From Leifsonia sp. PS1209 (GTDB lineage Bacteria > Actinomycetota > Actinomycetes > Actinomycetales > Microbacteriaceae), in assembly GCF_012317045.1 (NCBI RefSeq), contig NZ_CP051154.1:1240001-1304000 (forward strand): DNA of 64,000 bases, given 5' to 3'. The notes under the pieces were generated by a model. The model had not been told where the DNA came from and ran no database searches. It saw only the letters and a list, made by a program, of their open reading frames with translations. Shown here piece by piece: positions 1 through 64,000 of the stretch. The translations under genes and the position numbers were made by a program. Each line of letters starts with the position of its first letter. The first letter of the stretch is position 1.

Positions 1-290
1 AGCACGGACAGCTGGTATCCGCCTTCGCCGTTCGGGCCGATCTGCACGCGTCCGCCGACGGACGAATCGGTCAGCGTCACCTTCTTGCTGCGCGCGACCG
101 CCTGCAGGGCGGAGTGGAAGCAGGCCGCGTATCCCGCGGCGAACAGCTGCTCCGGGTTCGTGCCTGCTCCGGAGCCTCCCATCTCCTTCGGAACGGCGAG
201 GTCCAGTGCGAACGAGTTGTCGCTTGTGGCGACGCGCCCGTCACGGCCCGCTCCTGTCGAGAGGGCTTCTGCGGTGTAGAGGACGTTCAT
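1..290 (-). CDS. ohr: Organic hydroperoxide resistance protein Ohr, 3' part cut by window edge
   Basis: Ohr is a thiol peroxidase of the OsmC/Ohr fold that reduces organic and lipid hydroperoxides in the cytoplasm. About 96 N-terminal residues are visible. They contain the conserved Arg near position 19, Glu 48 (NPEQLF) and the peroxidatic Cys 57 in the motif YAACFHSAL; the second (resolving) Cys would lie beyond the window edge. The family is about 140 residues, so roughly a third is missing. It starts 20 bp downstream of ohrR on the same strand and is almost certainly co-transcribed with it. Identification is firm from the motif and from the neighbour. Confidence 0.93.
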   Translation of the reverse strand, partial: MNVLYTAEALSTGAGRDGRVATSDNSFALDLAVPKEMGGSGAGTNPEQLFAAGYAACFHSALQAVARSKKVTLTDSSVGGRVQIGPNGEGGYQLSV

Positions 291-310
291 CGGTGCCTTT
301 CTTGTGCTTT

Positions 311-760
311 TCAGTGCTCGACCGGCTGGTGCGCGCCCACGGCGTGCATCGTCTCGGTGAGATGGTGGAGTGTTCCGATCAGGGCCGCTGCCGACTTCTC
401 ATCGGGCAGGCCTGTTCCCGCGGCGATCCTGGCCGGGATGTGCGCAAGCTCGGAACGCAGTTCCCGCCCGCGGTCGCCGATGGCGACGGTGACGACGCGT
501 TCGTCCGGCTGCCGCCGTTCGCGCCGCACCAGCCCGGCCTGCTCCATCCGGCGCAGCAGCGGGGACAGGGTCCCCGAGTCCAGCTGGAGGTGGTCGCCGA
601 GCGAGGAGACGGTCTGGTCGCCTTCGATCCACAGCGTCACGAGCACGAGGTACTGCGGGTAGGTGATTCCCCACGGTTCGAGCAGCGAACGATAGGCCTG
701 AGTCGTCGCACGGGTGGCGGCGTACAGGGAGAAGCACACCATCTCATCGGTCACGGGCAT
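311..760 (-). CDS. ohrR: MarR-family organic peroxide sensor OhrR
   Basis: OhrR represses ohr and is released when an N-terminal Cys is oxidised by organic peroxides. The 149-residue protein carries that sensor Cys at residue 9 (MVCFSLYA), followed by the family signatures GITYPQYL and LDSGTLSPLL and a winged-helix wing with DERVV. I start at 760 (MPVTDEM) because it puts the sensor Cys at the usual distance from the N terminus; an upstream in-frame GTG at 793 would lie inside the palindromic operator candidate. It is the first gene of an ohrR-ohr operon. The one-Cys layout suggests the Bacillus-type, mixed-disulfide mode of sensing (inference). Confidence 0.93.
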   Translation of the reverse strand: MPVTDEMVCFSLYAATRATTQAYRSLLEPWGITYPQYLVLVTLWIEGDQTVSSLGDHLQLDSGTLSPLLRRMEQAGLVRRERRQPDERVVTVAIGDRGRELRSELAHIPARIAAGTGLPDEKSAAALIGTLHHLTETMHAVGAHQPVEH

Positions 761-769
761 ATCTCGATG

Positions 770-796
770 ATTGCACGCAATTGAGTTGTGCACAAC
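770..796. promoter_or_regulatory. Tandem palindromes, candidate OhrR operator
   Basis: Two adjacent palindromes lie just upstream of the ohrR start: ATTGCACGCAAT (770-781, arms ATTGC/GCAAT) and GTTGTGCACAAC (785-796, a perfect 12-bp palindrome). Both fit TTGyrCryAA and their centres are 15 bp apart, about one and a half helical turns. OhrR regulators typically bind tandem TTG/CAA-type palindromes at their own promoter. The site also lies between ohrR and the divergent acetyltransferase gene, so it could affect both. Confidence 0.65.
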
Positions 797-833
797 CTAT
801 CGGCGTGAATCGCCCTTGCTAGGCTCGCTGACC

Positions 834-1421
834 ATGCCAGCCTCTCCGCCGCCCGCCGTCGACACCTCGCTCCTGACCGCGGTGCGCACCCTCCGCGGCC
901 CGCGCCTCCGGCTGGAGCCGCTCGGCCCCGAGCACCTGGATGCGGTTTGGAGTGGACTGCAGGATGACGAGACCCTGCGTCTCACCGGCACCCGCACCCG
1001 GTTCGAACGGGATGCGGTGGCGCGCCACCTCTCCTCCATCCAGTCGGCCGACGACCGGGTCGATTGGGCCATCGTCGACGAGGCGACGGGGGAGTACCTC
1101 GGCGAAATCGTGCTCAACGAACTGGAGGAAGAGGATGCGGTGATGAACTTCCGGATCGCCCTCCTCCCTGGGAACCCGGGCAAGGGATACGGCACGGAGG
1201 CGACCACGCTGGCTCTCGACCACGCGTTCCACGAGCTCGGCCTGCACCGCGTCACGCTGGACGTCTACTCCTTCAACCCGCGCGCCCAGCGCTCGTACGA
1301 GAAGGCGGGCTTCGTCGTCGAGGGGCGCCAGCGCGACACTCTCTACTGGGACGGCGAGTGGGTGGACTCCATCCTCATGTCCGTGCTCAGCACCGATACG
1401 AGGCCGTCCTACCTGCCCTGA
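834..1421 (+). CDS. GNAT-family N-acetyltransferase (RimJ/RimL-like)
   Basis: A 195-residue acetyltransferase that would transfer an acetyl group from acetyl-CoA to an amine; the substrate is unknown. The acetyl-CoA P-loop motif is visible as NPGKGYGTEA around residue 118, followed by the beta-strand/helix typical of RimJ/RimL-type enzymes (HRVTLDVYSFNPRAQRSYEKAGF). I start at ATG 834 because a -10-like TAGGCT (820-825) ends 8 nt before it and no Shine-Dalgarno is present, the leaderless arrangement common in this window. An in-frame upstream start at 771 would run through the OhrR operator candidate. It is divergent from ohrR. Confidence 0.85.
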   Translation: MPASPPPAVDTSLLTAVRTLRGPRLRLEPLGPEHLDAVWSGLQDDETLRLTGTRTRFERDAVARHLSSIQSADDRVDWAIVDEATGEYLGEIVLNELEEEDAVMNFRIALLPGNPGKGYGTEATTLALDHAFHELGLHRVTLDVYSFNPRAQRSYEKAGFVVEGRQRDTLYWDGEWVDSILMSVLSTDTRPSYLP

Positions 1422-1541
1422 GGACGCCGGGCGTGTCGCCCGAATTGGGGTACAAACACGTGTCCTCCATTTGACCCACAGACGGAACATTCTGGCTAGG
1501 CTCTGGACGAAACGCAGTCACGTCAACCCGAAGGACACGCT

Positions 1542-2006
1542 GTGAACCCGAACACCCTTTCCTACAACCATGCCCACGACGAGGCCCGACGACAGCTCCG
1601 TCGTCACGAACGCGACCTGCAGTGGGCGAAAGATCGCCGCCGCCAGCAGGAACGCGAGCTGGCAGAGGCGCGCGCACTCCTGGCCGCCAGCCCGGCAACC
1701 CTCGTCTGGACTCCGCTGACCATCGCCGCCGTCCTGCTCGTCGCAGACGCCGTGCTGGTCTGGGGCGTGCTGAACTCCTCCCTGCTCGGAAGCACCGGCT
1801 TCATCGCGGTGTGGGCAGGCGCCGCCTTCGCGGCCGTCGTGATCGCGAAGGTGACCGTCTCCCTCGTCCGGCTGCACGGCCGGCGCCGGGCGGCGCGCAA
1901 GCGGGTGCAGGTGCGGGATGCGCGCCTCGCGCACACCCAGTTCCACATCGAGGAGAGCCTCGGCTCGTTCATCGACGGCCACCAGGTCGCCCGCGCCACG
2001 CGCTGA
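1542..2006 (+). CDS. Hypothetical membrane protein with N-terminal coiled coil
   Basis: A 154-residue protein I do not recognise. Residues 10-45 are a charged, Arg/Glu/Gln-rich helix likely to form a coiled coil. Two hydrophobic spans follow (about 55-78 and 84-108), then a basic cytoplasmic-looking tail. The GTG start at 1542 is preceded by AAGGAC at a good Shine-Dalgarno distance. A TAGGCT -10-like box lies at 1497-1502 with a TTGACC 20 nt further up, a rather long spacing. It stands alone between the GNAT gene and the convergent glycosylase gene. Confidence 0.7.
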   Translation: MNPNTLSYNHAHDEARRQLRRHERDLQWAKDRRRQQERELAEARALLAASPATLVWTPLTIAAVLLVADAVLVWGVLNSSLLGSTGFIAVWAGAAFAAVVIAKVTVSLVRLHGRRRAARKRVQVRDARLAHTQFHIEESLGSFIDGHQVARATR

Positions 2007-2017
2007 CCAGAGCCCGC

Positions 2018-2593
2018 CTACTCCTCGCCGACGTCGATCCCGGCTGCCGCCGCCGCCTCCCGGTATGCGGCGGCCAGCTGGGGGAGCGAATAGTGCGCGT
2101 TGAGTCCGCTCGGGCTCGGCACCACCCAGACAGTGGATGCGCCGAGCATCCTGTCCTGTCGGCCGGGCACCGCGCGTGGCTCAGCGAAGGCGACACGGTA
2201 GGCGGTCACGCCGAGCAACGCGATCACGCGCGGACGGTACCTCTCCGCCACCCGCTCGAGTCGCCCCCGCCCGGCGATCAGCTGCTCGTCGGTGAGTTCG
2301 GACGCCTTCGCCGTCGCGAAGTTCACCAGGGTGGTCAGCCCGACCTTCCGGCGCGCGAGGTGGTCGCGGTCGTCGGGGAGGAAGCCCTCGGACGAGTCGA
2401 TCACCCTGTCGGTGATACCGGCCAGCCGCAGCGCGGGGTAGAAGCGGTTGCCCCGGTTGGCGAAGCTCGCTCCGATGGCCGCACTGCGCAGTCCGGGGTT
2501 GATGCCGGCGAAGACGAGTTCAACTCCGTCGCTGAGAACGTCCGGCAGTTCGGCGCCCCGGTAGGACTCGAGCTCCGCGCGCGTGAACCTCAC
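2018..2593 (-). CDS. mug: Mismatch-specific uracil/thymine-DNA glycosylase (Mug/TDG family)
   Basis: A 191-residue base-excision-repair enzyme of the Mug (UDG family 2) type, which removes uracil or thymine opposite G and ethenocytosine. The catalytic-pocket motif GINPG (with the Asn that activates water) appears near residue 29, and the second family motif PSPSGLN near residue 160. The start is GTG at 2593 (VRFTRAEL); the GTG overlaps the stop of the upstream DUF488 gene by 4 bp, so the two are translationally coupled. Family length agrees. The longer reading frame upstream is the shadow of DUF488. Confidence 0.88.
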   Translation of the reverse strand: MRFTRAELESYRGAELPDVLSDGVELVFAGINPGLRSAAIGASFANRGNRFYPALRLAGITDRVIDSSEGFLPDDRDHLARRKVGLTTLVNFATAKASELTDEQLIAGRGRLERVAERYRPRVIALLGVTAYRVAFAEPRAVPGRQDRMLGASTVWVVPSPSGLNAHYSLPQLAAAYREAAAAAGIDVGEE

Positions 2594-2970
2594 GCGGCAG
2601 CATCCGGATGCTCGCGGAGAAGTCCTGCCAGCACGGCGGCTTCGCTGATGTCCGGGTCCTTCGTCGCGGTCAGGAGTGTGAGGGTGCCCGCCGCGGCGAT
2701 GCCGCGCAGCCGCTCCAGGATCTCCGCCCGCTGCGGATCGGCGAGCTCGGCCGTGTATCGCTCGGCGAACTCGTCGAAGCGGGCGGGGATGTGCCCGTAC
2801 CAGGTGCGCAGTTCGGTGGACGGGGCGATCTCCTTCTCCCACGCGTCGAGGTGGGCGCGCTCCCTGCTCACGCCGCGCGGCCAGAGGCGGTCGACCAGTA
2901 CGCGTGTCCCGTCGTCTGCGCTCGGCTCCTCGTAGATGCGCCGGACCCTGACGCGTGGTGTCTCGGTCAT
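2590..2970 (-). CDS. DUF488 family protein
   Basis: A 126-residue protein of the DUF488 family (YeaO-like), recognisable from RVLVDRLWPRG and the YxGHxPxRFxEF stretch. Members are small cytoplasmic proteins without an agreed biochemical function. Start ATG 2970 is preceded by a strong GGAGGA. It is the first gene of a two-gene unit with the downstream glycosylase, overlapping it by 4 bp; the pairing suggests shared regulation, not necessarily a DNA-repair role. Confidence 0.85.
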   Translation of the reverse strand: MTETPRVRVRRIYEEPSADDGTRVLVDRLWPRGVSRERAHLDAWEKEIAPSTELRTWYGHIPARFDEFAERYTAELADPQRAEILERLRGIAAAGTLTLLTATKDPDISEAAVLAGLLREHPDAAA

Positions 2971-3130
2971 CGTCGTGTCCTCCGCTCGCGTGCCCTCTGC
3001 CCCAGCATCCTCGCATCCGGTGCGGAGCGCGGATAGGGTCGGGGAGGGACGTCGGATCCCCGCAAACGCCGCCGTTTGGTGGCCCTGTGGCCCCGACTTC
3101 TTCGCGACGCGCCCGGGATGCAACCGTGAT

Positions 3131-3159
3131 TTGCCACCATTCGCGGTATTGCGTAAAGT
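3131..3159 (+). promoter_or_regulatory. rrnP1: Candidate rrn promoter P1
   Basis: TTGCCA (3131-3136) and TAAAGT (3154-3159) are separated by exactly 17 bp, about 470 bp before the 16S gene. The stretch 2971-3130 before it, upstream of the divergent DUF488 gene, holds nothing else I can support. Confidence 0.55.
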
Positions 3160-3341
3160 ACTTACTTGTCACCCCAAAGGTGCGGGAGAGCGGAACTGCT
3201 CCCCGGCCTCAAGCGGGACCACATCCCCGGTTTTCTTCTCGAATATCCGAGGGTGGTTATCCTCCACTTGCTGAGCTGATCGTCATGCTCGGTCGTGTGA
3301 TCGGTTGCCTGTTTCAGGCGGCCAGGTTGCGACCGGCTGAT

Positions 3342-3369
3342 TTGACAGGATGGCTTCGAGTGGTAGGGT
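3342..3369 (+). promoter_or_regulatory. rrnP2: Candidate rrn promoter P2
   Basis: A consensus TTGACA (3342-3347) and TAGGGT (3364-3369) with 16-bp spacing, about 260 bp before the 16S gene. The -35 matches the sigma-70 consensus perfectly. Immediately after it another TTGACA (3369-3374) overlaps the -10 but lacks a convincing -10 partner. Confidence 0.7.
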
Positions 3370-3631
3370 TGACAGGTTGCCCCATTTTGACCGTGTGATG
3401 CGGGATGGTGGGAGCGTCCGATCCTTGAGAACTCAACAGCGTGCACAATGTCAAATGCCAAAAACCTCGTGTTTAGCTTCGGCTAGGCAAGAGATTCCTT
3501 TGGATTAGATACAGAATGTCAGTAGATATTCGAAACTAGTCAGATCAACTCGCGGGGAGAACAGACCTTTTTCCGGTCCGCTTCTCGCACAGTGTTTCCC
3601 TTCCGCTTTCGGGTGGTTGTGGAGCTAAACA
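3370..3631 (+). other. rRNA leader with antitermination-like box
   Basis: Transcribed leader between P2 and the mature 16S end. It contains a boxA-like TTGAGAACTCAACAG (3425-3439), echoed by TTTGAGAACTACACAG in the 16S-23S spacer, as expected for rRNA antitermination and processing signals. No reading frame here is convincing. Confidence 0.5.
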
Positions 3632-8718
<5,087 letters not shown>

Positions 8719-8856
8719 AATCACTACTCACACACATGTTGTAAGGCTGGTGTGTGAGGCCTGAAGAATGCTTGCGTCCACTATGTGGTTCTCGATGTAC
8801 GGTCGAGAACCGAACCAATCAGCTGATTGGTCCGTTCACTTTGATACATCAATAGT
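8719..8856 (+). other. 23S-5S spacer with three perfect stems
   Basis: The spacer contains three perfect inverted repeats: CTCACACAC/GTGTGTGAG (8727-8735 and 8750-8758), GGTTCTCG/CGAGAACC (8787-8794 and 8804-8811) and the 18-bp palindrome ACCAATCAGCTGATTGGT (8814-8831). They most likely guide RNase processing of the 23S 3' and 5S 5' ends. Confidence 0.75.
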
Positions 8857-8973
8857 GTTTCGGCGGCCATAGCGAGAGGGAAACGCCCGGTCACATTCCG
8901 AACCCGGAAGCTAAGACTCTCTGCGCCGATGGTACTGCAGGGGGACCCTGTGGGAGAGTAGGACACCGCCGGA
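8857..8973 (+). rRNA. rrf: 5S ribosomal RNA
   Basis: About 117 nt: begins GTTTCGGCGGCCATAGCG, contains CCGAACCCGGAAGCTAAG and ends with ACACCGCCGGAC, whose ends pair as the 5S helix I. Placed 3' of the 23S as expected. The ends are accurate to a base or two. Confidence 0.96.
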
Positions 8974-8983
8974 CTCCCTTTTA

Positions 8984-9020
8984 GAAAGAGCCACCCCACA
9001 CCGGGTGGCTCTTTCGCATT
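8984..9020 (+). terminator. rrn operon terminator
   Basis: A perfect 13-bp stem GAAAGAGCCACCC/GGGTGGCTCTTTC (8984-8996 and 9003-9015) with a 6-nt loop, 10 bp after the 5S gene. The T-rich side of the stem provides a partial U-run. This is the end of the rrn transcript. Confidence 0.85.
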
Positions 9021-9070
9021 TAACACCACCACAACACCACACAGGCGGCTATATGCCGGTGCGGACATGA

Positions 9071-9104
9071 AGAAAGGGCCACCCGAAACCGGGCGGCCCT
9101 TTCT
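9071..9104. terminator. Terminator of the DEAD-box helicase gene (probably bidirectional)
   Basis: AGAAAGGGCC and GGCCCTTTCT flank CCCG/CGGG with a 4-nt loop, one mismatched pair in 15. It sits 24 bp past the minus-strand helicase stop and resembles the rrn terminator in design, so it may back up termination from both directions. Confidence 0.75.
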
Positions 9105-9127
9105 GCGTTGTGGCAGGGGTGCTGGCG

Positions 9128-10948
9128 CTACTTGTGGCGCGGCTTGCGCGCCGGGCGATCGTCGCGGTCCGCCCGCGGAGCGCGGTCGTCGCGGTGGACG
9201 GTGCCGCCCCTGCGGTCGGGGCGCAGCTCGATGAGCTTGCCGCCGATGCGTGTGCTCTCGAGGCGCTGGAGGACGTCTCCTGGCAGATCCGCCGGCAGCT
9301 CCACCAGGGAGAACGCGGGGAGGATCTGGATGGCTCCGAAGTCCTCGCGGCTCAGGCCGCCCTCGTTGGCCAGGGCGCCGACGATCTGGCGCGGCTCCAC
9401 CTTCTGACGGCGGCCCACCTCCAGACGGTACGACGCCATCGGCTTGCCGCTCGGACGGCTGCGGCGCTCCGGACGGTCCGAACGACCGGAGCGGTCGCCC
9501 CGGGAGTCGCGGGTGTCGCGTCCGTCGCGCGAGTCGCGCGTGCGCTCCGCGCTGCGGCCGTCGCGCTCCACCCGGCGGGAGAGCTCGTCCTCGGGGGAGA
9601 GCAGCAGCGGCTCCTCGCCCTGAGCCACCACGGCGAGTGCCGCGGCCACGTCGGCCTCCGGCACGTCGTGGTGCTCCACGTAGTGGGTGATGATGTCGCG
9701 GAAGCGGGCGATCCTGTCCTCCTGGCCCAGCGCATCCGTGATCGCGTCGTCGAAGCGCGCCAGGCGCGTGACGTTGACGTCCTCGATCGTGGGCAGCTGC
9801 ATCTGGGTCAGCGGCTGACGCGTGGCCTTCTCGATCGCGGCCAGCAGCCGGCGCTCACGGGGAGTGACGAAGCTGATCGCGGCGCCGCTGCGGCCGGCGC
9901 GGCCGGTGCGGCCGATCCGGTGCACGTACGACTCCGTGTCGATCGGGATGTCGAAGTTGACGACGTGGCTGATGCGCTCCACATCGAGACCGCGGGCGGC
10001 CACATCCGTCGCCACCAGGATGTCGAGCTTGCCCGACTTCAGCTGGTCGACGGTGCGCTCGCGCTGAGCCTGGGCCACGTCGCCGTTGATGGCGGCGGCC
10101 GAGTATCCGCGGGCGCGCAGGCGCTCGGCGAGCGTCTCCGTCTCGTTCTTGGTGCGGACGAAGACGATCATGCCCTCGAAGTTCTCGACCTCGAGGATGC
10201 GGGTGAGCGCATCCACCTTCTGCGGGTACGAGACCATCAGGTAGCGCTGCGTGGTGTTGGCCGAGGTCGTGGTCTTGTTCTTGACCGTGATCTCTTCCGG
10301 GTCGTGCAGGTACTTCTTGGAGATGCGGCGGATCTGGGCCGGCATCGTGGCGGAGAACAGCGCCACCTGCTTGTCGTCCGGGGTGTCGGCGAGGATCGTC
10401 TCCACGTCTTCGGCGAAGCCCATTTTGAGCATCTCGTCCGCCTCGTCGAGCACGAGGTACTTGAGCTCGGAGAGGTCGAGGGTGCCCTTGGCCAGATGGT
10501 CCATGATGCGGCCGGGCGTGCCGACGACCACGTGGACGCCGCGGCGGAGCGCGGACAGCTGCACGCCGTAGCCCTGGCCGCCGTAGATCGGGAGGACGTG
10601 GACGCCGCGCACGTGCGCTGCGTACTTCTCGAACGCCTCGCACACCTGCAGCGCGAGCTCGCGCGTGGGTGCGAGGACGAGTGCCTGCGGGGTCTTCTGG
10701 GAGGTGTCGAGCCTGGACAGGATCGGCAGCGCGAACGCCGCCGTCTTGCCGGTGCCTGTCTGGGCGAGGCCGACGACGTCGCGGCCTTCGAGGAGGAGTG
10801 GGATGGTCGCGGCCTGGATGGCGGACGGGGTCTCGTAACCCACGTCCTTGAGTGCCTTCAGCACAGCCCCGTCGAGTCCCAGCTCAGAGAATGTCGTCGC
10901 TTCGCGGGCAGTCTCTGCCTCGTCCTGCGCTGTATCCGGTGCTGTCAT
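9128..10948 (-). CDS. DEAD/DEAH-box ATP-dependent RNA helicase with DbpA-type RNA-binding domain
   Basis: A 606-residue RNA helicase that unwinds structured RNA during ribosome assembly, mRNA decay or cold growth. Motifs in order: Q motif (GYETPSAIQ, about 37), Walker A AQTGTGKT (62-69), PTRELA, Walker B VLDEADEM, SAT (FSATMP), ARGLDV and HRIGRTGRAG. A long Arg/Asp-rich linker (about 430-490) precedes a C-terminal DbpA-like RNA-binding domain and a basic tail, as in DeaD/CsdA-type helicases. Start ATG 10948 follows TACCGT by 7 nt, a leaderless layout; the longer upstream frame is not needed. Location directly after the rrn operon fits a ribosome-related role but proves nothing. Confidence 0.93.
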   Translation of the reverse strand: MTAPDTAQDEAETAREATTFSELGLDGAVLKALKDVGYETPSAIQAATIPLLLEGRDVVGLAQTGTGKTAAFALPILSRLDTSQKTPQALVLAPTRELALQVCEAFEKYAAHVRGVHVLPIYGGQGYGVQLSALRRGVHVVVGTPGRIMDHLAKGTLDLSELKYLVLDEADEMLKMGFAEDVETILADTPDDKQVALFSATMPAQIRRISKKYLHDPEEITVKNKTTTSANTTQRYLMVSYPQKVDALTRILEVENFEGMIVFVRTKNETETLAERLRARGYSAAAINGDVAQAQRERTVDQLKSGKLDILVATDVAARGLDVERISHVVNFDIPIDTESYVHRIGRTGRAGRSGAAISFVTPRERRLLAAIEKATRQPLTQMQLPTIEDVNVTRLARFDDAITDALGQEDRIARFRDIITHYVEHHDVPEADVAAALAVVAQGEEPLLLSPEDELSRRVERDGRSAERTRDSRDGRDTRDSRGDRSGRSDRPERRSRPSGKPMASYRLEVGRRQKVEPRQIVGALANEGGLSREDFGAIQILPAFSLVELPADLPGDVLQRLESTRIGGKLIELRPDRRGGTVHRDDRAPRADRDDRPARKPRHK

Positions 10949-11064
10949 ACGTTCAACGGTAGTCCTCAGCGGGCTCAGCCGCTCGCGCGAGCCTGGCGTC
11001 GCGGGCCGCGCGGGTCGATGATGACAGGTGTGACGACACCGGATGCGCGGAGCGGACGCCGGCC

Positions 11065-12324
11065 ATGAACCCGGCGGCACGGCGAGTGCAGAGGATCTAC
11101 CTGACCCTGCTGCTCGGCAACACGCTGGCCGCGTCCTTCATCTGGGGCATCAACACGCTGTTCCTGCTGGACGCCGGGCTGACCAACTTCGAGGCGTTCG
11201 CTGCGAACGCGTTCTTCACCGCTGGGATGGTGGTCTTCGAGATCCCGACCGGCGTCGTCGCCGACACCGTCGGCAGGAAGGCGTCGTATCTGCTCGGCAC
11301 GGTCACGCTGTCGGTGACCACCGCGCTGTACTGGATGCTCTGGCTCTGGCACGCCCCGTTCGTCTGGTGGGCGCTCGTGTCCGTGCTGCTCGGGCTCGGC
11401 TTCACCTTCTTCTCCGGCGCCGTCGACGCCTGGCTGGTGGACGCGCTGGCCGCCACCGAGTACACCGGGAGTCTCGAGGCGGTGTTCGGGCGCGGGCTGG
11501 TGGTGACCGGCATCGCGATGTTCGCGGGCTCCGTGCTCGGCGGGGTGATCGCCCAGGCGACGAACCTGGGGGTGCCGTTCCTGCTGCGGGCGGGGGTCCT
11601 GGTGGTGATGTTCGTGTTCGCGGCGGTGGTGATGAAGGACATCGGGTTCACGCCGGACAGGTCGATGGGGCCGCTCAAGGCGACGAGGAACGTGCTCGTC
11701 CAGTCCATCGACCACGGGCTGCGGAAGCGCTCGGTGCGCTACGTGATCCTGTCTGCACCGTTCGCATCCGGGGTCGGCATCTACGCCTTCTATGCGCTGC
11801 AGCCGTACCTGCTGGAGCTGTACGGGGATCCGACCGCGTACTCGGTGGCCGGGCTGGCGGCGGCGATCCTGTCGCTGGCGCAGGTGGCGGGCGGCGTGCT
11901 CGCCCCGCGCATCCGGGGGCTGTTCGCGCGGCGGACCACCACAGTGATCGGCGCGTCGCTGTGCAGCGTGGTGGTGCTGGTGGTGCTCGGGATCACGAGC
12001 CTGTTCTGGCTGGCGGTGGTGTTCCTGGTGGTGTGGGGGTTCGTGTTCGCGGTGGCGGGGCCGGTGCGGCAGGCCTACCTGAACGACATGATCCCGTCGA
12101 AGCAGCGGGCGACGGTGCTCTCGTTCGACTCGCTGTTCGGCAGCCTCGGCGGGGTGTTCATCCAGCCGGCGCTCGGGCGCGCGGCCGACGCCTGGGGGTA
12201 CGGGACGTCCCTGGTGATCGGTGGGGCGGTGGAGCTGATCGGGATCCCGATCCTGTACCTGAGCAGGCGGCAGCGCGATCCGGCGGACACGGACGCGGTG
12301 CGCGGTGAGGCCGAAACGCGGTGA
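11065..12324 (+). CDS. MFS transporter
   Basis: A 419-residue major facilitator superfamily permease with about 12 membrane spans. The cytoplasmic loop between helices 2 and 3 carries the MFS signature in the form GVVADTVGRKAS (about 63-74). No substrate can be assigned; the closest feel is of small actinobacterial MFS exporters. Start ATG 11065 has no clear Shine-Dalgarno. It is divergent from the helicase and convergent with, and separated by only 4 bp from, the STAND-protein gene. Confidence 0.88.
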   Translation: MNPAARRVQRIYLTLLLGNTLAASFIWGINTLFLLDAGLTNFEAFAANAFFTAGMVVFEIPTGVVADTVGRKASYLLGTVTLSVTTALYWMLWLWHAPFVWWALVSVLLGLGFTFFSGAVDAWLVDALAATEYTGSLEAVFGRGLVVTGIAMFAGSVLGGVIAQATNLGVPFLLRAGVLVVMFVFAAVVMKDIGFTPDRSMGPLKATRNVLVQSIDHGLRKRSVRYVILSAPFASGVGIYAFYALQPYLLELYGDPTAYSVAGLAAAILSLAQVAGGVLAPRIRGLFARRTTTVIGASLCSVVVLVVLGITSLFWLAVVFLVVWGFVFAVAGPVRQAYLNDMIPSKQRATVLSFDSLFGSLGGVFIQPALGRAADAWGYGTSLVIGGAVELIGIPILYLSRRQRDPADTDAVRGEAETR

Positions 12325-12328
12325 CGGC

Positions 12329-14917
12329 TCAGGCGCCGACCTCCGCGAGGGCCTCGGCGACCGCCTGCTCGACCGAGAGTTCGCGGCCGGCGGCGATGGC
12401 CGCATCCAGGGCAGCGCCGTCGCCGGCGACGGTGAGCCGGTCGAGGTATTTCTGGTGGAAGGTGAACGTCGGTCCGTTGTGCAGACCGCTGCGCTCGCGC
12501 AGCGCCCTGGCAGCGCCGGCCAGCCGCCCTGCCCGGTCCACGTCTCCCGCGATGGCGGCGATGGCGACCATGCCCTCCAGGCCGTACGCCAGACCCTCGA
12601 CGTGGCCGAGCGCGGCGGAGACCGTGACGCTGCGGGCGAAGTCGGCCCGGGCGTCGTCCGTCTCGCCGAGCATCAGCTGCGCCCAGCCCAGGTGGTAGGT
12701 GGCGATCCGCTCTCCGACCGCATCCCCGGCGGAGCGGGTGAGGGCGAGGCTCCTCGCGAACCGGTCCCTCGCCTCCTGGATGTCCTGCTTCCGCAGCGAG
12801 ACGCGGCCGAGGAGGACGAGCGCCATCGACTCGCCCCACACGCTGCCGCTGGAGCGGAACAGGCGCAGGCTCTCCTGCATGACCTCCTCCGCGCGCTCCG
12901 GGTCGGGCTTCGCGCCCGCAAGCAGCGCGAGGGCGAGGGAGATGCGGGTCAGGCCCTCGCCGTCCGGATCGTTCACGCTGCGGAACAGGTCGGCGCTCTC
13001 CGCGAGCTCGGCGGCGACGCTGCCGTCCGGGTCCTTCCAGAACATGATGGTCCTGGTGAAGTAGAGGGCGATCGCCCTGGTGTGGTCGGTGAGGTCGCTT
13101 CCCGAGTCGAGGGCCTCGTCCATCCAGGTCCTGACCTCGCCGAGCAGGCCGGAGACCCACCAGTAGAGGTAGAGGCTGTACGCGAGGTGGGCGGCGCGGT
13201 CCCAGTCGCGGCTGCCGAGCAGGAACCGCTCGGCAGCGCGCAGGTTGTCCCGTTCGTCGCCGAGCCGCCGCAGCCACTCGCGCTGCCTGCCGCCCTTCAG
13301 TTCCTCTTTGGCGCTGTCGCCGAGCGAGAGCACGAAGCGGGCGTGCGCCTCGCGGGCGGCGTGCAGCAGACCGGCGTCCCACAGCTGCTCCCTGGCGTAC
13401 TCGCGCACGATGGCCTGCATGGCGAACCGGGCGCGCCCATCCCCGTCCTGCTGCCGGACCAGGCTGCTGTCGACGAGGGCGGCGAGGTCGCCGAGGACGT
13501 CGCGGACGGCAGCGGCTCCCTCCGCGCTCGCGTCCGCACCGATGACCTCCGACCCGATCGCCTCCGCCGCCTCCAGGGTGAAGCCGCCCTCGAACACGCC
13601 GAGGCGTGCGAGCAGCCTGCGCTGGTCGTCGTCGAGCAGCTGGGTGCTCCACTCGATCGTCCTGCGGAGGGTCTGCTGCCGTTCGGGGAGGTCGCGGGAA
13701 CCTCCGACGAGCACCGAGAGGCTGCGGTCGAGCCTGTCGAGCAGGTCGTCGGGGGAGAGCACCCGGATGCGCGCGGCGGCGAGCTCGATGGCCAGCGGCA
13801 TCCCGTCGACGGCCGCGCAGACGCCGGTGACCGCCGACCGGTTCTCGTCCGTGACCTCGAAGTCCGGCTTGACGGCGTGGGCGCGCTCGACGAAGAGGCT
13901 GACGGACGAGTCCTCCGGGAGCGGACCGACCTCGAAGCTCTGCTCGGCGGTGAGCCGGAGCAGCGCGCGGCTGGTGACCATCATCGAGACGCCCGGCGCT
14001 GCGGCGAGCAACGCGGTGAGGGTGGGAGCGGCGGTGAGCACCTGCTCGAAGTTGTCGAGCACCATCAGCAGGTGCCTGTCCTGCAGGGCGGTCGCCAGGT
14101 TCTCCATGATGGGGGCGTCTCCGGTGTCCCGGACGCCGAGCGCCTGCGCGATGGCGGCGGGCACCCGGTCAGGGTCGTGGACGGCCGACAGGTCGACGAA
14201 CACGGCGCCGTCGACGAACGCGGGGGTGACGGCGCGCGCCGCCGCGAGGGCGAGGCGGCTCTTGCCGATGCCTCCGGGGCCGGTGAGCGTGACGAGGCGG
14301 GCGCCAGCGCTGTAGAGGTCGCGGATCGCATCCAGGTCGGCGTGGCGGCCGATGAGCCCGGTGAGCGGTTCGGGAAGCCGGACGGGCTCCGCGACCCTGT
14401 CGGCGTCGGCGGGGACGTCGAGCGGCACGAACGACCTGCTCTGCTCGAAGCGCTCGGCGAGCAGAGTGGCGAGGTCGGCCTCGACGAGGCGGGCCAGCTC
14501 CTTCGCCGACTCGAAGTACTTGTACGCGGCGCGGTCGTCGTCCCTGATGCGGTTGAGCAGCTCGGTGAGCTTGGGCTCCCGGCGCTCGGCGGGCGTCTTG
14601 ACGTAGAGCAGGCGGGGGAGGTCGTCCGGGCAGAGGTTGTACTCGTCCTCGAGGCCGGAGACCTCCTCCTCCGGCGCCACCCAGCCGTAGCGTTCCCAGT
14701 AGAGGCCGAGGAACACGTCGCTCTGTTCGAGGTATGCGCGGTACAGATCGCGGGGCGGATGCGGGCGGGCGCCGAGCTCGAACATGACGGGCGCGAGGTG
14801 CAGGCGCTCGATGGCGGACCGCGCGGCGCGACGCTCATCGGCGAGCTCTTGCAGCGTGGAACTGACGAAGATCCGCAGTCGTTGATCCGGAGTGCGGATA
14901 ACATGAGGGCCCCTCAT
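12329..14917 (-). CDS. DUF4062 - STAND ATPase - TPR protein
   Basis: An 862-residue multidomain signalling protein. Residues about 14-100 are a DUF4062 domain (RIFVSSTLQELADER at the start, then GLYWERYGW), a Rossmann-like module usually placed with TIR-type domains. A NB-ARC-like STAND ATPase follows, with Walker A GPGGIGKS (about 213), Walker B LLMVLDNFEQ, sensor MTSRALLRL and the GMPLAIELAAARIRVLSP motif. The last third (about 500-850) is helical, TPR-like repeats. There is no DNA-binding domain, unlike the AfsR/LuxR relatives with a similar ATPase. No signal peptide or membrane span, so cytoplasmic. Start ATG 14917 is the only Met before the domain. Function unknown; possibly stress or defence signalling. 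Confidence 0.85.
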   Translation of the reverse strand: MRGPHVIRTPDQRLRIFVSSTLQELADERRAARSAIERLHLAPVMFELGARPHPPRDLYRAYLEQSDVFLGLYWERYGWVAPEEEVSGLEDEYNLCPDDLPRLLYVKTPAERREPKLTELLNRIRDDDRAAYKYFESAKELARLVEADLATLLAERFEQSRSFVPLDVPADADRVAEPVRLPEPLTGLIGRHADLDAIRDLYSAGARLVTLTGPGGIGKSRLALAAARAVTPAFVDGAVFVDLSAVHDPDRVPAAIAQALGVRDTGDAPIMENLATALQDRHLLMVLDNFEQVLTAAPTLTALLAAAPGVSMMVTSRALLRLTAEQSFEVGPLPEDSSVSLFVERAHAVKPDFEVTDENRSAVTGVCAAVDGMPLAIELAAARIRVLSPDDLLDRLDRSLSVLVGGSRDLPERQQTLRRTIEWSTQLLDDDQRRLLARLGVFEGGFTLEAAEAIGSEVIGADASAEGAAAVRDVLGDLAALVDSSLVRQQDGDGRARFAMQAIVREYAREQLWDAGLLHAAREAHARFVLSLGDSAKEELKGGRQREWLRRLGDERDNLRAAERFLLGSRDWDRAAHLAYSLYLYWWVSGLLGEVRTWMDEALDSGSDLTDHTRAIALYFTRTIMFWKDPDGSVAAELAESADLFRSVNDPDGEGLTRISLALALLAGAKPDPERAEEVMQESLRLFRSSGSVWGESMALVLLGRVSLRKQDIQEARDRFARSLALTRSAGDAVGERIATYHLGWAQLMLGETDDARADFARSVTVSAALGHVEGLAYGLEGMVAIAAIAGDVDRAGRLAGAARALRERSGLHNGPTFTFHQKYLDRLTVAGDGAALDAAIAAGRELSVEQAVAEALAEVGA

Positions 14918-14927
14918 AACTGCATTC

Positions 14928-14944
14928 TGTTGCGGGTGGCAACA
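14928..14944. promoter_or_regulatory. Inverted repeat between STAND and methyltransferase genes
   Basis: TGTTGC-5-GCAACA, perfect 6-bp arms, 11 bp upstream of the STAND-protein start in the short divergent interval. It could be an operator for either gene. No regulator is adjacent. Confidence 0.4.
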
Positions 14945-15006
14945 ATAGTCCAGTGTTTGCGGGCGATTCGGTGCGCCGCGGGCGGGGGAGGCGCACACTG
15001 GGGACC

Positions 15007-15804
15007 GTGGACGGGGACGGCGGAGACACCTGGGAGCGCGGCGACGCGTACGAGCGGTACGTGGGGCGGTGGAGCAGGCTGCTGGCTGTGCCGTTCCTCG
15101 ACGGACTGAGTGCTGGCCCCGGACTCGACTGGCTGGATGTGGGGTGCGGCACCGGAGCGCTGACCGGCGCGATCCTCGACAGGTGCGACCCGGCGTCGGT
15201 CGTCGGGGTCGAACCGTCGGACGGCTTCCTGCGCTCGGCCGCCGAGAACCTGGGCGGGAGGGCCAGGCTGCTGCGGGGGTCGGCAGACGCGCTTCCTCTG
15301 CCCGGCGCATCCATCGACGTCGCCGTGTCCGGGCTGGTGCTGAACTTCGTGCCGGAGGTGCAGGCGGCGCTCGCCGAGGCGGTCCGGGTGGTGCGGCCGG
15401 GCGGGATGGTCGCGGCGACGGTGTGGGACTACGGCGGCCGGATGGAGTTCCTGCGCTGCTTCTGGGATGCGGCGGTCGAGCTCGATCCGGCGGCGGCCGA
15501 GCTGGACGAGGCCGCCCGGTTCCCCCTGTGCCGGCCGGAGGCGCTGGGGGAGGAGTTAGCCGCCGCCGGCCTGACCGGCGTGACCGTACGAGCGATCGAC
15601 ATCCAGACCGTGTTCGGCGACTTCGACGACTACTGGACGCCGTTCCTCGGCGGGCAGGGGCCGGCACCGGGCTACGTCGCGGGGCTGGATGCCGCAGCAC
15701 GGGACCGGCTCCGCGATCACCTGGTCGGGCACCTGCCGATCCAGGAGGACGGGACCATCCCGATGGTCGCGCGCGCCTGGGCGGCCAGCGGAAACCCGGG
15801 CTAG
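15007..15804 (+). CDS. Class I SAM-dependent methyltransferase
   Basis: A 265-residue methyltransferase of the UbiE/Methyltransf_11 type. The SAM-binding motif I is LDVGCGTGALT (about residue 39), followed by an acidic motif (GVEPSDGF) and a post-I region GSADALPLPGASIDV. Substrate unknown. I start at GTG 15007 because CACACT (14994-14999) sits 7 nt upstream as a -10 box in the leaderless arrangement, and the residues before it in the longer frame (from 14953) look unlike protein. Divergent from the STAND gene. Confidence 0.83.
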   Translation: MDGDGGDTWERGDAYERYVGRWSRLLAVPFLDGLSAGPGLDWLDVGCGTGALTGAILDRCDPASVVGVEPSDGFLRSAAENLGGRARLLRGSADALPLPGASIDVAVSGLVLNFVPEVQAALAEAVRVVRPGGMVAATVWDYGGRMEFLRCFWDAAVELDPAAAELDEAARFPLCRPEALGEELAAAGLTGVTVRAIDIQTVFGDFDDYWTPFLGGQGPAPGYVAGLDAAARDRLRDHLVGHLPIQEDGTIPMVARAWAASGNPG

Positions 15805-15867
15805 TCGGTGGGCCTCCCCGGTGAGAGGATGAGCCCATACCGAAAGCACTGACGAGGAGGTCGTGCG

Positions 15868-16746
15868 ATGTGTAGATGGCTGGCATATTCCGGAGGGCCG
15901 CTCAGACCGTCGACCCTGGTGCTCGACGCGCAGAATTCGATCGTCGCGCAGTCGCTCAACTCGTCTCTCGGAGCAGAGCCGGTCAACGGCGACGGCTTCG
16001 GCCTCGGCTGGTACCCGAGCGGGGGAACCCGCGACGACACCCCCGCGATCTTCCACAGCACGGAACCGGCGTGGAACGACGCCAATCTGCGGGAGCTCTC
16101 GACGGCGATCGAGAGCCCGATGTTCTTCGCGCACGTGCGGGCGGCGACGCATCCACCGATCCAGCAGACCAACTGCCACCCGTTCCGCCACGAGCACTGG
16201 ATGTTCATGCACAACGGGGCGATCGACGAGTTCCCGACGATCAAACGGGACCTCACGATGGCGGTCGACCCCGCCCTGTACCCGTACATCCAGGGCACGA
16301 CGGACAGCGAGGTGCTGTTCTACCTCGCCCTCTCCTACGGGCTGCGGGACGACCCGATCTCGGCGGTCGCGGCGGCCATCCGGAAGGTCGAAGAGATCGG
16401 GCACGCGCACGACATCCGGTTCCCGATGCAGGGGACTCTCGCCGTGGCGGACGGGAAGACCATCTGGGCGTTCCGGTATTCGACGCAGCACAGGACGCGG
16501 TCCCTGTTCCACTCGGTGGACATCCCGACCCTGCTGGAGATGTACCCGGACATCGAACGCTTCAAGATCTTCGACCGGCGCGCCCACCTCGTGGTGTCCG
16601 AACCGCTCAACGACCTGCCCGGCGTGTTCCTGGAGGTGCCGGAATCGACGGTGGTCGTGCTCGACGGGTCCGGATATCACCACGAGGCGTTCCTCGACGA
16701 CGAGCACGAGGTCGAGCGGAGCGGGGAGCCTGCCCTGCACGGCTAG
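15868..16746 (+). CDS. Class II glutamine amidotransferase (YafJ/EgtC-like)
   Basis: A 292-residue Ntn-hydrolase amidotransferase. The mature N-terminal nucleophile Cys 2 follows Met directly (MCRWLAYSG), and the class II motifs are present: GDGFGLGWY (about 47-55), AHVRAATHP (about 89), NCHPF and MHNGAI. It would hydrolyse glutamine or a gamma-glutamyl amide; EgtC, a relative in ergothioneine synthesis, normally sits with egtB/egtD, absent here, so a YafJ-like role is more cautious. Start ATG 15868 has a clear GAGGAG. It stands 10 bp before the DUF402 gene. Confidence 0.88.
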   Translation: MCRWLAYSGGPLRPSTLVLDAQNSIVAQSLNSSLGAEPVNGDGFGLGWYPSGGTRDDTPAIFHSTEPAWNDANLRELSTAIESPMFFAHVRAATHPPIQQTNCHPFRHEHWMFMHNGAIDEFPTIKRDLTMAVDPALYPYIQGTTDSEVLFYLALSYGLRDDPISAVAAAIRKVEEIGHAHDIRFPMQGTLAVADGKTIWAFRYSTQHRTRSLFHSVDIPTLLEMYPDIERFKIFDRRAHLVVSEPLNDLPGVFLEVPESTVVVLDGSGYHHEAFLDDEHEVERSGEPALHG

Positions 16747-16756
16747 ACTCCACTCC

Positions 16757-17380
16757 ATGCCGCAGACCACCGCGACCACAGCGACCTCACTCCTCCGTTG
16801 GGTCTCCGACGACCGCATCAGCAGCGTCTACCAGCACTACGTGGTGGAAGACTCCGAGCGGTGCATCGCCCTCTGGCAGCCGGCGGGAACCGTCGGCAGA
16901 GTGGCCGTCGGGCGACGCGGAGGGCCGCGCGGGCGCAACATGCTGCCCGGTGGCTGGGGCGGCGGCTACGAGGAGCACGTCTGGACGGGCGACGGCGTGC
17001 TGCGCGTGCACGTTCCAGGGCAGCCGTGGTCGATGTGGCGCTGGCTCACCCCGGACGGGTGGACGGAGCACGCGTACGTGAACCTGGAGTCGCCGTGGGG
17101 GCGCACGCCGCTCGGGTTCGACACCGCCGACTGGATCCTGGATGTGATCGCAGAGCCGGACGGCAGCCACAGCCTCAAGGACGAGGACGAACTCGCCTGG
17201 GCGGAGCAGACGGGGAAGTTCGACGCCGCCAGGATCGCCGCGGTCGAAGACGCACGACGGCGGGCGGTGGCGGCGGTCGAAGCGCAGGCGTTCCCGCTGT
17301 CGGTGGACTGGGACACCTGGGCCCCGCTGCCCGGAGAACCGCTGCCGCTCGCGTCCGGCTGGGAGAGAGTGGGAGCCTAG
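16757..17380 (+). CDS. DUF402 domain protein
   Basis: A 207-residue protein with a DUF402 domain (about 30-170), seen in WxWLTPDGWTEHAYVNLESP and the acidic DTADWILDVIAEPDG and DEDELAWAEQTG segments. Structurally characterised relatives are nucleotide phosphatases or RNase-linked domains with two metal-binding acidic clusters. Start ATG 16757 lies 7 nt after TAGACT (16744-16749), so it is probably transcribed from its own promoter as a leaderless mRNA although it follows the amidotransferase by only 10 bp. It ends overlapping the convergent rimK stop by 4 bp. Confidence 0.82.
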   Translation: MPQTTATTATSLLRWVSDDRISSVYQHYVVEDSERCIALWQPAGTVGRVAVGRRGGPRGRNMLPGGWGGGYEEHVWTGDGVLRVHVPGQPWSMWRWLTPDGWTEHAYVNLESPWGRTPLGFDTADWILDVIAEPDGSHSLKDEDELAWAEQTGKFDAARIAAVEDARRRAVAAVEAQAFPLSVDWDTWAPLPGEPLPLASGWERVGA

Positions 17381-18567
17381 CTCTCCGGCAGCGGCTCCTT
17401 CGGGAGCTTGCGGACCTTGGTGCGGCGACGGCGACGCTCGGGGATCATCGAGCGCATCTCCTCCAGCTTGCCGAAGCAGAGGAGACGGTCGCCCGCCTCC
17501 AGCTCGACGTCTCCGCGCGGGTTCGGGATGACGGTCGCTCCGCGGTGCAGGGTGAGCACGGTGATGTCGCGCTCGCCGAGGCCGGAGTCGCGCATCCGCT
17601 TGCCGACGAGGTCGGCGTTGCCGTGCACGACCAGCTCGGCCACGCCGTATCCGGTGGAGACGCTGAGGCGCTGACGCACGTCGATCTCGGGGAACGCGAC
17701 CTGGTTGTCGATGAAGTCGATGATCGCACCGGCCACATCCAGCCCGGTCGCCGTCTCGATGCCCTCCAGCCCGGGGGAGGAGTTGACCTCCATGACCAGA
17801 GGGCCGTCGTTGCCCTCCAGCATGTCGACGCCGGCGACGCGGAGGCCCATGATCTGGGCGGAGCGCACGGCGGCCTGCTCGTACTCCGGCGACAGCTCCA
17901 CCGGCTCGACGGAGCCGCCGCGGTGCACGTTGGAGCGGAACTCGTCGCCGTTCGCCCTGCGGCGCATCGCGGCGACGACGCGGTCGCCGACGACCAGCGC
18001 CCGGATGTCGCGGCCGCGGCTCTCCGAGATGAAGCTCTGGATCAGCACGTTCTGCTTCGTCGAGTGCAGCGTCTCGATGATGGCCTCCGCGATCTTCACC
18101 TCGGGGGCGAGGATGACGCCGATGCCCTGCGTTCCCTCCAGCAGCTTGATGACGACGGGCGCTCCTCCCACCTTCTCGATGGCGAGGCGCACGTCGGCGC
18201 GGCTGTGCACGAACGCCGTCGCCGGCATCCCGATGTTGTGGCGGGACAGGATCTGCGTCGCCCGGAGCTTGTCGCGGGAGTTGGTGATGCCGTTCGCGGT
18301 GTTGGGTGTGTACACATCCATCTGCTCGAACTGGCGCACGACGGCCGTGCCGAAGTACGTGATCGAGTTGCCGATGCGCGGCAGGATCGCGTCGTAGTCG
18401 GACAGCAGCTTGCCCCGGTACTGCAGGTCGGGCTCGTCGCCGGACAGGTCGATGGCGAAGCGCAGCGTATCCAGCACCTTCACCCTGTGCCCCCGTTGCA
18501 GCGCGGCCGCTCGGAGCCGCTGAGTGGAGTACGCCTGCGGGGCGCGCGAAAGGAGCGCGAGTTTCAT
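17377..18567 (-). CDS. rimK: RimK-type ATP-grasp glutamate ligase with C-terminal RCK_C/TrkA_C domain
   Basis: A 396-residue protein. The first 290 residues are a RimK-like ATP-grasp ligase, which adds glutamate to an amine (ribosomal protein S6 in E. coli, other acceptors elsewhere); seen are MKLALLSRAPQAYST, NSRDKLRATQIL, the ATP-binding loop LLEGTQGIGV, VNIH-like NVHRGG and the metal-binding VMEVNSSPGLEGIE. Residues about 310-385 form a second domain with the pattern of RCK_C (TrkA_C) ligand-binding modules: ELVVHGNADLVGKR, GATVIPNPRGD, LEAGDRLLCFG. Start ATG 18567 avoids 15 spurious residues. The divergent gene encodes the protease that commonly accompanies rimK. Confidence 0.9.
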   Translation of the reverse strand: MKLALLSRAPQAYSTQRLRAAALQRGHRVKVLDTLRFAIDLSGDEPDLQYRGKLLSDYDAILPRIGNSITYFGTAVVRQFEQMDVYTPNTANGITNSRDKLRATQILSRHNIGMPATAFVHSRADVRLAIEKVGGAPVVIKLLEGTQGIGVILAPEVKIAEAIIETLHSTKQNVLIQSFISESRGRDIRALVVGDRVVAAMRRRANGDEFRSNVHRGGSVEPVELSPEYEQAAVRSAQIMGLRVAGVDMLEGNDGPLVMEVNSSPGLEGIETATGLDVAGAIIDFIDNQVAFPEIDVRQRLSVSTGYGVAELVVHGNADLVGKRMRDSGLGERDITVLTLHRGATVIPNPRGDVELEAGDRLLCFGKLEEMRSMIPERRRRRTKVRKLPKEPLPES

Positions 18568-18594
18568 CGGGGGTGTCCTGCCAAGATGGTGGGT

Positions 18595-19062
18595 GTGAAA
18601 GACGACCTCCATTCAAGCACCATCGTGGGCTGGCGCGAATGGGTGAGCCTGCCCGATGTCGGCGTGCCCTGGATCAAAGCCAAGCTCGACACCGGCGCGC
18701 GCAGCTCGGCGCTGCACGCCTTCGACATCGAGGACGACGGCGACACGGTCCGCTTCCGGGTGCGGCCGTGGCAGAGGTCGGAGGACGACGTGGTCACGGT
18801 GGAGTGCCCCGTGCACGACCGCCGCACCGTCCGCAGCTCGTCCGGGCACGCGGAGGAGCGCATCGTCGTGCTGGTGGACGTGTACCTGTTCGGGCGCACC
18901 ATCACGGCGGAGACCACGCTCAGCAACCGCGACCAGATGGGCTTCCGGATGTTGATCGGCCGGGAGGCGCTGCGTCAGGGCTTCGTCGTCGACCCCGGCA
19001 AGTCGTTCCTGGCCGGGCGTGCGCCGCGGGTGGTGCGGCGGCGCAACCGCGGGCGGGAGTAG
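18595..19062 (+). CDS. RimK-associated putative ATP-dependent zinc protease (PF05618-like)
   Basis: A 155-residue protein of the retropepsin-like family often named putative ATP-dependent zinc protease and found beside or fused to RimK. The aspartate motif LDTGARSSALHA sits near residue 25, with later IGREALRQGFVVDPGKSF. In other bacteria relatives (RimB) trim glutamate tails made by RimK, so this may be the eraser to the neighbouring writer (inference). I favour GTG 18595 because CAAGAT (18582-18587) precedes it by 7 nt; ATG 18586 is in frame but overlaps that box. It is divergent from rimK with 27 bp between them. Confidence 0.82.
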   Translation: MKDDLHSSTIVGWREWVSLPDVGVPWIKAKLDTGARSSALHAFDIEDDGDTVRFRVRPWQRSEDDVVTVECPVHDRRTVRSSSGHAEERIVVLVDVYLFGRTITAETTLSNRDQMGFRMLIGREALRQGFVVDPGKSFLAGRAPRVVRRRNRGRE

Positions 19063-19071
19063 GAGCGGAAC

Positions 19072-19710
19072 TCAGGAGAGCGCGCTGAGCGTGCGCGCGA
19101 TCGCGACGCTGCGCGCGGCGACCTCGTCCGGGCTGCCGACGGCGCCGGCGTCCGCCCACTCGCGGAGGGCGATGCGGATGCTGCCGATGCAGGTGACGAC
19201 GACGAGCTCGGCCTGGGCCTCGGCGGAGACGGGACCGTCCGCATCCACCAGACCCTCGCGCAGCATCAGGTCGGCGATGGAGCCGACCAGGCCGGAGCGC
19301 AGGTCGTCGAGGCGGCGCATCCTGCTCTGGATGAGACCGGGGTTGCGGGAGGCGATGAGCATCCTGGCCGCGTGCAGGTCGGGGTCGGTGGCTGTGGGGA
19401 GGCCCCGGATCAGCGTGGTGACGACGCACTCGACGATGCTGCCCGCGTAGACGCGTTCGAGGTGTTCCGCGACGAGGGCGGCGTCGCCCCAGGAGTGGCG
19501 GAAGCCGAGGAGCGCGTCCTCCTTGCAGTCGAAGTAGTTGAAGAACGTGCGGTGCGAGACGGGGACGGCCGCGCAGATCTCGTCGATGGTGACGTCGTCG
19601 GTGTCGCGGTCGAGGGTGAGCGTCACGGCGGCGCGCTCGAGGCTGGCGCGTGTCTGCGCCTTCTTGCGCTCGCGGAGGCCGGGCTCGGCGGCCGGTGCTG
19701 GAGTTTGCAT
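19072..19710 (-). CDS. TetR-family transcriptional regulator
   Basis: A 212-residue repressor. The N-terminal helix-turn-helix reads VTIDEICAAVPVSHRTFFNYFDCKEDAL (described: residues about 38-65, with the FFNYF recognition-helix end). The ligand-binding half is poorly conserved. It is divergent from the DHA2-type efflux pump at 19805 and the A+T-rich 94-bp gap between them carries an inverted repeat, so it most likely represses itself and the pump until a toxic ligand binds. Confidence 0.88.
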   Translation of the reverse strand: MQTPAPAAEPGLRERKKAQTRASLERAAVTLTLDRDTDDVTIDEICAAVPVSHRTFFNYFDCKEDALLGFRHSWGDAALVAEHLERVYAGSIVECVVTTLIRGLPTATDPDLHAARMLIASRNPGLIQSRMRRLDDLRSGLVGSIADLMLREGLVDADGPVSAEAQAELVVVTCIGSIRIALREWADAGAVGSPDEVAARSVAIARTLSALS

Positions 19711-19737
19711 ATTGAGAAATTTTGCAGCAATGCAGAG

Positions 19738-19763
19738 AATTAGTTGATTTCGGTCACCTAATT
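19738..19763. promoter_or_regulatory. Inverted repeat AATTAG-14-CTAATT, candidate TetR operator
   Basis: Perfect 6-bp arms (19738-19743 and 19758-19763) in the divergent TetR/MFS interval. The interval is strikingly A+T-rich for this genome and includes TATATAT at 19763-19769, a probable -10 region for the pump gene. Confidence 0.45.
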
Positions 19764-19804
19764 ATATATCGTTGCTCCTCGTCAACCAATTACGAAGGAA
19801 AAAC

Positions 19805-21520
19805 ATGTCACGCTCTCTCACCCGAGAGGAAGAGGCGCCGTCGGCGTCCATGTCACACCGGCAGGTGCTCGAAGCGCTGTCCGGCCTGCTGCTCGGGATG
19901 TTCGTCTCGATCCTCGCCGGAACCGTCGTCTCGTCGTCGCTGCCCCGCATCATCTCCGAACTCGGCGGCGACCAGTCCGCCTTCACCTGGGTCGTCACCA
20001 GCACGCTGCTCGCGACCACGGTGTCCACGCCCATCTGGGGCAAGCTCGCCGACCTGCTCAACCGCAAGCTGCTCATCCAGCTCGCCCTCGGCCTGTTCGT
20101 GCTCGGCTCCGCGCTCGCCGGGTTCTCGCAGAACCCCGAGATGCTGATCACATTCCGTGTCGTGCAGGGTCTCGGCGCCGGCGGTCTGACCGCCCTCAGC
20201 CAGATCATCATGGCCGACATCATCAGCCCGCGTGACCGCGGTCGCTACATGGGCCTGTTCGGCGCGATCATGGCCGTCGGCACCATCGGAGGACCACTGA
20301 TCGGCGGTCTGCTCACCGACTCGATCGGCTGGCGCTGGAACTTCTTCGTCGGCGTGCCCGTCGCGATCCTCGCCATCATCCTGCTGCAGCTCACGCTGCG
20401 CCTGCCGAAGCGCCCGAAGGGCAAGGTCAAGATCGACTACCTCGGCGCCGTGCTCATCGCCGGTGGCGTCTCGCTGCTGCTGATCTGGGTCAGCATGGCC
20501 GGCACGCAGTTCGACTGGTGGAGCTGGACGACCGCGTGGATGGTCGGCGCCTCCGTGCTGATGCTCGTCGCTGCGGTCATCACCGAGCTCCTGGTCAAGG
20601 AGCCGATCATCCCGCTGTCCCTGTTCAAGAACCGCACGTTCACCCTCGCGGTGATCGCATCCATCTCGGTGGGTGTCGCGATGTTCGGGACGTCGGTGTT
20701 CCTCAGCCAGTACATGCAGCTCGCCCGCGGTGCGACGCCGACGGAGTCCGGTCTGCTGACGCTGCCGATGATCGGCGGCCTGCTGATCTCGTCCATGGTC
20801 GTCGGAAACCTGATCAGCCGCTTCGGCAAATGGAAGCCGTACATGATCGTCGGTTCGATCATGCTCACGATCGGCCTCTACCTGATGAGCACGATCGAGT
20901 ACGACACCAACTACGTCATCGTCTCGATCTACATGTTCATCCTCGGCGCCGGCGTCGGCATGGTGATGCAGAACCTCGTGCTGATCGTGCAGAACACGGT
21001 CGACCCGTCGCAGCTCGGCGTCGCCAGCTCGTCCGTGGCGTTCTTCCGCAGTCTCGGCGGCACGGTCGGCGTCTCGGTGATGGGCAGCGTGCTCGGCTCC
21101 AAGGTGGTCACGATGCTCGGCGAGCGCCAGCACGACCTGCAGGTCGCGATCGGCAAGCTGGGCGCTGCGGGCGCCGAGGTGGCGAAGTCGCTGCAGAGCG
21201 GCACGCTGCCGGAGGTCAACAAGCTCCCCGTCGGTGTGCGCACGATCATCGAGTCCGTCTACGGCCAGGCCGTCGCAGACATCTTCCTCATCGCGGTGCC
21301 GCTCGCGGTCATCACGATCATCGCCATCCTGTTCCTGCCGAACATCAAGCTCGGCACGCAGACGGCGCTCGAGAAGATGCGAGAGCGTACAGGTCACAAC
21401 GGGGCGGAAGAGGCCGAAGAGACCGCGATCGAGGTCGCGGAGGCCATGATCGGCGCCCCGGTCACCGGCTCGGTCGGCGCGGTGCGTCCGCCGTCCGAAC
21501 GCTCGGAGGAACAGCGCTAG
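19805..21520 (+). CDS. MFS drug efflux transporter, DHA2 family (14 spans)
   Basis: A 571-residue proton-driven multidrug efflux pump of the EmrB/QacA (DHA2) subfamily. Visible: WGKLADLLNRK loop between helices 2 and 3, the antiporter motif C region GAIMAVGTIGGPLIGGLL, and about 14 hydrophobic spans; the tail after 530 is hydrophilic and Glu-rich. Start ATG 19805 is preceded by AAGGA at 5-6 nt, so this gene is not leaderless. Divergent from a TetR repressor and followed 22 bp later by a MarR regulator, which may also sense its substrates. Confidence 0.9.
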   Translation: MSRSLTREEEAPSASMSHRQVLEALSGLLLGMFVSILAGTVVSSSLPRIISELGGDQSAFTWVVTSTLLATTVSTPIWGKLADLLNRKLLIQLALGLFVLGSALAGFSQNPEMLITFRVVQGLGAGGLTALSQIIMADIISPRDRGRYMGLFGAIMAVGTIGGPLIGGLLTDSIGWRWNFFVGVPVAILAIILLQLTLRLPKRPKGKVKIDYLGAVLIAGGVSLLLIWVSMAGTQFDWWSWTTAWMVGASVLMLVAAVITELLVKEPIIPLSLFKNRTFTLAVIASISVGVAMFGTSVFLSQYMQLARGATPTESGLLTLPMIGGLLISSMVVGNLISRFGKWKPYMIVGSIMLTIGLYLMSTIEYDTNYVIVSIYMFILGAGVGMVMQNLVLIVQNTVDPSQLGVASSSVAFFRSLGGTVGVSVMGSVLGSKVVTMLGERQHDLQVAIGKLGAAGAEVAKSLQSGTLPEVNKLPVGVRTIIESVYGQAVADIFLIAVPLAVITIIAILFLPNIKLGTQTALEKMRERTGHNGAEEAEETAIEVAEAMIGAPVTGSVGAVRPPSERSEEQR

Positions 21521-21542
21521 CCGGTCGGTTATGATCGCGGCC

Positions 21543-22022
21543 ATGAGCAACGCGGAACGGGTGGTGGCGCCGAGCGGCGCCGCCACCCGCGAGAACGACG
21601 AGGCCATCGCCTCCGTCGAGGAGCAGTTCACCGTCCTCTTCAACAAGGTGAGCGCCGGGATGCGCGACCGGGCGGCCGGCGTGCATCCCGACCTGCAGCC
21701 GGTCGGCTTCAAACTCCTCAGCACCCTTGCCAGGACGGGACCGGTCCACGCCGGCGCCCTCGCCGGGATGCTGTCCACCGACAAGAGCGTCGTCAGCCGC
21801 CAGGTGCGCATCCTGGAAGACCTCGGACTGGTCGAGAGACGCAGCGACCCGGAGGACAGGCGGGCCAGCTATCTGGTCGCCACCACGGAGGCGATCGAGA
21901 AGGTCAACGAAGTGCGCGCGAGCGACCAGCGGGTGTTCTACAGCAACCTGCGGAAATGGGATCGCGGAGACGTGGAGCAGCTCGCATCCCTGCTGGCCCG
22001 GGTGAACGGGACGGGGCGGTAG
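21543..22022 (+). CDS. MarR-family transcriptional regulator
   Basis: A 159-residue winged-helix regulator. The DNA-binding core is seen as LAGMLSTDKSVVSRQVRILEDLGL (residues about 75-98) followed by the wing RRSDPEDRRASYLV. The ATG at 21531 lies within the -10 box TATGAT (21530-21535), so translation must begin at ATG 21543, 7 nt past the box. Next to the DHA2 pump, it may control that or another locus; its target is unknown. Confidence 0.87.
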   Translation: MSNAERVVAPSGAATRENDEAIASVEEQFTVLFNKVSAGMRDRAAGVHPDLQPVGFKLLSTLARTGPVHAGALAGMLSTDKSVVSRQVRILEDLGLVERRSDPEDRRASYLVATTEAIEKVNEVRASDQRVFYSNLRKWDRGDVEQLASLLARVNGTGR

Positions 22023-23213
22023 TCAGCTGCAGAGGGAGACGCCGGCGGACGTGAGGATGACGGAGCGGTTCTGCTCTGCGAGGGCGTCCGAGTACTTTCC
22101 CGCCGCGTCCGTCTCGCTCTTCCAGCCGCACCAGTCGTAGCCGACTCCGGCCGTGGTGAGCATGCTGGGGGAGACGCCGAGTTTCACCAGGGCGGCTTTG
22201 ACGGCGTCGGCGCGCTTCAGTGACAGGGCCGTGTCCGCGGTGTTGTCGGTCGCCTGGTCCTTGGATGCTGTGCCCGTGACGGTGATCGGCTGACCGTTCT
22301 GCTCGATCGACGGCACCAGCTCGCCGAGGACGGACTGGGCTTTCGCCTGGTCGGAGAACGTGGCCGTGTCCTTCGTGAAGAGGAGGTCGCTGTTGCGGAT
22401 GACGATGGGCTTCGTCCAGTCCGTCTTGGTCTGGACGGCCTCGACGGGCACGGCCGAGACGGCGGGGAGCCCGGAACGGGCGGCGCCGGATGCCGGCTCC
22501 GGCAGCAGGGACAGGGTGCCCCCCGCCGCCTTCACGATCGCGGTCCAGATGGCGGTGAGGTTGCTCCTGGCCGGGATGGTCAGTGGGGTCTGTGCTCCCG
22601 CCACGTCGCCCATCCCGGACCAGTAGACGGTGACGCCCTTGAGGTCGGTGGGGAGCAGGCCGCGGGAGGTCAGGTCGCTGACGACCTGGGCCGGGTCTGC
22701 GTAGAGGACGCCGCTCGTGGAGAAGTTCAGCGGGTCGGTGGTCTGCAGGCCGCTGCCGATCACGAGGACGCCCATCGGGTGGGAGCCGAGGTTGCGGGCG
22801 GCCTGGTCGATGGAGGCGAGGAAGTCGACCTCGGGGGATGCGGAGGCGAGGCCGTTGATGTACGAGGTGATCTGGGTGAGCTTGGTGCGCTGGTCGTTCT
22901 GGCAGACGACGGCATCCTGAGCCGTCGAGCCGATCACCGTCGTGCCCATCACCTGCGGGGTGCCGGAGGGGACGACCACCGTCACGCTGCCGTTGCTGGC
23001 GCCGACCGCCTTCAACTGGTCGACGGCGGAGGCGGGGAGGTTCGTGACGGGGGCGTTCGCGGTGCTCCCGGCGACGACGCCCATGTTGCGCTTCTGCGAC
23101 TGGTCGCAGGCCGCGCCGGATGCGGTGGCCGATGCGCAGGCGGTCATGGTGGCGCCCAGGGCGATGGCGGCCGCGATGGCGACGAAGGCCTTGGCGAGAG
23201 GTCGGGAGGTCAA
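22023..23213 (-). CDS. Lipoprotein with C-terminal OmpA-family domain
   Basis: A 396-residue exported protein. Residues 1-25 are a signal peptide ending in a lipobox (MTAC, Cys 26). Residues about 60-250 resemble a von Willebrand-like or otherwise alpha/beta module (VTVVVPSG near 77; GVLVIGSGLQTTDP near 150; GVTVYWSGMGD near 195) that I do not recognise for certain. Residues about 270-390 are an OmpA-like peptidoglycan-associating domain: LLFTKDTATF, ITVTGTASKDQA, LSLKRADAVKAAL and EQNRSVIL. It is the last gene of a four-gene minus-strand unit, 37 bp after a membrane protein, and probably the cell-wall-facing part of an envelope complex. No function is known to me. Confidence 0.82.
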   Translation of the reverse strand: MTSRPLAKAFVAIAAAIALGATMTACASATASGAACDQSQKRNMGVVAGSTANAPVTNLPASAVDQLKAVGASNGSVTVVVPSGTPQVMGTTVIGSTAQDAVVCQNDQRTKLTQITSYINGLASASPEVDFLASIDQAARNLGSHPMGVLVIGSGLQTTDPLNFSTSGVLYADPAQVVSDLTSRGLLPTDLKGVTVYWSGMGDVAGAQTPLTIPARSNLTAIWTAIVKAAGGTLSLLPEPASGAARSGLPAVSAVPVEAVQTKTDWTKPIVIRNSDLLFTKDTATFSDQAKAQSVLGELVPSIEQNGQPITVTGTASKDQATDNTADTALSLKRADAVKAALVKLGVSPSMLTTAGVGYDWCGWKSETDAAGKYSDALAEQNRSVILTSAGVSLCS

Positions 23214-23250
23214 CGGTCGTCCTTTCGGGAGACGTTCGGGAGGAGGGGGC

Positions 23251-24117
23251 TCAGTCGGTCAGCCGACCGGGCTGGGCACCCTGGCCGAGCTCGGGGTCGC
23301 TGAGCCGTCTGGCGCGCAGCTCGCGGATGATCTGGCTGGTGCTCTCCGGGTCGCGCTCGTGCTGGGCGAGCCGGGTTGCGAGCTGGGCGCGGAGCACGTC
23401 GACGCGCGAGGCGAAGGTGATCCTGGCGCCGGTGTATCTGGCGCCGTCCGCGGCGGCCAGGTGCATGGCCTGGGCGGTCTCCTCGCGGGCGGCGACGGCC
23501 TCGCCGAGCAGGCGGTCGCGGTAGCGGCGCAGCTCGTCCACGTGCGCGTGCGCCTTCTCGGAGGCGCTGAGCAGCGGGCGGGTGGTGAGCCACGCCACGA
23601 TGAAGCTGATCGCTCCGGAGGTGGCGAGCACGCCGAGCATGAGGAACGCCATGATCGTGTCGGGTGCCGTCCAGGAGAAGCCGGTCGCGGCCGGTGCCGC
23701 GGAGCCTCCGACGAGGCCGGTCAGGCCGCCGGCGTTCTGCGCGTCGATGCCCGCCTTGATCCTGGCGACGGTGATGGCGGTGAGCAGTGCCACCCAGATC
23801 AGGGACATCAGCACGGCGGCGATCGACCAGCGCCTGTCCATGACCCTGGCCTGGATGCGCCGCATGACGACGGCGACGACGTGCGGCAGGGTGACGACGG
23901 CGAGCGAGATGCCCAGCGTGATCACGTACATCTGCAGCCCGATCGAGCCGTACTGGCTGTCGTTGCGCAACAGCAGGGTGAGCGCCTGCGACAGCAGCAC
24001 GTAGTCGACCGTGATCATCCCGAGCAGCAGCAGGTAGACGAGCACGTGCGCGAAGCGCGACATGTGCCCGACGCGGGGACGGATGCGCGGCGGTCTCTCG
24101 ACGATGTCTCTGGCCAT
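23251..24117 (-). CDS. Hypothetical four-span membrane protein with cytoplasmic helical tail
   Basis: A 288-residue protein I do not recognise. Four hydrophobic spans are visible (about 20-45, 62-85, 98-122, 150-175). A Gly/Ala/Ser-rich extracytoplasmic loop lies between spans 3 and 4. The last 110 residues are hydrophilic and helical, rich in Arg, Glu and His (LRRYRDRLLGEAVAAREE). Start ATG 24117 is preceded by GGAGA. It is third in the four-gene unit, after two soluble charged proteins and before the OmpA-domain lipoprotein, so a membrane scaffold is a reasonable guess. Confidence 0.75.
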   Translation of the reverse strand: MARDIVERPPRIRPRVGHMSRFAHVLVYLLLLGMITVDYVLLSQALTLLLRNDSQYGSIGLQMYVITLGISLAVVTLPHVVAVVMRRIQARVMDRRWSIAAVLMSLIWVALLTAITVARIKAGIDAQNAGGLTGLVGGSAAPAATGFSWTAPDTIMAFLMLGVLATSGAISFIVAWLTTRPLLSASEKAHAHVDELRRYRDRLLGEAVAAREETAQAMHLAAADGARYTGARITFASRVDVLRAQLATRLAQHERDPESTSQIIRELRARRLSDPELGQGAQPGRLTD

Positions 24118-24136
24118 GATGTGTCTCCTCTCCGTC

Positions 24137-24493
24137 TCAGGCGTAGTTGTGCAGGTCGGGGTCGTGGCCGAGCAGGCGCGCATCCAGTCGCTCGGCGGCG
24201 ACCTCGGCGCGCTTCAGCTGGTGCTCGGTGCGCTCGATGGAGCCGCGGATCAGCTCCTCGCGCTTCTGCGACGCGGTGACGCGGGCGGCGCAGGCGGCCA
24301 GGTTGCGGGTGCGCTGCCGCTCGATCTCCGCGACGCCGCCGCGCTCGAACGCGGCGAGCTCGTGCTCGAACACCTCCAGCGTCTCGACGTCGACGGCGGC
24401 GCGCATCCTGCGCAGGCGCCAGAACAGCCGGCGGCGGAGGCGGCCGGTCTTCGGAACGGAGTAGTCGGCGGGCTGCCGGTCACGCTTTGACAT
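24137..24493 (-). CDS. Hypothetical basic helical protein, 118 aa
   Basis: A small soluble protein, strongly basic at the N terminus (RLRRRLFWRLRRMR, about 18-31) and otherwise long alpha helices with coiled-coil character (VETLEVFEHELAAFERG; SIERTEHQLKRAEVAAERLDARL). No family recognised. Its start overlaps the previous gene by 14 bp and it ends 19 bp before the membrane-protein start, so it is translationally coupled within the four-gene unit. The longer frame running upstream is the shadow of the neighbouring gene. Confidence 0.7.
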   Translation of the reverse strand: MSKRDRQPADYSVPKTGRLRRRLFWRLRRMRAAVDVETLEVFEHELAAFERGGVAEIERQRTRNLAACAARVTASQKREELIRGSIERTEHQLKRAEVAAERLDARLLGHDPDLHNYA

Positions 24494-25130
24494 CGTTTCT
24501 CCCCTGCCAGAGTTCGAGAAGCCGGGTGTTCTCTTTCGTGGTGAGCCACTCGGAGCGCCGAAGGACCGGCGCCCTGTCGAGCCCCCTGTCCGGTGCGAGC
24601 TCCCTGCGGTACGCGCCCCAGTAGACGGCGAGCTTCTCGTCCGCGTGGTCGTAGTAGCGGTTGGTGCGCAGCTTCGCGGCCGTGAACCGCGAGTGGATGA
24701 GGGCGGAGAGCTCGTCGACGCGGCGCTTGCCGCGCTTGATGCGCCGCTCCAGCCTGCGCAGCTCTTCGAAGCCGGGGCCGGTGCCGTTGGCGATGAACTC
24801 GCGGTCGTCGAGCCGGACGTCGCCGGTGAGCGCGTCGTAGTCGGCGAGGTCGGTGTCGAGCGCCCTCGACAGCACGCGGTACTCGGTGAGTTCGCGGTCG
24901 ATCCTCGCGAAGAAGCGCTGCTCCTCGCGCCGGGCGTATCCGTCGGCGTGGGCCTGCATCGCCTGGACGTGCGGGGTGGTCGGCTCGCCGGAGTCCGCAT
25001 CCCTTGCCGGGCCGGAGGCGGTGGTCGCCGCATCCTGCCTGGCCTGCTCGATCAGGCGGCGACGGGCGAAGAAGCCGACGCGGAACGGCCGCCGATCGGC
25101 GCGCGGCGCAGGCAGCGACCGTGTCGTCAT
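24480..25130 (-). CDS. Hypothetical helical protein, first gene of four-gene unit
   Basis: A 216-residue soluble protein with high Arg, Glu and Asp content and helical, coiled-coil-like segments (about 70-100 and 118-150). Conserved-looking aromatic patches include NRYYDHADEKLAVYWGAYRREL near 165-186 (quoted only to locate it). No signal peptide or membrane span and no family I can name. It opens a unit with the 118-aa protein, the four-span protein and the OmpA-domain lipoprotein. Start ATG 25130 is preceded by GGAGGGG. Confidence 0.7.
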   Translation of the reverse strand: MTTRSLPAPRADRRPFRVGFFARRRLIEQARQDAATTASGPARDADSGEPTTPHVQAMQAHADGYARREEQRFFARIDRELTEYRVLSRALDTDLADYDALTGDVRLDDREFIANGTGPGFEELRRLERRIKRGKRRVDELSALIHSRFTAAKLRTNRYYDHADEKLAVYWGAYRRELAPDRGLDRAPVLRRSEWLTTKENTRLLELWQGRNDVKA

Positions 25131-25229
25131 GCGTTTCCCCTCCGTACGTGAAGCCGGCAGTGCGGCGGACCTCGAAGGTTACGCAGGCTGTCTGGCAAGG
25201 AACTAGGGGAATGTCGTATGCCAGCCGAG

Positions 25230-25268
25230 AGCGCCGGGGCGGGCGGATGATCCGTCCGCCCCGGCGCT
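25230..25268. terminator. Terminator of the alpha/beta hydrolase gene
   Basis: An 18-bp stem with one G-T wobble (25230-25247 and 25251-25268) around a 3-nt loop, extremely GC-rich, 24 bp past the hydrolase stop. No long U-run follows, as is common in actinobacteria. Confidence 0.75.
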
Positions 25269-25291
25269 CGGTGGGGTGGCGCCTGTTTCGG

Positions 25292-26219
<928 letters not shown>

Positions 26220-26234
26220 GCTATACTTCTGGGT

Positions 26235-26804
26235 ATGACCGGAGAAGCTGTGCGGGACCGCATCGTCGATGCGGCGGACGACCTCTACTACGCGCGCGGC
26301 ATCACGGCCGTCGGCATGGACGAGATCCGCGACACGGCTGGCGTGTCGCTCAGGAAGCTGTACCTGGAGTTCCCGTCGAAGGACGACCTCGTGCTCGCCG
26401 TGCTCGACAGGAGACACCGGATGTGGACGGACGGCGTCGCAGGCAGGGTCGCCACCGTCGACGGCCCGGAGGAGAAGCTCCTCGCCATCTACGACTACCT
26501 GGCGGACTGGTTCGCCGACGACTCGTTCCGCGGCTGCGGTTTCATCAACGCGTTCGGGGAGCTCGGCGGCGGGCATCCGGATGTCGTCGCGGCGGCCAGG
26601 AAGCACAAGCAGTCGTTCCAGGAGTACGTCGCCCGGCTCGTCGAGGAGGCCGGGGCGTCCCCGTCGCTCGCTCCCCAGCTCGCGATCCTCGCCGAGGGCG
26701 CGCAGACCACAGCGGCCATCGCGGGCACGGCGGACGCCGCAGAGCAGGCGAGGGACGCCGCGCGCATCCTGGTGCGCGCGGCCAGGAGCGCCGACCGCGG
26801 CTGA
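26235..26804 (+). CDS. TetR-family transcriptional regulator
   Basis: A 189-residue repressor. The helix-turn-helix spans about 12-50, with YYARGITAVGMDEI and GVSLRKLYLEFPSKDDLV. Its C-terminal domain resembles TetR proteins of the AcrR/YcdC type with an FINAFGEL motif. Start ATG 26235 lies 7 nt after TATACT (26222-26227), a leaderless design; the longer upstream frame would cross both operators. It is divergent from the alpha/beta hydrolase and probably represses it and itself through the two matching palindromes. The downstream efflux pump (86 bp away) may be part of the same response. Confidence 0.9.
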   Translation: MTGEAVRDRIVDAADDLYYARGITAVGMDEIRDTAGVSLRKLYLEFPSKDDLVLAVLDRRHRMWTDGVAGRVATVDGPEEKLLAIYDYLADWFADDSFRGCGFINAFGELGGGHPDVVAAARKHKQSFQEYVARLVEEAGASPSLAPQLAILAEGAQTTAAIAGTADAAEQARDAARILVRAARSADRG

Positions 26805-26890
26805 CCGCGCCATTGCGGCCGATGCGCGCGGAGGAACATACTGAGCGCATCCGGTCGGGGAGGAACACCCCGCAGAGTCGGGAGCCGCAC

Positions 26891-28513
26891 ATGAAGAAGT
26901 GGTCGGTCGTCATCGTCCTGGGAAGCGCTCAGTTCGTGATGGTGCTCGACGGCACCGTGATGAACGTCTCCATCTCGACCGTCGTGGCCGACCTGGACAC
27001 CACGGTCGCGGCGATGCAGGCCGCTATCACCTTCTACACGCTGACGATGGCGGCGTTCATGCTGCTCGGCGCGAAGCTCGGCGACGTCTGGGGCAGGCGC
27101 AGGGCGTTCGTGATCGGCTCGTGCGTGTACGCGCTGGGGTCACTGCTGACCGCGGTGAGCCCGAACATCGAGACGCTGTTCCTCGGCTGGTCCGTGATCG
27201 AGGGGCTGGGGGCCGTGCTGGTCATCCCGGCCATCGCCGCCCTGATCGCCGACAACTACCGCGGGCACGACAGGATCACGGCGTACGCGATCATCGGAGC
27301 CGTCTCCGGTGCGGCCGTCGCCGCCGGGCCGCTGATCGGCGGGTACGTCACCACCTACCTCGACTGGCGATACGTGTTCTTCTCCGAGGTGGTCATCATG
27401 GCGATCGTCGTGCTCTTCAGCAGGGTGGTGCGCGACGCGACGGGACGCACGAAGTCGAGGATCGACGTGTGGAGCGTGCTGCTGTCGGCGTTCGGCCTGG
27501 TGTTCGTGGTCTACGGGATGCTGCAGAGCAAGACCTGGGGGTGGCTCATCCCGCTGCACTCCCCGGTGATCGGCGGCGTGCCGATCAACCCGTTCGGGAT
27601 CTCGCTGACGGCCTGGTTCATGTTGATCGGCGGCGTGCTGCTGTTCCTGTTCGCGCGAAGGCAGCGGAAACTGGCCGACTCCGGCAGATCGCCGCTCGTG
27701 CACATCGAGATGTTCGGCATCCGGCAGTTGCGCAGCGGCCTCAGCGTGCTCGGCGCGCAGTACGCGGTCACGGCCGGGCTGTTCTTCATGGTGCCGGTCT
27801 ACCTGCAGATGACGCTGGGGCTGGATGCGCTCTCCACGGGGCTCAAGATCTTCCCGCTCTCCATCGCGCTCATCTTGTTCTCCGTGCTCGGCACGATGCT
27901 GTCCCGGTTCTGGTCGCCGAGGCGGATCGTGCGGGTGGGGCAGGTGATCCTGGTGGTCAGCTCGCTCATCCTGCTCGGTGCGGTCACCGCCGACCTGCGG
28001 AGCTGGCTGTTCGGCATCGGGATGTTCCTGGCCGGCGGGGCGCTCGGGCTCTTGGCCTCCCAGCTCGGCAACGTGAACATGTCCAGTGTCGGCGAGAAGC
28101 AGTCCAGCGAGGTCGGCGGCCTGCAGGGCGTGTTCCAGAACCTGGGCTCGTCGCTCGGCACGGCGCTGATCGGCTCGATCCTGATCGGCGCGCTCGCCAC
28201 GTCGTTCGCCTCGGGGGTGTCCAGCAGCAGCCTGCCCGACAGTGTGCAGTCGACCGTGCAGGAGCGGACGAACGGCGGCGTCGACATCGTCCCGGCGGAC
28301 AGCGTGCAGAAGATCGGGGAGGACGCAGGGCTGTCGGAGAGCGACGCGAAGACGCTGGAGTCGATCTACCGGGAGTCGCAGCTCTCGTCGCTCAGGATCT
28401 CGATCTTCGGCCTCATCGTGATCTCGGTCGGCTCCCTCGCGCTGTCGCGCGGCATCCCGACGCAGGTGCTGGGGCGCAAGCGGGAAGAGGAGACCGAGAA
28501 GACGGTCAGCTGA
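26891..28513 (+). CDS. MFS transporter, DHA2 family
   Basis: A 540-residue efflux-type permease of the EmrB/QacA subfamily. Signatures: LDGTVMNVS in helix 1 (the LDxTvvNVAL motif), GAKLGDVWGRRR loop between helices 2 and 3, and GAVSGAAVAAGPLIGG (motif C). About 14 spans, with an extracytoplasmic insertion near 440-490 (DSVQSTVQERTNGGVDIVP) and a short charged tail. Start ATG 26891 (MKKWSV) follows the TetR gene by 86 bp. Its stop overlaps the convergent XRE gene by 8 bp. Confidence 0.88.
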   Translation: MKKWSVVIVLGSAQFVMVLDGTVMNVSISTVVADLDTTVAAMQAAITFYTLTMAAFMLLGAKLGDVWGRRRAFVIGSCVYALGSLLTAVSPNIETLFLGWSVIEGLGAVLVIPAIAALIADNYRGHDRITAYAIIGAVSGAAVAAGPLIGGYVTTYLDWRYVFFSEVVIMAIVVLFSRVVRDATGRTKSRIDVWSVLLSAFGLVFVVYGMLQSKTWGWLIPLHSPVIGGVPINPFGISLTAWFMLIGGVLLFLFARRQRKLADSGRSPLVHIEMFGIRQLRSGLSVLGAQYAVTAGLFFMVPVYLQMTLGLDALSTGLKIFPLSIALILFSVLGTMLSRFWSPRRIVRVGQVILVVSSLILLGAVTADLRSWLFGIGMFLAGGALGLLASQLGNVNMSSVGEKQSSEVGGLQGVFQNLGSSLGTALIGSILIGALATSFASGVSSSSLPDSVQSTVQERTNGGVDIVPADSVQKIGEDAGLSESDAKTLESIYRESQLSSLRISIFGLIVISVGSLALSRGIPTQVLGRKREEETEKTVS

Positions 28514-29345
28514 ACGCCTGCATCCCGAGCACGCCGAGCAGGGCGAGCTTCTCCGCGCCATCGGTGCGCGGGGGAGCGGTGAGGACGAGCAGACACTGCG
28601 ACTGGTCCTCGGTGAACAGCACCTGGCAGTCCAGCTCGATCGGGCCGAGCTCCGGATGCACCAAGGTCTTGTGGTCCTCGAACCGGTTGGCGACCTCGTG
28701 CCTGTCCCACAGCTCGGCGAACTCCGCGCTCTCCCGCTGCAGGGCGCGCACCAGCTCGCCCGCCTGCGAGGCGGAGCCCATCGCGCCGTACGCGACCCGC
28801 AGCGAGGCGACCTGTGCGCGGCTCTGCCTGTCCCTGTCGTCCTCCGGGTACCGGATGCGCTCGGTCTCCGGATGCACGAACCAGCGGTACGCCTCGAACC
28901 GTTCGATGCCGGTGAAGCCGGAGCGGTCGCCGAGCAGCGCGGCCGACATGCCGTTCTGCACCAGGGTCTCCCCGAGGTTGGACAGGATCAGGGCGGGGGT
29001 GTCGTCGAGCCGGTCGAGCACGCGGAGCAGAGCGGGGGCGACGTGCGCCGCCCCGGCGAACCGGTCGGGCGGGTTGTGGCCTGCCGCGCGGAACAGGTAG
29101 TCGCGTTCGTCGCCGCTCAGGCGGAGGGCGCGGGCGAGGGAGCCGAGCATCTGCTCGCTCGGCTGCGGGCCGCGCTGCTGCTCGAGCCTGGTGTAGTAGT
29201 CGGCGGACATGTTCGCCAGCTGGGCCACCTCCTCGCGCCGCAGGCCGGGCGCGCGGCGGCGGGCGCCGGACGCGAGGCCGACGTCGGAGGGCTGCAACTC
29301 CTCCCGGCGTCTGCGGAGGAAATCGGCGAGGTCTGCGCGGTCCAT
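28506..29345 (-). CDS. XRE-family regulator with MmyB-like ligand-binding domain
   Basis: A 279-residue helix-turn-helix regulator. The HTH (about 10-70) contains the family hallmark RRAPGLRREEVAQLANMSADYYTRLEQ (residues about 30-56). The C-terminal part (about 100-270) is the MmyB-like ligand-binding domain described as a PAS-like fold that binds fatty acids. Start ATG 29345 comes 6 nt after GATGAT, so it is likely leaderless. Divergent from an SDR gene 100 bp away, which such regulators in actinobacteria commonly control. Confidence 0.9.
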   Translation of the reverse strand: MDRADLADFLRRRREELQPSDVGLASGARRRAPGLRREEVAQLANMSADYYTRLEQQRGPQPSEQMLGSLARALRLSGDERDYLFRAAGHNPPDRFAGAAHVAPALLRVLDRLDDTPALILSNLGETLVQNGMSAALLGDRSGFTGIERFEAYRWFVHPETERIRYPEDDRDRQSRAQVASLRVAYGAMGSASQAGELVRALQRESAEFAELWDRHEVANRFEDHKTLVHPELGPIELDCQVLFTEDQSQCLLVLTAPPRTDGAEKLALLGVLGMQAFS

Positions 29346-29445
29346 GTGTCCATCATCCGTCGTCCAGCCGTGGCGAGCCAGGGATCGCGGATCCCCCGAT
29401 AACCGCTCTCTGCCGGGAGGCGCGCAGCCCCCGGACACTCGAAGC

Positions 29446-30228
29446 ATGAACATCACAGGAAACACCGTCTTCATCCCCGGCGCGACCAGCGGGATCGGCC
29501 TCGCCATCGCCGTCGCCCTGCACGCGAAGGGCAACACCGTCATCGTCGGCGGCCGCCGGGCAGAACTGCTCGAACGGATCGCGGACGAGCACCCGGGCAT
29601 CCACACCGTGCGGATCGACACGGCCGACCCGGAGAGCATCCGGTCGGCGTCCGCAGCGGTGATCGCCGCGCATCCCGACCTCAACGTGCTGATCGCGATG
29701 GCCGGGATCATGCGGGTGGAGGACTGGCACTCGGCAGCAGGATTCCTGGCGTCCGCCGAGGCCACCGTCGTCACCAACCTGCTCGGCCCGATCCGGCTGA
29801 TCGCCGCGTTCACCGAGCACCTGCAGAGCAGGCAGGATGCGACCATCGTCACCGTCTCGTCCGGTCTGGCGTTCGCCCCGCTCGCCGTGACGCCGAGCTA
29901 CAACGCGACCAAGGCGGCCATCCACCAGCTGAGCGAGAGCATCCGGCTGCAGCTGGCCGACACGAGCGTGCGCGTCGTCGAGCTGGTGCCACCCGCGGTG
30001 CGCACCGGGCTGCTGCCCGGCCAGGAGGAGAGCGAGGTGGCGATGCCGCTCGACGCGTTCGTCTCCGAGGTCATGGAGCTGCTGGAGACGCAGCCGGATG
30101 CGCGGGAGATCCTGGTCGACCGGGTGAAGTTCCTGCGCTACGGCGAGGCGCGCGGCGACTACGAGACAGTGGTGGCTGCGCTCAACGCGAGCGACCCGCA
30201 CGGGAAGGCGCCGGTCGCGGCGAACTAG
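29446..30228 (+). CDS. Short-chain dehydrogenase/reductase (DltE-like)
   Basis: A 260-residue classical SDR. The cofactor motif is GATSGIG (about 12-18), the catalytic residues are Ser in VTVSSG, Tyr and Lys in SYNATK (about 150-154), and AMAG replaces the usual NNAG. The arrangement resembles DltE-type oxidoreductases. Substrate unknown. ATG 29446 lies 6 nt after GACACT (29434-29439), a leaderless layout. It is divergent from the MmyB-like regulator, probably its controller, and overlaps the convergent AlkZ-like gene by 4 bp. Confidence 0.88.
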   Translation: MNITGNTVFIPGATSGIGLAIAVALHAKGNTVIVGGRRAELLERIADEHPGIHTVRIDTADPESIRSASAAVIAAHPDLNVLIAMAGIMRVEDWHSAAGFLASAEATVVTNLLGPIRLIAAFTEHLQSRQDATIVTVSSGLAFAPLAVTPSYNATKAAIHQLSESIRLQLADTSVRVVELVPPAVRTGLLPGQEESEVAMPLDAFVSEVMELLETQPDAREILVDRVKFLRYGEARGDYETVVAALNASDPHGKAPVAAN

Positions 30229-31337
30229 GCGCGCTCGACGGCGAGGCCGAGCCAGGCGGCGAGGTCGGCGATCTCGGCGTCGACCGCATCCCGCGTCTCC
30301 GGGGTGAACGGGGTGTCCTCGTGCACGGCGGCGACGCGGAGCACGCCCGCCTTCCTGTCCGCGGTGGCGTCGAGCTTGCCGACCAGGCGGTCGCCGTGCA
30401 GGATCGGCAGCGCGAAGTAGCCCCAGCGGCGCTTCGCGGCCGGCTTGTACATCTCCAGCAGGTACTCGAACTCGAAGACCTCCAGCGTGCGCACCCTGTC
30501 GTGGATGAGCCTGTCGAACGGCGAAAGCAGCGCGGTACGGCCGGAGAACGCGCGGACGGGGCCGGCGTCGAGGGCGTCCAGCGCATCCGGATCGGCCCGC
30601 CACGGCCTGCTGCTGCCCTCGATCTCGACCGGCACGCCCGCTTCGCCGACCATCGCGGCGCGGGCGATGCCCTGCGAGCGCAGGCGACGCGCATCCCGGA
30701 TGCGTGCGGCCTCCTCCTCGGGGACGACCTCGATGCCGGATGGATAGACGCGCTCCGCCAGGTCCCAGGTGCGCTGCTTGCCGATGCGGCCTGCGGTGGC
30801 GATCTCGCCCCGGGCGGAGAGGAACTCGAGCATCCTGGTCACGTTCTGGCCGTGCGTCCAGCCGCTGGACTCCCACGGCACGGTCGCCGTATCCGGGATG
30901 TCGCGGGAGAGCAGAGGGCCGTCGGCGCGCAGCCGGGCGAGCACATCCAGGCGGAACTGCGCGTTCGCCTCCAGCCAGGCGTGCACGCCGCTTCCCTCGC
31001 GCGGCCACCTGGCCATCGCGTCGAGGTGCAGGCCGAGGGCGGAGGTGGGGCGGAGCATGGCGATGGGCGGGGTGCTCTGGTCGTCCTGCGCCTTCTGCTC
31101 GAACAGGGTGCGGTCGGTCTCGACCGCCTGGCGCAGCTGCTCCGGCCGGAAGGCGGAGCCGAGACGGGTCCAGGCGATCAGCTCTGCGCTCGGTGCGATG
31201 GCCGCCGTCGGGTCGAGTTGCAGCAGGGTGAGTTGCTCGACCAGCGGGATCAGTTCGGTGGGCCGGTCGGCGTCGAGGCGCTGCGCGGTCACCGCGATCC
31301 TGCGCGCCTCTGCACGGCTCAGCCCGGTGGACGGCAT
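30225..31337 (-). CDS. AlkZ-like winged-helix DNA glycosylase (YcaQ/AlkX family)
   Basis: A 370-residue member of the HTH_42 family (YcaQ/AlkZ), monofunctional DNA glycosylases that unhook interstrand crosslinks or remove bulky alkyl adducts. Seen: ARRIAVTAQRL near 10-20, the beta-strand LLQLDP where the family has its QxQ/QxD catalytic motif, the winged helices through 150-200 and the C-terminal SPFDRLIHDR and WGYFALPILHGDRLVGKLD stretch. The motif here reads LQLD; I cannot tell whether the true catalytic pair is intact. It is coupled to the preceding 186-aa gene (TGATG overlap). Confidence 0.82.
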   Translation of the reverse strand: MPSTGLSRAEARRIAVTAQRLDADRPTELIPLVEQLTLLQLDPTAAIAPSAELIAWTRLGSAFRPEQLRQAVETDRTLFEQKAQDDQSTPPIAMLRPTSALGLHLDAMARWPREGSGVHAWLEANAQFRLDVLARLRADGPLLSRDIPDTATVPWESSGWTHGQNVTRMLEFLSARGEIATAGRIGKQRTWDLAERVYPSGIEVVPEEEAARIRDARRLRSQGIARAAMVGEAGVPVEIEGSSRPWRADPDALDALDAGPVRAFSGRTALLSPFDRLIHDRVRTLEVFEFEYLLEMYKPAAKRRWGYFALPILHGDRLVGKLDATADRKAGVLRVAAVHEDTPFTPETRDAVDAEIADLAAWLGLAVERA

Positions 31338-31897
31338 CAGGCCTGGTGTCCCGCGTCCGCCAGTTCCTCGACGATGTGCTCGAACAGCGCGGAGGAGATG
31401 AGGTGTCGCCGGAGTGCTGTGCCCGCGACCTCCATCGGTCCTCCTCCGCCCTGGCCGAGCGGCAGGCCGTCGAGGGGGACTGGAGGGATCTCACGCAGCC
31501 GCGCCACCAGCTCGGCCTCGTCGAGCCGCCCTGCGCCGTATGCCTCGAACAGGCGGCCTGCGTACGCTCCGCCGTCGCGGAGAGCGGTGATCTTGGCCCC
31601 CACCTCGTTGAGGTAGCCGAGCTCCCGCCACTGCAGGATGTTCGCGTGCGCCTTCCGCGCGGCGTTCGCGACGGCGGACTTGGCCTGGGCGGGCGGCGTG
31701 GACAGCGGCACGCGCGCACGGAACGCGGCGAGAGGGAGGTCGCTGAAGCGGACGAGGAATCGGGCGGCGTCGTGCTCGACGGAGACGGTGTCCGCGTCGG
31801 CGTGCATGGGGGACTGGAGCGCTGACGCTACAGCGTCGTACAGCGCCCTCGCCTTGGCATTCGCGACGCCATTCCTGGAGCCGGCGCGACTTTCCAT
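31337..31897 (-). CDS. Hypothetical protein, 186 aa
   Basis: No family recognised. The protein is soluble, Ala/Arg-rich, with a probable helical N-terminal half (NAKARALYDAVASAL) and VPLSTPPAQAKSAVANAARKAH near 65-85. ATG 31897 is preceded by TAACCT with 6 nt between, so it appears leaderless. Its stop shares one base with the start of the AlkZ-like glycosylase (TGATG), implying translational coupling and perhaps an accessory role in the same repair function. Confidence 0.7.
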   Translation of the reverse strand: MESRAGSRNGVANAKARALYDAVASALQSPMHADADTVSVEHDAARFLVRFSDLPLAAFRARVPLSTPPAQAKSAVANAARKAHANILQWRELGYLNEVGAKITALRDGGAYAGRLFEAYGAGRLDEAELVARLREIPPVPLDGLPLGQGGGGPMEVAGTALRRHLISSALFEHIVEELADAGHQA

Positions 31898-31982
31898 CCA
31901 CCAAGGTTAACGCGGCCGACGGTCGACGGCGAACGCGCCGCGGCTGTGTTCGGGCCTGCGGGAATACCTCGCACCCCGCAGC

Positions 31983-32016
31983 GTTGAACTTGAGTGCAGT
32001 TCACTCAACTTTCAAC
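31983..32016. promoter_or_regulatory. HAIR-like element (HspR operator)
   Basis: CTTGAGT-N7-ACTCAAC (31989-32009) matches the HspR-associated inverted repeat CTTGAGT-N7-ACTCAAG at 13 of 14 positions. Outer arms GTTGAA (31983-31988) and TTCAAC (32011-32016) extend the palindrome. It lies 14-48 bp before the Clp ATPase start. Confidence 0.85.
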
Positions 32017-32030
32017 ACACAGGAGATTTC

Positions 32031-34607
32031 GTGCCCGAAGACTTCACTCCCGACAGTAACGAAGGAAACTCGTTCGACGAGTTCCTCGCCCGTTACCTCG
32101 CGGGTGAGCGTGCGCGTACCGCGCGCTCCATCGACATCAGCCGGTTCCTGAGCCGGCGCACGCAGGAGACCCTCGCCGAGGCCGGACGGTTCGCGCTCGA
32201 ACACGGCCACCGGGAGCTCGACGCCCTGCACATCCTCCGCGTCATGGCGACGGCAGAGCCCGCCGCAGACGCCATGCGCCGCATCGGCGCGGACCCGCAG
32301 GCGGTCGCCGCCGCGGCAGAGCAGCGACTCCCGCAGACGGGCGACCCCGTCGACGTGGATGCCGCATCCATCACTCCGTCCGCCCAGCGGGCGCTGTTCC
32401 ACGCGTACCAGGTGGCTCGCGCATCCGGATCGACGTACATCGACCCCGAGCACCTCTTCTTCGCGCTCGTCATCATCCAGGACGCCCCGGCCGGGCAGGT
32501 GCTGCAGGCAGCAGGCGTCACCCCGGATGCGCTGACCTCCGCCATGCGCCAGACCACGACCGTCGGCGCCGGAACTGCTGGACAGGCCGCTGACGGAGAG
32601 GACGCGGAGAACGCATCCACCACTCCGATGCTCGACCAGTTCGGCACCGACCTGACCGCGCTCGCCCGCGACGGCAAGCTCGACCCGGTGATCGGCAGGC
32701 TCGACGAGATCGAGCAGACCGTGGAGATCCTGTCCCGGCGCACCAAGAACAACCCGGTGCTCGTCGGTGAGGCGGGCGTCGGCAAGACCGCGATCGTCGA
32801 AGGCCTCGCCAGCGCGATCGTCGACGGCGGAGTGCCGGAGCAGCTGCGCGACAAGCGCGTGGTGTCGCTCGACCTCGCCGGAATGGTGGCCGGCACCCGC
32901 TACCGCGGCGACTTCGAGGAGCGCCTCACGAAGCTGATGGACGAGATCAGCGCGGCCAAGGACGAGCTCATCGTGTTCATCGACGAGCTGCACACCGTTG
33001 TCGGCGCCGGCGGCTCGGGAGAGTCCGGCGGCATGGACGCCGGCAACATCCTGAAGCCGCGGCTCGCCAGGGGCGACCTGCACCTGGTCGGCGCGACCAC
33101 GCTCAAGGAGTACCGCCGCATCGAGAAGGACCCGGCGCTCGAACGCCGCTTCCAGCCGGTGACGGTCGGCGAGCCCAGCATCGAGGACGCCGTGCTCATC
33201 CTCTCCGGGCTCCGCGGAGCGTACGAGGAGCACCACGGCGTGCGGTACACCGACGACGCGATCCGCGCGGCCGTCGAACTGTCCGCCCGCTACGTCTCCG
33301 ACCGCTTCCTGCCGGACAAGGCCATTGACCTCATCGACCAGGCAGGGGCACGCCTCCGCCTGCGTCTCGGCAAGCGCGTCGACACGACAGAGCTGATGGC
33401 GACCCTCGCCACCCTCGAGTCCGAGAAGAACTCCGCTGTCGCGTCCGAGCACTACGAGGAGGCGTCGCGCCTCCGCGACGAGATCGAGGCGGTGCAGCGT
33501 TCGCTCGACGAGCTCGGCTCCGCGCCCCGGCCGGATGCGGTGGTCGACGAGCCGGAGATCGCCGGCGTCATCTCGCGTGCGACGGGCATCCCGGTCAGCC
33601 GCATCGGAGAAGCGGACCGCGAACGCCTCGCCAAGCTCGAAACCGAGCTGCACGAGCGCGTGATCGGTCAGGACGACGCGGTCGTCGCCGTCGCGAAGGC
33701 GGTGCGCCGCAACAGGACAGGGCTCGGAGACGAGCGCCGCCCCGTCGGCAGCTTCCTCTTCCTCGGCCCCACCGGCGTCGGCAAGACCGAACTCGCGAAG
33801 GCGCTCGCCGCATCCCTGTTCGGTGACGAGAAGGCGATGCTCCGCTTCGACATGAGCGAGTTCGGCGAACGCCACACGGTCGCCCGTCTGGTCGGCGCCC
33901 CTCCCGGATACGTCGGATACGACGAGGCAGGTCAGCTCACCGAGCGTGTGCGCCGCAACCCGTACTCTGTCGTGCTGTTCGACGAGATCGAGAAGGCACA
34001 CCCCGACGTGTTCAACCTGCTGCTGCAGGTGCTCGACGACGGCCGCCTTACCGACGGCCAGGGCAGGACGGTCGACTTCCGCAACACGGTGGTCATCATG
34101 ACCTCCAACCTGGGGTCGGAGTTCCTCGCATCCCGCAGCGGCGCCCTCGGCTTCGTGCCGGTGGGCGGCGACGCCTCAGCATCCGGTTTCGCGTCGGAGA
34201 AAGACCTGCGCGACCGCGTGATGGGCAAACTGCGCGAGGCGATGCGTCCGGAGTTCCTCAACAGGATCGACGAGATCGTGCTGTTCAGGAAGCTCGACGC
34301 CGAGCAGCTGCGTGACATCGTGCGCCTCCTCCTCACGGCGACGAGCGCCCGCCTCGGTGCGCGCTCGATCGGCTTCGAGGCGACAGACGCCGCGGTGGAA
34401 TGGATCGCCGACGCCGGCTACGAGCCGGAATACGGCGCCCGCCCCCTGCGCAGGGTCATCCAGCGCGAGATCGACGACAGGATCGCCGAACTCATGGTGA
34501 GCGGCGAGCTGACCGACGGTGGCACCGTCACCGTCGACGCGGTGGACGGCGCCGTGCGGGTGACCGCCGGTGCGCGTGCTGCGGAGTGGATGGCGCGGGC
34601 GGCGTAG
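32031..34607 (+). CDS. Clp/Hsp100 AAA+ ATPase (ClpC-like), HspR-regulated
   Basis: An 858-residue double-ring unfoldase. A diverged Clp N domain covers about 30-175. The first AAA module has GEAGVGKT (about 247) and VFIDELHT; the second has [12 protein letters not shown] (about 579) and [13 protein letters not shown]. The middle region is short with a UVR-like [11 protein letters not shown], as in ClpC, not the long ClpB coiled coil. An LGF tripeptide (GALGFVP, about 705) sits where ClpP-binding loops lie. The GTG start at 32031 has AGGAG upstream. An HAIR element precedes it, so it likely belongs to the HspR heat-shock regulon, which in Streptomyces includes clpB. Whether it works with ClpP or as a disaggregase is open. 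Confidence 0.88.
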
Positions 34608-34628
34608 CCGCGGTTGTGCTGAGGTGAG

Positions 34629-34667
34629 AGAGGCGGCGTCCCCGGGAGGGGGGCGCCGCCTCTTTGT
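34629..34667 (+). terminator. Terminator of the Clp gene
   Basis: A perfect 10-bp stem AGAGGCGGCG/CGCCGCCTCT (34629-34638 and 34654-34663) around a further C/G-run stem, followed by TTTGTGTG. It lies 21 bp after the Clp stop. Confidence 0.8.
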
Positions 34668-34682
34668 GTGTGCGCATTCAGC

Positions 34683-34710
34683 GCACGTGCATTCCAGTTG
34701 GAGCACGTGC
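34683..34710. repeat. Duplicated GCACGTGC palindrome
   Basis: Two copies of the self-complementary octamer GCACGTGC (34683-34690 and 34703-34710) with 12 bp between. They can pair as an 8-bp hairpin and lie between the convergent ends of the Clp and XRE genes, so a second terminator is the simplest reading. Confidence 0.45.
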
Positions 34711-34732
34711 CGCTAGCGGGCGGTGACCGCGA

Positions 34733-34924
34733 TCAGTCCAGGCTGAAGATGTCTTCGACGGGGACATGGAAGCGGCGGGCGAGTTTCAATGCGAGCGTCA
34801 GGCTGGCCTGGAACGTGTCGTTCTCGAGGGCGACGATCGTGCGTCGTGACACGCCGCAGTCCGTGGCGAGCTGGCTCTGCGTCAGTCCGGCCGCGAGGCG
34901 GTGCTCACGAATCCTGTTCCGCAT
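34733..34924 (-). CDS. Small XRE-family regulator (63 aa)
   Basis: A single-domain Cro/CI-type helix-turn-helix protein: LTQSQLATDCGVSRRT forms the turn and recognition helix, VPVEDIFSLD the usual end. It has no sensor domain and overlaps the membrane-protein gene before it by 20 bp, so the partner membrane protein may act as its sensor or its target. A perfect palindrome upstream of the pair (35353-35368) is the likely autoregulatory operator. Confidence 0.88.
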   Translation of the reverse strand: MRNRIREHRLAAGLTQSQLATDCGVSRRTIVALENDTFQASLTLALKLARRFHVPVEDIFSLD

Positions 34925-35327
34925 CCTGACTTCCGTATCTGGTCGTGCTGACCGCCGAGCGGACGCAGACGTCGATCACCAGCGCGACGACGTAGCCGAG
35001 CATCACAAAGCCGGGTGGCCAGTCCGAGCCGACGGTGAACGTCAGGGTGCCGAGGAGGACCGCGAGAACCAGGGCGTCGACGAAGGCCGCTGCGCGCACG
35101 CGCAGCGCGGTGTGCGATTCGACGCTCTCCGCCTCCGCCGCCAGCGTCGCTCGCTCCCGCGCAGTGCGGAACGCGACGGTGCCGATGGCGCCGATCAGCA
35201 CGATCGCACCGAGCAGCCACGGGTAGACCGGGCGGGCAGAGGCCGTGGAGTTCCCCCAGGCGGCGATGGCCGCGAGCCCGAGCAGGCAGCAGGCCAGGAA
35301 GACGATGTATGTGCTGCGGGTCTTCAT
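34905..35327 (-). CDS. Hypothetical four-span membrane protein, partner of XRE regulator
   Basis: A 140-residue protein with four hydrophobic spans (about 7-25, 34-52, 75-95, 100-118), similar in design to the small membrane proteins encoded next to short XRE regulators in many Gram-positives. Start ATG 35327; the longer frame (to 35384) would run into the palindrome. It is the first gene of the two-gene unit and shares 20 bp with the xre gene. Confidence 0.75.
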   Translation of the reverse strand: MKTRSTYIVFLACCLLGLAAIAAWGNSTASARPVYPWLLGAIVLIGAIGTVAFRTARERATLAAEAESVESHTALRVRAAAFVDALVLAVLLGTLTFTVGSDWPPGFVMLGYVVALVIDVCVRSAVSTTRYGSQDAEQDS

Positions 35328-35352
35328 TGAAGGCCTCTCGGAGATGGAGCGC

Positions 35353-35368
35353 GTGAAGTCTACTTCAC
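35353..35368. promoter_or_regulatory. Palindrome overlapping the promoter of the XRE/membrane-protein pair
   Basis: GTGAAGT-CT-ACTTCAC, perfect 7-bp arms. Read on the minus strand, its centre contains TAGACT, a -10-like hexamer, so the site would be blocked by a bound regulator. It lies 26 bp before the start of the membrane-protein gene. Confidence 0.65.
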
Positions 35369-35455
35369 CTTCGATTGCACCCACTCTGAAAGGACGGACA
35401 GGGTTCGCTGCCGTGCGTCAGTGGTTTCTGAGTGTTGCGGTGAAACGCTGGATGG

Positions 35456-38089
35456 ATGTCTTCCCGCCCGCAGTTCCGTGACCGGCCGTGGTTCGTCGCG
35501 CTCTCGCGGCGGTTCGATCCGTTGCGGGGCTATGAGATCCGGCCGGCGAGGTCGCGGGCGGGGCTGATCGCGCAGTTCGGGGTGGTCGCGCTCATCGCGG
35601 CCGTGCTGAGTTCGGTGTTCGTCATGCCCGGATTCCTGGGAGTCGGCCAGACGGCGGCTGCCGCGTCCAGTGCGTTCGAGGCGCTGCCGTCGAACCTGGA
35701 GATCCAGCCGTTCGCGCAGAACACCACGGTGTACGCCAAGAAGGGCGGGGCGGATGTCCCGATCGCCTCGTTCTATGCGCAGAACAGGCAGGACGTCGGC
35801 TGGAAGGATGTGGCGCAGACCGTCAAGGACGCCACCGTGGCCGCCGAGGACCCTCGGTTCTACTCCGAGGGCGCCGTCGACCTGCTCGGGACCGTGCGCG
35901 GGGCGTTGTCGACCGTGAGCGGGAGTTCGGTGCAGGGCGGGTCATCAATCACGCAGCAGTACGTCAAGAACGTCGAGGTGGAACGCTGCGACGCGCTCAC
36001 CGACGCCAAGAAGCTGCAGGCCTGCTACACCGACGCCGCCGGGGTCACCCTGCAGCGCAAGGTGCAGGAGATGCGGTACGCGGTCGGGCTGGAGAAGAAG
36101 TACACCAAGGAGCAGATCCTGCTCGGCTACCTCAACGTCGTCGGATTCGGCGGCACAGTGTACGGCATCGAGGCGGCAGCGCACTACTACTTCAACACCA
36201 CGGCCGCCCAGCTGAGTCTGCCGCAGGCCGCAACGCTCGTCGCCATCCTGAACAACCCGGCCAACCTGCGCATCGACGAACCGAACAACAAGGACAACGG
36301 CGCGGCCGACGGATACAAGGCCACCAAGGAGCGGCGCGACTACGTGCTCGACCGCATGGCCATCAACCACAAGATCACCGCGGCCGACCGGGATGCGGCG
36401 AAGAAGACGCCCGTGCAGCCCGTCATCACGCCGACCACCTCCGGATGCGCGGCCGCCTCGCAGTACAACGCCGCGTTCTTCTGCGACTACGTGCGGGATG
36501 TCGTGCTCAACGACCCGGCATACGGTGCGACCGCCGACGACCGCTGGGCGACGCTCAACCGCGGTGGGCTGAAGATCTACACCACCCTCAACCTCGACCT
36601 GCAGGCGGTGGCGCAGCAGTCGCTCAGCGCATACATCCCGCCGTCGATGGCGGGGATCGACCTCGGCGCATCCAATGTCTCGATGGAGCTCGGCACGGGC
36701 AGGATCGTGACGATGGTCGAGAACCGGGCGTTCAACAACACCGACCAGCCGCAGGACGGCACGACGGCGGTGAACTACAACACCGACGAGGCGTACGGCG
36801 GATCGCAGGGCTTCCAGACCGGCTCGACCTTCAAGGCGTTCGACCTGGCGGCCTGGCTCGAAGCGGGCAACAGCCTGTACGACACCATCAACGCCACCCA
36901 GCACGACTTCCCGACCTCCGAGTTCACGAACAGCTGCGCCGACATCAACGGACCGGACTGGCCCGTCACCAACGACGAAGGCTCGGCCAGCAGGCTCTCG
37001 GTGATGGCGGCGACGGCCGAATCGGTCAACACCGCGTTCGCGAAGATGGGGACCAAGGTCGACCTCTGCTCGATCCTCAACGCGGCGAAGGCGCTCGGCG
37101 TGCATCCCGCGTCGTCGAGCAACCCGTTGACGTCCGTGCCGTCGATGATCCTCGGCGTCAATTACCTGTCGCCGTTGACGATGGCGACCGCGTACGCGGG
37201 CATCGCCAACAACGGCACGGTCTGCACGCCGGTCGCCATCGACAAGGTCGTGAACGCGGACGGCTCGCAGCACAAGGTCAGCCCGACCACCTGCACGCAG
37301 GGGCTGCAGCCGAACATCGCGGCCGGAGTCACCTATGCGCTCCAGGGCGTGATGCGCGGCGGCGGCACGGCGGCCAGCGCCAACCCGTACGACGGCACGC
37401 CCATCATGGGCAAGACGGGCACGACGGACGACTCGCTGCAGAACTGGCTCGTCACCTCCACCAGCAAGGTGTCGACGGCGACCTGGGTCGGCAACGTGTC
37501 AGGGGCGACCCCGCTGCGCAGTCTCGACTTCAACGGAGTGGGCGGCGGCGACGTGAAGTTCTCCGTCGCCAAGCCCATCCTCGAGGCGATCGACGGCCTG
37601 TACGGGGGAGACGCGTTCACCAAGCCGACCAACGCCGTGCTGTACGGCGACCAGGTGACGATCCCGGATGTGTTCGGCAAGACCCCCGACGAGGCGCAGT
37701 CGCTCCTGGCGGGGCTCGGCCTGGACGTGACGGTCGACCAGACGCCTGTCGACTCCGCGCAGCCGGCGGGGACGGCGGCGGGCACCGATCCTGCAGCAGG
37801 ATCCTCCGTCAACAAGGGCAGTTCGGTGACGGTGCAGATCAGCAACGGGCAGTCCGCGACCATCCCGGGTGGCCTGATCGGTCAGTCGGAGAGTGCGGCG
37901 AAGGCGGCGCTGGCCGCGGCCGGGTTCACCAACGTGAGCGTGAAGAAGCCGGATGCCGGTGGCGGCAACGGCAACGGCAACGGCGGCGGGAACGGGAAAG
38001 ACGCATCCAGCCTGACGGTGAAGGCGGTGGACCCCGCTGAAGGAACGCCGGCGAGGAAAGACCAGGCGATCGTCCTCACGCTCGGCTGA
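35456..38089 (+). CDS. Class A penicillin-binding protein with two PASTA domains
   Basis: An 877-residue bifunctional peptidoglycan synthase. One N-terminal membrane span (about 38-60) anchors it. The GT51 glycosyltransferase domain shows AAEDPRFYSEGAVD and GGSSITQQYVKN; the transpeptidase shows the Ser in TGSTFKAF (about 460), SVN and KTGTTDD. Two PASTA repeats follow (about 730-800 and 800-875), interrupted by a Gly/Asn-rich linker. The extracytoplasmic part holds eight cysteines, unusual in number. The protein has no nearby PASTA kinase. ATG 35456 was chosen as the first Met of the frame; the 93 bp before it, up to the palindrome of the XRE pair, show no other gene. Confidence 0.92.
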   Translation: MSSRPQFRDRPWFVALSRRFDPLRGYEIRPARSRAGLIAQFGVVALIAAVLSSVFVMPGFLGVGQTAAAASSAFEALPSNLEIQPFAQNTTVYAKKGGADVPIASFYAQNRQDVGWKDVAQTVKDATVAAEDPRFYSEGAVDLLGTVRGALSTVSGSSVQGGSSITQQYVKNVEVERCDALTDAKKLQACYTDAAGVTLQRKVQEMRYAVGLEKKYTKEQILLGYLNVVGFGGTVYGIEAAAHYYFNTTAAQLSLPQAATLVAILNNPANLRIDEPNNKDNGAADGYKATKERRDYVLDRMAINHKITAADRDAAKKTPVQPVITPTTSGCAAASQYNAAFFCDYVRDVVLNDPAYGATADDRWATLNRGGLKIYTTLNLDLQAVAQQSLSAYIPPSMAGIDLGASNVSMELGTGRIVTMVENRAFNNTDQPQDGTTAVNYNTDEAYGGSQGFQTGSTFKAFDLAAWLEAGNSLYDTINATQHDFPTSEFTNSCADINGPDWPVTNDEGSASRLSVMAATAESVNTAFAKMGTKVDLCSILNAAKALGVHPASSSNPLTSVPSMILGVNYLSPLTMATAYAGIANNGTVCTPVAIDKVVNADGSQHKVSPTTCTQGLQPNIAAGVTYALQGVMRGGGTAASANPYDGTPIMGKTGTTDDSLQNWLVTSTSKVSTATWVGNVSGATPLRSLDFNGVGGGDVKFSVAKPILEAIDGLYGGDAFTKPTNAVLYGDQVTIPDVFGKTPDEAQSLLAGLGLDVTVDQTPVDSAQPAGTAAGTDPAAGSSVNKGSSVTVQISNGQSATIPGGLIGQSESAAKAALAAAGFTNVSVKKPDAGGGNGNGNGGGNGKDASSLTVKAVDPAEGTPARKDQAIVLTLG

Positions 38090-38151
38090 CCGGATGGCCA
38101 GCGCGCCGGGTGGCGTGCGGCCGCCCGCCTGGCGTGGCGCACAATGGAACC

Positions 38152-38379
38152 ATGCAGGACGGCAGCGGGGGAGCACGGGCGACCTGTCCGTCGTGCGGTG
38201 CTGAGGCGCACGTGGTGCGGAACCCGTACTACGGCGCCGGTCTCGCGGTGCACGAGCTGATCGTGGAGTGCCCGCAGTGCGGCATCTCGTTCCTGGACAC
38301 GGTGCCGGTCGCGCACGAGGATGCGCCGCCGAAACGGCGAGGACTCGGGGCGAGGCTGCTCGCCCTGTTCGGGCGCTAG
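38152..38379 (+). CDS. Small zinc-ribbon protein, 75 aa
   Basis: A short protein with two CxxC knuckles, CPSCG (about 10-14) and CPQCG (about 40-44), a likely zinc ribbon, followed by a basic C-terminal tail. Function unknown. ATG 38152 lies 6 nt after CACAAT (38140-38145), a leaderless arrangement. Its stop overlaps the convergent HD gene by 4 bp. Confidence 0.72.
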   Translation: MQDGSGGARATCPSCGAEAHVVRNPYYGAGLAVHELIVECPQCGISFLDTVPVAHEDAPPKRRGLGARLLALFGR

Positions 38380-38984
38380 GCGCCCAGTGCCTCCAGCGGG
38401 TTCTCCGCCAGCTTCCGCACGACGCCGTTCGCGACGATCCTGGCCGCCTGCGTCGTCGGCTTGCGCGCGGCCTGGTCCGTCACGCACGCTCCGAACTCGG
38501 CGGCGATGCTGAGTCGCGGGAATGCGGCGAGCACCTCCTCCCGGAATGCCAGAGGAAGCAGGTCGGCGCGCACGCCGGAGATGTCGAGGCCGGTGGCGAT
38601 TTCGAGCAGGTGGCCCTCGGCATCCAGTGCTGGATCGACCGTCGGCCAGTTGTGGCGCACGATCACCTCGTGCACGCGGGTGCGCCGCTCGGCAGGCCAG
38701 CCTGCGCCGGCGGTGAGCGCGGCGGCGACGTGACCGCCGGCGTCCTCGTAGCTGAGCGTGACGTTGTCGAACTCCTCGACCAGCCCGAGGTCGTGCAGCA
38801 GCGCCGCGACGTAGAGCAGCTCGTGGTCGATGTCGTCCCCGCCGTCCAGCTCGGCGAAACCGAGCGCCCACAGCCACGACCGGATGCAGTGGTTCAGCAG
38901 CGCGGGGGTCTGCCGCTCTGCGGCGAACTCGTACGCGGCGCGGGCGGCCTGGGTGTCTGGCGGGGTGAAATCGGCGAGGCGCAT
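38376..38984 (-). CDS. HD domain phosphohydrolase-like protein
   Basis: A 202-residue metal-dependent HD-superfamily protein. The motif H...HD...D is seen as NHCIRSW (about 29), ALLHDLGL (about 62) and a later His/Asp set. The arrangement resembles the cyanamide hydratase-like (DdiA) group of HD proteins, so a hydratase or phosphohydrolase role is possible. ATG 38984 lies 6 nt after CATGAT, leaderless style. It stands alone, with the next minus-strand gene 37 bp upstream. Confidence 0.82.
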   Translation of the reverse strand: MRLADFTPPDTQAARAAYEFAAERQTPALLNHCIRSWLWALGFAELDGGDDIDHELLYVAALLHDLGLVEEFDNVTLSYEDAGGHVAAALTAGAGWPAERRTRVHEVIVRHNWPTVDPALDAEGHLLEIATGLDISGVRADLLPLAFREEVLAAFPRLSIAAEFGACVTDQAARKPTTQAARIVANGVVRKLAENPLEALGA

Positions 38985-39021
38985 ACGGCCATCATGCCGG
39001 GTTTCCGGGAGGTGGGCGCGC

Positions 39022-40053
39022 TCAGGCCGGGTGGACCACCGTGATGCCCGTCGGCGAGGCCGTCTCCGCATCGGGGAGCATCGCCGCGCCGGTCTCCAGG
39101 CTGACGGCGCCCGAGAGCAGGGCCTGCGGGCGGAGGGCGCCGGAGGCGACAAGGTTGAGCATCCCCGGGTAGTCGGCGGCGGACATCCCGTGGCTGCCGA
39201 GGATGTCGAGCTCCCAGGCGAGCACGCGGTCGAGGGGGAGGACGGGGAGCTGGTCGGCGGAGAGCAGGCCGACCTGCACGTGGCGGCCGCGGCGACGCAG
39301 CGACAGGACGGCGTCCGTGCTGGTGGTGGACGAGCCGACGGCGTCGATGCTCACGTCGGCGCCTCCTCCGGTGAGGTCGGTGATGGTGGCCGGAGTGGAT
39401 GGGTCCGCGAGCACGACGTGCTCTGCGCCGAGGCGGGCGGCGAGGTCGAGCGCGGCCGGGTTGCGGTCGACCGCGACCACCCTGGCGCCGAGAGCCACCG
39501 CGATCATCACCGCGCTCAGGCCGACGCCGCCCGCGCCGTAGACGGCGACCCACTCGCCCGGGCGAACGGCGGCGCGCATCCGGACGGCGCGGTACGCGGT
39601 GGCGAAGCGGCAGCCGAGGCTGGCGGCCGCGTCGTCGTCGAGACTGTCCGGCACGGCGACCAGATTGAGGTCTGCGGCGCGGATCGCGACCAGTTCCGCG
39701 TGCGATCCCCAGTGCGTGAAGCCGGGTTGGGTCTGGTTCGGGCAGACCTGCGACTGGCCGGATGCGCACCAGGAGCATGCGCCGCAGCCGTTGACGAACG
39801 GCGCGGTCACCCTGTCTCCGACCCGCCAGCCCGTCACGCCGTCGCCGAGCGCGGCGATGGTCCCCGCGAACTCGTGGCCGGGGACGTGCGGCAGGTGGAC
39901 GGTGTCGTCGTGTCCGGCCCAGGCGTGCCAGTCGCTGCGGCAGAGGCCGGATGCTCCCACCCTGATCACCGCGCCGCCCTCCGGAGCGACGGGGTCGGGG
40001 ACGTCGCGCACCTCGACAGGACCGCCGAAGCGGTCATAGACCATCGCCCTCAT
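39022..40053 (-). CDS. Zinc-dependent alcohol dehydrogenase (MDR family)
   Basis: A 343-residue medium-chain NAD(P)-dependent dehydrogenase. Catalytic-zinc ligands are CRSDWHAW (Cys about 38), GHEFAG (His-Glu about 60) and the Cys 145-equivalent region; structural-zinc cysteines are GCGACSWCASGQSQVC (about 94-109). The cofactor motif is GAGGVGLSA (about 170). Substrate unknown. ATG 40053 overlaps the end of the NUDIX gene by 4 bp (ATGA), so the two are co-translated. Its position and length agree with the family. Confidence 0.9.
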   Translation of the reverse strand: MRAMVYDRFGGPVEVRDVPDPVAPEGGAVIRVGASGLCRSDWHAWAGHDDTVHLPHVPGHEFAGTIAALGDGVTGWRVGDRVTAPFVNGCGACSWCASGQSQVCPNQTQPGFTHWGSHAELVAIRAADLNLVAVPDSLDDDAAASLGCRFATAYRAVRMRAAVRPGEWVAVYGAGGVGLSAVMIAVALGARVVAVDRNPAALDLAARLGAEHVVLADPSTPATITDLTGGGADVSIDAVGSSTTSTDAVLSLRRRGRHVQVGLLSADQLPVLPLDRVLAWELDILGSHGMSAADYPGMLNLVASGALRPQALLSGAVSLETGAAMLPDAETASPTGITVVHPA

Positions 40054-40436
40054 GCCGTGAGCACCCGGACGGCTGGCACGTCGGCCGCGGCCCACTCCAG
40101 CGCCGCCAGCTCCGTGGTGCGGACCCAGAGCAGCGCGTCGTGGTCCGTGCTGCGCGTCGGCAGTTCACCGGTGAGTTCTGCGCGGTAGCAGGCCAGGTCG
40201 ATCGAGCGTCCGCCCGCCTCCGTGACACTGCGGTCGACCAGCTCGCCGACCAGGATGCCGACGCCGAGCTCTTCGCGGATCTCGCGCACCAGCGCGGTCT
40301 CCGGGGTCTCGCCCTGCTCGACCTTGCCGCCGGGGAACTCCCAGAGTCCGGCGGCGTCTTTGCCGGGGGCGCGGCGGCACGCCAGCACACGCCCGTCGCG
40401 CACGAGGACGGCAGCCACCACTTCGAGGGGTTCCAC
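40050..40436 (-). CDS. NUDIX hydrolase (MutT-like)
   Basis: A 128-residue Nudix pyrophosphatase resembling 8-oxo-dGTP diphosphatase MutT. The Nudix box is complete: GGKVEQGETPETALVREIREE (described as positions about 37-57, with REIREE the metal-binding core). Early residues WEFPGG place the box correctly. GTG 40436 lies 6 nt after CAGGAT, leaderless style. Translationally coupled to the alcohol dehydrogenase. Confidence 0.88.
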   Translation of the reverse strand: MEPLEVVAAVLVRDGRVLACRRAPGKDAAGLWEFPGGKVEQGETPETALVREIREELGVGILVGELVDRSVTEAGGRSIDLACYRAELTGELPTRSTDHDALLWVRTTELAALEWAAADVPAVRVLTA

Positions 40437-40514
40437 GACTCCATCCTGCCCCCTGGGGGCCGAAACCGCCGGGTGCCCGCGCCGTCGGGCGCGACAGGCC
40501 GCTCGCGCATCCGG

Positions 40515-42125
40515 TCAGCGGGTGAAGGTGCCGACCTTCTCCGTGTTGTAGTACTCGAACACGAACGAGGCGCTGCGACCGTCCGACGGCGGGGAGAACG
40601 TGATCGCGGAGAGCGAGCCGGGCGGCGCGTTCTCGCTGTCGAGCGGCGTGACGAACTCGTCTCCCGTCCAGTGCTTCAGCGTGTACACGGTGTTCTTCGG
40701 GCCGAGCGTGATGGTGAGCGTGCCGCCGGTGGCCGCGACCGTCGCCGGGCCGGTGTACGGGTTCTGGTACGTGCCGACGAACGAGCTGAGCGGTGCGGAC
40801 GGGACGGGAGAGGTGGGAGGCGACTGGCCGACCAGGGTGCCGACGGGTTCGTCCATGTTGGCGAAGGCGTTGCTGTACAGTTTCGCCCAGTCGGTGCGCG
40901 GCGCGCCGTACTGCACGAGGTCGAGGAACTGCATCGCCAGCGTCTCCGCCGTGCCGTTGGCCGCCGCGTTCACCAGGACGACGATGCCGAGGTCGGCGGA
41001 GGGGAGCGTGACGAACGTGGTCCCCGCGCCGAGCTGGAACGCGCCGGAGTGGCTCACCGTGGTGCGGCCGGAGGCGGCGACGCCGACGTTGAAGCCGTAG
41101 CCGTACTGGCCGGGGCGGGTCTCGGCGTTGGCGACCGGGCCCGTGATGATCTGCGGGGAGATGGCGGGCAGCAGCGCTTTGCCGTCGACGATCTCGTGGC
41201 CGCCGTACCGTCCGTCGTCGATGACCATCGCCATCCACTTGGTGAGGTCGGTGACGGAGGAGCTGACGCCGCCGGCCGGGGACTGCGCATCCGGCTCGCG
41301 CTGGTACTTGGCCTCGTACTGGCCGTCGACCAGCACGTGCGGCACCGCGCGGTCGGTCCTCGCGATGTAGTCGGAGAAGCGCGAGCTGGTGGCCGTCATC
41401 CCGAGCGGTCCGTAGAGGTCGCGCTGCGAGAGCGTCTCCCAGTCGGTGCCTGCGGCATCGGCGACGGACTGAGCGGCGGCGGTGATGCCGAAGTTGGTGT
41501 ACGTCCACTGGGCGCGGAACGGTTCGAGCGGGAGGTAGCGCAGGCGCGAGAGCACCTCTGCGCGGTCGTAGCCGAGCTCTTCGAGGTCGTCGCCGGCGTG
41601 GTCGGGGAGGCCGGAGCGGTGCGCGTAGAAGTCCGCGATGGTGGCGTGCGTCGTGACGTACGGGTCCGCGAGCGCGAACGACGGGAGGTTGGCCGTCACC
41701 GGGGTGTTCCAGGCGACGGTGCCCTTGCCGACCTCGTCGGCGATGACCGTGGCGCCGATGGGCTTCGACAGCGACGCGAGCTGGAACACCGTGTCCGCGT
41801 CGACGGCGCCCGGCTTGCCGACCTGGCGGACGCCGAAGCCCTTCGCGAAGACGGTCCTGCCCTGATAGGTGACGCCGACGGCGATGCCGGGCACGCCGGT
41901 CTGCGTCAGGATCGACGACGCGAGCGCGGGGAGCCTGTCGATCGCGGCGGTGACGGCACCCTGCGCGATGGGCACACCGGCGTCCGCTCCCGGATCCGTG
42001 CTCAGGCCGGCCGGGGCCGCCGGCGTGTGCGCCGGGTCTCCGCCCCCGCCGCTCGCCGTGCACCCCACCAGGGTGGCCACCGCCACCGCGGCACCGATCA
42101 GAGCACCCGCCCGTCGCATCCTCAC
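40515..42125 (-). CDS. Beta-lactamase-like serine hydrolase lipoprotein (class C/esterase family)
   Basis: About 536 residues. A signal peptide ends in a lipobox (LVGC), so the protein is anchored outside the membrane. The beta-lactamase/DD-peptidase fold follows: SLSK (SxxK nucleophile, about 118-121), YTNFG (YxN) and SHSG (KTG equivalent). A C-terminal beta-rich domain (about 440-536) resembles the DUF3471-like tail of such esterases. It may be a peptidase or esterase acting on cell-wall peptides. I favour GTG 42125 because the -10 box TAGAGT (42138-42133) overlaps the upstream GTG 42134. Confidence 0.86.
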   Translation of the reverse strand: MRMRRAGALIGAAVAVATLVGCTASGGGGDPAHTPAAPAGLSTDPGADAGVPIAQGAVTAAIDRLPALASSILTQTGVPGIAVGVTYQGRTVFAKGFGVRQVGKPGAVDADTVFQLASLSKPIGATVIADEVGKGTVAWNTPVTANLPSFALADPYVTTHATIADFYAHRSGLPDHAGDDLEELGYDRAEVLSRLRYLPLEPFRAQWTYTNFGITAAAQSVADAAGTDWETLSQRDLYGPLGMTATSSRFSDYIARTDRAVPHVLVDGQYEAKYQREPDAQSPAGGVSSSVTDLTKWMAMVIDDGRYGGHEIVDGKALLPAISPQIITGPVANAETRPGQYGYGFNVGVAASGRTTVSHSGAFQLGAGTTFVTLPSADLGIVVLVNAAANGTAETLAMQFLDLVQYGAPRTDWAKLYSNAFANMDEPVGTLVGQSPPTSPVPSAPLSSFVGTYQNPYTGPATVAATGGTLTITLGPKNTVYTLKHWTGDEFVTPLDSENAPPGSLSAITFSPPSDGRSASFVFEYYNTEKVGTFTR

Positions 42126-42158
42126 GATCCGCACTCTAGCGGTCGGGGAGCGGTCGGG

Positions 42159-42177
42159 CCCAGCGTTTTTCGTTGGG
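42159..42177. terminator. Weak hairpin after the LacI gene
   Basis: CCCAGCG-TTTTT-CGTTGGG, 7-bp stem with one G-T pair, between the LacI stop and the serine hydrolase start. It has no U-run on the minus strand, so terminator function is uncertain. Confidence 0.35.
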
Positions 42178-42212
42178 ACTCGGCGGGACTCGCCGCCTCG
42201 GGCGGGCGGCGG

Positions 42213-43250
42213 TCAGGGGCGGGCAGGGGCCGGACCGGTGGACGCGCGAACGATGAGGCGGGGCTCGACGGAGGCGGGGGCGAGCGTGGTGCCGGGGTCG
42301 GCGATGTAACGCAGCAGGTGGGAGACCGCGAGGCAGGCCATCTCGGAGAACGGCTGGGCCACCGTGGTGAGCGACGGGGAGCAGTACTCGGCGAGGGCGA
42401 TGTCGTCGACGCCGACCACGGACACGTCCTCCGGGATGCGCTTGCCCAGCTCGTGGAACGCCCTGATCACGCCGAACGCCATCTCGTCGCTCGAGACGAA
42501 CACCGCCGTCACGTCCGGGATGCGGCCGAGGATGAGGCCGTTCTGGTATCCGGAGGCCGGCGACCAGTCGCCCTTCAGCTCGGGAGGGGGAGCGATGCCC
42601 GCTGCTTCCAGGGTGGTCCGCCAGCCTTCGCTCCTGCTCACCGCATCCAGCCACTCGGTGGGGCCGGAGACATGCCAGACCGTTTCGTGGCCGAGGTCGA
42701 GCAGGTGCTGGGTGGCGAGCTTGGCCGCCTGCGACTGGTCGACGGCGACCACCTCGGTGGAGGAGGTGCGCGAGCCGTCGATGGTGATGGTCGGGATGTC
42801 CTTGGTGAGGTCTTCGATGCCCTTGGTCACCTGGATGAGCGGGAGCGCGAGGATGATGCCCTCGACGCTCTGCTCGGCGAGCCGGGACATGGCCTCCTCG
42901 ATCGCGACCGGTTCGAGCGACGGACTGGTGGCGGCACTCACGGCGTAGCCGGCCTCGCGGGCCGCCTGCTCGACACCCGCCGTGACGGCCGTGCGCGAGT
43001 ACGAGTTGGTCTGCAGCAGCACGATGCCGATGGTCCTGCTGTGCCCGGACGACAGGATGCGCGCCGCGTTGTTCTTGCGATAACCGAGTTGCTCGACGGC
43101 GGCGAGCACCCGCGCACGGGTCTTCTCCTGCACGTTGGGGTGACCGCTGAGGGCGCGGGAGACCGTCTGGGCGGAGACGCCGGCCACGCGCGCGACGTCG
43201 GTCATGCCGGGTGGCTTCGCCGCCGCGTCCCGGAGCTCGGTGTTGCTCAT
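42213..43250 (-). CDS. LacI-family transcriptional regulator
   Basis: A 345-residue sugar-responsive repressor. The N-terminal helix-turn-helix and hinge read MTDVARVAGVSAQTVSRAL (about 17-35) and YRKNNAARILSSGHSRTIG; the rest is a periplasmic-binding-like effector domain. Start ATG 43250. Divergent from a sugar ABC importer and GH35 beta-galactosidase, it very probably represses them until a galactoside-derived ligand binds; a near-palindrome sits in the importer promoter spacer. Confidence 0.9.
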   Translation of the reverse strand: MSNTELRDAAAKPPGMTDVARVAGVSAQTVSRALSGHPNVQEKTRARVLAAVEQLGYRKNNAARILSSGHSRTIGIVLLQTNSYSRTAVTAGVEQAAREAGYAVSAATSPSLEPVAIEEAMSRLAEQSVEGIILALPLIQVTKGIEDLTKDIPTITIDGSRTSSTEVVAVDQSQAAKLATQHLLDLGHETVWHVSGPTEWLDAVSRSEGWRTTLEAAGIAPPPELKGDWSPASGYQNGLILGRIPDVTAVFVSSDEMAFGVIRAFHELGKRIPEDVSVVGVDDIALAEYCSPSLTTVAQPFSEMACLAVSHLLRYIADPGTTLAPASVEPRLIVRASTGPAPARP

Positions 43251-43316
43251 GGTCTCGATGATAGCGGGCGCATGTGCGTGTTCGCGCAGATTTCCGGCCG
43301 TTTCGATCAATTCGGA

Positions 43317-43345
43317 TTGACAAGTTGTTATCGCTATCAATTCTG
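43317..43345 (+). promoter_or_regulatory. Promoter and LacI-type operator of the sugar importer operon
   Basis: TTGACA (43317-43322) and a weak AATTCT (43339-43344) with 16-bp spacing. Between them TTGTTATCGCTATCAA (43325-43340) is a near-palindrome with a central CG, TTGnTAnCGnTAnCAA, the layout of LacI-family operators. A GAACCCG/CGGGTTC hairpin (43363-43380) follows in the leader, just before the Shine-Dalgarno. Confidence 0.6.
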
Positions 43346-43400
43346 TGCGACACTCGCATCTCGAACCCGCTCTCGGGTTCCTGTGATCAAAGGAGAGGCA

Positions 43401-44699
43401 GTGAAGAAGTCAGCAGCAATCCGTATGGCGGGCGCGGCGGGGGCGGTTGCGCTCGGCCTGATGTCGCTCGCCGGGTGTTCCGGCAGCGCAGGATCCACCG
43501 AGCCGAGCACGGCGAAGGTCACGTTCTGGGGCTGGGCCCCTGGATACGCCGACGCCGTCAAGGCATTCAACGCATCGCACAAGGACGTGACGGTGACGTA
43601 TCAGGAGGTGCAGCCCGGCTCGAAGGGCGGCTACCAGAAGATGCTCAACGCGGTCACCGCGAACAACGCCCCGTGTCTCGCGCAGGTGGGATACGAGACC
43701 CTGCCGAGCTTCGCGGCGCAGGGGGCACTCGACGACGTCTCGCAGTATGCGAACGATGACAAAGAGGACTTCCAGCCCGCCGCATGGAGCTCGGTGAGCA
43801 TCGGCGACGCGGTCTACGGCGCCCCGGTCGACACGGGGCCAATGGGCCTGTTCTACAACAAGGAGCTGTTCGACTCGCTCGGCCTCTCCGCCCCGGCCAC
43901 CTGGGACGAGTACAAGGCGGACGCGGAGAAGATCCACGCCTCCGACCCGAAGAAGTTCATCTCGTCCCCATACCTCGACTACGACTACGCCGGGCTCGCC
44001 TGGCAGACCGGCGCGAAGTGGTTCAGCGTCGACGGTGACGCGTGGAAGGTCTCGATGGCCTCCGACGCCAACGCGGAGGTGGCCGACTACTGGCAGGGGC
44101 TCGTCACCGAAGGACTGATCAGCAGCGCCCCGATGTACGACCAGGCCTGGTACACGGGCCTCGGCGACGGCAGCATCGCCACCGTCGTCGGGGCCGTCTG
44201 GCAGGCGGGGGTCATCAAGGGCGGTGCGGCGAACGGCTCGGGCAAGTGGGCCGTCGCGCCGATGCCGCAGTGGAAGGCGGGGGACGACCAGGTCGGCAAC
44301 GCGGGAGGCTCCGCGACCGCCGTGCTGAAGGGCTGCAAGACGCCGAAGGCGGCCTGGGAGTTCGCGCACTGGCTGAGCACGGACAAGGACACGTACGCGA
44401 CGCTCGTGCAGAAGGCCGGCCTCTACCCGGCCGCGACGGCGCTGACCGACCTGCCTGCGCTCACGGAAGCCGACCCGTACTTCGGCGGCCAGAAGATCTT
44501 CGATGTCTTCGCGAAGGCGGCGCCGAAAGTGAACCAGGACTGGACATGGGGCCCGGTGATGACGAAGACCGCCGCCGACCTCGACGACGGCCTCGGCAAA
44601 GCCTGGGCCGGTCAGGGCACCATCGCCGACGCGCTGAAGACAGCGCAGCAGAAGACGGTGGCGGAGCTGAAGAAGCAGGGCCTGACGGTCTCCCAGTAG
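43401..44699 (+). CDS. Sugar ABC transporter substrate-binding lipoprotein
   Basis: A 432-residue extracellular solute-binding protein of family 1. The signal peptide ends in the lipobox LAGC (Cys 25). The mature part shows VTFWGWAPGYADAV and later GGSATAVLKG, typical of maltose/oligosaccharide receptors. GTG 43401 has AAAGGAGAG upstream. It opens a divergent operon: receptor, two permeases, GH35 enzyme. No ATPase gene is in the operon, so a shared ATPase such as MsiK would energise it (common in actinobacteria, inference). A strong hairpin follows its stop. Confidence 0.9.
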   Translation: MKKSAAIRMAGAAGAVALGLMSLAGCSGSAGSTEPSTAKVTFWGWAPGYADAVKAFNASHKDVTVTYQEVQPGSKGGYQKMLNAVTANNAPCLAQVGYETLPSFAAQGALDDVSQYANDDKEDFQPAAWSSVSIGDAVYGAPVDTGPMGLFYNKELFDSLGLSAPATWDEYKADAEKIHASDPKKFISSPYLDYDYAGLAWQTGAKWFSVDGDAWKVSMASDANAEVADYWQGLVTEGLISSAPMYDQAWYTGLGDGSIATVVGAVWQAGVIKGGAANGSGKWAVAPMPQWKAGDDQVGNAGGSATAVLKGCKTPKAAWEFAHWLSTDKDTYATLVQKAGLYPAATALTDLPALTEADPYFGGQKIFDVFAKAAPKVNQDWTWGPVMTKTAADLDDGLGKAWAGQGTIADALKTAQQKTVAELKKQGLTVSQ

Positions 44700-44704
44700 T
44701 GACA

Positions 44705-44749
44705 GGTGGATGCGGCGCGCCGACCACGCGGGCGGCCGCCGCATCCACC
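44705..44749 (+). terminator. Intercistronic hairpin after the sugar receptor gene
   Basis: A perfect 13-bp stem GGTGGATGCGGCG/CGCCGCATCCACC (44705-44717 and 44737-44749), 5 bp after the stop and 41 bp before the permease start. It probably protects the abundant receptor mRNA or reduces read-through into the permeases. Confidence 0.75.
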
Positions 44750-44790
44750 GTGGACGAGCACGCGCATCCCGTGTGCGGAGAGAAGGAAAC

Positions 44791-45753
44791 GTGACCGACC
44801 TGGCCGTCGCCGAGCGCATGGCGACCACCGCGGACGCAGCGCCGTCGACCGGGCGGGCGCCGCGCAGGCGCCGCTCGTTCGACTGGCGGGCGCCGCTGCT
44901 GTTCCTCGGGCCGTTCTTCGTGCTCTTCCTGGGCATGTACATCGCGCCGATCGTCTATGCCTTCATCAGCAGCCTGTTCACGGTGAAGCGCTCCGGACTG
45001 GGGCTGACGGCGCCGACGCAGGTGTTCGACCCGTTCGCGAACTACGCGCACGCGTTCTCCGACCCCGACTTCACGGCGTCGCTCGGCCGGGTGGCCCTGT
45101 TCGGGGTGGTGCAGGTGCCGCTGATGCTCGGTCTCGCGCTGGCCCTTGCGCTGCTGATCGACTCGAAGTCGGCCCGCGGCAAGGGCTTCTTCCGGCTGTC
45201 GAGCTTCCTCCCGTATGCGATCCCCGGCGTGAGCGCCGCACTGGTCTGGTCGTTCATGTACTCGACGACGTCGAGCCCGATCAACCACCTGCTGGAGCCC
45301 CTCGGCATCCAGCTGCCGTTCTTCGACGACGGCACCGTGCTCTGGTCGGTGGCGAACATCGTCACCTGGAGCTGGACCGGATACAACATGATCATCATCT
45401 ACGCCGCGCTGCAGTCGATCCCCGCCGAGGTGCTCGAAGCGGCGAAGCTCGACGGGGCGTCGGCATTCCGCACGGCGTGGAGCGTGAAGATCCCGATGGT
45501 GCGCAGCGCGATCGTGCTCACAGCGGTGTTCTCGATCATCGGGTCCGCCCAGCTCTACAACGAGCCGACGGTGCTGCAGCCCATCTCCGGCGGGTCCGTC
45601 TCGTCCACGTTCACCCCGATCATGTCTGCGCAGGCAGCCGTCGGCGCTGGCAACTATCCGTACGCGGCGGCGCAGTCGGTCATCCTGGCGGTGCTCGTCG
45701 GCGTGATCTCGTTCGTGTTCTTCCGTCTCACCAGCAAAGGAGACAAGGCGTGA
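44791..45753 (+). CDS. Sugar ABC transporter permease (MalF/LacF-like)
   Basis: A 320-residue integral membrane permease with six spans. The EAA loop that contacts the ATPase is visible as LEAAKLDGASAFRTAWSVKIPMV (about 215-237). GTG 44791 is preceded by GAAGGAAAC. Overlaps the next permease by 4 bp (GTGA), so the two subunits are made together. Confidence 0.9.
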   Translation: MTDLAVAERMATTADAAPSTGRAPRRRRSFDWRAPLLFLGPFFVLFLGMYIAPIVYAFISSLFTVKRSGLGLTAPTQVFDPFANYAHAFSDPDFTASLGRVALFGVVQVPLMLGLALALALLIDSKSARGKGFFRLSSFLPYAIPGVSAALVWSFMYSTTSSPINHLLEPLGIQLPFFDDGTVLWSVANIVTWSWTGYNMIIIYAALQSIPAEVLEAAKLDGASAFRTAWSVKIPMVRSAIVLTAVFSIIGSAQLYNEPTVLQPISGGSVSSTFTPIMSAQAAVGAGNYPYAAAQSVILAVLVGVISFVFFRLTSKGDKA

Positions 45754-46619
45754 CCGCCATCAGCCCTCGCGGCATCAGGAGCAGGAGGGACACCTCCCCG
45801 CTCAGCCGCACCGTCGTGATGGTGCTGCTCGCCGTCTCCACCGTGTACTTCCTCTTCCCGCTCTGGTGGCTGCTGGTGGCGGCGACCAAGCCGTTCGGCG
45901 AGCAGTTCTCCGGCAGCGGTCTCTGGTTCGACGGGTTCGGCCTGTTCGACAACCTGGCCAGGCTCACCGCCCAGAACGACGGGATCTTCTGGCAGTGGAT
46001 GCTGAACAGCCTGCTCTACTGCGGCGTCGGCGCCGCGATCGGCACCGTCCTGTCCGCGATGGGCGGATACGCGCTGGCGAAATACGACTTCCCCGGCAGG
46101 GGAGCGGCGTTCGGCGTGATCCTCGCGGCCGTGCTCGTGCCCAAGATCCTGTTCACGCTCCCGCTGTACCTGATGTTCTCCGGCGTGCACCTGATCAACA
46201 ACCCGCTCGCGGTGCTGCTGCCCAGCATCGTCAGCCCGTTCGGCGTCTACCTGGCGCGCGTGTTCGCGGCGCAGTCCGTGCCGGACGAAGTGATCGAGGC
46301 CGGTCGCCTGGACGGCGCGAGCGAGTTCCGGATCTTCCGCGCCATCTCCACGAAGATGATGCTGCCGGCGCTGGTGACGATCTTCCTGTTCCAGTTCGTC
46401 GACATCTGGAACAACTACCTCCTTCCCGCGATGGTGCTCGGCGACGACCACATGCAGCCGGTCACGGTCGGCCTGGTCGGCTGGAACGCCAGCCACGTCG
46501 CTGTGCCCCCGCCCCTCGTGGTGATCGGCTCTCTGGTCTCCGTCGTCCCGCTCATCGTGGCGTTCCTCGCCCTGCAGCGGTTCTGGCGTGCCGGCATGAC
46601 GGCGGGAGCGGTGAAATGA
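45750..46619 (+). CDS. Sugar ABC transporter permease (MalG/LacG-like)
   Basis: A 289-residue permease, partner of the preceding subunit. EAA loop: IEAGRLDGASEFRIFRAI (about 182-199). GTG 45750 overlaps the preceding stop and its own stop overlaps the ATG of the GH35 gene by 4 bp (ATGA). Six spans are visible. The two permeases form the heterodimeric channel for the sugar captured by the receptor. Confidence 0.9.
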   Translation: MTAISPRGIRSRRDTSPLSRTVVMVLLAVSTVYFLFPLWWLLVAATKPFGEQFSGSGLWFDGFGLFDNLARLTAQNDGIFWQWMLNSLLYCGVGAAIGTVLSAMGGYALAKYDFPGRGAAFGVILAAVLVPKILFTLPLYLMFSGVHLINNPLAVLLPSIVSPFGVYLARVFAAQSVPDEVIEAGRLDGASEFRIFRAISTKMMLPALVTIFLFQFVDIWNNYLLPAMVLGDDHMQPVTVGLVGWNASHVAVPPPLVVIGSLVSVVPLIVAFLALQRFWRAGMTAGAVK

Positions 46620-48421
46620 CGCTGACGGCCACCACCGCCCTGCTGAGCTACCGGGACGGCACGCTGCTGCGCGCGGGAGAGCCGCACCGGGTGCTGTCCG
46701 GCTCGATGCACTACTTCCGCGTGCATCCCGAGCAGTGGCGGGACCGTCTCGAGCGGATCGTGGCGCTCGGGCTGAACACCGTGGACACCTATGTCGCGTG
46801 GAACTTCCACCAGCGGCATGCAGATCGGCCGGCGTCGTTCGATGGCTGGCGCGACCTCGAAGCGTTCATCCTGCTGGCCGGGGACGTGGGGCTCGACGTC
46901 ATCGTGCGGCCGGGCCCGTACATCTGCGCCGAGTGGGACAACGGCGGCCTTCCCGCCTGGCTCACCGGCAGGATCGGGATGCGGGCACGCAGCTCGGAGC
47001 CCGCGTACCTCTCCGCCGTGTCCACCTGGTTCGACGACCTCATCCCGCGCCTCGCGGCGCTGCAGGCGTCGAACGGCGGCCCGATCGTGGCCGTCCAGGT
47101 GGAGAACGAGTACGGCAGCTACGGCGACGACGCGGGATACCTGACCTGGCTGCGTGACGCGCTGACCGAGCGCGGCGTGACGGAACTCCTCTACACCGCC
47201 GATGGGCCGACCGACCTCATGCTCGACGGGGGGAGCATCCCCGGGGTGCTCGCCACGGCGACCTTCGGGTCGCGTGCACGGGAGGCGTCCGCTCTGCTCA
47301 GCGCGCGGCGCGACGGGGAGCCGTTCCTCTGCGCCGAATTCTGGAACGGCTGGTTCGACCACTGGGGCGAGCTGCACCACGTGCGCTCTGTGCCGAGCGC
47401 AGACGCCACCCTGGACGAGATCCTGGACGTCGGCGGTTCCGTGAGCCTGTACATGGCGCACGGCGGCACCAACTTCGGGCTATGGGCGGGCGCGAACCAC
47501 GATGGACGGCTGCAGCCGACGATCACCAGTTACGACTCGGACGCTCCGATCGCGGAGCACGGGGCGGTCACCGAGAAGTTCCACGCCTTCCGCGAGCGGT
47601 TCTCGGCCGTGAGCGGGAGGCCGGTTCCCGCCGTGCCCGGCGATCCGCGCATCCTGACCGGACGCAGTGTGCGGGTGACGAAGGGCGCCGGGCTCCTGGA
47701 GGCGCTCCTGTCGGCGCCCGTGACCGCCGAGCACCCGGCGCCGCCGAGCTTCGACGAGCTGGGGATCGCCTCCGGGATGGTGCTCTACAGTGCTTCTCCG
47801 CTGCTGCCGCGCGGGGAGAACGCGATCACGGTCACCGGGCTGCACGACCGGGCCCAGGTGTTCGTGGACGGTGTGCCGTGCGGCACGCTCGACGCCGACG
47901 GATCCGTCCCGGTGACGGGCAGAGGCGAGACGATCGCGCTGCAGCTGCTGGTGGAGAACCAGGGACGCATCAACTACGGGCCGCTGCTCGGGCAGGGGAA
48001 GGGCATCCTGGGCGGTGTTCAGGTCGGGCGCAGGCTGGTGCACGGCTGGACGGCCAGGGCGCTGCCGCTCGACGAGTGGACGGCGAGCGAGGTCGCCGGC
48101 TTCGCCGGCGCGTACGCAGCGACCAGGGATGCGGACGCCGCCGGGTTCTCGACGGCACGGGTCGTGCTCGGCGCAGGCGAACCGGCCGACGCTTTCCTCG
48201 CGCTGCCCGGCTTCGGCAAGGGATTCGTCTGGGTGAACGGCTTCCTGCTCGGGCGCTACTGGGAGATCGGCCCCCAGCGGACCCTGTATGTCCCCGCTCC
48301 TCTGCTGGTGGAGGGGGAGAACACGGTGACCGTGCTCGAGCTCCATCGCTCGGGGACGACGGTCGAATTCCGCGCACGACCGGAGCTGGGGGAGCGGGAG
48401 GAATACGTCGAGACCTTCTGA
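46616..48421 (+). CDS. GH35 beta-galactosidase
   Basis: A 601-residue glycoside hydrolase family 35 enzyme, which removes terminal beta-galactose. The family signatures are present: HYFRVHPEQWRDRL (about 33), RPGPYICAEWDNGGLPAWL (about 99), acid/base Glu 165 in VENEYGSYG, nucleophile Glu 241 in CAEFWNGWFDHWG, and HGGTNFG near 285. The C-terminal beta-sandwich domains follow. No signal peptide: the enzyme is cytoplasmic and acts on oligosaccharides imported by the preceding ABC transporter. Its start overlaps the permease stop, and a LacI repressor is encoded divergently. Confidence 0.93.
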   Translation: MTLTATTALLSYRDGTLLRAGEPHRVLSGSMHYFRVHPEQWRDRLERIVALGLNTVDTYVAWNFHQRHADRPASFDGWRDLEAFILLAGDVGLDVIVRPGPYICAEWDNGGLPAWLTGRIGMRARSSEPAYLSAVSTWFDDLIPRLAALQASNGGPIVAVQVENEYGSYGDDAGYLTWLRDALTERGVTELLYTADGPTDLMLDGGSIPGVLATATFGSRAREASALLSARRDGEPFLCAEFWNGWFDHWGELHHVRSVPSADATLDEILDVGGSVSLYMAHGGTNFGLWAGANHDGRLQPTITSYDSDAPIAEHGAVTEKFHAFRERFSAVSGRPVPAVPGDPRILTGRSVRVTKGAGLLEALLSAPVTAEHPAPPSFDELGIASGMVLYSASPLLPRGENAITVTGLHDRAQVFVDGVPCGTLDADGSVPVTGRGETIALQLLVENQGRINYGPLLGQGKGILGGVQVGRRLVHGWTARALPLDEWTASEVAGFAGAYAATRDADAAGFSTARVVLGAGEPADAFLALPGFGKGFVWVNGFLLGRYWEIGPQRTLYVPAPLLVEGENTVTVLELHRSGTTVEFRARPELGEREEYVETF

Positions 48422-48456
48422 CGGCGGGTGTCGGTGCCGTGCGGCAAGATGAGGGG

Positions 48457-48999
48457 GTGCGCTCATCTGTGAACCCCACCGTCCTCATCGTCATCGACCT
48501 GCAGCGGGGGGTGCTCGCGGAGTGCTTCGACGCGGAGGGCGTCGTCAGCCGCACGGCCGCACTGGTCGATCGGGCGAGGGACGAGCGGGTGCCGATCATC
48601 TGGGTGCAGGACGAGCACGACTTCCCGCAGGACAGTGAAGGCTGGGGACTCGTGGAGGGGCTCACCAGAGCGCTCGGGGAGCCGCTCGTGCGCAAGTCGT
48701 ACCGCGACGCGTTCGCGGACACCGGGCTCGACGAGCTGCTCGAAGGCTTCGACGTGACCCACATCGTGGTCGCCGGCGCACAGTCCGACTACTGCATCAG
48801 GACCACGACGCAGGCCGCCGCCGTCCGCGGCTACGACGTGACGCTGGTGGGCGACGCCCACACCACGACGGACGCGGAGTGGGACGGCGAGCAACTGACG
48901 GCCCAGCAGATCATCGCGCACACCAACAGGTACTTCTCCGGGCTGCGCTACCCCGACCAGACGTTCGCCGTCGTTCCGGCGGCCGACGTCGCGTTCTGA
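48457..48999 (+). CDS. Isochorismatase-family cysteine hydrolase
   Basis: A 180-residue hydrolase of the isochorismatase superfamily (nicotinamidase-like). The triad is visible: Asp in VIDLQRG (about 13), Lys in VRKSYRDAF (about 78) and Cys in QSDYCIRTT (about 107). Substrate unknown. GTG 48457 lies 6 nt after CAAGAT (48445-48450), so it is likely leaderless with its own promoter, separate from the galactosidase operon. A long palindrome begins just after its stop. Confidence 0.87.
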   Translation: MRSSVNPTVLIVIDLQRGVLAECFDAEGVVSRTAALVDRARDERVPIIWVQDEHDFPQDSEGWGLVEGLTRALGEPLVRKSYRDAFADTGLDELLEGFDVTHIVVAGAQSDYCIRTTTQAAAVRGYDVTLVGDAHTTTDAEWDGEQLTAQQIIAHTNRYFSGLRYPDQTFAVVPAADVAF

Positions 49000-49000
49000 C

Positions 49001-49090
49001 CCCCCCCGAAAACATCGAGTCCGAAGTTGTTCACGCCTGACACCGGCGTGTCGCGTGAACAAGTTCGGACTCGATTGTTTGGGGAGGGGG
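49001..49090. repeat. Long near-perfect palindrome between convergent genes
   Basis: 23-bp arms with one mismatch (49014-49036 and 49053-49075), beginning ATCGAGTCCGAA and ending TTCGGACTCGAT. The 16-bp centre is itself GACAC-CGGC-GTGTC with a 2-nt bulge, and the flanking C-run (49001-49007) and G-run (49081-49091) continue the pairing outward, so some 37 bp could pair per arm. It fits between the stops of the isochorismatase and hpaD genes and could be a bidirectional terminator or a dispersed palindromic repeat. Confidence 0.85.
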
Positions 49091-49098
49091 GCTCGCGG

Positions 49099-50175
49099 CT
49101 AGAGGGTGGCTCCGAGCTTGAAGCCCTGGGTTTCCTCGCCCTTGCGGGTGTACGAGAAGCCGTCTGCGCCGATGGTGACGTCCATCTCGGAGTCGTCGGT
49201 GCGGGAGGTGAGCGGCTGGGGGTTGCCGTCGAGGTCGAGCACCGGGGAGGCGTCGGTGTACCAGGACGGGACGACGGGGTTGCCCCACCAGTCGCGGCGC
49301 TGGTTGTCGTGCACGTCCCAGGTGACGACGGGGTTGTCCGGGTCGCCGGTGTAGTAGTCCTGGGTGTAGATCTCGACGCGGTGGCCGTCCGGGTCGCGCA
49401 GGTAGAGGTAGAACGCGTTGGAGACGCCGTGGCGGCCGGGGCCGCGCTCGATCGCGTCGCTGCGGCGGAGGGCGCCGAGCTTGTCGCAGATCGCGATGAT
49501 GTTGTGCTTCTCGTGCGTGGCGAACGCGACGTGGTGCATCCGGGGGCCGTCGCCGCCCGTCATCGCGGTGTCGTGCACGGTGGGCTTGCGGCGCATCCAC
49601 GCGGCGTAGGTGGTGCCCGCCTCGTCCTGGATGTCCTCCGTGACGCGGAAGCCGAGGTCCTCCATGTACTTGACGGCGCGGGGCACGTCGGGGGTCACCT
49701 GGTTGAAGTGGTCGAGACGGACCAGCGCGCCGGGGGTGTAGAGGTCGTACCGCCAGGCGAGGCGCTCGACGTGCTGCACGTCGTAGAAGAACTCGTACGG
49801 GAAGCCGAGCGGGTCTTCGACACGGACGGAGTCGCCGACGCCCTTCGTGAATCCGGAGGCGTTGCGCTCGACGCGGCATCCCAGCTCGGTGTAGAACTCG
49901 ACGGCGCGGTCCAGGTCTTCCGGGGTGCGCACCCGGTACGCGAACGCCGCGACGGCGGCGACAGGTCCCTTGCGGAGCACCAGGTTGTGGTGGATGAACT
50001 CCTCGAAGCTGCGCAGGTAGACCGCGTTCTCGTCCTCCTCGGTCACGACCAGGTCGAGCACGTCGACGTAGAAGTCGCGGCTGGCCTGCAGGTCGGTGAC
50101 GACGAGCTCCATGTACGCGCAACGCACGACGTCCGGCGGCGTCGCCTTCGGGGTGGGGATGGCGGTGGTGGTCAT
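49099..50175 (-). CDS. hpaD: 3,4-dihydroxyphenylacetate 2,3-dioxygenase (extradiol)
   Basis: A 358-residue vicinal oxygen chelate dioxygenase that opens the ring of homoprotocatechuate between C2 and C3 to give 5-carboxymethyl-2-hydroxymuconate semialdehyde. It closely follows the Brevibacterium fuscum enzyme: EEFIHHNLVLRKGP, GDSVRVEDPLGFPYEF, and the metal ligands His about 156 (LDHFNQV), His about 215 (PRMHHVAF) and Glu about 268 (HRVEIYT). It uses Fe(II) or Mn(II). ATG 50175 follows 47 bp after the hpaE stop; last gene of the hpa operon. Confidence 0.95.
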   Translation of the reverse strand: MTTTAIPTPKATPPDVVRCAYMELVVTDLQASRDFYVDVLDLVVTEEDENAVYLRSFEEFIHHNLVLRKGPVAAVAAFAYRVRTPEDLDRAVEFYTELGCRVERNASGFTKGVGDSVRVEDPLGFPYEFFYDVQHVERLAWRYDLYTPGALVRLDHFNQVTPDVPRAVKYMEDLGFRVTEDIQDEAGTTYAAWMRRKPTVHDTAMTGGDGPRMHHVAFATHEKHNIIAICDKLGALRRSDAIERGPGRHGVSNAFYLYLRDPDGHRVEIYTQDYYTGDPDNPVVTWDVHDNQRRDWWGNPVVPSWYTDASPVLDLDGNPQPLTSRTDDSEMDVTIGADGFSYTRKGEETQGFKLGATL

Positions 50176-50222
50176 GGGGTGAATCGCTTTCTCTTCGTTG
50201 AGGGGGGAGTAAGGGGTGAAGG

Positions 50223-51719
50223 TCAGTTGGCGCCGAAGCGTGCGGTGTGCACCGGGCCGAGGGTGATGTGCACGGCCTGCTGGTCGGTGTAGAAGTCGAT
50301 CGAGCGGTAGCCGCCCTCGTGACCGAGCCCGGACGCCTTGACGCCGCCGAACGGGGTGCGCAGGTCGCGGACGTTGTGCGAGTTGAGCCACACCATCCCG
50401 GCCTCGACGTTCTGGGCGAAGGTGTGCGCGCGCTTCAGGTCGCTGGTCCAGATGTATGCGGCGAGGCCGTAGCGGACGCCGTTGGCGAGCTCGAGGGCCT
50501 CCTCGTCGGAGTCGAACGGCGTGATGGCGACGACGGGGCCGAAGATCTCCTCCTGGAAGATCCGCGCATCCGGTGCGACATCGGCGAACACGGTGGGCGC
50601 CACATAATTGCCGTGGTCGATGCCCTCCGGACGGCCGCCTCCGGCGAGGAGCCGGCCCTCCTGCTTGCCCAGCTCGACGTAGCTCATCACCTTGTCGTAG
50701 TGCTCGGGGTGCACGAGCGCGCCCACCTCGGTCTTCGGGTCGTGCGGGTCTCCGACGACGATGTTCTTGGCGCGGGCGGCATAGCGGGCGCAGAAGTCGT
50801 CGTAGACGCTGCGCTCGACCAGGATGCGGCTGCCCGCCGTGCAACGCTCGCCGTTCAGCGAGAACACGCCGAACAGGGTGGAGTCGATCGCGGCGTCCAG
50901 GTCGGCGTCGGCGAAGACGACGGCCGGTGACTTACCGCCGAGCTCCATCGACAGGCCCTTAAGAAAGGGAGCGGCGTTGCCGAAGATCAGCTGGCCGGTG
51001 CGGCTCTCACCCGTGAACGAGATGAGCGGGACATCCGGATGCTTCACCAGCGCGTCTCCCGCCTCCTCTCCGAGGCCGTTGACGAGGTTGAACACGCCGT
51101 CCGGCACCCCGGCGTCGCGGAAGATCTGCGCCCACAGGCTGGCGGAGAGCGGTGTGAACTCCGCGGGCTTGAGCACGACCGTGCAGCCGGAGGCGAGCGC
51201 GGGGGCGAGCTTCCAGCTCTCCAGCATGAAGGGGGTGTTCCACGGCGTGATGAGGCCGGCGACGCCGATCGGCTTGCGGTTGACGTAGTTGAGCTGCGAG
51301 CCGGGCACCTTGAACGCGTCGTCGGCCTGGGCGACGATCAGGTCGGCGAAGAACCGGAAGTTCTCCGCAGCGCGCTGCGCCTGGCCGAGCGCCTGGGTGA
51401 TCGGGAGGCCGGTGTCGAAGGTCTCCAGCTCGGCGAGGCGTGCATCCTGGGCTTCGACGGCGTCGGCGACGCGGTTCAGGATGCGAGCCCGCTCGCGCGG
51501 CTTCATCCGCGGCCACGGGCCTTCCTTGAAGGCGCGGGTGGCGGCGGCGACGGCGAGGTCGATGTCCTCCTTCTGGCCGGCCGCGGCGGTGACGTACGTC
51601 TCGTTCGACACAGGGTCGAGCACGTCGAACGTCGCGCCGGAAACGCTGTCGACGAAGGCGCCGTCGATGAAGTGCTGGATGCTGTCTGGCAGATTCTCCG
51701 GAATGTAGTGCTGCGTCAT
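50223..51719 (-). CDS. hpaE: 5-carboxymethyl-2-hydroxymuconate semialdehyde dehydrogenase
   Basis: A 498-residue NAD-dependent aldehyde dehydrogenase that oxidises the ring-cleavage product to the dicarboxylic acid. Catalytic residues: Asn 161 (PWNTPFM), Glu 259 (SMELGGKS), Cys 293 (NGERCTAGS). The FIDGAFVDS N terminus and TDQQAVHITLG C terminus are those of HpaE. It lies between gntR and hpaD, separated from each by 46-47 bp. Confidence 0.93.
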   Translation of the reverse strand: MTQHYIPENLPDSIQHFIDGAFVDSVSGATFDVLDPVSNETYVTAAAGQKEDIDLAVAAATRAFKEGPWPRMKPRERARILNRVADAVEAQDARLAELETFDTGLPITQALGQAQRAAENFRFFADLIVAQADDAFKVPGSQLNYVNRKPIGVAGLITPWNTPFMLESWKLAPALASGCTVVLKPAEFTPLSASLWAQIFRDAGVPDGVFNLVNGLGEEAGDALVKHPDVPLISFTGESRTGQLIFGNAAPFLKGLSMELGGKSPAVVFADADLDAAIDSTLFGVFSLNGERCTAGSRILVERSVYDDFCARYAARAKNIVVGDPHDPKTEVGALVHPEHYDKVMSYVELGKQEGRLLAGGGRPEGIDHGNYVAPTVFADVAPDARIFQEEIFGPVVAITPFDSDEEALELANGVRYGLAAYIWTSDLKRAHTFAQNVEAGMVWLNSHNVRDLRTPFGGVKASGLGHEGGYRSIDFYTDQQAVHITLGPVHTARFGAN

Positions 51720-51765
51720 GGGCGCACGCCTCCTTCGGCGGTCGGTGAATTGATGTGTAGTGGTC

Positions 51766-52461
51766 TCAGTGCTGCGGGTGCTTGTGCTCGTCTTGATAGG
51801 CGTGGAACGCATCCAGGGTCGCGAGGCGGTGGCGGCGGGCGGCCAGCTCGATGTCGAGAGGCTCGGCCCCCCGCTCGATGAGCTTCAGGATCTGCTCGTG
51901 CTCCTCGACGGATTCGCGGGCACGGCCGGGAACGAAGCTGAAGGTGGAGTCGCGCAGCACCTTCAGCCGGTTCCAGCCGCGGTGCACAAGATCCAGGATG
52001 TGCGGGTTCGGGCACTCCTCGAACAGGACGGCGTGGAACTCCAGGTTCAGCTCGGTGAACCGGTGCGGGATGAAGTCGTCGAGGCACGCGATCATCTCCC
52101 GGTTGATCGACCGGGCCCTGTGCAGGTGGTCGCCGTTCAGCAGGGGAGCGGACATCTGGGTCGCTGCGCCCTCGACCAGGGCGAGCGTCTCCATCGTGTA
52201 CGTGTACTCGGTGTCGTGCAGCAGGGCGACCTGGGCGCCGACGTTCTTCTCGAACGTCACCAGCCCTTCCGCCTCCAGCCGGCGGATCGCCTCGCGCACG
52301 GGCACGACGCTGATGCCGAGCTCCCCGGCGATCTGGCCGAGCACGAGCCGGAATCCGGACACGTACCTGCCGTCGTCGATGCGCTCCCTGATCCAGTCGT
52401 ATGCGAGTTGGGATTTGCTCGGCGTCGCCGTCTTCGCGGTTCCTACTGCTGTGTCAGCCAC
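51766..52461 (-). CDS. GntR-family regulator (FCD class), likely regulator of the hpa operon
   Basis: A 231-residue repressor. The winged helix reads LGQIAGELGISVVPVREAIRRLEAEGL (about 44-70). The C-terminal all-helical FCD domain shows metal/ligand-binding His/Asp residues (NREMIACLDDF; LNLEFHAVLFE; VEEHEQIL). GTG 52461 is preceded by GGAAGGACAG and overlaps the preceding gene by 19 bp. Its place inside the pathway operon makes it the probable local regulator acting on the two ATnGTATA-type palindromes at 53923 and 55592. Confidence 0.88.
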   Translation of the reverse strand: MADTAVGTAKTATPSKSQLAYDWIRERIDDGRYVSGFRLVLGQIAGELGISVVPVREAIRRLEAEGLVTFEKNVGAQVALLHDTEYTYTMETLALVEGAATQMSAPLLNGDHLHRARSINREMIACLDDFIPHRFTELNLEFHAVLFEECPNPHILDLVHRGWNRLKVLRDSTFSFVPGRARESVEEHEQILKLIERGAEPLDIELAARRHRLATLDAFHAYQDEHKHPQH

Positions 52462-53885
52462 ACGCGGTACCTGTCCTTCCATTCGGCGTTCATCGGGAAC
52501 AGACCGTCGATCGTCGCGCCGGCAGCGACCTGCTCGGCGATGAACTCCTCTTCGCGCTCCTGTTCGAGCGCGTCGGCCACGACCTCCTCGACCAGGGCGG
52601 TCGGGATGACGAGCAGGCCGTCGGCGTCGCCGACGATCACGTCGCCCGGCTGCACGGCCGCGCCGCCGCAGGCGACGGTGATGTCCGCATCCCACGGCAC
52701 GTGCTTGCGGCCGAGGACGGCCGGGTGACCGCCCGCGTGGTAGGTGGGGATGTCAAGCGCGGCGACGATCGCGAGGTCGCGCACGCCTCCGTCCGTGACG
52801 ATGCCCGCAGCGCCGGCGACCTGCGCCCGCAGGGCGAGCACGTCGCCGACGGTGCCGCTGCCGCGCTCGCCGCGGGCCTCGATGACCAGCACGTCGCCGG
52901 GGCCGAGGGCGTCGAAGGCGCGCTTCTGGGCGTTGTATCCGCCCCCGTGCGCTGCGAAGAGGTCTTCGCGGTTCGGCAGGTAGCGGAGCGTCTTGGCGCG
53001 GCCCACCAGCTTGGCGTCCGGCCGGGTGGAGCTGAGGCCGTCGATCGAGACGTTGTTCAGGCCGCGCTTCCGCAGCTGGGAGCTGAGGGTGGCGGTGGAG
53101 ACGGAGAGCAGCTGGGCGCGCAGTTCGTCGGTCAACACGAATCCGGGAGCCGCGGGGGCGGGAGGAGTGCCCCAGGCCTCCGAGCGCTGCAGGTCGTCCA
53201 CGGCGGGCTTCGTGCCGAAGTCGCCGAACGGGACGGTGCCCTCGGTGATGCGGGTGGCGAGGCGGCCGGTGCTCGGCGCATCCGGGGCCGTCGGCGCGTC
53301 GACCTCGACCTCGACCAGGTCGCCCGGCTGCGTGACGGACGAGCCTGCCGGGGTGCCGGTGAGGATGATGTCTCCCGGCTCCAGGGTGAGCAGCTGGGAG
53401 AGGTCGGCGACGAGCTGGCCGAACGGGAAGAGCAGGTCGTCCGTCGTGCCTTCCTGCACCAGTTCGCCGTTCAGCCAGGTGCGCACGCGGAGGGCGTCGG
53501 GGGAGACGGCGTCCGCCGGGATGATGCGGGCGCCGATGGGCGTGAAGCCGTCGCCGCCCTTGGAGCGGACGTTGGAGCCCTTGTCCGCCGCACGCAGGTC
53601 GTAGACGCCGAAGTCGTTCGCCGCGGTGACGCCGGAGACGGCCGCCCAGCCGTCCTCGGGGGAGACCCGGCGGGTCGGTCGGCCGATGATGAGCGCGATC
53701 TCCCCCTCGAAGGCGAGGAGTTCGGTTCCCGCCGGGCGTTCCAGCTCGGAGCCGGAGGCGGCGATGGAGGAGGCCGGCTTGAGGAAGTAGGACGGGGTGG
53801 CGGGTGTGCGACCTCGCTGCGCGGCACGCGAACGGTAGTTCAGGTGCACGGCGATGATCTTGCCGGGGAGGCTGATGTCGCTCAC
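52443..53885 (-). CDS. Fusion of HpaG-like FAH domain and RraA-like aldolase/decarboxylase domain
   Basis: A 480-residue two-domain enzyme. Residues about 8-225 are a fumarylacetoacetase-type (FAH) domain as in HpaG (CHM decarboxylase/isomerase): FEGEIALIIG, GFTPIGARIIPAD, LEPGDIILTGTPAG. Residues about 250-450 are an RraA-like domain: the motif D-X20-R-D (from GDVLALR to GGVRDLA) is complete, the hallmark of class II HMG/CHA aldolases that also decarboxylate oxaloacetate-type acids. GTG 53885 follows GAGGAG. The pathway needs an isomerase and a decarboxylase here and no separate hpaF is seen, so the fusion may combine both steps. GenBank-style relatives exist but I cannot verify them here. 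Confidence 0.85.
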   Translation of the reverse strand: MSDISLPGKIIAVHLNYRSRAAQRGRTPATPSYFLKPASSIAASGSELERPAGTELLAFEGEIALIIGRPTRRVSPEDGWAAVSGVTAANDFGVYDLRAADKGSNVRSKGGDGFTPIGARIIPADAVSPDALRVRTWLNGELVQEGTTDDLLFPFGQLVADLSQLLTLEPGDIILTGTPAGSSVTQPGDLVEVEVDAPTAPDAPSTGRLATRITEGTVPFGDFGTKPAVDDLQRSEAWGTPPAPAAPGFVLTDELRAQLLSVSTATLSSQLRKRGLNNVSIDGLSSTRPDAKLVGRAKTLRYLPNREDLFAAHGGGYNAQKRAFDALGPGDVLVIEARGERGSGTVGDVLALRAQVAGAAGIVTDGGVRDLAIVAALDIPTYHAGGHPAVLGRKHVPWDADITVACGGAAVQPGDVIVGDADGLLVIPTALVEEVVADALEQEREEEFIAEQVAAGATIDGLFPMNAEWKDRYRVWLTQQ

Positions 53886-53922
53886 GGGGTGGTTCTCCTC
53901 GTCATCGGGGACTGTATCTGAG

Positions 53923-53934
53923 ATTGTATACGAT
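53923..53934. promoter_or_regulatory. Candidate GntR operator inside the hpa operon
   Basis: ATTGTATACGAT, near-palindromic ATnGTATACnAT, in the 73-bp gap between hpaI and the fusion gene. On the minus strand it contains TATACAAT, a -10-like sequence, suggesting an internal promoter controlled at the same site. Confidence 0.65.
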
Positions 53935-53958
53935 TCGTGAGGCGTGCGCCAGCGCGCA

Positions 53959-54768
53959 TCAGTAGCTCGCGGGCGCGACATCGGAACCGCCGCCGATGAA
54001 GCGATCGGCCAGCGCCTCGGAGGCGCGCGCCAGCAGGGCGACATCGGCGCCGACCAGCACCCAGCGCGCACCGGCGGCGAGATAGCGGTCGGCGGCGACC
54101 GGGTCGAACGCGTTCACGCCGACCGGCTTGCCCGCCGCCGTCCCCGCCGCGATGGCCGTCTCGACGGCGGCGACGACCTCCGGATGGGTCTGCTGGCCGA
54201 GGAGTCCCATCGACGCCGCGAGATCGGCCGGACCGACCAGGAGGCCGTCGACGCCGTCGACCGCAGCGATCTCGTCGACGTTCGCCAGCCCATCCACGGT
54301 CTCGATCTGCACGTACAGGGAGACGAGGCCGTCGGCGCGGGAGAGGTAGTCGTCGATCCTGCTCCACCGGGCGGAGCGGGCGAGGGCGCTGCCGACGCCG
54401 CGGACCCCGGCCGGTGGGTAGCGGACGGCGGCGACCATCTCCGCAGCCTGCTCCGCGCTGTTCACCATCGGGATGAGCAGGTTCTGCGCCCCGAGGTCGA
54501 GCAGCTGCTTGACGATCACCGTGTCGCCGATCGGCGCGCGCACCAGCGGCGTCACCGGATACGCGGCGACGGCCTGCAGCTGCGCGAGGATCGACTCGAG
54601 GCCGACGGGGGAGTGCTCCCCGTCGATGAGCACGATGTCCAGTCCGGCCCCCGCACAGATCTCGGCGACGAGCGCGCTGCCGGAGCACGACCAGATGCCG
54701 AACTGGGGACGGGATGCTGTGCGCAGCCGGTCGGCGAGCGTGGGTGTTGGTTCTAGGCGAATCGGCAT
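53959..54768 (-). CDS. hpaI: 4-hydroxy-2-oxoheptanedioate aldolase
   Basis: A 269-residue class II (metal-dependent) aldolase of the HpcH/HpaI family that splits 4-hydroxy-2-oxoheptane-1,7-dioate into pyruvate and succinic semialdehyde. Motifs: FGIWSCSGS, IDGEHSPVGL (catalytic His), LVRAPIGD (Arg), QIETVDGLANVDEI (metal Glu) and VGPADLAASMG. Start ATG 54768 overlaps the hpaH stop by 16 bp, so the last two steps are co-translated. Confidence 0.93.
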   Translation of the reverse strand: MPIRLEPTPTLADRLRTASRPQFGIWSCSGSALVAEICAGAGLDIVLIDGEHSPVGLESILAQLQAVAAYPVTPLVRAPIGDTVIVKQLLDLGAQNLLIPMVNSAEQAAEMVAAVRYPPAGVRGVGSALARSARWSRIDDYLSRADGLVSLYVQIETVDGLANVDEIAAVDGVDGLLVGPADLAASMGLLGQQTHPEVVAAVETAIAAGTAAGKPVGVNAFDPVAADRYLAAGARWVLVGADVALLARASEALADRFIGGGSDVAPASY

Positions 54769-55538
54769 GTGATGGCTCCCAGGGTTCCGTAGTCTGCGTG
54801 GACGGTGTCGCCGCGTTCCACCCACATCGGGCGGGTGAACGAGCCGGCGAGGACGATCTCGCCGGCTTCGAGGGTGGTGCCGTGCGCCGCGAGCTTGTTC
54901 GCGAGCCACGCGACGCCGGAGGCCGGGTGGTTGAGGACGGCGGCGGCGACGCCGGACTCCTCGATGGTTTCGTTGCGGTAGAGGAGGGCGGACACCCAGC
55001 GCAGGTCGACGGCATCCACGGCCACAGGACGGCCCCCGACGACCATGCCGCCCATCGCGGCGTTGTCCGAGATGGTGTCGACGATCGTGCGCCCTGCCAT
55101 CTCGATGCGGGAGCTGAGGATCTCGAGCGCGGGGACGACGTACTTCGTCGCGTCGAGCACGTCGTAGAGCGTGCAGTCCGGGCCGGTGAGGCTCTCGCCG
55201 AGCACGAACGCCAGCTCGACCTCGATGCGCACGTTGGAGTACGCGTCGAACGGGATGACGGAACCGGTCTCGAAGACCATGTCGTCGAAGATGACGCCGT
55301 AGTCGGGCTCGGTGATCCCGGTCGCCTGCTGCATCACCTTGGAGGTGAGGCCGATCTTGTGGCCGACCAGTCTGCGTCCAGCGGCGATGCCGCGTTCCTT
55401 CCAGACGTTCTGGACCGCGTACGAGTCCTCGACGGTCATCTCCGGATGGCGGGCGGTGAGCAGCGGCACGGTGTTGCGGTCGCGTTCTGCGGCCGCCAGT
55501 TCGTCCGCGATCGAGTGGATGGTCGAGTCTTCGAGCAC
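54753..55538 (-). CDS. hpaH: 2-oxo-hept-4-ene-1,7-dioate hydratase
   Basis: A 261-residue hydratase of the FAH-like/MhpD family that adds water to the C4 double bond before the HpaI aldolase. Visible: GHKIGLTSKVMQQATGI, EPDYGVIFDDM, IEVELAFVLGESL and the C-terminal GDTVHADYGTLGAITC. GTG 55538 is preceded by AAGGGA. First gene of the hpa operon; an operator candidate lies 54 bp upstream. Confidence 0.92.
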   Translation of the reverse strand: MLEDSTIHSIADELAAAERDRNTVPLLTARHPEMTVEDSYAVQNVWKERGIAAGRRLVGHKIGLTSKVMQQATGITEPDYGVIFDDMVFETGSVIPFDAYSNVRIEVELAFVLGESLTGPDCTLYDVLDATKYVVPALEILSSRIEMAGRTIVDTISDNAAMGGMVVGGRPVAVDAVDLRWVSALLYRNETIEESGVAAAVLNHPASGVAWLANKLAAHGTTLEAGEIVLAGSFTRPMWVERGDTVHADYGTLGAITCRFA

Positions 55539-55591
55539 CGGATGGTCCCTTCGTCGTCGGAGGTTCTGGCCGCCGGAGCAGCCTCGGGTGA

Positions 55592-55603
55592 ATCGTATAT
55601 CAT
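55592..55603. promoter_or_regulatory. Candidate GntR operator upstream of hpaH
   Basis: ATCGTATATCAT, matching the ATnGTATA half of the site at 53923. The nine bases AATCGTATA occur in both, in opposite orientation relative to the gene order. On the minus strand GATATACG overlaps as a possible -10. Confidence 0.6.
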
Positions 55604-55675
55604 CCCGTACATCTTGGCGATTTCGCGGAGCGGCCGAGTCATGGAAAGCTCGTCTCACCCCGTTTTTCTCCACAG

Positions 55676-55832
55676 GTTGTTTTTCTTGTCAACAACTGTA
55701 GAATTACCGCCACGACACAGCGATGTGTAGCCAACCTCGGTTGACGACCGGATCAGTAACTGCTGTGTCGTACGCCTGCGCAGCGTTCGATTGATGTTTT
55801 AGCTCCTGCCTTGCCAACCGAGAGAAGAAGAC
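55676..55832 (+). promoter_or_regulatory. Promoter and structured 5' leader of the dipeptide-type importer operon
   Basis: TTGTTT (55677-55682) and TAGAAT (55699-55704) with 16-bp spacing and a TG extension form a good promoter. The predicted start near 55711 is followed at once by ACGACACAGC (55712-55721), whose exact 10-bp complement GCTGTGTCGT lies at 55762-55771. Inside is a CAACC/GGTTG stem (55732-55743). The leader is about 120 nt long. The rest of the 294-bp gap (55539-55675) holds the hpaH operator and nothing else I can support. Confidence 0.6.
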
Positions 55833-57356
55833 ATGAAGAAAGCAATGATCGCGGTGGCCGTCGCCGCCGTGACCGCGCTTGCGTTGACCGCATGCGGCTC
55901 AGGGGGAAGCGACACCAAGGCCACGACCGGCGCATCCGGTGGCCCGCTCAACATCGGGAACTTCGCCGATGTGACCAGCTGGGATCCGTCGCTCGCCGAT
56001 ATCGGCTTCGATGGCCCGTACCTGTCGGCGGTCTACGACCCGCTGGTCAGCGTCGACGGCGACGGCAAGCCCACGCCGGCCCTCGCCACCTCCTGGAAGG
56101 TCTCCGACGACTTCCTGAAGGTCACCATGACCCTCCGCACCGGCGTGAAGTTCAGCGACGGGGAGGCATTCGACGCGGCAGCAGCGGTGAAGAGCCTCGA
56201 CTACCTCAAGAAGGGCGCGCGCTCCGGCGAGGCGTACGAGAACGTCGCGAAGTTCGTGGCCGTCGACGACAAGACCCTGGAGATCGACCTCACCAAGCGC
56301 GACGACACCCTGCTCTACTTCATGGGCATCGGCCGCAGCTGGATGATGGCGCCCAAGGCCATCGCGGCCGGCACGCTCGCGAAGACCCCGGAGGGCTCTG
56401 GCCCGTACACGCTCGAGACCTCGAGCGTCGCCGGCTCCGAATACCACTTCAAGAAGGTCGCGAACCACTGGGACGCGAAGCAGTTCCCGTTCGACCCGCT
56501 GGCGATCTACCCGATCCAGGATGCGACGGCCCGCGACAACGCGATGGCCTCCGGTCAGATCAACGTGAACTACGCCGACGACACAGCTCTCAAGCAGGCC
56601 AAGGAGAACAACTGGAACGTCGCGGCCAAGGTCTCCGGCTGGGTCGGTCTGCAGTTCACCGACCGTGCGGGGGAGAAGTTCAAGCCGCTCGGCAATGAGA
56701 AGGTGCGCCAGGCGCTGAACTACGCGTTCGACGGTGCGAGCATCCTGAAGTCGGTCGGCAGCGGAGCAGGAGCGGTGTCCAACCAGGTGTTCCCCGACGG
56801 CACGCCGGGCAACGTGAAGAGCCTGAACGGTGAGTACAAATTCTCCATCGCCAAGGCCAAGTCGCTTCTCGCCGACGCCGGATACGCCGACGGGTTCGAC
56901 CTGCACATGCCGATGTCCCAGGTCTTCCAGGTCTGGCAGCCGGTCGTCGACCAGACCTTCGGCCAGCTCGGCATCACAGTCACCTGGGACGACATGCAGT
57001 ACATGGACTACCAGAAGAACGCGCCGACCTACCCGATGTTCGTCTCCTTCCTCGCGATGGACTCGAACCCGGTCGCGACGGTGCAGCGCATGATCAACCT
57101 GCCGCAGTGGTTCAACCCGACCCCGCAGGTCGAGAAGTTCCCGGATGTGCAGGCACAGGTCGAGAAGGTCCTCTCCGCCGACCCGAGCAAGCAGACCGCC
57201 GAGATCGAGAAGCTGAACACCCTCGTGACCGGCAAGGCGTGGTTCGACGTCTGGTACCAGGCGAACAACAGCTACGTCTCCACCTCGAACATCTCGATCA
57301 CCCCGGTGACCGGCATGATGTTCCCCACCCTGCGCCAGATCACCGTCAAGGGCTGA
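55833..57356 (+). CDS. ABC transporter substrate-binding lipoprotein, dipeptide (family 5) type
   Basis: A 507-residue extracytoplasmic receptor of solute-binding family 5, the DppA/OppA group. The signal peptide ends in LTAC (Cys 21). Family features: LNIGNFADVTSWDPSLAD near 38-55, the VRQALNYAFD segment near 287 and the C-terminal PTLRQITVKG. The ligand could be a peptide, but family 5 also takes up nickel chelates and other small molecules; here the aromatic or sulfate-ester hypothesis follows from neighbours only. A strong hairpin and tandem repeat follow before the permease gene. Confidence 0.88.
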   Translation: MKKAMIAVAVAAVTALALTACGSGGSDTKATTGASGGPLNIGNFADVTSWDPSLADIGFDGPYLSAVYDPLVSVDGDGKPTPALATSWKVSDDFLKVTMTLRTGVKFSDGEAFDAAAAVKSLDYLKKGARSGEAYENVAKFVAVDDKTLEIDLTKRDDTLLYFMGIGRSWMMAPKAIAAGTLAKTPEGSGPYTLETSSVAGSEYHFKKVANHWDAKQFPFDPLAIYPIQDATARDNAMASGQINVNYADDTALKQAKENNWNVAAKVSGWVGLQFTDRAGEKFKPLGNEKVRQALNYAFDGASILKSVGSGAGAVSNQVFPDGTPGNVKSLNGEYKFSIAKAKSLLADAGYADGFDLHMPMSQVFQVWQPVVDQTFGQLGITVTWDDMQYMDYQKNAPTYPMFVSFLAMDSNPVATVQRMINLPQWFNPTPQVEKFPDVQAQVEKVLSADPSKQTAEIEKLNTLVTGKAWFDVWYQANNSYVSTSNISITPVTGMMFPTLRQITVKG

Positions 57357-57365
57357 CGCACACCA

Positions 57366-57393
57366 GGCGGGCCGCGTGAGAGCGCGGCCCGCC
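57366..57393 (+). terminator. Intercistronic hairpin after the family 5 receptor gene
   Basis: A perfect 11-bp stem GGCGGGCCGCG/CGCGGCCCGCC (57366-57376 and 57383-57393) with a 6-nt loop, 9 bp after the stop. It parallels the hairpin after the sugar receptor (44705) and probably favours high receptor expression. Confidence 0.75.
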
Positions 57394-57398
57394 ATCCC

Positions 57399-57428
57399 CG
57401 TTCCACCCGCTCCCGTTCCACCCGCTCC
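57399..57428 (+). repeat. Tandem 15-bp repeat in an intercistronic gap
   Basis: CGTTCCACCCGCTCC occurs twice in tandem, exactly. It lies between the receptor hairpin and the permease gene; likely a slippage-prone spacer without function. Confidence 0.7.
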
Positions 57429-57449
57429 CCGTCTCCGACAGGACAAGAC

Positions 57450-58391
57450 ATGATCAGATTCACGGTCAAGAGGCTCGTCTCCGGCGTGATCCTCCTGCTC
57501 GTCGTGGCGACAGGCACGTTCTTCCTCGCCCACGCCGCCATCGGCGACCCGACGGCGGGGCTCCTCGGCTCGTCGGCGACGCCGGCGCAGCAGGCGGCGC
57601 TCGCTGCGAAGATCGGCACAGACCGCCCGCTCCTCGTGCAGTTCTGGGAGTGGGGCTCGCACGCGATCGTCGGCGACTTCGGAACGTCCTGGCGCAACTT
57701 CCAGCCCGTGAACGCGCAGATCGCGATCAAGCTCCCCGTCACCCTCTCCGTGGTGACGGCGGCCACCCTGCTGTCCGCCGTTTTCGGTGCCCTGTTCGGC
57801 GTGCTGGCCGGGCTCCGGCCCGGCTCCGTGCTGGACAAGGTGATCAAGGCGGCCTCGGTGATCCTGTTCGCGCTCCCCGGTTTCTGGGTGAGCCTCGTGC
57901 TGGTGATCTGGTTCGCGGTGAACCTGCACTGGTTCCCCGCCGTCGGCTACGTGCAGCCGTCGCAGAGCATCGACGGGTGGCTGCGCTCGATCACCCTGCC
58001 GTCCATCGCCCTCTCGCTCGGCGCCATCGTGATGATCGCCGAGCAGCTGCGCAACGCGATCATCTCCGCGAACAACCAGGACTACGTGCGCACCCTGCGC
58101 AGCCGCGGCCTGTCCCAGCGCCGCGTGGTCGTGCACCTGATCAGGAACGCGGCTCCGGCATCCCTCACCGTGCTCGCCCTGATGTTCGTCGGCCTCCTCG
58201 GCGGAGCCATCGTGGTGGAGCAGATCTTCTCCCTGCCGGGCATCGGAGCGCTCACCAGCGGTTCGTCGCAGAACGGCGACATCCCAATCCTGCTCGGCAT
58301 CACCGTCGTCACGGTCATCTTCGTGGTGATCGTGAACTTCGTCCTCGACGTGGCGCTCGGCTGGATCAACCCGAAAGCGAGGGTGCAATGA
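57450..58391 (+). CDS. Dipeptide-type ABC transporter permease (DppB-like)
   Basis: A 313-residue permease with six spans and the first-helix signature MIRFTVKRLVSGVILLLVV. The EAA-loop motif is DYVRTLRSRGLSQRRVVVHLIRNA (about 211-234). Start ATG 57450. It overlaps the next gene by 4 bp (ATGA). Confidence 0.9.
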   Translation: MIRFTVKRLVSGVILLLVVATGTFFLAHAAIGDPTAGLLGSSATPAQQAALAAKIGTDRPLLVQFWEWGSHAIVGDFGTSWRNFQPVNAQIAIKLPVTLSVVTAATLLSAVFGALFGVLAGLRPGSVLDKVIKAASVILFALPGFWVSLVLVIWFAVNLHWFPAVGYVQPSQSIDGWLRSITLPSIALSLGAIVMIAEQLRNAIISANNQDYVRTLRSRGLSQRRVVVHLIRNAAPASLTVLALMFVGLLGGAIVVEQIFSLPGIGALTSGSSQNGDIPILLGITVVTVIFVVIVNFVLDVALGWINPKARVQ

Positions 58392-60226
58392 CGACTCCGA
58401 CCGACGTGATCATCGACCCGCGCGCCGGTCGTCGCGGCTCGACGTTCGCCCGCTTCATCAAGCGCCCTGCCGGTGCGATCTCGTTCGCCGTGCTGGTGCT
58501 CGTGGTGCTCGTCGCGTTCTTCGCACCGCTGCTCTCGCCGCACGACCCCAACTTCGTCGACCTCGCGCTGACGAAGGCGCCGCCGAGCCCCGCGCATCCC
58601 CTGGGCGGGGACAGCGCGGGCAGGGATGTGCTGAGCCGCCTCATCTGGGGAACGCAGTCGACCCTGTGGGGCGCGTTCGTGACCATCGTGGTCGCGGTCG
58701 TCGTCGGCGTACCCGCCGGCCTGGCCGCCGGATACTACGGACGCTTCTTCGACAGGGCGGCCACCTGGGTGAGCGACGCCCTGCAGGCGATCCCGGCCAT
58801 GATCATCCTGCTGATCGTCGCGGCGGGGACGCGCAACGACTTCACCGTGCTGATGGCGACGCTCGGCGTCTTCATGGCGCCCGGCTACTTCCGCCTCACC
58901 CGCTCCACCGTGCTCGCGGTGCGCAACGAGCCGTACGTGGATGCCGCCAAGGTCTCCGGCCTCGGCAACGCCAGGATCATGGCGAAGCACATCGTCAAGG
59001 CGGTCTACGCCCCGGTCATCATCCAGACCGCGCTGACCGCCGGGATGGCGATGGGCATGCAGGCCGGCCTCCAGTTCCTCGGCATCGGCGGGGCGAAGAC
59101 GCCCGGCTGGGGCGCGATGATGAACGAGGGCTTCCGCACGATGCTGACCACCCCTCTGCTGCTGCTCTGGCCGTCGCTGGCCCTCGGCATCACCATCGCG
59201 GCGCTGGCGGTGCTCGGCTCGACGCTCGCCGACGTGGTGAGCGTGCGCACTCCGATCGGGCGGCGCAGGAAGGCCTCGCGGCGCGCACGGCGTTCCGGAG
59301 CGGAGCCGGCGGTCGTCACCTCGTCGACCGGCTCCGTCGCGCACAAGTCGGTCGACTCCGCCGTACAGCTGCAGAACCTGCGGGTGAACTACGTGACGCC
59401 GGAGGGCGGGACAGTAGAGGTGGTGCACGGCATCACCCTCGACGTCGCCCCCGGCGAGGTGCTCGGCATCGTCGGCGAGTCCGGCTCCGGCAAGTCGCAG
59501 ACGGTGTTCTCGATCCTCGACCTGCTGCCGGCCGGCGGCGAGTACACGGCCGACGCCCTCTGGATCGGCGGGGCCGACGTGACCAGGATGGCGCACGCCG
59601 ACAGGCAGAAGCTGCTCGGCCACGAGGTGGGATACATCCCGCAGGAGCCGATGTCGAACCTCGACCCCTCGTACACGATCGGCTACCAGCTCACCGAGCC
59701 CCTGCGCTCGGTGCACAAGCTGTCGAAGGCGGACGCCACAGCCCGGGCTCTGGCGATGCTGGACAGGGTCGGCATCGTCGACCCCGCCAGGGTGATGAAG
59801 TCGTACCCGCACCAGCTCTCCGGCGGAATGGCCCAGCGCGTGCTGATCGCCGGGGCCATCGCCGGGAAGCCGTCCGTGCTGGTCGCCGACGAGCCGACCA
59901 CGGCGCTCGACGTGACCGTGCAGGCGGAGGTGCTCGAACTGCTGCGCGAACTGCAGCAGGAGTACCGGATGGCGCTCGTGATCGTGACCCACAACTTCGG
60001 CGTCGTCGCCGACATCTGCGACCGCGTCGTGGTGATGCGCGACGGCGGCATCGTGGAGGTCGGCACCGTGGAGCGCATCTTCTCGCGGCCGACGGACCCG
60101 TACACGGCCGAGCTGATCGCAGCCTCGCTCGACGGCGCGGCCAGCCGGTCGGAACTGGATGCGTCTCTCGCCGCATCGAGCGGGCCGACAGAACCCACCG
60201 AACCGCGGAAGGCGGTCCTCGCATGA
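58388..60226 (+). CDS. Fused dipeptide-type permease (DppC) and ATPase (DppD)
   Basis: A 612-residue fusion. Residues about 1-295 are a DppC permease: ISFAVLVLVVLVAFFAPLLSP near 31, HPLGGDSAGRDVLSR near 67, EAA-like DAAKVSGLGNARIMAKHIVK. A basic linker (RRRKASRRARR) leads to a DppD ATPase from about 320: Walker A GESGSGKSQT (about 360), Q loop, signature LSGGMAQR (about 480) and Walker B VLVADEPTTALD (about 500), then VTHNFG. ATG 58388 overlaps the DppB stop; its stop overlaps the next ATPase by 4 bp. Such permease-ATPase fusions are known but not usual. Confidence 0.9.
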   Translation: MTTPTDVIIDPRAGRRGSTFARFIKRPAGAISFAVLVLVVLVAFFAPLLSPHDPNFVDLALTKAPPSPAHPLGGDSAGRDVLSRLIWGTQSTLWGAFVTIVVAVVVGVPAGLAAGYYGRFFDRAATWVSDALQAIPAMIILLIVAAGTRNDFTVLMATLGVFMAPGYFRLTRSTVLAVRNEPYVDAAKVSGLGNARIMAKHIVKAVYAPVIIQTALTAGMAMGMQAGLQFLGIGGAKTPGWGAMMNEGFRTMLTTPLLLLWPSLALGITIAALAVLGSTLADVVSVRTPIGRRRKASRRARRSGAEPAVVTSSTGSVAHKSVDSAVQLQNLRVNYVTPEGGTVEVVHGITLDVAPGEVLGIVGESGSGKSQTVFSILDLLPAGGEYTADALWIGGADVTRMAHADRQKLLGHEVGYIPQEPMSNLDPSYTIGYQLTEPLRSVHKLSKADATARALAMLDRVGIVDPARVMKSYPHQLSGGMAQRVLIAGAIAGKPSVLVADEPTTALDVTVQAEVLELLRELQQEYRMALVIVTHNFGVVADICDRVVVMRDGGIVEVGTVERIFSRPTDPYTAELIAASLDGAASRSELDASLAASSGPTEPTEPRKAVLA

Positions 60227-61047
60227 ACACCCCCTTGCTCAGCGCATCCAACGTCGTGGTCGACTACGGCACCCGGCGCGGGACGTTCCGCGCCCTGAAA
60301 GAGGTCTCCATCGATGTGGGCGCGGGAGAGTGCGTCGGCCTGGTGGGGGAGTCCGGGTCCGGCAAGTCCACCCTGGGCAAGGCGATCCTCGGCCTCGTGC
60401 CCGTCGCGAGCGGAAGCATCCGGTTCGACGGCGAGGACATCACCCGGCTGAAGGGCGCGAAGCGGAGGGCGCTCGCGTCGAGCATCCAGGTGGTCTTCCA
60501 GGACCCGTACGGCTCGCTCAACCCGGCCATGACCATCGGGGACATCCTCGCGGAGCCGCTGACGACGGCGGGCACCGGCAGGCGGGATGCGCGGGCGGCC
60601 GTCTCCGAGATGCTCGACAGGGTCAAGCTGCCGTCGACCGTGATCGACCGCTACCCGAAGGAGTTCTCCGGCGGGCAGCGGCAGCGCATCGCCATCGCCC
60701 GCGCGCTGGTGCGCAAGCCGCGCCTGATCGTCTGCGACGAACCGGTGAGCGCACTCGACCTCACCACTCAGGCGACCATCATCGACCTGTTCATCGAGCT
60801 GCAGCGCGACACCGGCGTCTCCTACCTGTTCGTCTCGCACGACCTCGGGGTGGTGCGCAGGATCTGCCACCGCGTCGCTGTGATGTACCGCGGCGAGATC
60901 GTCGAGACGGGCGACGGCGAGCAGGTCACGCGCGACCCGCAGCACCCCTACAGCAAGCGGCTGCTGATGGCATCGCCGGTCGCGGACCCTGCCGGGCAGG
61001 CGGAGCGCCGGGCGGCGTGGCTGAAGCTGCGCGAGCAGGCGGCGTGA
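60223..61047 (+). CDS. Dipeptide-type ABC transporter ATPase (DppF-like)
   Basis: A 274-residue ATPase, partner of the fused DppD half. Walker A GESGSGKST (about 43), FQDPYGSLNP (Q-loop region typical of DppF), signature FSGGQRQRIAIARAL (about 145), Walker B LIVCDEPVSALD (about 166) and switch His in VSHDLGVV. The C-terminal HPYSKRLL zinc-like motif of the Opp/Dpp ATPases is present. Start overlaps DppC-D; its stop overlaps the sulfatase start (GTGA). Confidence 0.93.
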   Translation: MNTPLLSASNVVVDYGTRRGTFRALKEVSIDVGAGECVGLVGESGSGKSTLGKAILGLVPVASGSIRFDGEDITRLKGAKRRALASSIQVVFQDPYGSLNPAMTIGDILAEPLTTAGTGRRDARAAVSEMLDRVKLPSTVIDRYPKEFSGGQRQRIAIARALVRKPRLIVCDEPVSALDLTTQATIIDLFIELQRDTGVSYLFVSHDLGVVRRICHRVAVMYRGEIVETGDGEQVTRDPQHPYSKRLLMASPVADPAGQAERRAAWLKLREQAA

Positions 61048-63395
61048 GCGGGGCGAGCGGGACCGGGGCAGGCGCGAACGGGGCGCCGGCGGACAGCAGG
61101 GGGTACGAGAGGTTCGGCGGGTTCGTCGCCGAGGTGGCGAGCGCATCCATCCCGTCGTGGCCGCCGCGCGTCCGAGCGCGCGAGGGTGCGCCGAACGTGA
61201 TCGTGGTGCTGCTCGACGACCTCGGGTTCAGCGACCTGTCGCCGTTCGGCAGCGAGATCGACACCCCGGCCGTGCAGCAGCTCGCCGAGTCCGGCTACCG
61301 GTTCACCAACTACCACTCGACGCCGGTGTGCTCCCCGGCGCGCGCCGCGCTGCTCACCGGGCTCAACCCGCACAGGGCGGGCTTCGCCTCGGTGGTGCAC
61401 GCGGATCCGGGGTTCCCGGGCTACGTGATGGAGATCGCGGACGACGTCCCGACCATCGCGGAGTCGTTCCGCGCATCCGGGTACGCCACGTTCATGGTGG
61501 GCAAGTGGCACCTCACCACCGAGTCGAAGATGCACGACGGCGCAGACAAAGCCTCCTGGCCGCTGCAGCGCGGCTTCGACCGGTACTACGGCTCGATGGA
61601 CGGCTTCACGACGCTGTTCCACCCGCACCGGCTGGTGAGCGACAACAGCCCGGTGACCGTCGACGAGTTCCCGGACGACTACTACCTCACGGACGACCTC
61701 ACCGACCGCGCCGTCGGCATGATCCGCGGCCTGCGCGCCAACGACGCGGACAAGCCGTTCTTCCTCTATTTCGCGCATCACGCCGTGCACGGGCCGATCC
61801 AGGCGAAGGCGGCGGACATCGAGAAGTACCGCGGGGCGTACGAGCGCGGCTGGGACCACATCCGGTCGGAGCGGTTCGCCCGGCAGGTGCGGGACGGGCT
61901 GTTCCCGCCGCAGACGGTGCCTGCCCCGCGCAACGAGGAACCGCTCGCTCCCGTCACGGCGTGGGACGACCTCGGCGACGAGCAGCGCGCGCTGTTCGCC
62001 CGCTACATGGAGGTGTACGCGGCCGCCGTCGACAACGTCGACCAGAACCTCGCGAGACTCGTGGATGCGCTGCGCGAGAGCGGAGAGTACGAGAACACGA
62101 TCATCGTGGTCGCCTCCGACAACGGGGGCACGGGCGAGGGAGGTACGGAGGGCACACGCAGCTACTTCAGCCAGTTCGTGCAGCTCGCCGGACTGCCCGC
62201 CGACTGGGAGCGCGACGTCGACCGCGACCCGTCGCTGATCGGCGGCCCCCGCGTGTTCGCGCACTACCCGGCCGGATGGGCGTACGCGTCGAACACCCCG
62301 TTCCGGCTCTACAAGGGGGCGACGTACGAGGGCGGCATCCGCGTCCCGCTCGTGGTCTCCTGGCCGGCCGGACTGCCGCGCGATGCTGGCGACGACGGCG
62401 TGCGCGACCAGTACACCTACGTGACCGATCTCGGGCAGACCCTGCTGTCGCTGGCGGGCGTCGAACCGCTCGCCTCGCGCGCCGGACTCCCGGCGAAAGA
62501 GGTGGACGGCGTCCCGTTCGACGCGGTGCTGCGGGATGCGGGCGCTCCGGCCACGCGCACGGAGCAGTACTCGGAGTTCGCCGGCAACCGCGCCTTCGTG
62601 AGCGGCCGGTGGAAGATCGTCACCGACCACCGCTGGACCGACGCGTTCACCGACGCGGAGTGGCGGCTGTACGACCTCGCGGACGACCCCACCGAACGCG
62701 TGGACCTGGCAGGGGCGCATCCGGAGCTGGTGGCCGAGCTGGCGGAGAAGTGGCGTGCGTCAGCGTGGAGGAACACGGTGTTCCCGCTCGGCGACGACGG
62801 CTCGCTGTTCACGCACCGGCCGTCGACGGAGCTCGAGCTGGAGCGGCCGGTGACCCTGTACCCCGGCACCCCGACGCTGGAGCGGTTCCGGGCGAGCAAG
62901 CTGACCAAGCTGCGCAGCTTCGACGTGGAGGTGCGCGCCGACCTGGCCTCGGGAGAGGGCACGCTGGTCGCACACGGCGACCAGGGCGGCGGATACGCGC
63001 TGCAGGTCTCCGACGGGCGGCTGACGCTCGCGTACAACGAGTACGGCCGGATGCACCGGGTGACGGTGCCGCTGACGGCGCTGGGCGGCCGGGACGTGAC
63101 CCTGAGCTTCGAGGCCGTGCCGGGCATCCGGTGGCTGATCGGCGTGGAGGCGGGCGGCGAGCGAGTGGCAGAGCTCGGCCCGGTGCTGCAGCTGGTCGGG
63201 ATGGCGCCGTTCACGGGCATCAGCGTCGGCGTGGACCGCGGCGGCCCCGTCGACTGGGACGTGTACGAGCAGCGGAGGTCGTTCCCGTTCAGCGGGGTGC
63301 TGCACGCGGTGCGCTATGTCCCGGGACGGAAGGCGCAGGAGAACCCCGAGGTCATCATCCCGATCGAACGGGAGCTCGCGCGCATCTACGAGTGA
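61044..63395 (+). CDS. Arylsulfatase (formylglycine-dependent)
   Basis: A 783-residue sulfatase hydrolysing aryl sulfate esters. The Cys 96 of the CSPAR motif (TPVCSPARAALLTG) is converted to formylglycine by a separate enzyme; the second signature GYATFMVGKWHLT is near 152. Metal-binding LLDDLGF (about 54) and SDNGGTGEGG (about 355) agree. The last 150 residues form a beta-rich C-terminal domain of large actinobacterial arylsulfatases. The GTG start at 61044 overlaps the transporter ATPase stop. No signal peptide is present, so it works inside the cell on the imported substrate, perhaps a sulfated hydroxyphenylacetate (inference). Confidence 0.92.
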   Translation: MSGASGTGAGANGAPADSRGYERFGGFVAEVASASIPSWPPRVRAREGAPNVIVVLLDDLGFSDLSPFGSEIDTPAVQQLAESGYRFTNYHSTPVCSPARAALLTGLNPHRAGFASVVHADPGFPGYVMEIADDVPTIAESFRASGYATFMVGKWHLTTESKMHDGADKASWPLQRGFDRYYGSMDGFTTLFHPHRLVSDNSPVTVDEFPDDYYLTDDLTDRAVGMIRGLRANDADKPFFLYFAHHAVHGPIQAKAADIEKYRGAYERGWDHIRSERFARQVRDGLFPPQTVPAPRNEEPLAPVTAWDDLGDEQRALFARYMEVYAAAVDNVDQNLARLVDALRESGEYENTIIVVASDNGGTGEGGTEGTRSYFSQFVQLAGLPADWERDVDRDPSLIGGPRVFAHYPAGWAYASNTPFRLYKGATYEGGIRVPLVVSWPAGLPRDAGDDGVRDQYTYVTDLGQTLLSLAGVEPLASRAGLPAKEVDGVPFDAVLRDAGAPATRTEQYSEFAGNRAFVSGRWKIVTDHRWTDAFTDAEWRLYDLADDPTERVDLAGAHPELVAELAEKWRASAWRNTVFPLGDDGSLFTHRPSTELELERPVTLYPGTPTLERFRASKLTKLRSFDVEVRADLASGEGTLVAHGDQGGGYALQVSDGRLTLAYNEYGRMHRVTVPLTALGGRDVTLSFEAVPGIRWLIGVEAGGERVAELGPVLQLVGMAPFTGISVGVDRGGPVDWDVYEQRRSFPFSGVLHAVRYVPGRKAQENPEVIIPIERELARIYE

Positions 63396-63407
63396 CGGCG
63401 CACGACG

Positions 63408-63444
63408 AAACGGCCGCGACCCCCTCGGGAGGTCGCGGCCGTTT
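63408..63444 (+). terminator. Terminator of the importer-sulfatase operon
   Basis: A perfect 14-bp stem AAACGGCCGCGACC/GGTCGCGGCCGTTT (63408-63421 and 63431-63444) with a 9-nt loop, 12 bp past the sulfatase stop. It also lies 12 bp past the stop of the convergent aldehyde dehydrogenase and may serve both. Confidence 0.85.
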
Positions 63445-63455
63445 GTGTTCGTCGC

Positions 63456-64000
63456 TCAGTAGTGCAGCCAGACCGACTTGGTCTCGGTGTACGCGTCGAT
63501 CGCCCACGGGCCCATCTCGCGGCCCCAGCCGCTGGCCTTGTATCCGCCCCACGGCGCTGCCATGTCGGGGATGGACGGCATGTTCACGAACACCGCACCG
63601 GCCTTGATGCCGTTGGCGAGGCGCTGGGAGGTGGCGATGTCCTTGGTCCAGATGGTCGCGGCGAGGCCGTACTCGGTGTCGTTGGCGCGGGCGATGATCG
63701 CGTCGAGCTCGTCCTCGTCCTCGTAGCTCGTGATCGACAGGACAGGACCGAAGATCTCGTCGTGCATGATCGTCATCTCGTCGGTGACGCCGGCGAACAC
63801 GGTCGGGGTGAAGAAGTAGCCGTCGCGGTCGGCGCGCGTGCCGCCGGTGACCAGTTCCGCCCCCTGCTGCCGCCCGATCTCGACCAGACGTTCCACGTGG
63901 CCGAGGTGCTTGGCGGAGACGAGCGGGCCGAGGTCGACGCCCTCGTCGAGGCCGTTGCCGAGGCGCAGACCGGCCACGCCGCCCGCGAGCTTCTCGACGA
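63456..64000 (-). CDS. Aldehyde dehydrogenase, N-terminal part beyond window
   Basis: About 181 C-terminal residues of an NAD(P)-dependent aldehyde dehydrogenase, convergent with the sulfatase operon. Visible: GPLVSAKHLGHV, EIFGPVLSI (the EIFGPV signature), AND-type NDTEYGLAATIWTKD, and the C-terminal APWGGYKASGWGREMGPWAIDAYTETK. The catalytic Cys and Glu lie outside the window. Since the hpa pathway ends in succinic semialdehyde, this enzyme could finish it, but a role on other aldehydes is equally possible. Confidence 0.88.
   Translation of the reverse strand, partial: VEKLAGGVAGLRLGNGLDEGVDLGPLVSAKHLGHVERLVEIGRQQGAELVTGGTRADRDGYFFTPTVFAGVTDEMTIMHDEIFGPVLSITSYEDEDELDAIIARANDTEYGLAATIWTKDIATSQRLANGIKAGAVFVNMPSIPDMAAPWGGYKASGWGREMGPWAIDAYTETKSVWLHY

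Follow-up and report, generated by a model that had tools for sequence, protein, structure and literature searches.

Four adjacent genes of Leifsonia sp. PS1209, here called A, B, C and D, form a genuine conserved unit encoding two helical proteins, a four-span membrane protein and a predicted lipoprotein with an OmpA-like domain, and relatives of this unit appear to extend into a distant family. The genes lie in a window of 64,000 nucleotides, the whole stretch of DNA that was analysed (contig NZ_CP051154.1, positions 1,240,001 to 1,304,000). Their products may form a trans-envelope complex, a tether or sensor that passes the state of the wall or membrane to the cytoplasm; we regard this as a serious possibility that falls somewhat short of probable.

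The open reading frame list and the sequence place the four genes on the minus strand in the order in which they are named (216, 118, 288 and 396 aa; Table 1). Genes A and B overlap by 14 bp, with spacings of 19 bp between B and C and 37 bp between C and D, and the sizes, strand, overlap and gaps given in the original prediction agree with these coordinates. Scans of the locus for promoters and terminators returned none.

Table 1. Coordinates of the four genes and of their main features in the window.
Feature	Position	Strand	Description
Gene A	24480..25130	-	216 aa, ATG start; soluble, helix-rich
Gene B	24137..24493	-	118 aa, ATG start; basic, helical
Gene C	23251..24117	-	288 aa, ATG start; four spans and long C-terminal helix
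C span 1 region	23962..24063	-	residues 19-52, including the acid D38
C span 4 running into long helix	23359..23664	-	residues 152-253 in the structure model
Gene D	22023..23213	-	396 aa, TTG start; predicted lipoprotein with vWA-like and OmpA-like domains
D signal peptide and lipobox	23136..23213	-	Cys26 is the predicted acylation site
D vWA-like domain	22500..23096	-	about residues 40-238; strand and helix order of the model
D OmpA-like domain core	22140..22379	-	residues 279-358; R383 lies beyond this stretch

Each of the nine family genomes found to have C, and likewise each of 14 named clade loci, keeps the order and strand of A-B-C-D, the two sets being overlapping samples. The original prediction had proposed this co-conservation as a check; checks for the opposite outcomes, in which the genes occur apart or each belongs to some unrelated known system, turned up neither. 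Many homologues were found for A, C and D, and homologues of B in related loci, with identities among Leifsonia homologues of about 67-95% for C and 74-89% for D. Gene C is present in 23 of the 28 genus genomes, with one match per genome, and is unmatched in the other 5 and in 240 of the 249 family genomes sampled. No relative of C was found in 72,556 plasmid records, and none of the 68 stretches that fitted a pattern in a scan of viral contigs encodes one.

This near-core distribution within the genus, combined with good conservation and no co-encoded effector, would fit a structural scaffold for the wall or for division, that is, a housekeeping link from membrane to wall that does no signalling. 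Related units of a helical gene, C and D also occur in streamlined members of the family with genomes of 1.5-1.8 Mb, which would fit a scaffold as well; their C is significant when compared with the wider C set (P 1.3e-6), and their helical gene is not significant against the profile (P 0.19). We nevertheless consider a pure scaffold rather unlikely: the 5 genus and 240 family genomes in which C is unmatched count against it, and it leaves unexplained why distant forms of the module are associated with kinase, FHA and AAA genes.

The two helical proteins, A and B, have no membrane spans in a simple hydropathy scan and carry net charges (KR minus DE) of +8 and +6, respectively. The N-terminal stretch of A reads PFRVGFFARRRL...DAA and its C-terminal stretch DEKLAVYWGAYRR. 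Neither these two proteins nor C matched any family in Pfam (up to E 1), PADLOC matched none of the four proteins, and NCBIfam and PHROGs returned chance-level rows only for A (E 0.38), B (E 0.16, under that model's cut-off) and C (E 0.31). The first three families had been called unrecognised from the DNA alone, and across these four libraries they stay so.

The spans of C were placed by the same simple scan at residues ~19-37, 59-77, 99-117 and 155-173. Of 29 aligned C-type proteins, 28 have an acid (D or E) at the D38 site of span 1, and further polar residues are kept in the same alignment, a His in 23 and an Arg in 26 of the proteins. The long helix that continues span 4 probably faces the cytoplasm. 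Within the structure model, the block of residues 191-240 reaches a pLDDT of 89-94, and the model as a whole is poor (pLDDT 70.3, pTM 0.38). Foldseek searches with this poor model returned no solved relatives at E <= 0.001 and 59 matches at E <= 10, with ExbB rows appearing solely at E >= 4. As judged from its sequence, C is a member of a four-span family absent from the searched libraries.

For D, the original prediction of an OmpA-domain lipoprotein holds, but its vWA-like domain had been missed. Cys26 is kept in 18 of 18 aligned D rows, the window's own D counted, and no spans were found beyond the signal. Pfam OmpA (PF00691) matches D with 42.4 bits against a gathering cut-off of 27.2, and the NCBIfam models YiaD and PA1041 score far under their own cut-offs. 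The GHTD motif of the OmpA domain is changed to GTAS, and the arginines R334 (LSxxR) and R383 (NR) are retained; this motif and these arginines are associated with the binding of peptidoglycan in the family. At the MIDAS metal site of the other domain, DxSxS is changed to AGSTAN, and the window's D matches no VWA profile up to E 0.1; 5 of 30 D-family members match VWA_2 (best E 6.8e-5), and some homologues retain DxSxS (L098, L099, L100, L120 and L121). The domain is named no more than vWA-like, because the window's D lacks the profile match and the motif that some homologues have. Since the metal-site motif and GHTD are both altered, ligand binding through the usual residues is doubtful. The structure model of D (pLDDT 85.1) matched the OmpA fold of Pal, OmpA and TagL in a fold search whose lists were filled by OmpA rows, so that the missing vWA rows carry no information; the sequence of D matched no solved structure at E <= 0.01.

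The A-B-C-D order recurs in six loci from a distant family (L096, L111, L112, L115, L116 and L117). Profile comparison links C to the C of the distant loci (P 1e-13, 227 columns), and hhalign links A to the first gene of the distant A-B-C-D loci (P 4.9e-8, 161 columns). Gene B is weakly linked to their second gene, which holds the same place in the gene order (P 0.003, 43 columns), and D is joined to its distant relatives by ordinary profile search. These comparisons argue strongly for descent of C and D from a source shared with the distant modules, give good grounds for the same in A, and hint at it in B. Profile comparisons built on three-sequence alignments were not significant (P 0.08-0.21). 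With hmmsearch, the C and A profiles matched none of the genes called in L054-L065, and against the C-type proteins of L096 and L097 the scores of the C profile were just 4.7 and 5.9 bits. Profile-profile comparison together with gene order is thus what connects C and A to their distant counterparts. The original prediction had the conserved unit right and missed both its reach into a distant family and the signalling- and immune-type genes next to some distant relatives.

How often a C-type protein accompanies D was counted in 27 loci that have a full-length D and lie outside the clade. These were drawn from 35 listed loci after exclusion of L064 and L065, in which only the OmpA part is present, L054, in which D is split, L099-L101, which have only the vWA part, and L102 and L103, which belong to the window's own clade. 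A same-strand protein of 3-5 spans lies within 400 bp of D in 19 of the 27, two of the loci being near copies (L108 and L109). For other genes of 240 aa or more, taken from 18 of the same loci, the corresponding figure is 22 of 118; the two counts are not exactly alike, the control having used immediate called neighbours and the D count all open frames. L115 was counted for its C gene at 8214-9050 despite a 910-aa protein as the printed neighbour. In the other 8 loci, the only 4-span neighbour is on the opposite strand (L062, L119), the same-strand neighbour is a 5-span, transporter-like protein that was not counted (L118), or there is no such neighbour (L055, L063, L097, L113 and L120, with D at the contig end in L063 and L113). 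Among nine further loci, four have a C-type protein within ~450 bp of D, and L125, L129, L130, L132 and L133 have no adjacent one.

Domains encoded next to some of the distant C-D loci include STK, FHA, ClpB-type AAA, CHAT, TIR, NB-ARC and trypsin; in six of the distant loci with scanned neighbours, no signalling or immune family exceeded the cut-off. The neighbours of L115 include an ABC transporter and fit no single output. The adjoining CHAT, TIR, NB-ARC, STK and trypsin genes would suit a defence module of the abortive-infection type that detects phage attack on the envelope and then puts the cell out of action, like Zorya with a different motor. The kinase and AAA protein of L112 match the PADLOC models MAD6, PD-T4-6 and PDC-M37B via common domains, the D of L112 weakly matches ZorB (17.9 bits, confined to 35 residues within its OmpA part), and the layout of the unit recalls ZorAB as outlined in PMC11890865. 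Against defence stand the absence of C from the plasmid and viral scans, the lack of a recognised effector in the unit and of any PADLOC match for A-D, and the near-core occurrence of C in the genus, defence genes usually being patchy in distribution. We judge a defence role unlikely.

In L096 and L112, STK, FHA and ClpB-type AAA genes stand together alongside the module, and in L127 the gene after a C-D pair encodes an FtsK/SpoIIIE protein of 1447 aa that includes FHA. Such company would be expected if C and D were the envelope base of an export or assembly machine, either resembling a type VI set (kinase, FHA, ClpV, OmpA) or type VII-like. But the VipB/TssC sheath gene was found in none of the six genomes tested, with E. 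coli alone positive among 14 control genomes, and no ATPase, substrate or channel was recognised in the Leifsonia unit; we consider a secretion role very unlikely. The AAA partner protein of the larger loci was not seen in any of the nine module genomes; none of the 28 listed matches to it starts before residue 284 of its 666, so that they represent generic ClpB-type sequence. The Leifsonia form stands alone, with no co-encoded effector recognised.

We return to a trans-envelope complex, which had been proposed from the layout alone; the layout is in keeping with a core in the membrane, a lipoprotein at the surface and helical partners in the cytosol, and complex formation, wall contact, sensing and the direction of the signal are our reading of it. 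C would form the core in the membrane, and D would be anchored outside by its lipid, with the vWA-like domain bound to the conserved loops on the outer side of C and the OmpA-like domain touching the wall. Inside the cell, the long helix of C would be bound by A and B. Stretch or damage of the wall or membrane might then be relayed inward to the cytoplasm. In distant relatives the recipients of the signal would be either Ser/Thr kinase, FHA and ClpB-type AAA proteins or effectors of immune type, and in Leifsonia, with no effector encoded alongside, the complex would serve as a near-core function of the envelope. In favour of this reading are the kept gene order, the distant profile links, the frequent C-type neighbours of D, the conserved polar residues of C and the neighbour domains of some distant loci; against it count the poor model of C, the altered motifs of D, the D loci with no counted C neighbour, the lack of the AAA partner in the module genomes and the six distant loci in which no signalling or immune family exceeded the cut-off. 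More tentatively still, A-B-C-D may be the envelope half of an undescribed actinobacterial class of sensing systems, made up of a new four-span core family with an acid inside the membrane, a vWA-OmpA lipoprotein and two cytosolic helical adaptors. Its outputs would vary across Actinomycetota (kinase-FHA-ClpB-type AAA, CHAT/TIR/STAND, protease or FtsK-type ATPase), with a stand-alone, metal-site-free form in Leifsonia and Humibacter. If so, one envelope module would underlie many actinobacterial loci that now seem unrelated, and it would tie wall-contacting lipoproteins to outputs of the kinase, AAA and immune type in monoderms, a group whose envelope sensing is little understood. With its four genes at a single locus and no recognised effector, the Leifsonia form would offer a simple experimental entry.

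Literature searches, largely at the level of abstracts, found no description of an A-B-C-D module, and several known systems resemble it in part. Type VI secretion regulators include PpkA, Fha, ClpV and TssL, and the kinase, FHA, ClpB-type AAA and OmpA domains that occur together in L096 and L112 recall this set, whereas the OmpA domain here sits on a lipoprotein and the window form lacks kinase, FHA and AAA genes. Pal and other OmpA-family lipoproteins (PF00691) share the lipid-anchored OmpA-like domain and the matched fold, and D differs from them in its extra vWA-like domain and altered GHTD. Tol-Pal comprises the partners TolQ, TolR, TolA and TolB and an outer membrane; the host has no outer membrane, and C has no Pfam match to the MotA/TolQ/ExbB family. 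In Zorya, ZorA is a membrane protein whose long helical tail extends into the cytoplasm, and ZorB is its OmpA-domain partner (PMC11890865); the helical tail of C and the OmpA domain of D recall this arrangement. However, ZorA is a MotA/ExbB homologue, a family that C does not match in Pfam up to E 1, and ZorB has a membrane helix with an ion-carrying Asp, whereas D is a predicted lipoprotein without that helix. Zorya also has cytosolic effectors encoded next to it, ZorC/D or ZorE. The vWA-MoxR (iSTAND) ternary conflict loci contain vWA domains, accompanied in part of the members by OmpA or other domains that bind the wall, OmpA being one of several variable effector domains that typically follow a TM segment (PMC7159879). 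By comparison, no MoxR gene was recognised in the present unit, Pfam found no AAA match among its four proteins, and its vWA-OmpA lipoprotein is fixed and paired with a four-span partner.

The four-gene unit is real and conserved. The open reading frames and sequence agree exactly with the gene layout of the original prediction, four minus-strand genes here called A, B, C, and D (216, 118, 288, and 396 aa), where C is a four-span membrane protein and D a predicted lipoprotein with vWA-like and OmpA-like domains. Conservation of the four genes together also held: the order A-B-C-D on one strand was found in nine of nine family genomes, including the window's own (a single contig of 4.09 Mb), and in all 14 loci of a named-genome scan (11 Leifsonia, one Diaminobutyricibacter, two Humibacter), two sets that overlap (e.g., L008/L102 and L024) and do not amount to 23 independent cases. 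A C-profile search detected C in 9 of 249 family genomes and 3 of 85 genera, with absences in this and the wider searches being less sure because only part of the candidates per genome were scored. In a genus-wide search in which all candidates were scored, 23 of 28 genomes gave a single C match each; two of the remaining five are 2.6–2.7 Mb in size. The closest named locus found, L012 of Leifsonia sp. Root227 (C identity 95%), is the only one with the window's MarR, MFS, TetR, and RimK-like neighbours next to the unit when flanks are compared. In L013, an MFS gene related to the window's (66%) lies on the opposite side of the unit, and over the flanking stretches compared the other clade loci are unlike the window. 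The convergent MarR-like gene and D end on adjacent bases in the window, with zero spacer; in L012, the corresponding matches are about 520 bp apart.

Features of the window and of relatives' loci (L-numbers); flanking-gene names derive from inspection of translations
Feature	Position	Strand
Alpha/beta-hydrolase-like gene, upstream of A	25292-26128	minus
MarR-like gene, downstream of D, convergent	ends 22022 (D ends 22023)	plus
ClpB/ClpC-type AAA region	33618-34583	plus
D relative in two pieces	L054:7005-7988	
Kinase and C-D-like pair	L099:3049-7258	
CHAT-TIR/TIR locus around D	L120:805-14431	
C-D pair with AAA and FtsK/SpoIIIE proteins	L127:7186-17310	

The range of the module is wider than originally supposed. 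Searches with a D profile recovered relatives in 25 of 249 family genomes (E ≤ 1e-3; many partial), 38 of 396 phylum genomes (E ≤ 1e-6; for the most part limited to the OmpA region), 18 of 394 class genomes (E ≤ 1e-15; some partial), and 17 of 150 genomes of f7, a distant family of the same class (E ≤ 1e-10; three with the OmpA part only). Six f7 loci (L096, L111, L112, L115, L116, and L117) contain A-B-C-D in the same order and on the same strand, L110 of this family contains B-C-D with no A called, and in L108, L109, and L114, D is accompanied by a helical gene and by a four-span gene of greater length. In profile–profile comparisons, whose P values refer to single comparisons and not to database searches, C matched its distant counterpart with P = 1e-13 (227 columns), A with P = 4.9e-8 (161 columns), and B with P = 0.003 (43 columns); the distant link of B is drawn from this comparison together with its position in the gene order. 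In the streamlined family genomes of L059, L060, and L061 (1.5–1.8 Mb), D is preceded by a helical and a four-span gene, and the gene directly after it is protease-like, with a match to Trypsin_2 in L060, the only one of the three tested for family. By profile–profile comparison, their four-span protein matched the wider C set (P = 1.3e-6), and their helical gene showed no link to A (P = 0.19). In L054, the D relative lies in two open pieces, matching profile positions 81–260 and 306–407, with no 3–5-span gene beside them; it looks like a decayed copy.

Of 35 listed loci, 27 contain a near full-length D outside the Leifsonia–Humibacter clade. In 19 of these, D has a neighbour within 400 bp on its own strand that is at least 240 aa long and has three to five spans; the control, 118 other genes of the same minimum length from 18 of the loci, gave 22 such cases, a rate that is high because D genes and their neighbours were included. 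Nine further loci yielded a C-type protein within ~450 bp in four cases (L126, L127, L128, and L131). Among 29 aligned C-type proteins, picked largely for their nearness to D, the span-1 acid at the D38 position is present in 28, the span-2 histidine (H79) in 23, and the arginine after span 3 (R119) in 26.

The DxSxS motif of the vWA metal site is found in L098, L099, L100, L120, and L121, and reads DVTAS in L122 and DHTAS in L119; the OmpA-domain motif GHTD is found in L098, L120, and L122. Both are changed in the A-B-C-D type, to AGSTAN and GTAS in the window, and in f7 mostly to GxRAN, with a variable GHTD position (e.g., GTTS). A midpoint-rooted tree of 34 D proteins splits into groups of 11 and 23 (support 98/95). 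The smaller includes L098 and L119–L122, plus L056 and L058, which lack the metal motif, and the larger holds every A-B-C-D, helical-C-D, and protease-linked form. A-B-C-D proteins fall into a Leifsonia–Humibacter group and an f7 group, not one clade, in this tree, whose deeper forks are not firm and which has several long branches. Judging by the motif changes and the split, the window's form of D has probably lost its metal site and probably makes no use of the standard diaminopimelate pocket. A changed pocket would be consistent with the diaminobutyrate B type of wall in Leifsonia, but the f7 forms are changed too.

Scans of chosen neighbours, which do not constitute an enrichment test, revealed varied company. 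In L096 and L112, A-B-C-D is followed by genes for a Ser/Thr kinase, a family-less helical protein, a ClpB-type AAA protein, a protein with FHA, and another four-span protein; L112 also has a radical-SAM gene, and L096 an upstream CHAT gene. L115 carries an NB-ARC regulator and an FHA-ABC transporter, and L117 and L119 have TPR proteins as neighbours. CHAT-TIR, TIR, weak nSTAND3, and a 1110-aa family-less protein surround a D with intact metal motif in L120, which looks like an immune-type locus. After the C-D pair of L127 come an AAA protein and an FtsK/SpoIIIE protein of 1447 aa that also has FHA and resembles a type VII secretion ATPase. L099 has a C-D-like pair, made up of a four-span protein and a vWA-type lipoprotein that lacks OmpA, together with a small membrane protein and, two genes upstream of the pair, a kinase; three RAMP matches lie ~7–11 kb upstream on the same contig and are read here as type III CRISPR. 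PADLOC, run on ten L112 proteins, matched the kinase to MAD6 and PD-T4-6 and the AAA protein to PDC-M37B and DolB, all through common domains, as well as D weakly to ZorB (17.9 bits) and B to JetC (15.4 bits). No signalling or immune families exceeded the cut-off among the scanned proteins of L097, L098, L121, L122, L131, and L132.

In our best reading, A-B-C-D would act as a trans-envelope tether or sensor. A system-specific AAA partner was not found in any of the nine module genomes, where the AAA query (the 666-residue ClpB-type partner of the larger distant loci) matched only from residue 284 onward, in 28 rows of generic ClpB-type sequence; the Leifsonia form would thus either depend on an output encoded at another locus or have A and B as its output. 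In the window, this query matched an AAA region within an 898-aa open frame. We tentatively propose, as a possibility rather than a probability, that A-B-C-D is the envelope half of an undescribed actinobacterial sensing class with differing cytoplasmic outputs, which stands alone in Leifsonia and Humibacter.

The literature searched, mostly outside subscription journals, yielded no description of an A-B-C-D module, limited evidence that it may be novel. Zorya membership was rejected, as C has no MotA/ExbB profile and D is a predicted lipoprotein in place of the ZorB-type helix, and so was type VI secretion, since VipB was not found in the genomes tested; by these features, the module belongs to neither. 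In PMC7159879, wall-binding domains including OmpA are described as variable effector domains of vWA-MoxR-iSTAND systems, an architecture that differs from A-B-C-D. The working layout of the module is similar to those of ZorAB and Tol-Pal.
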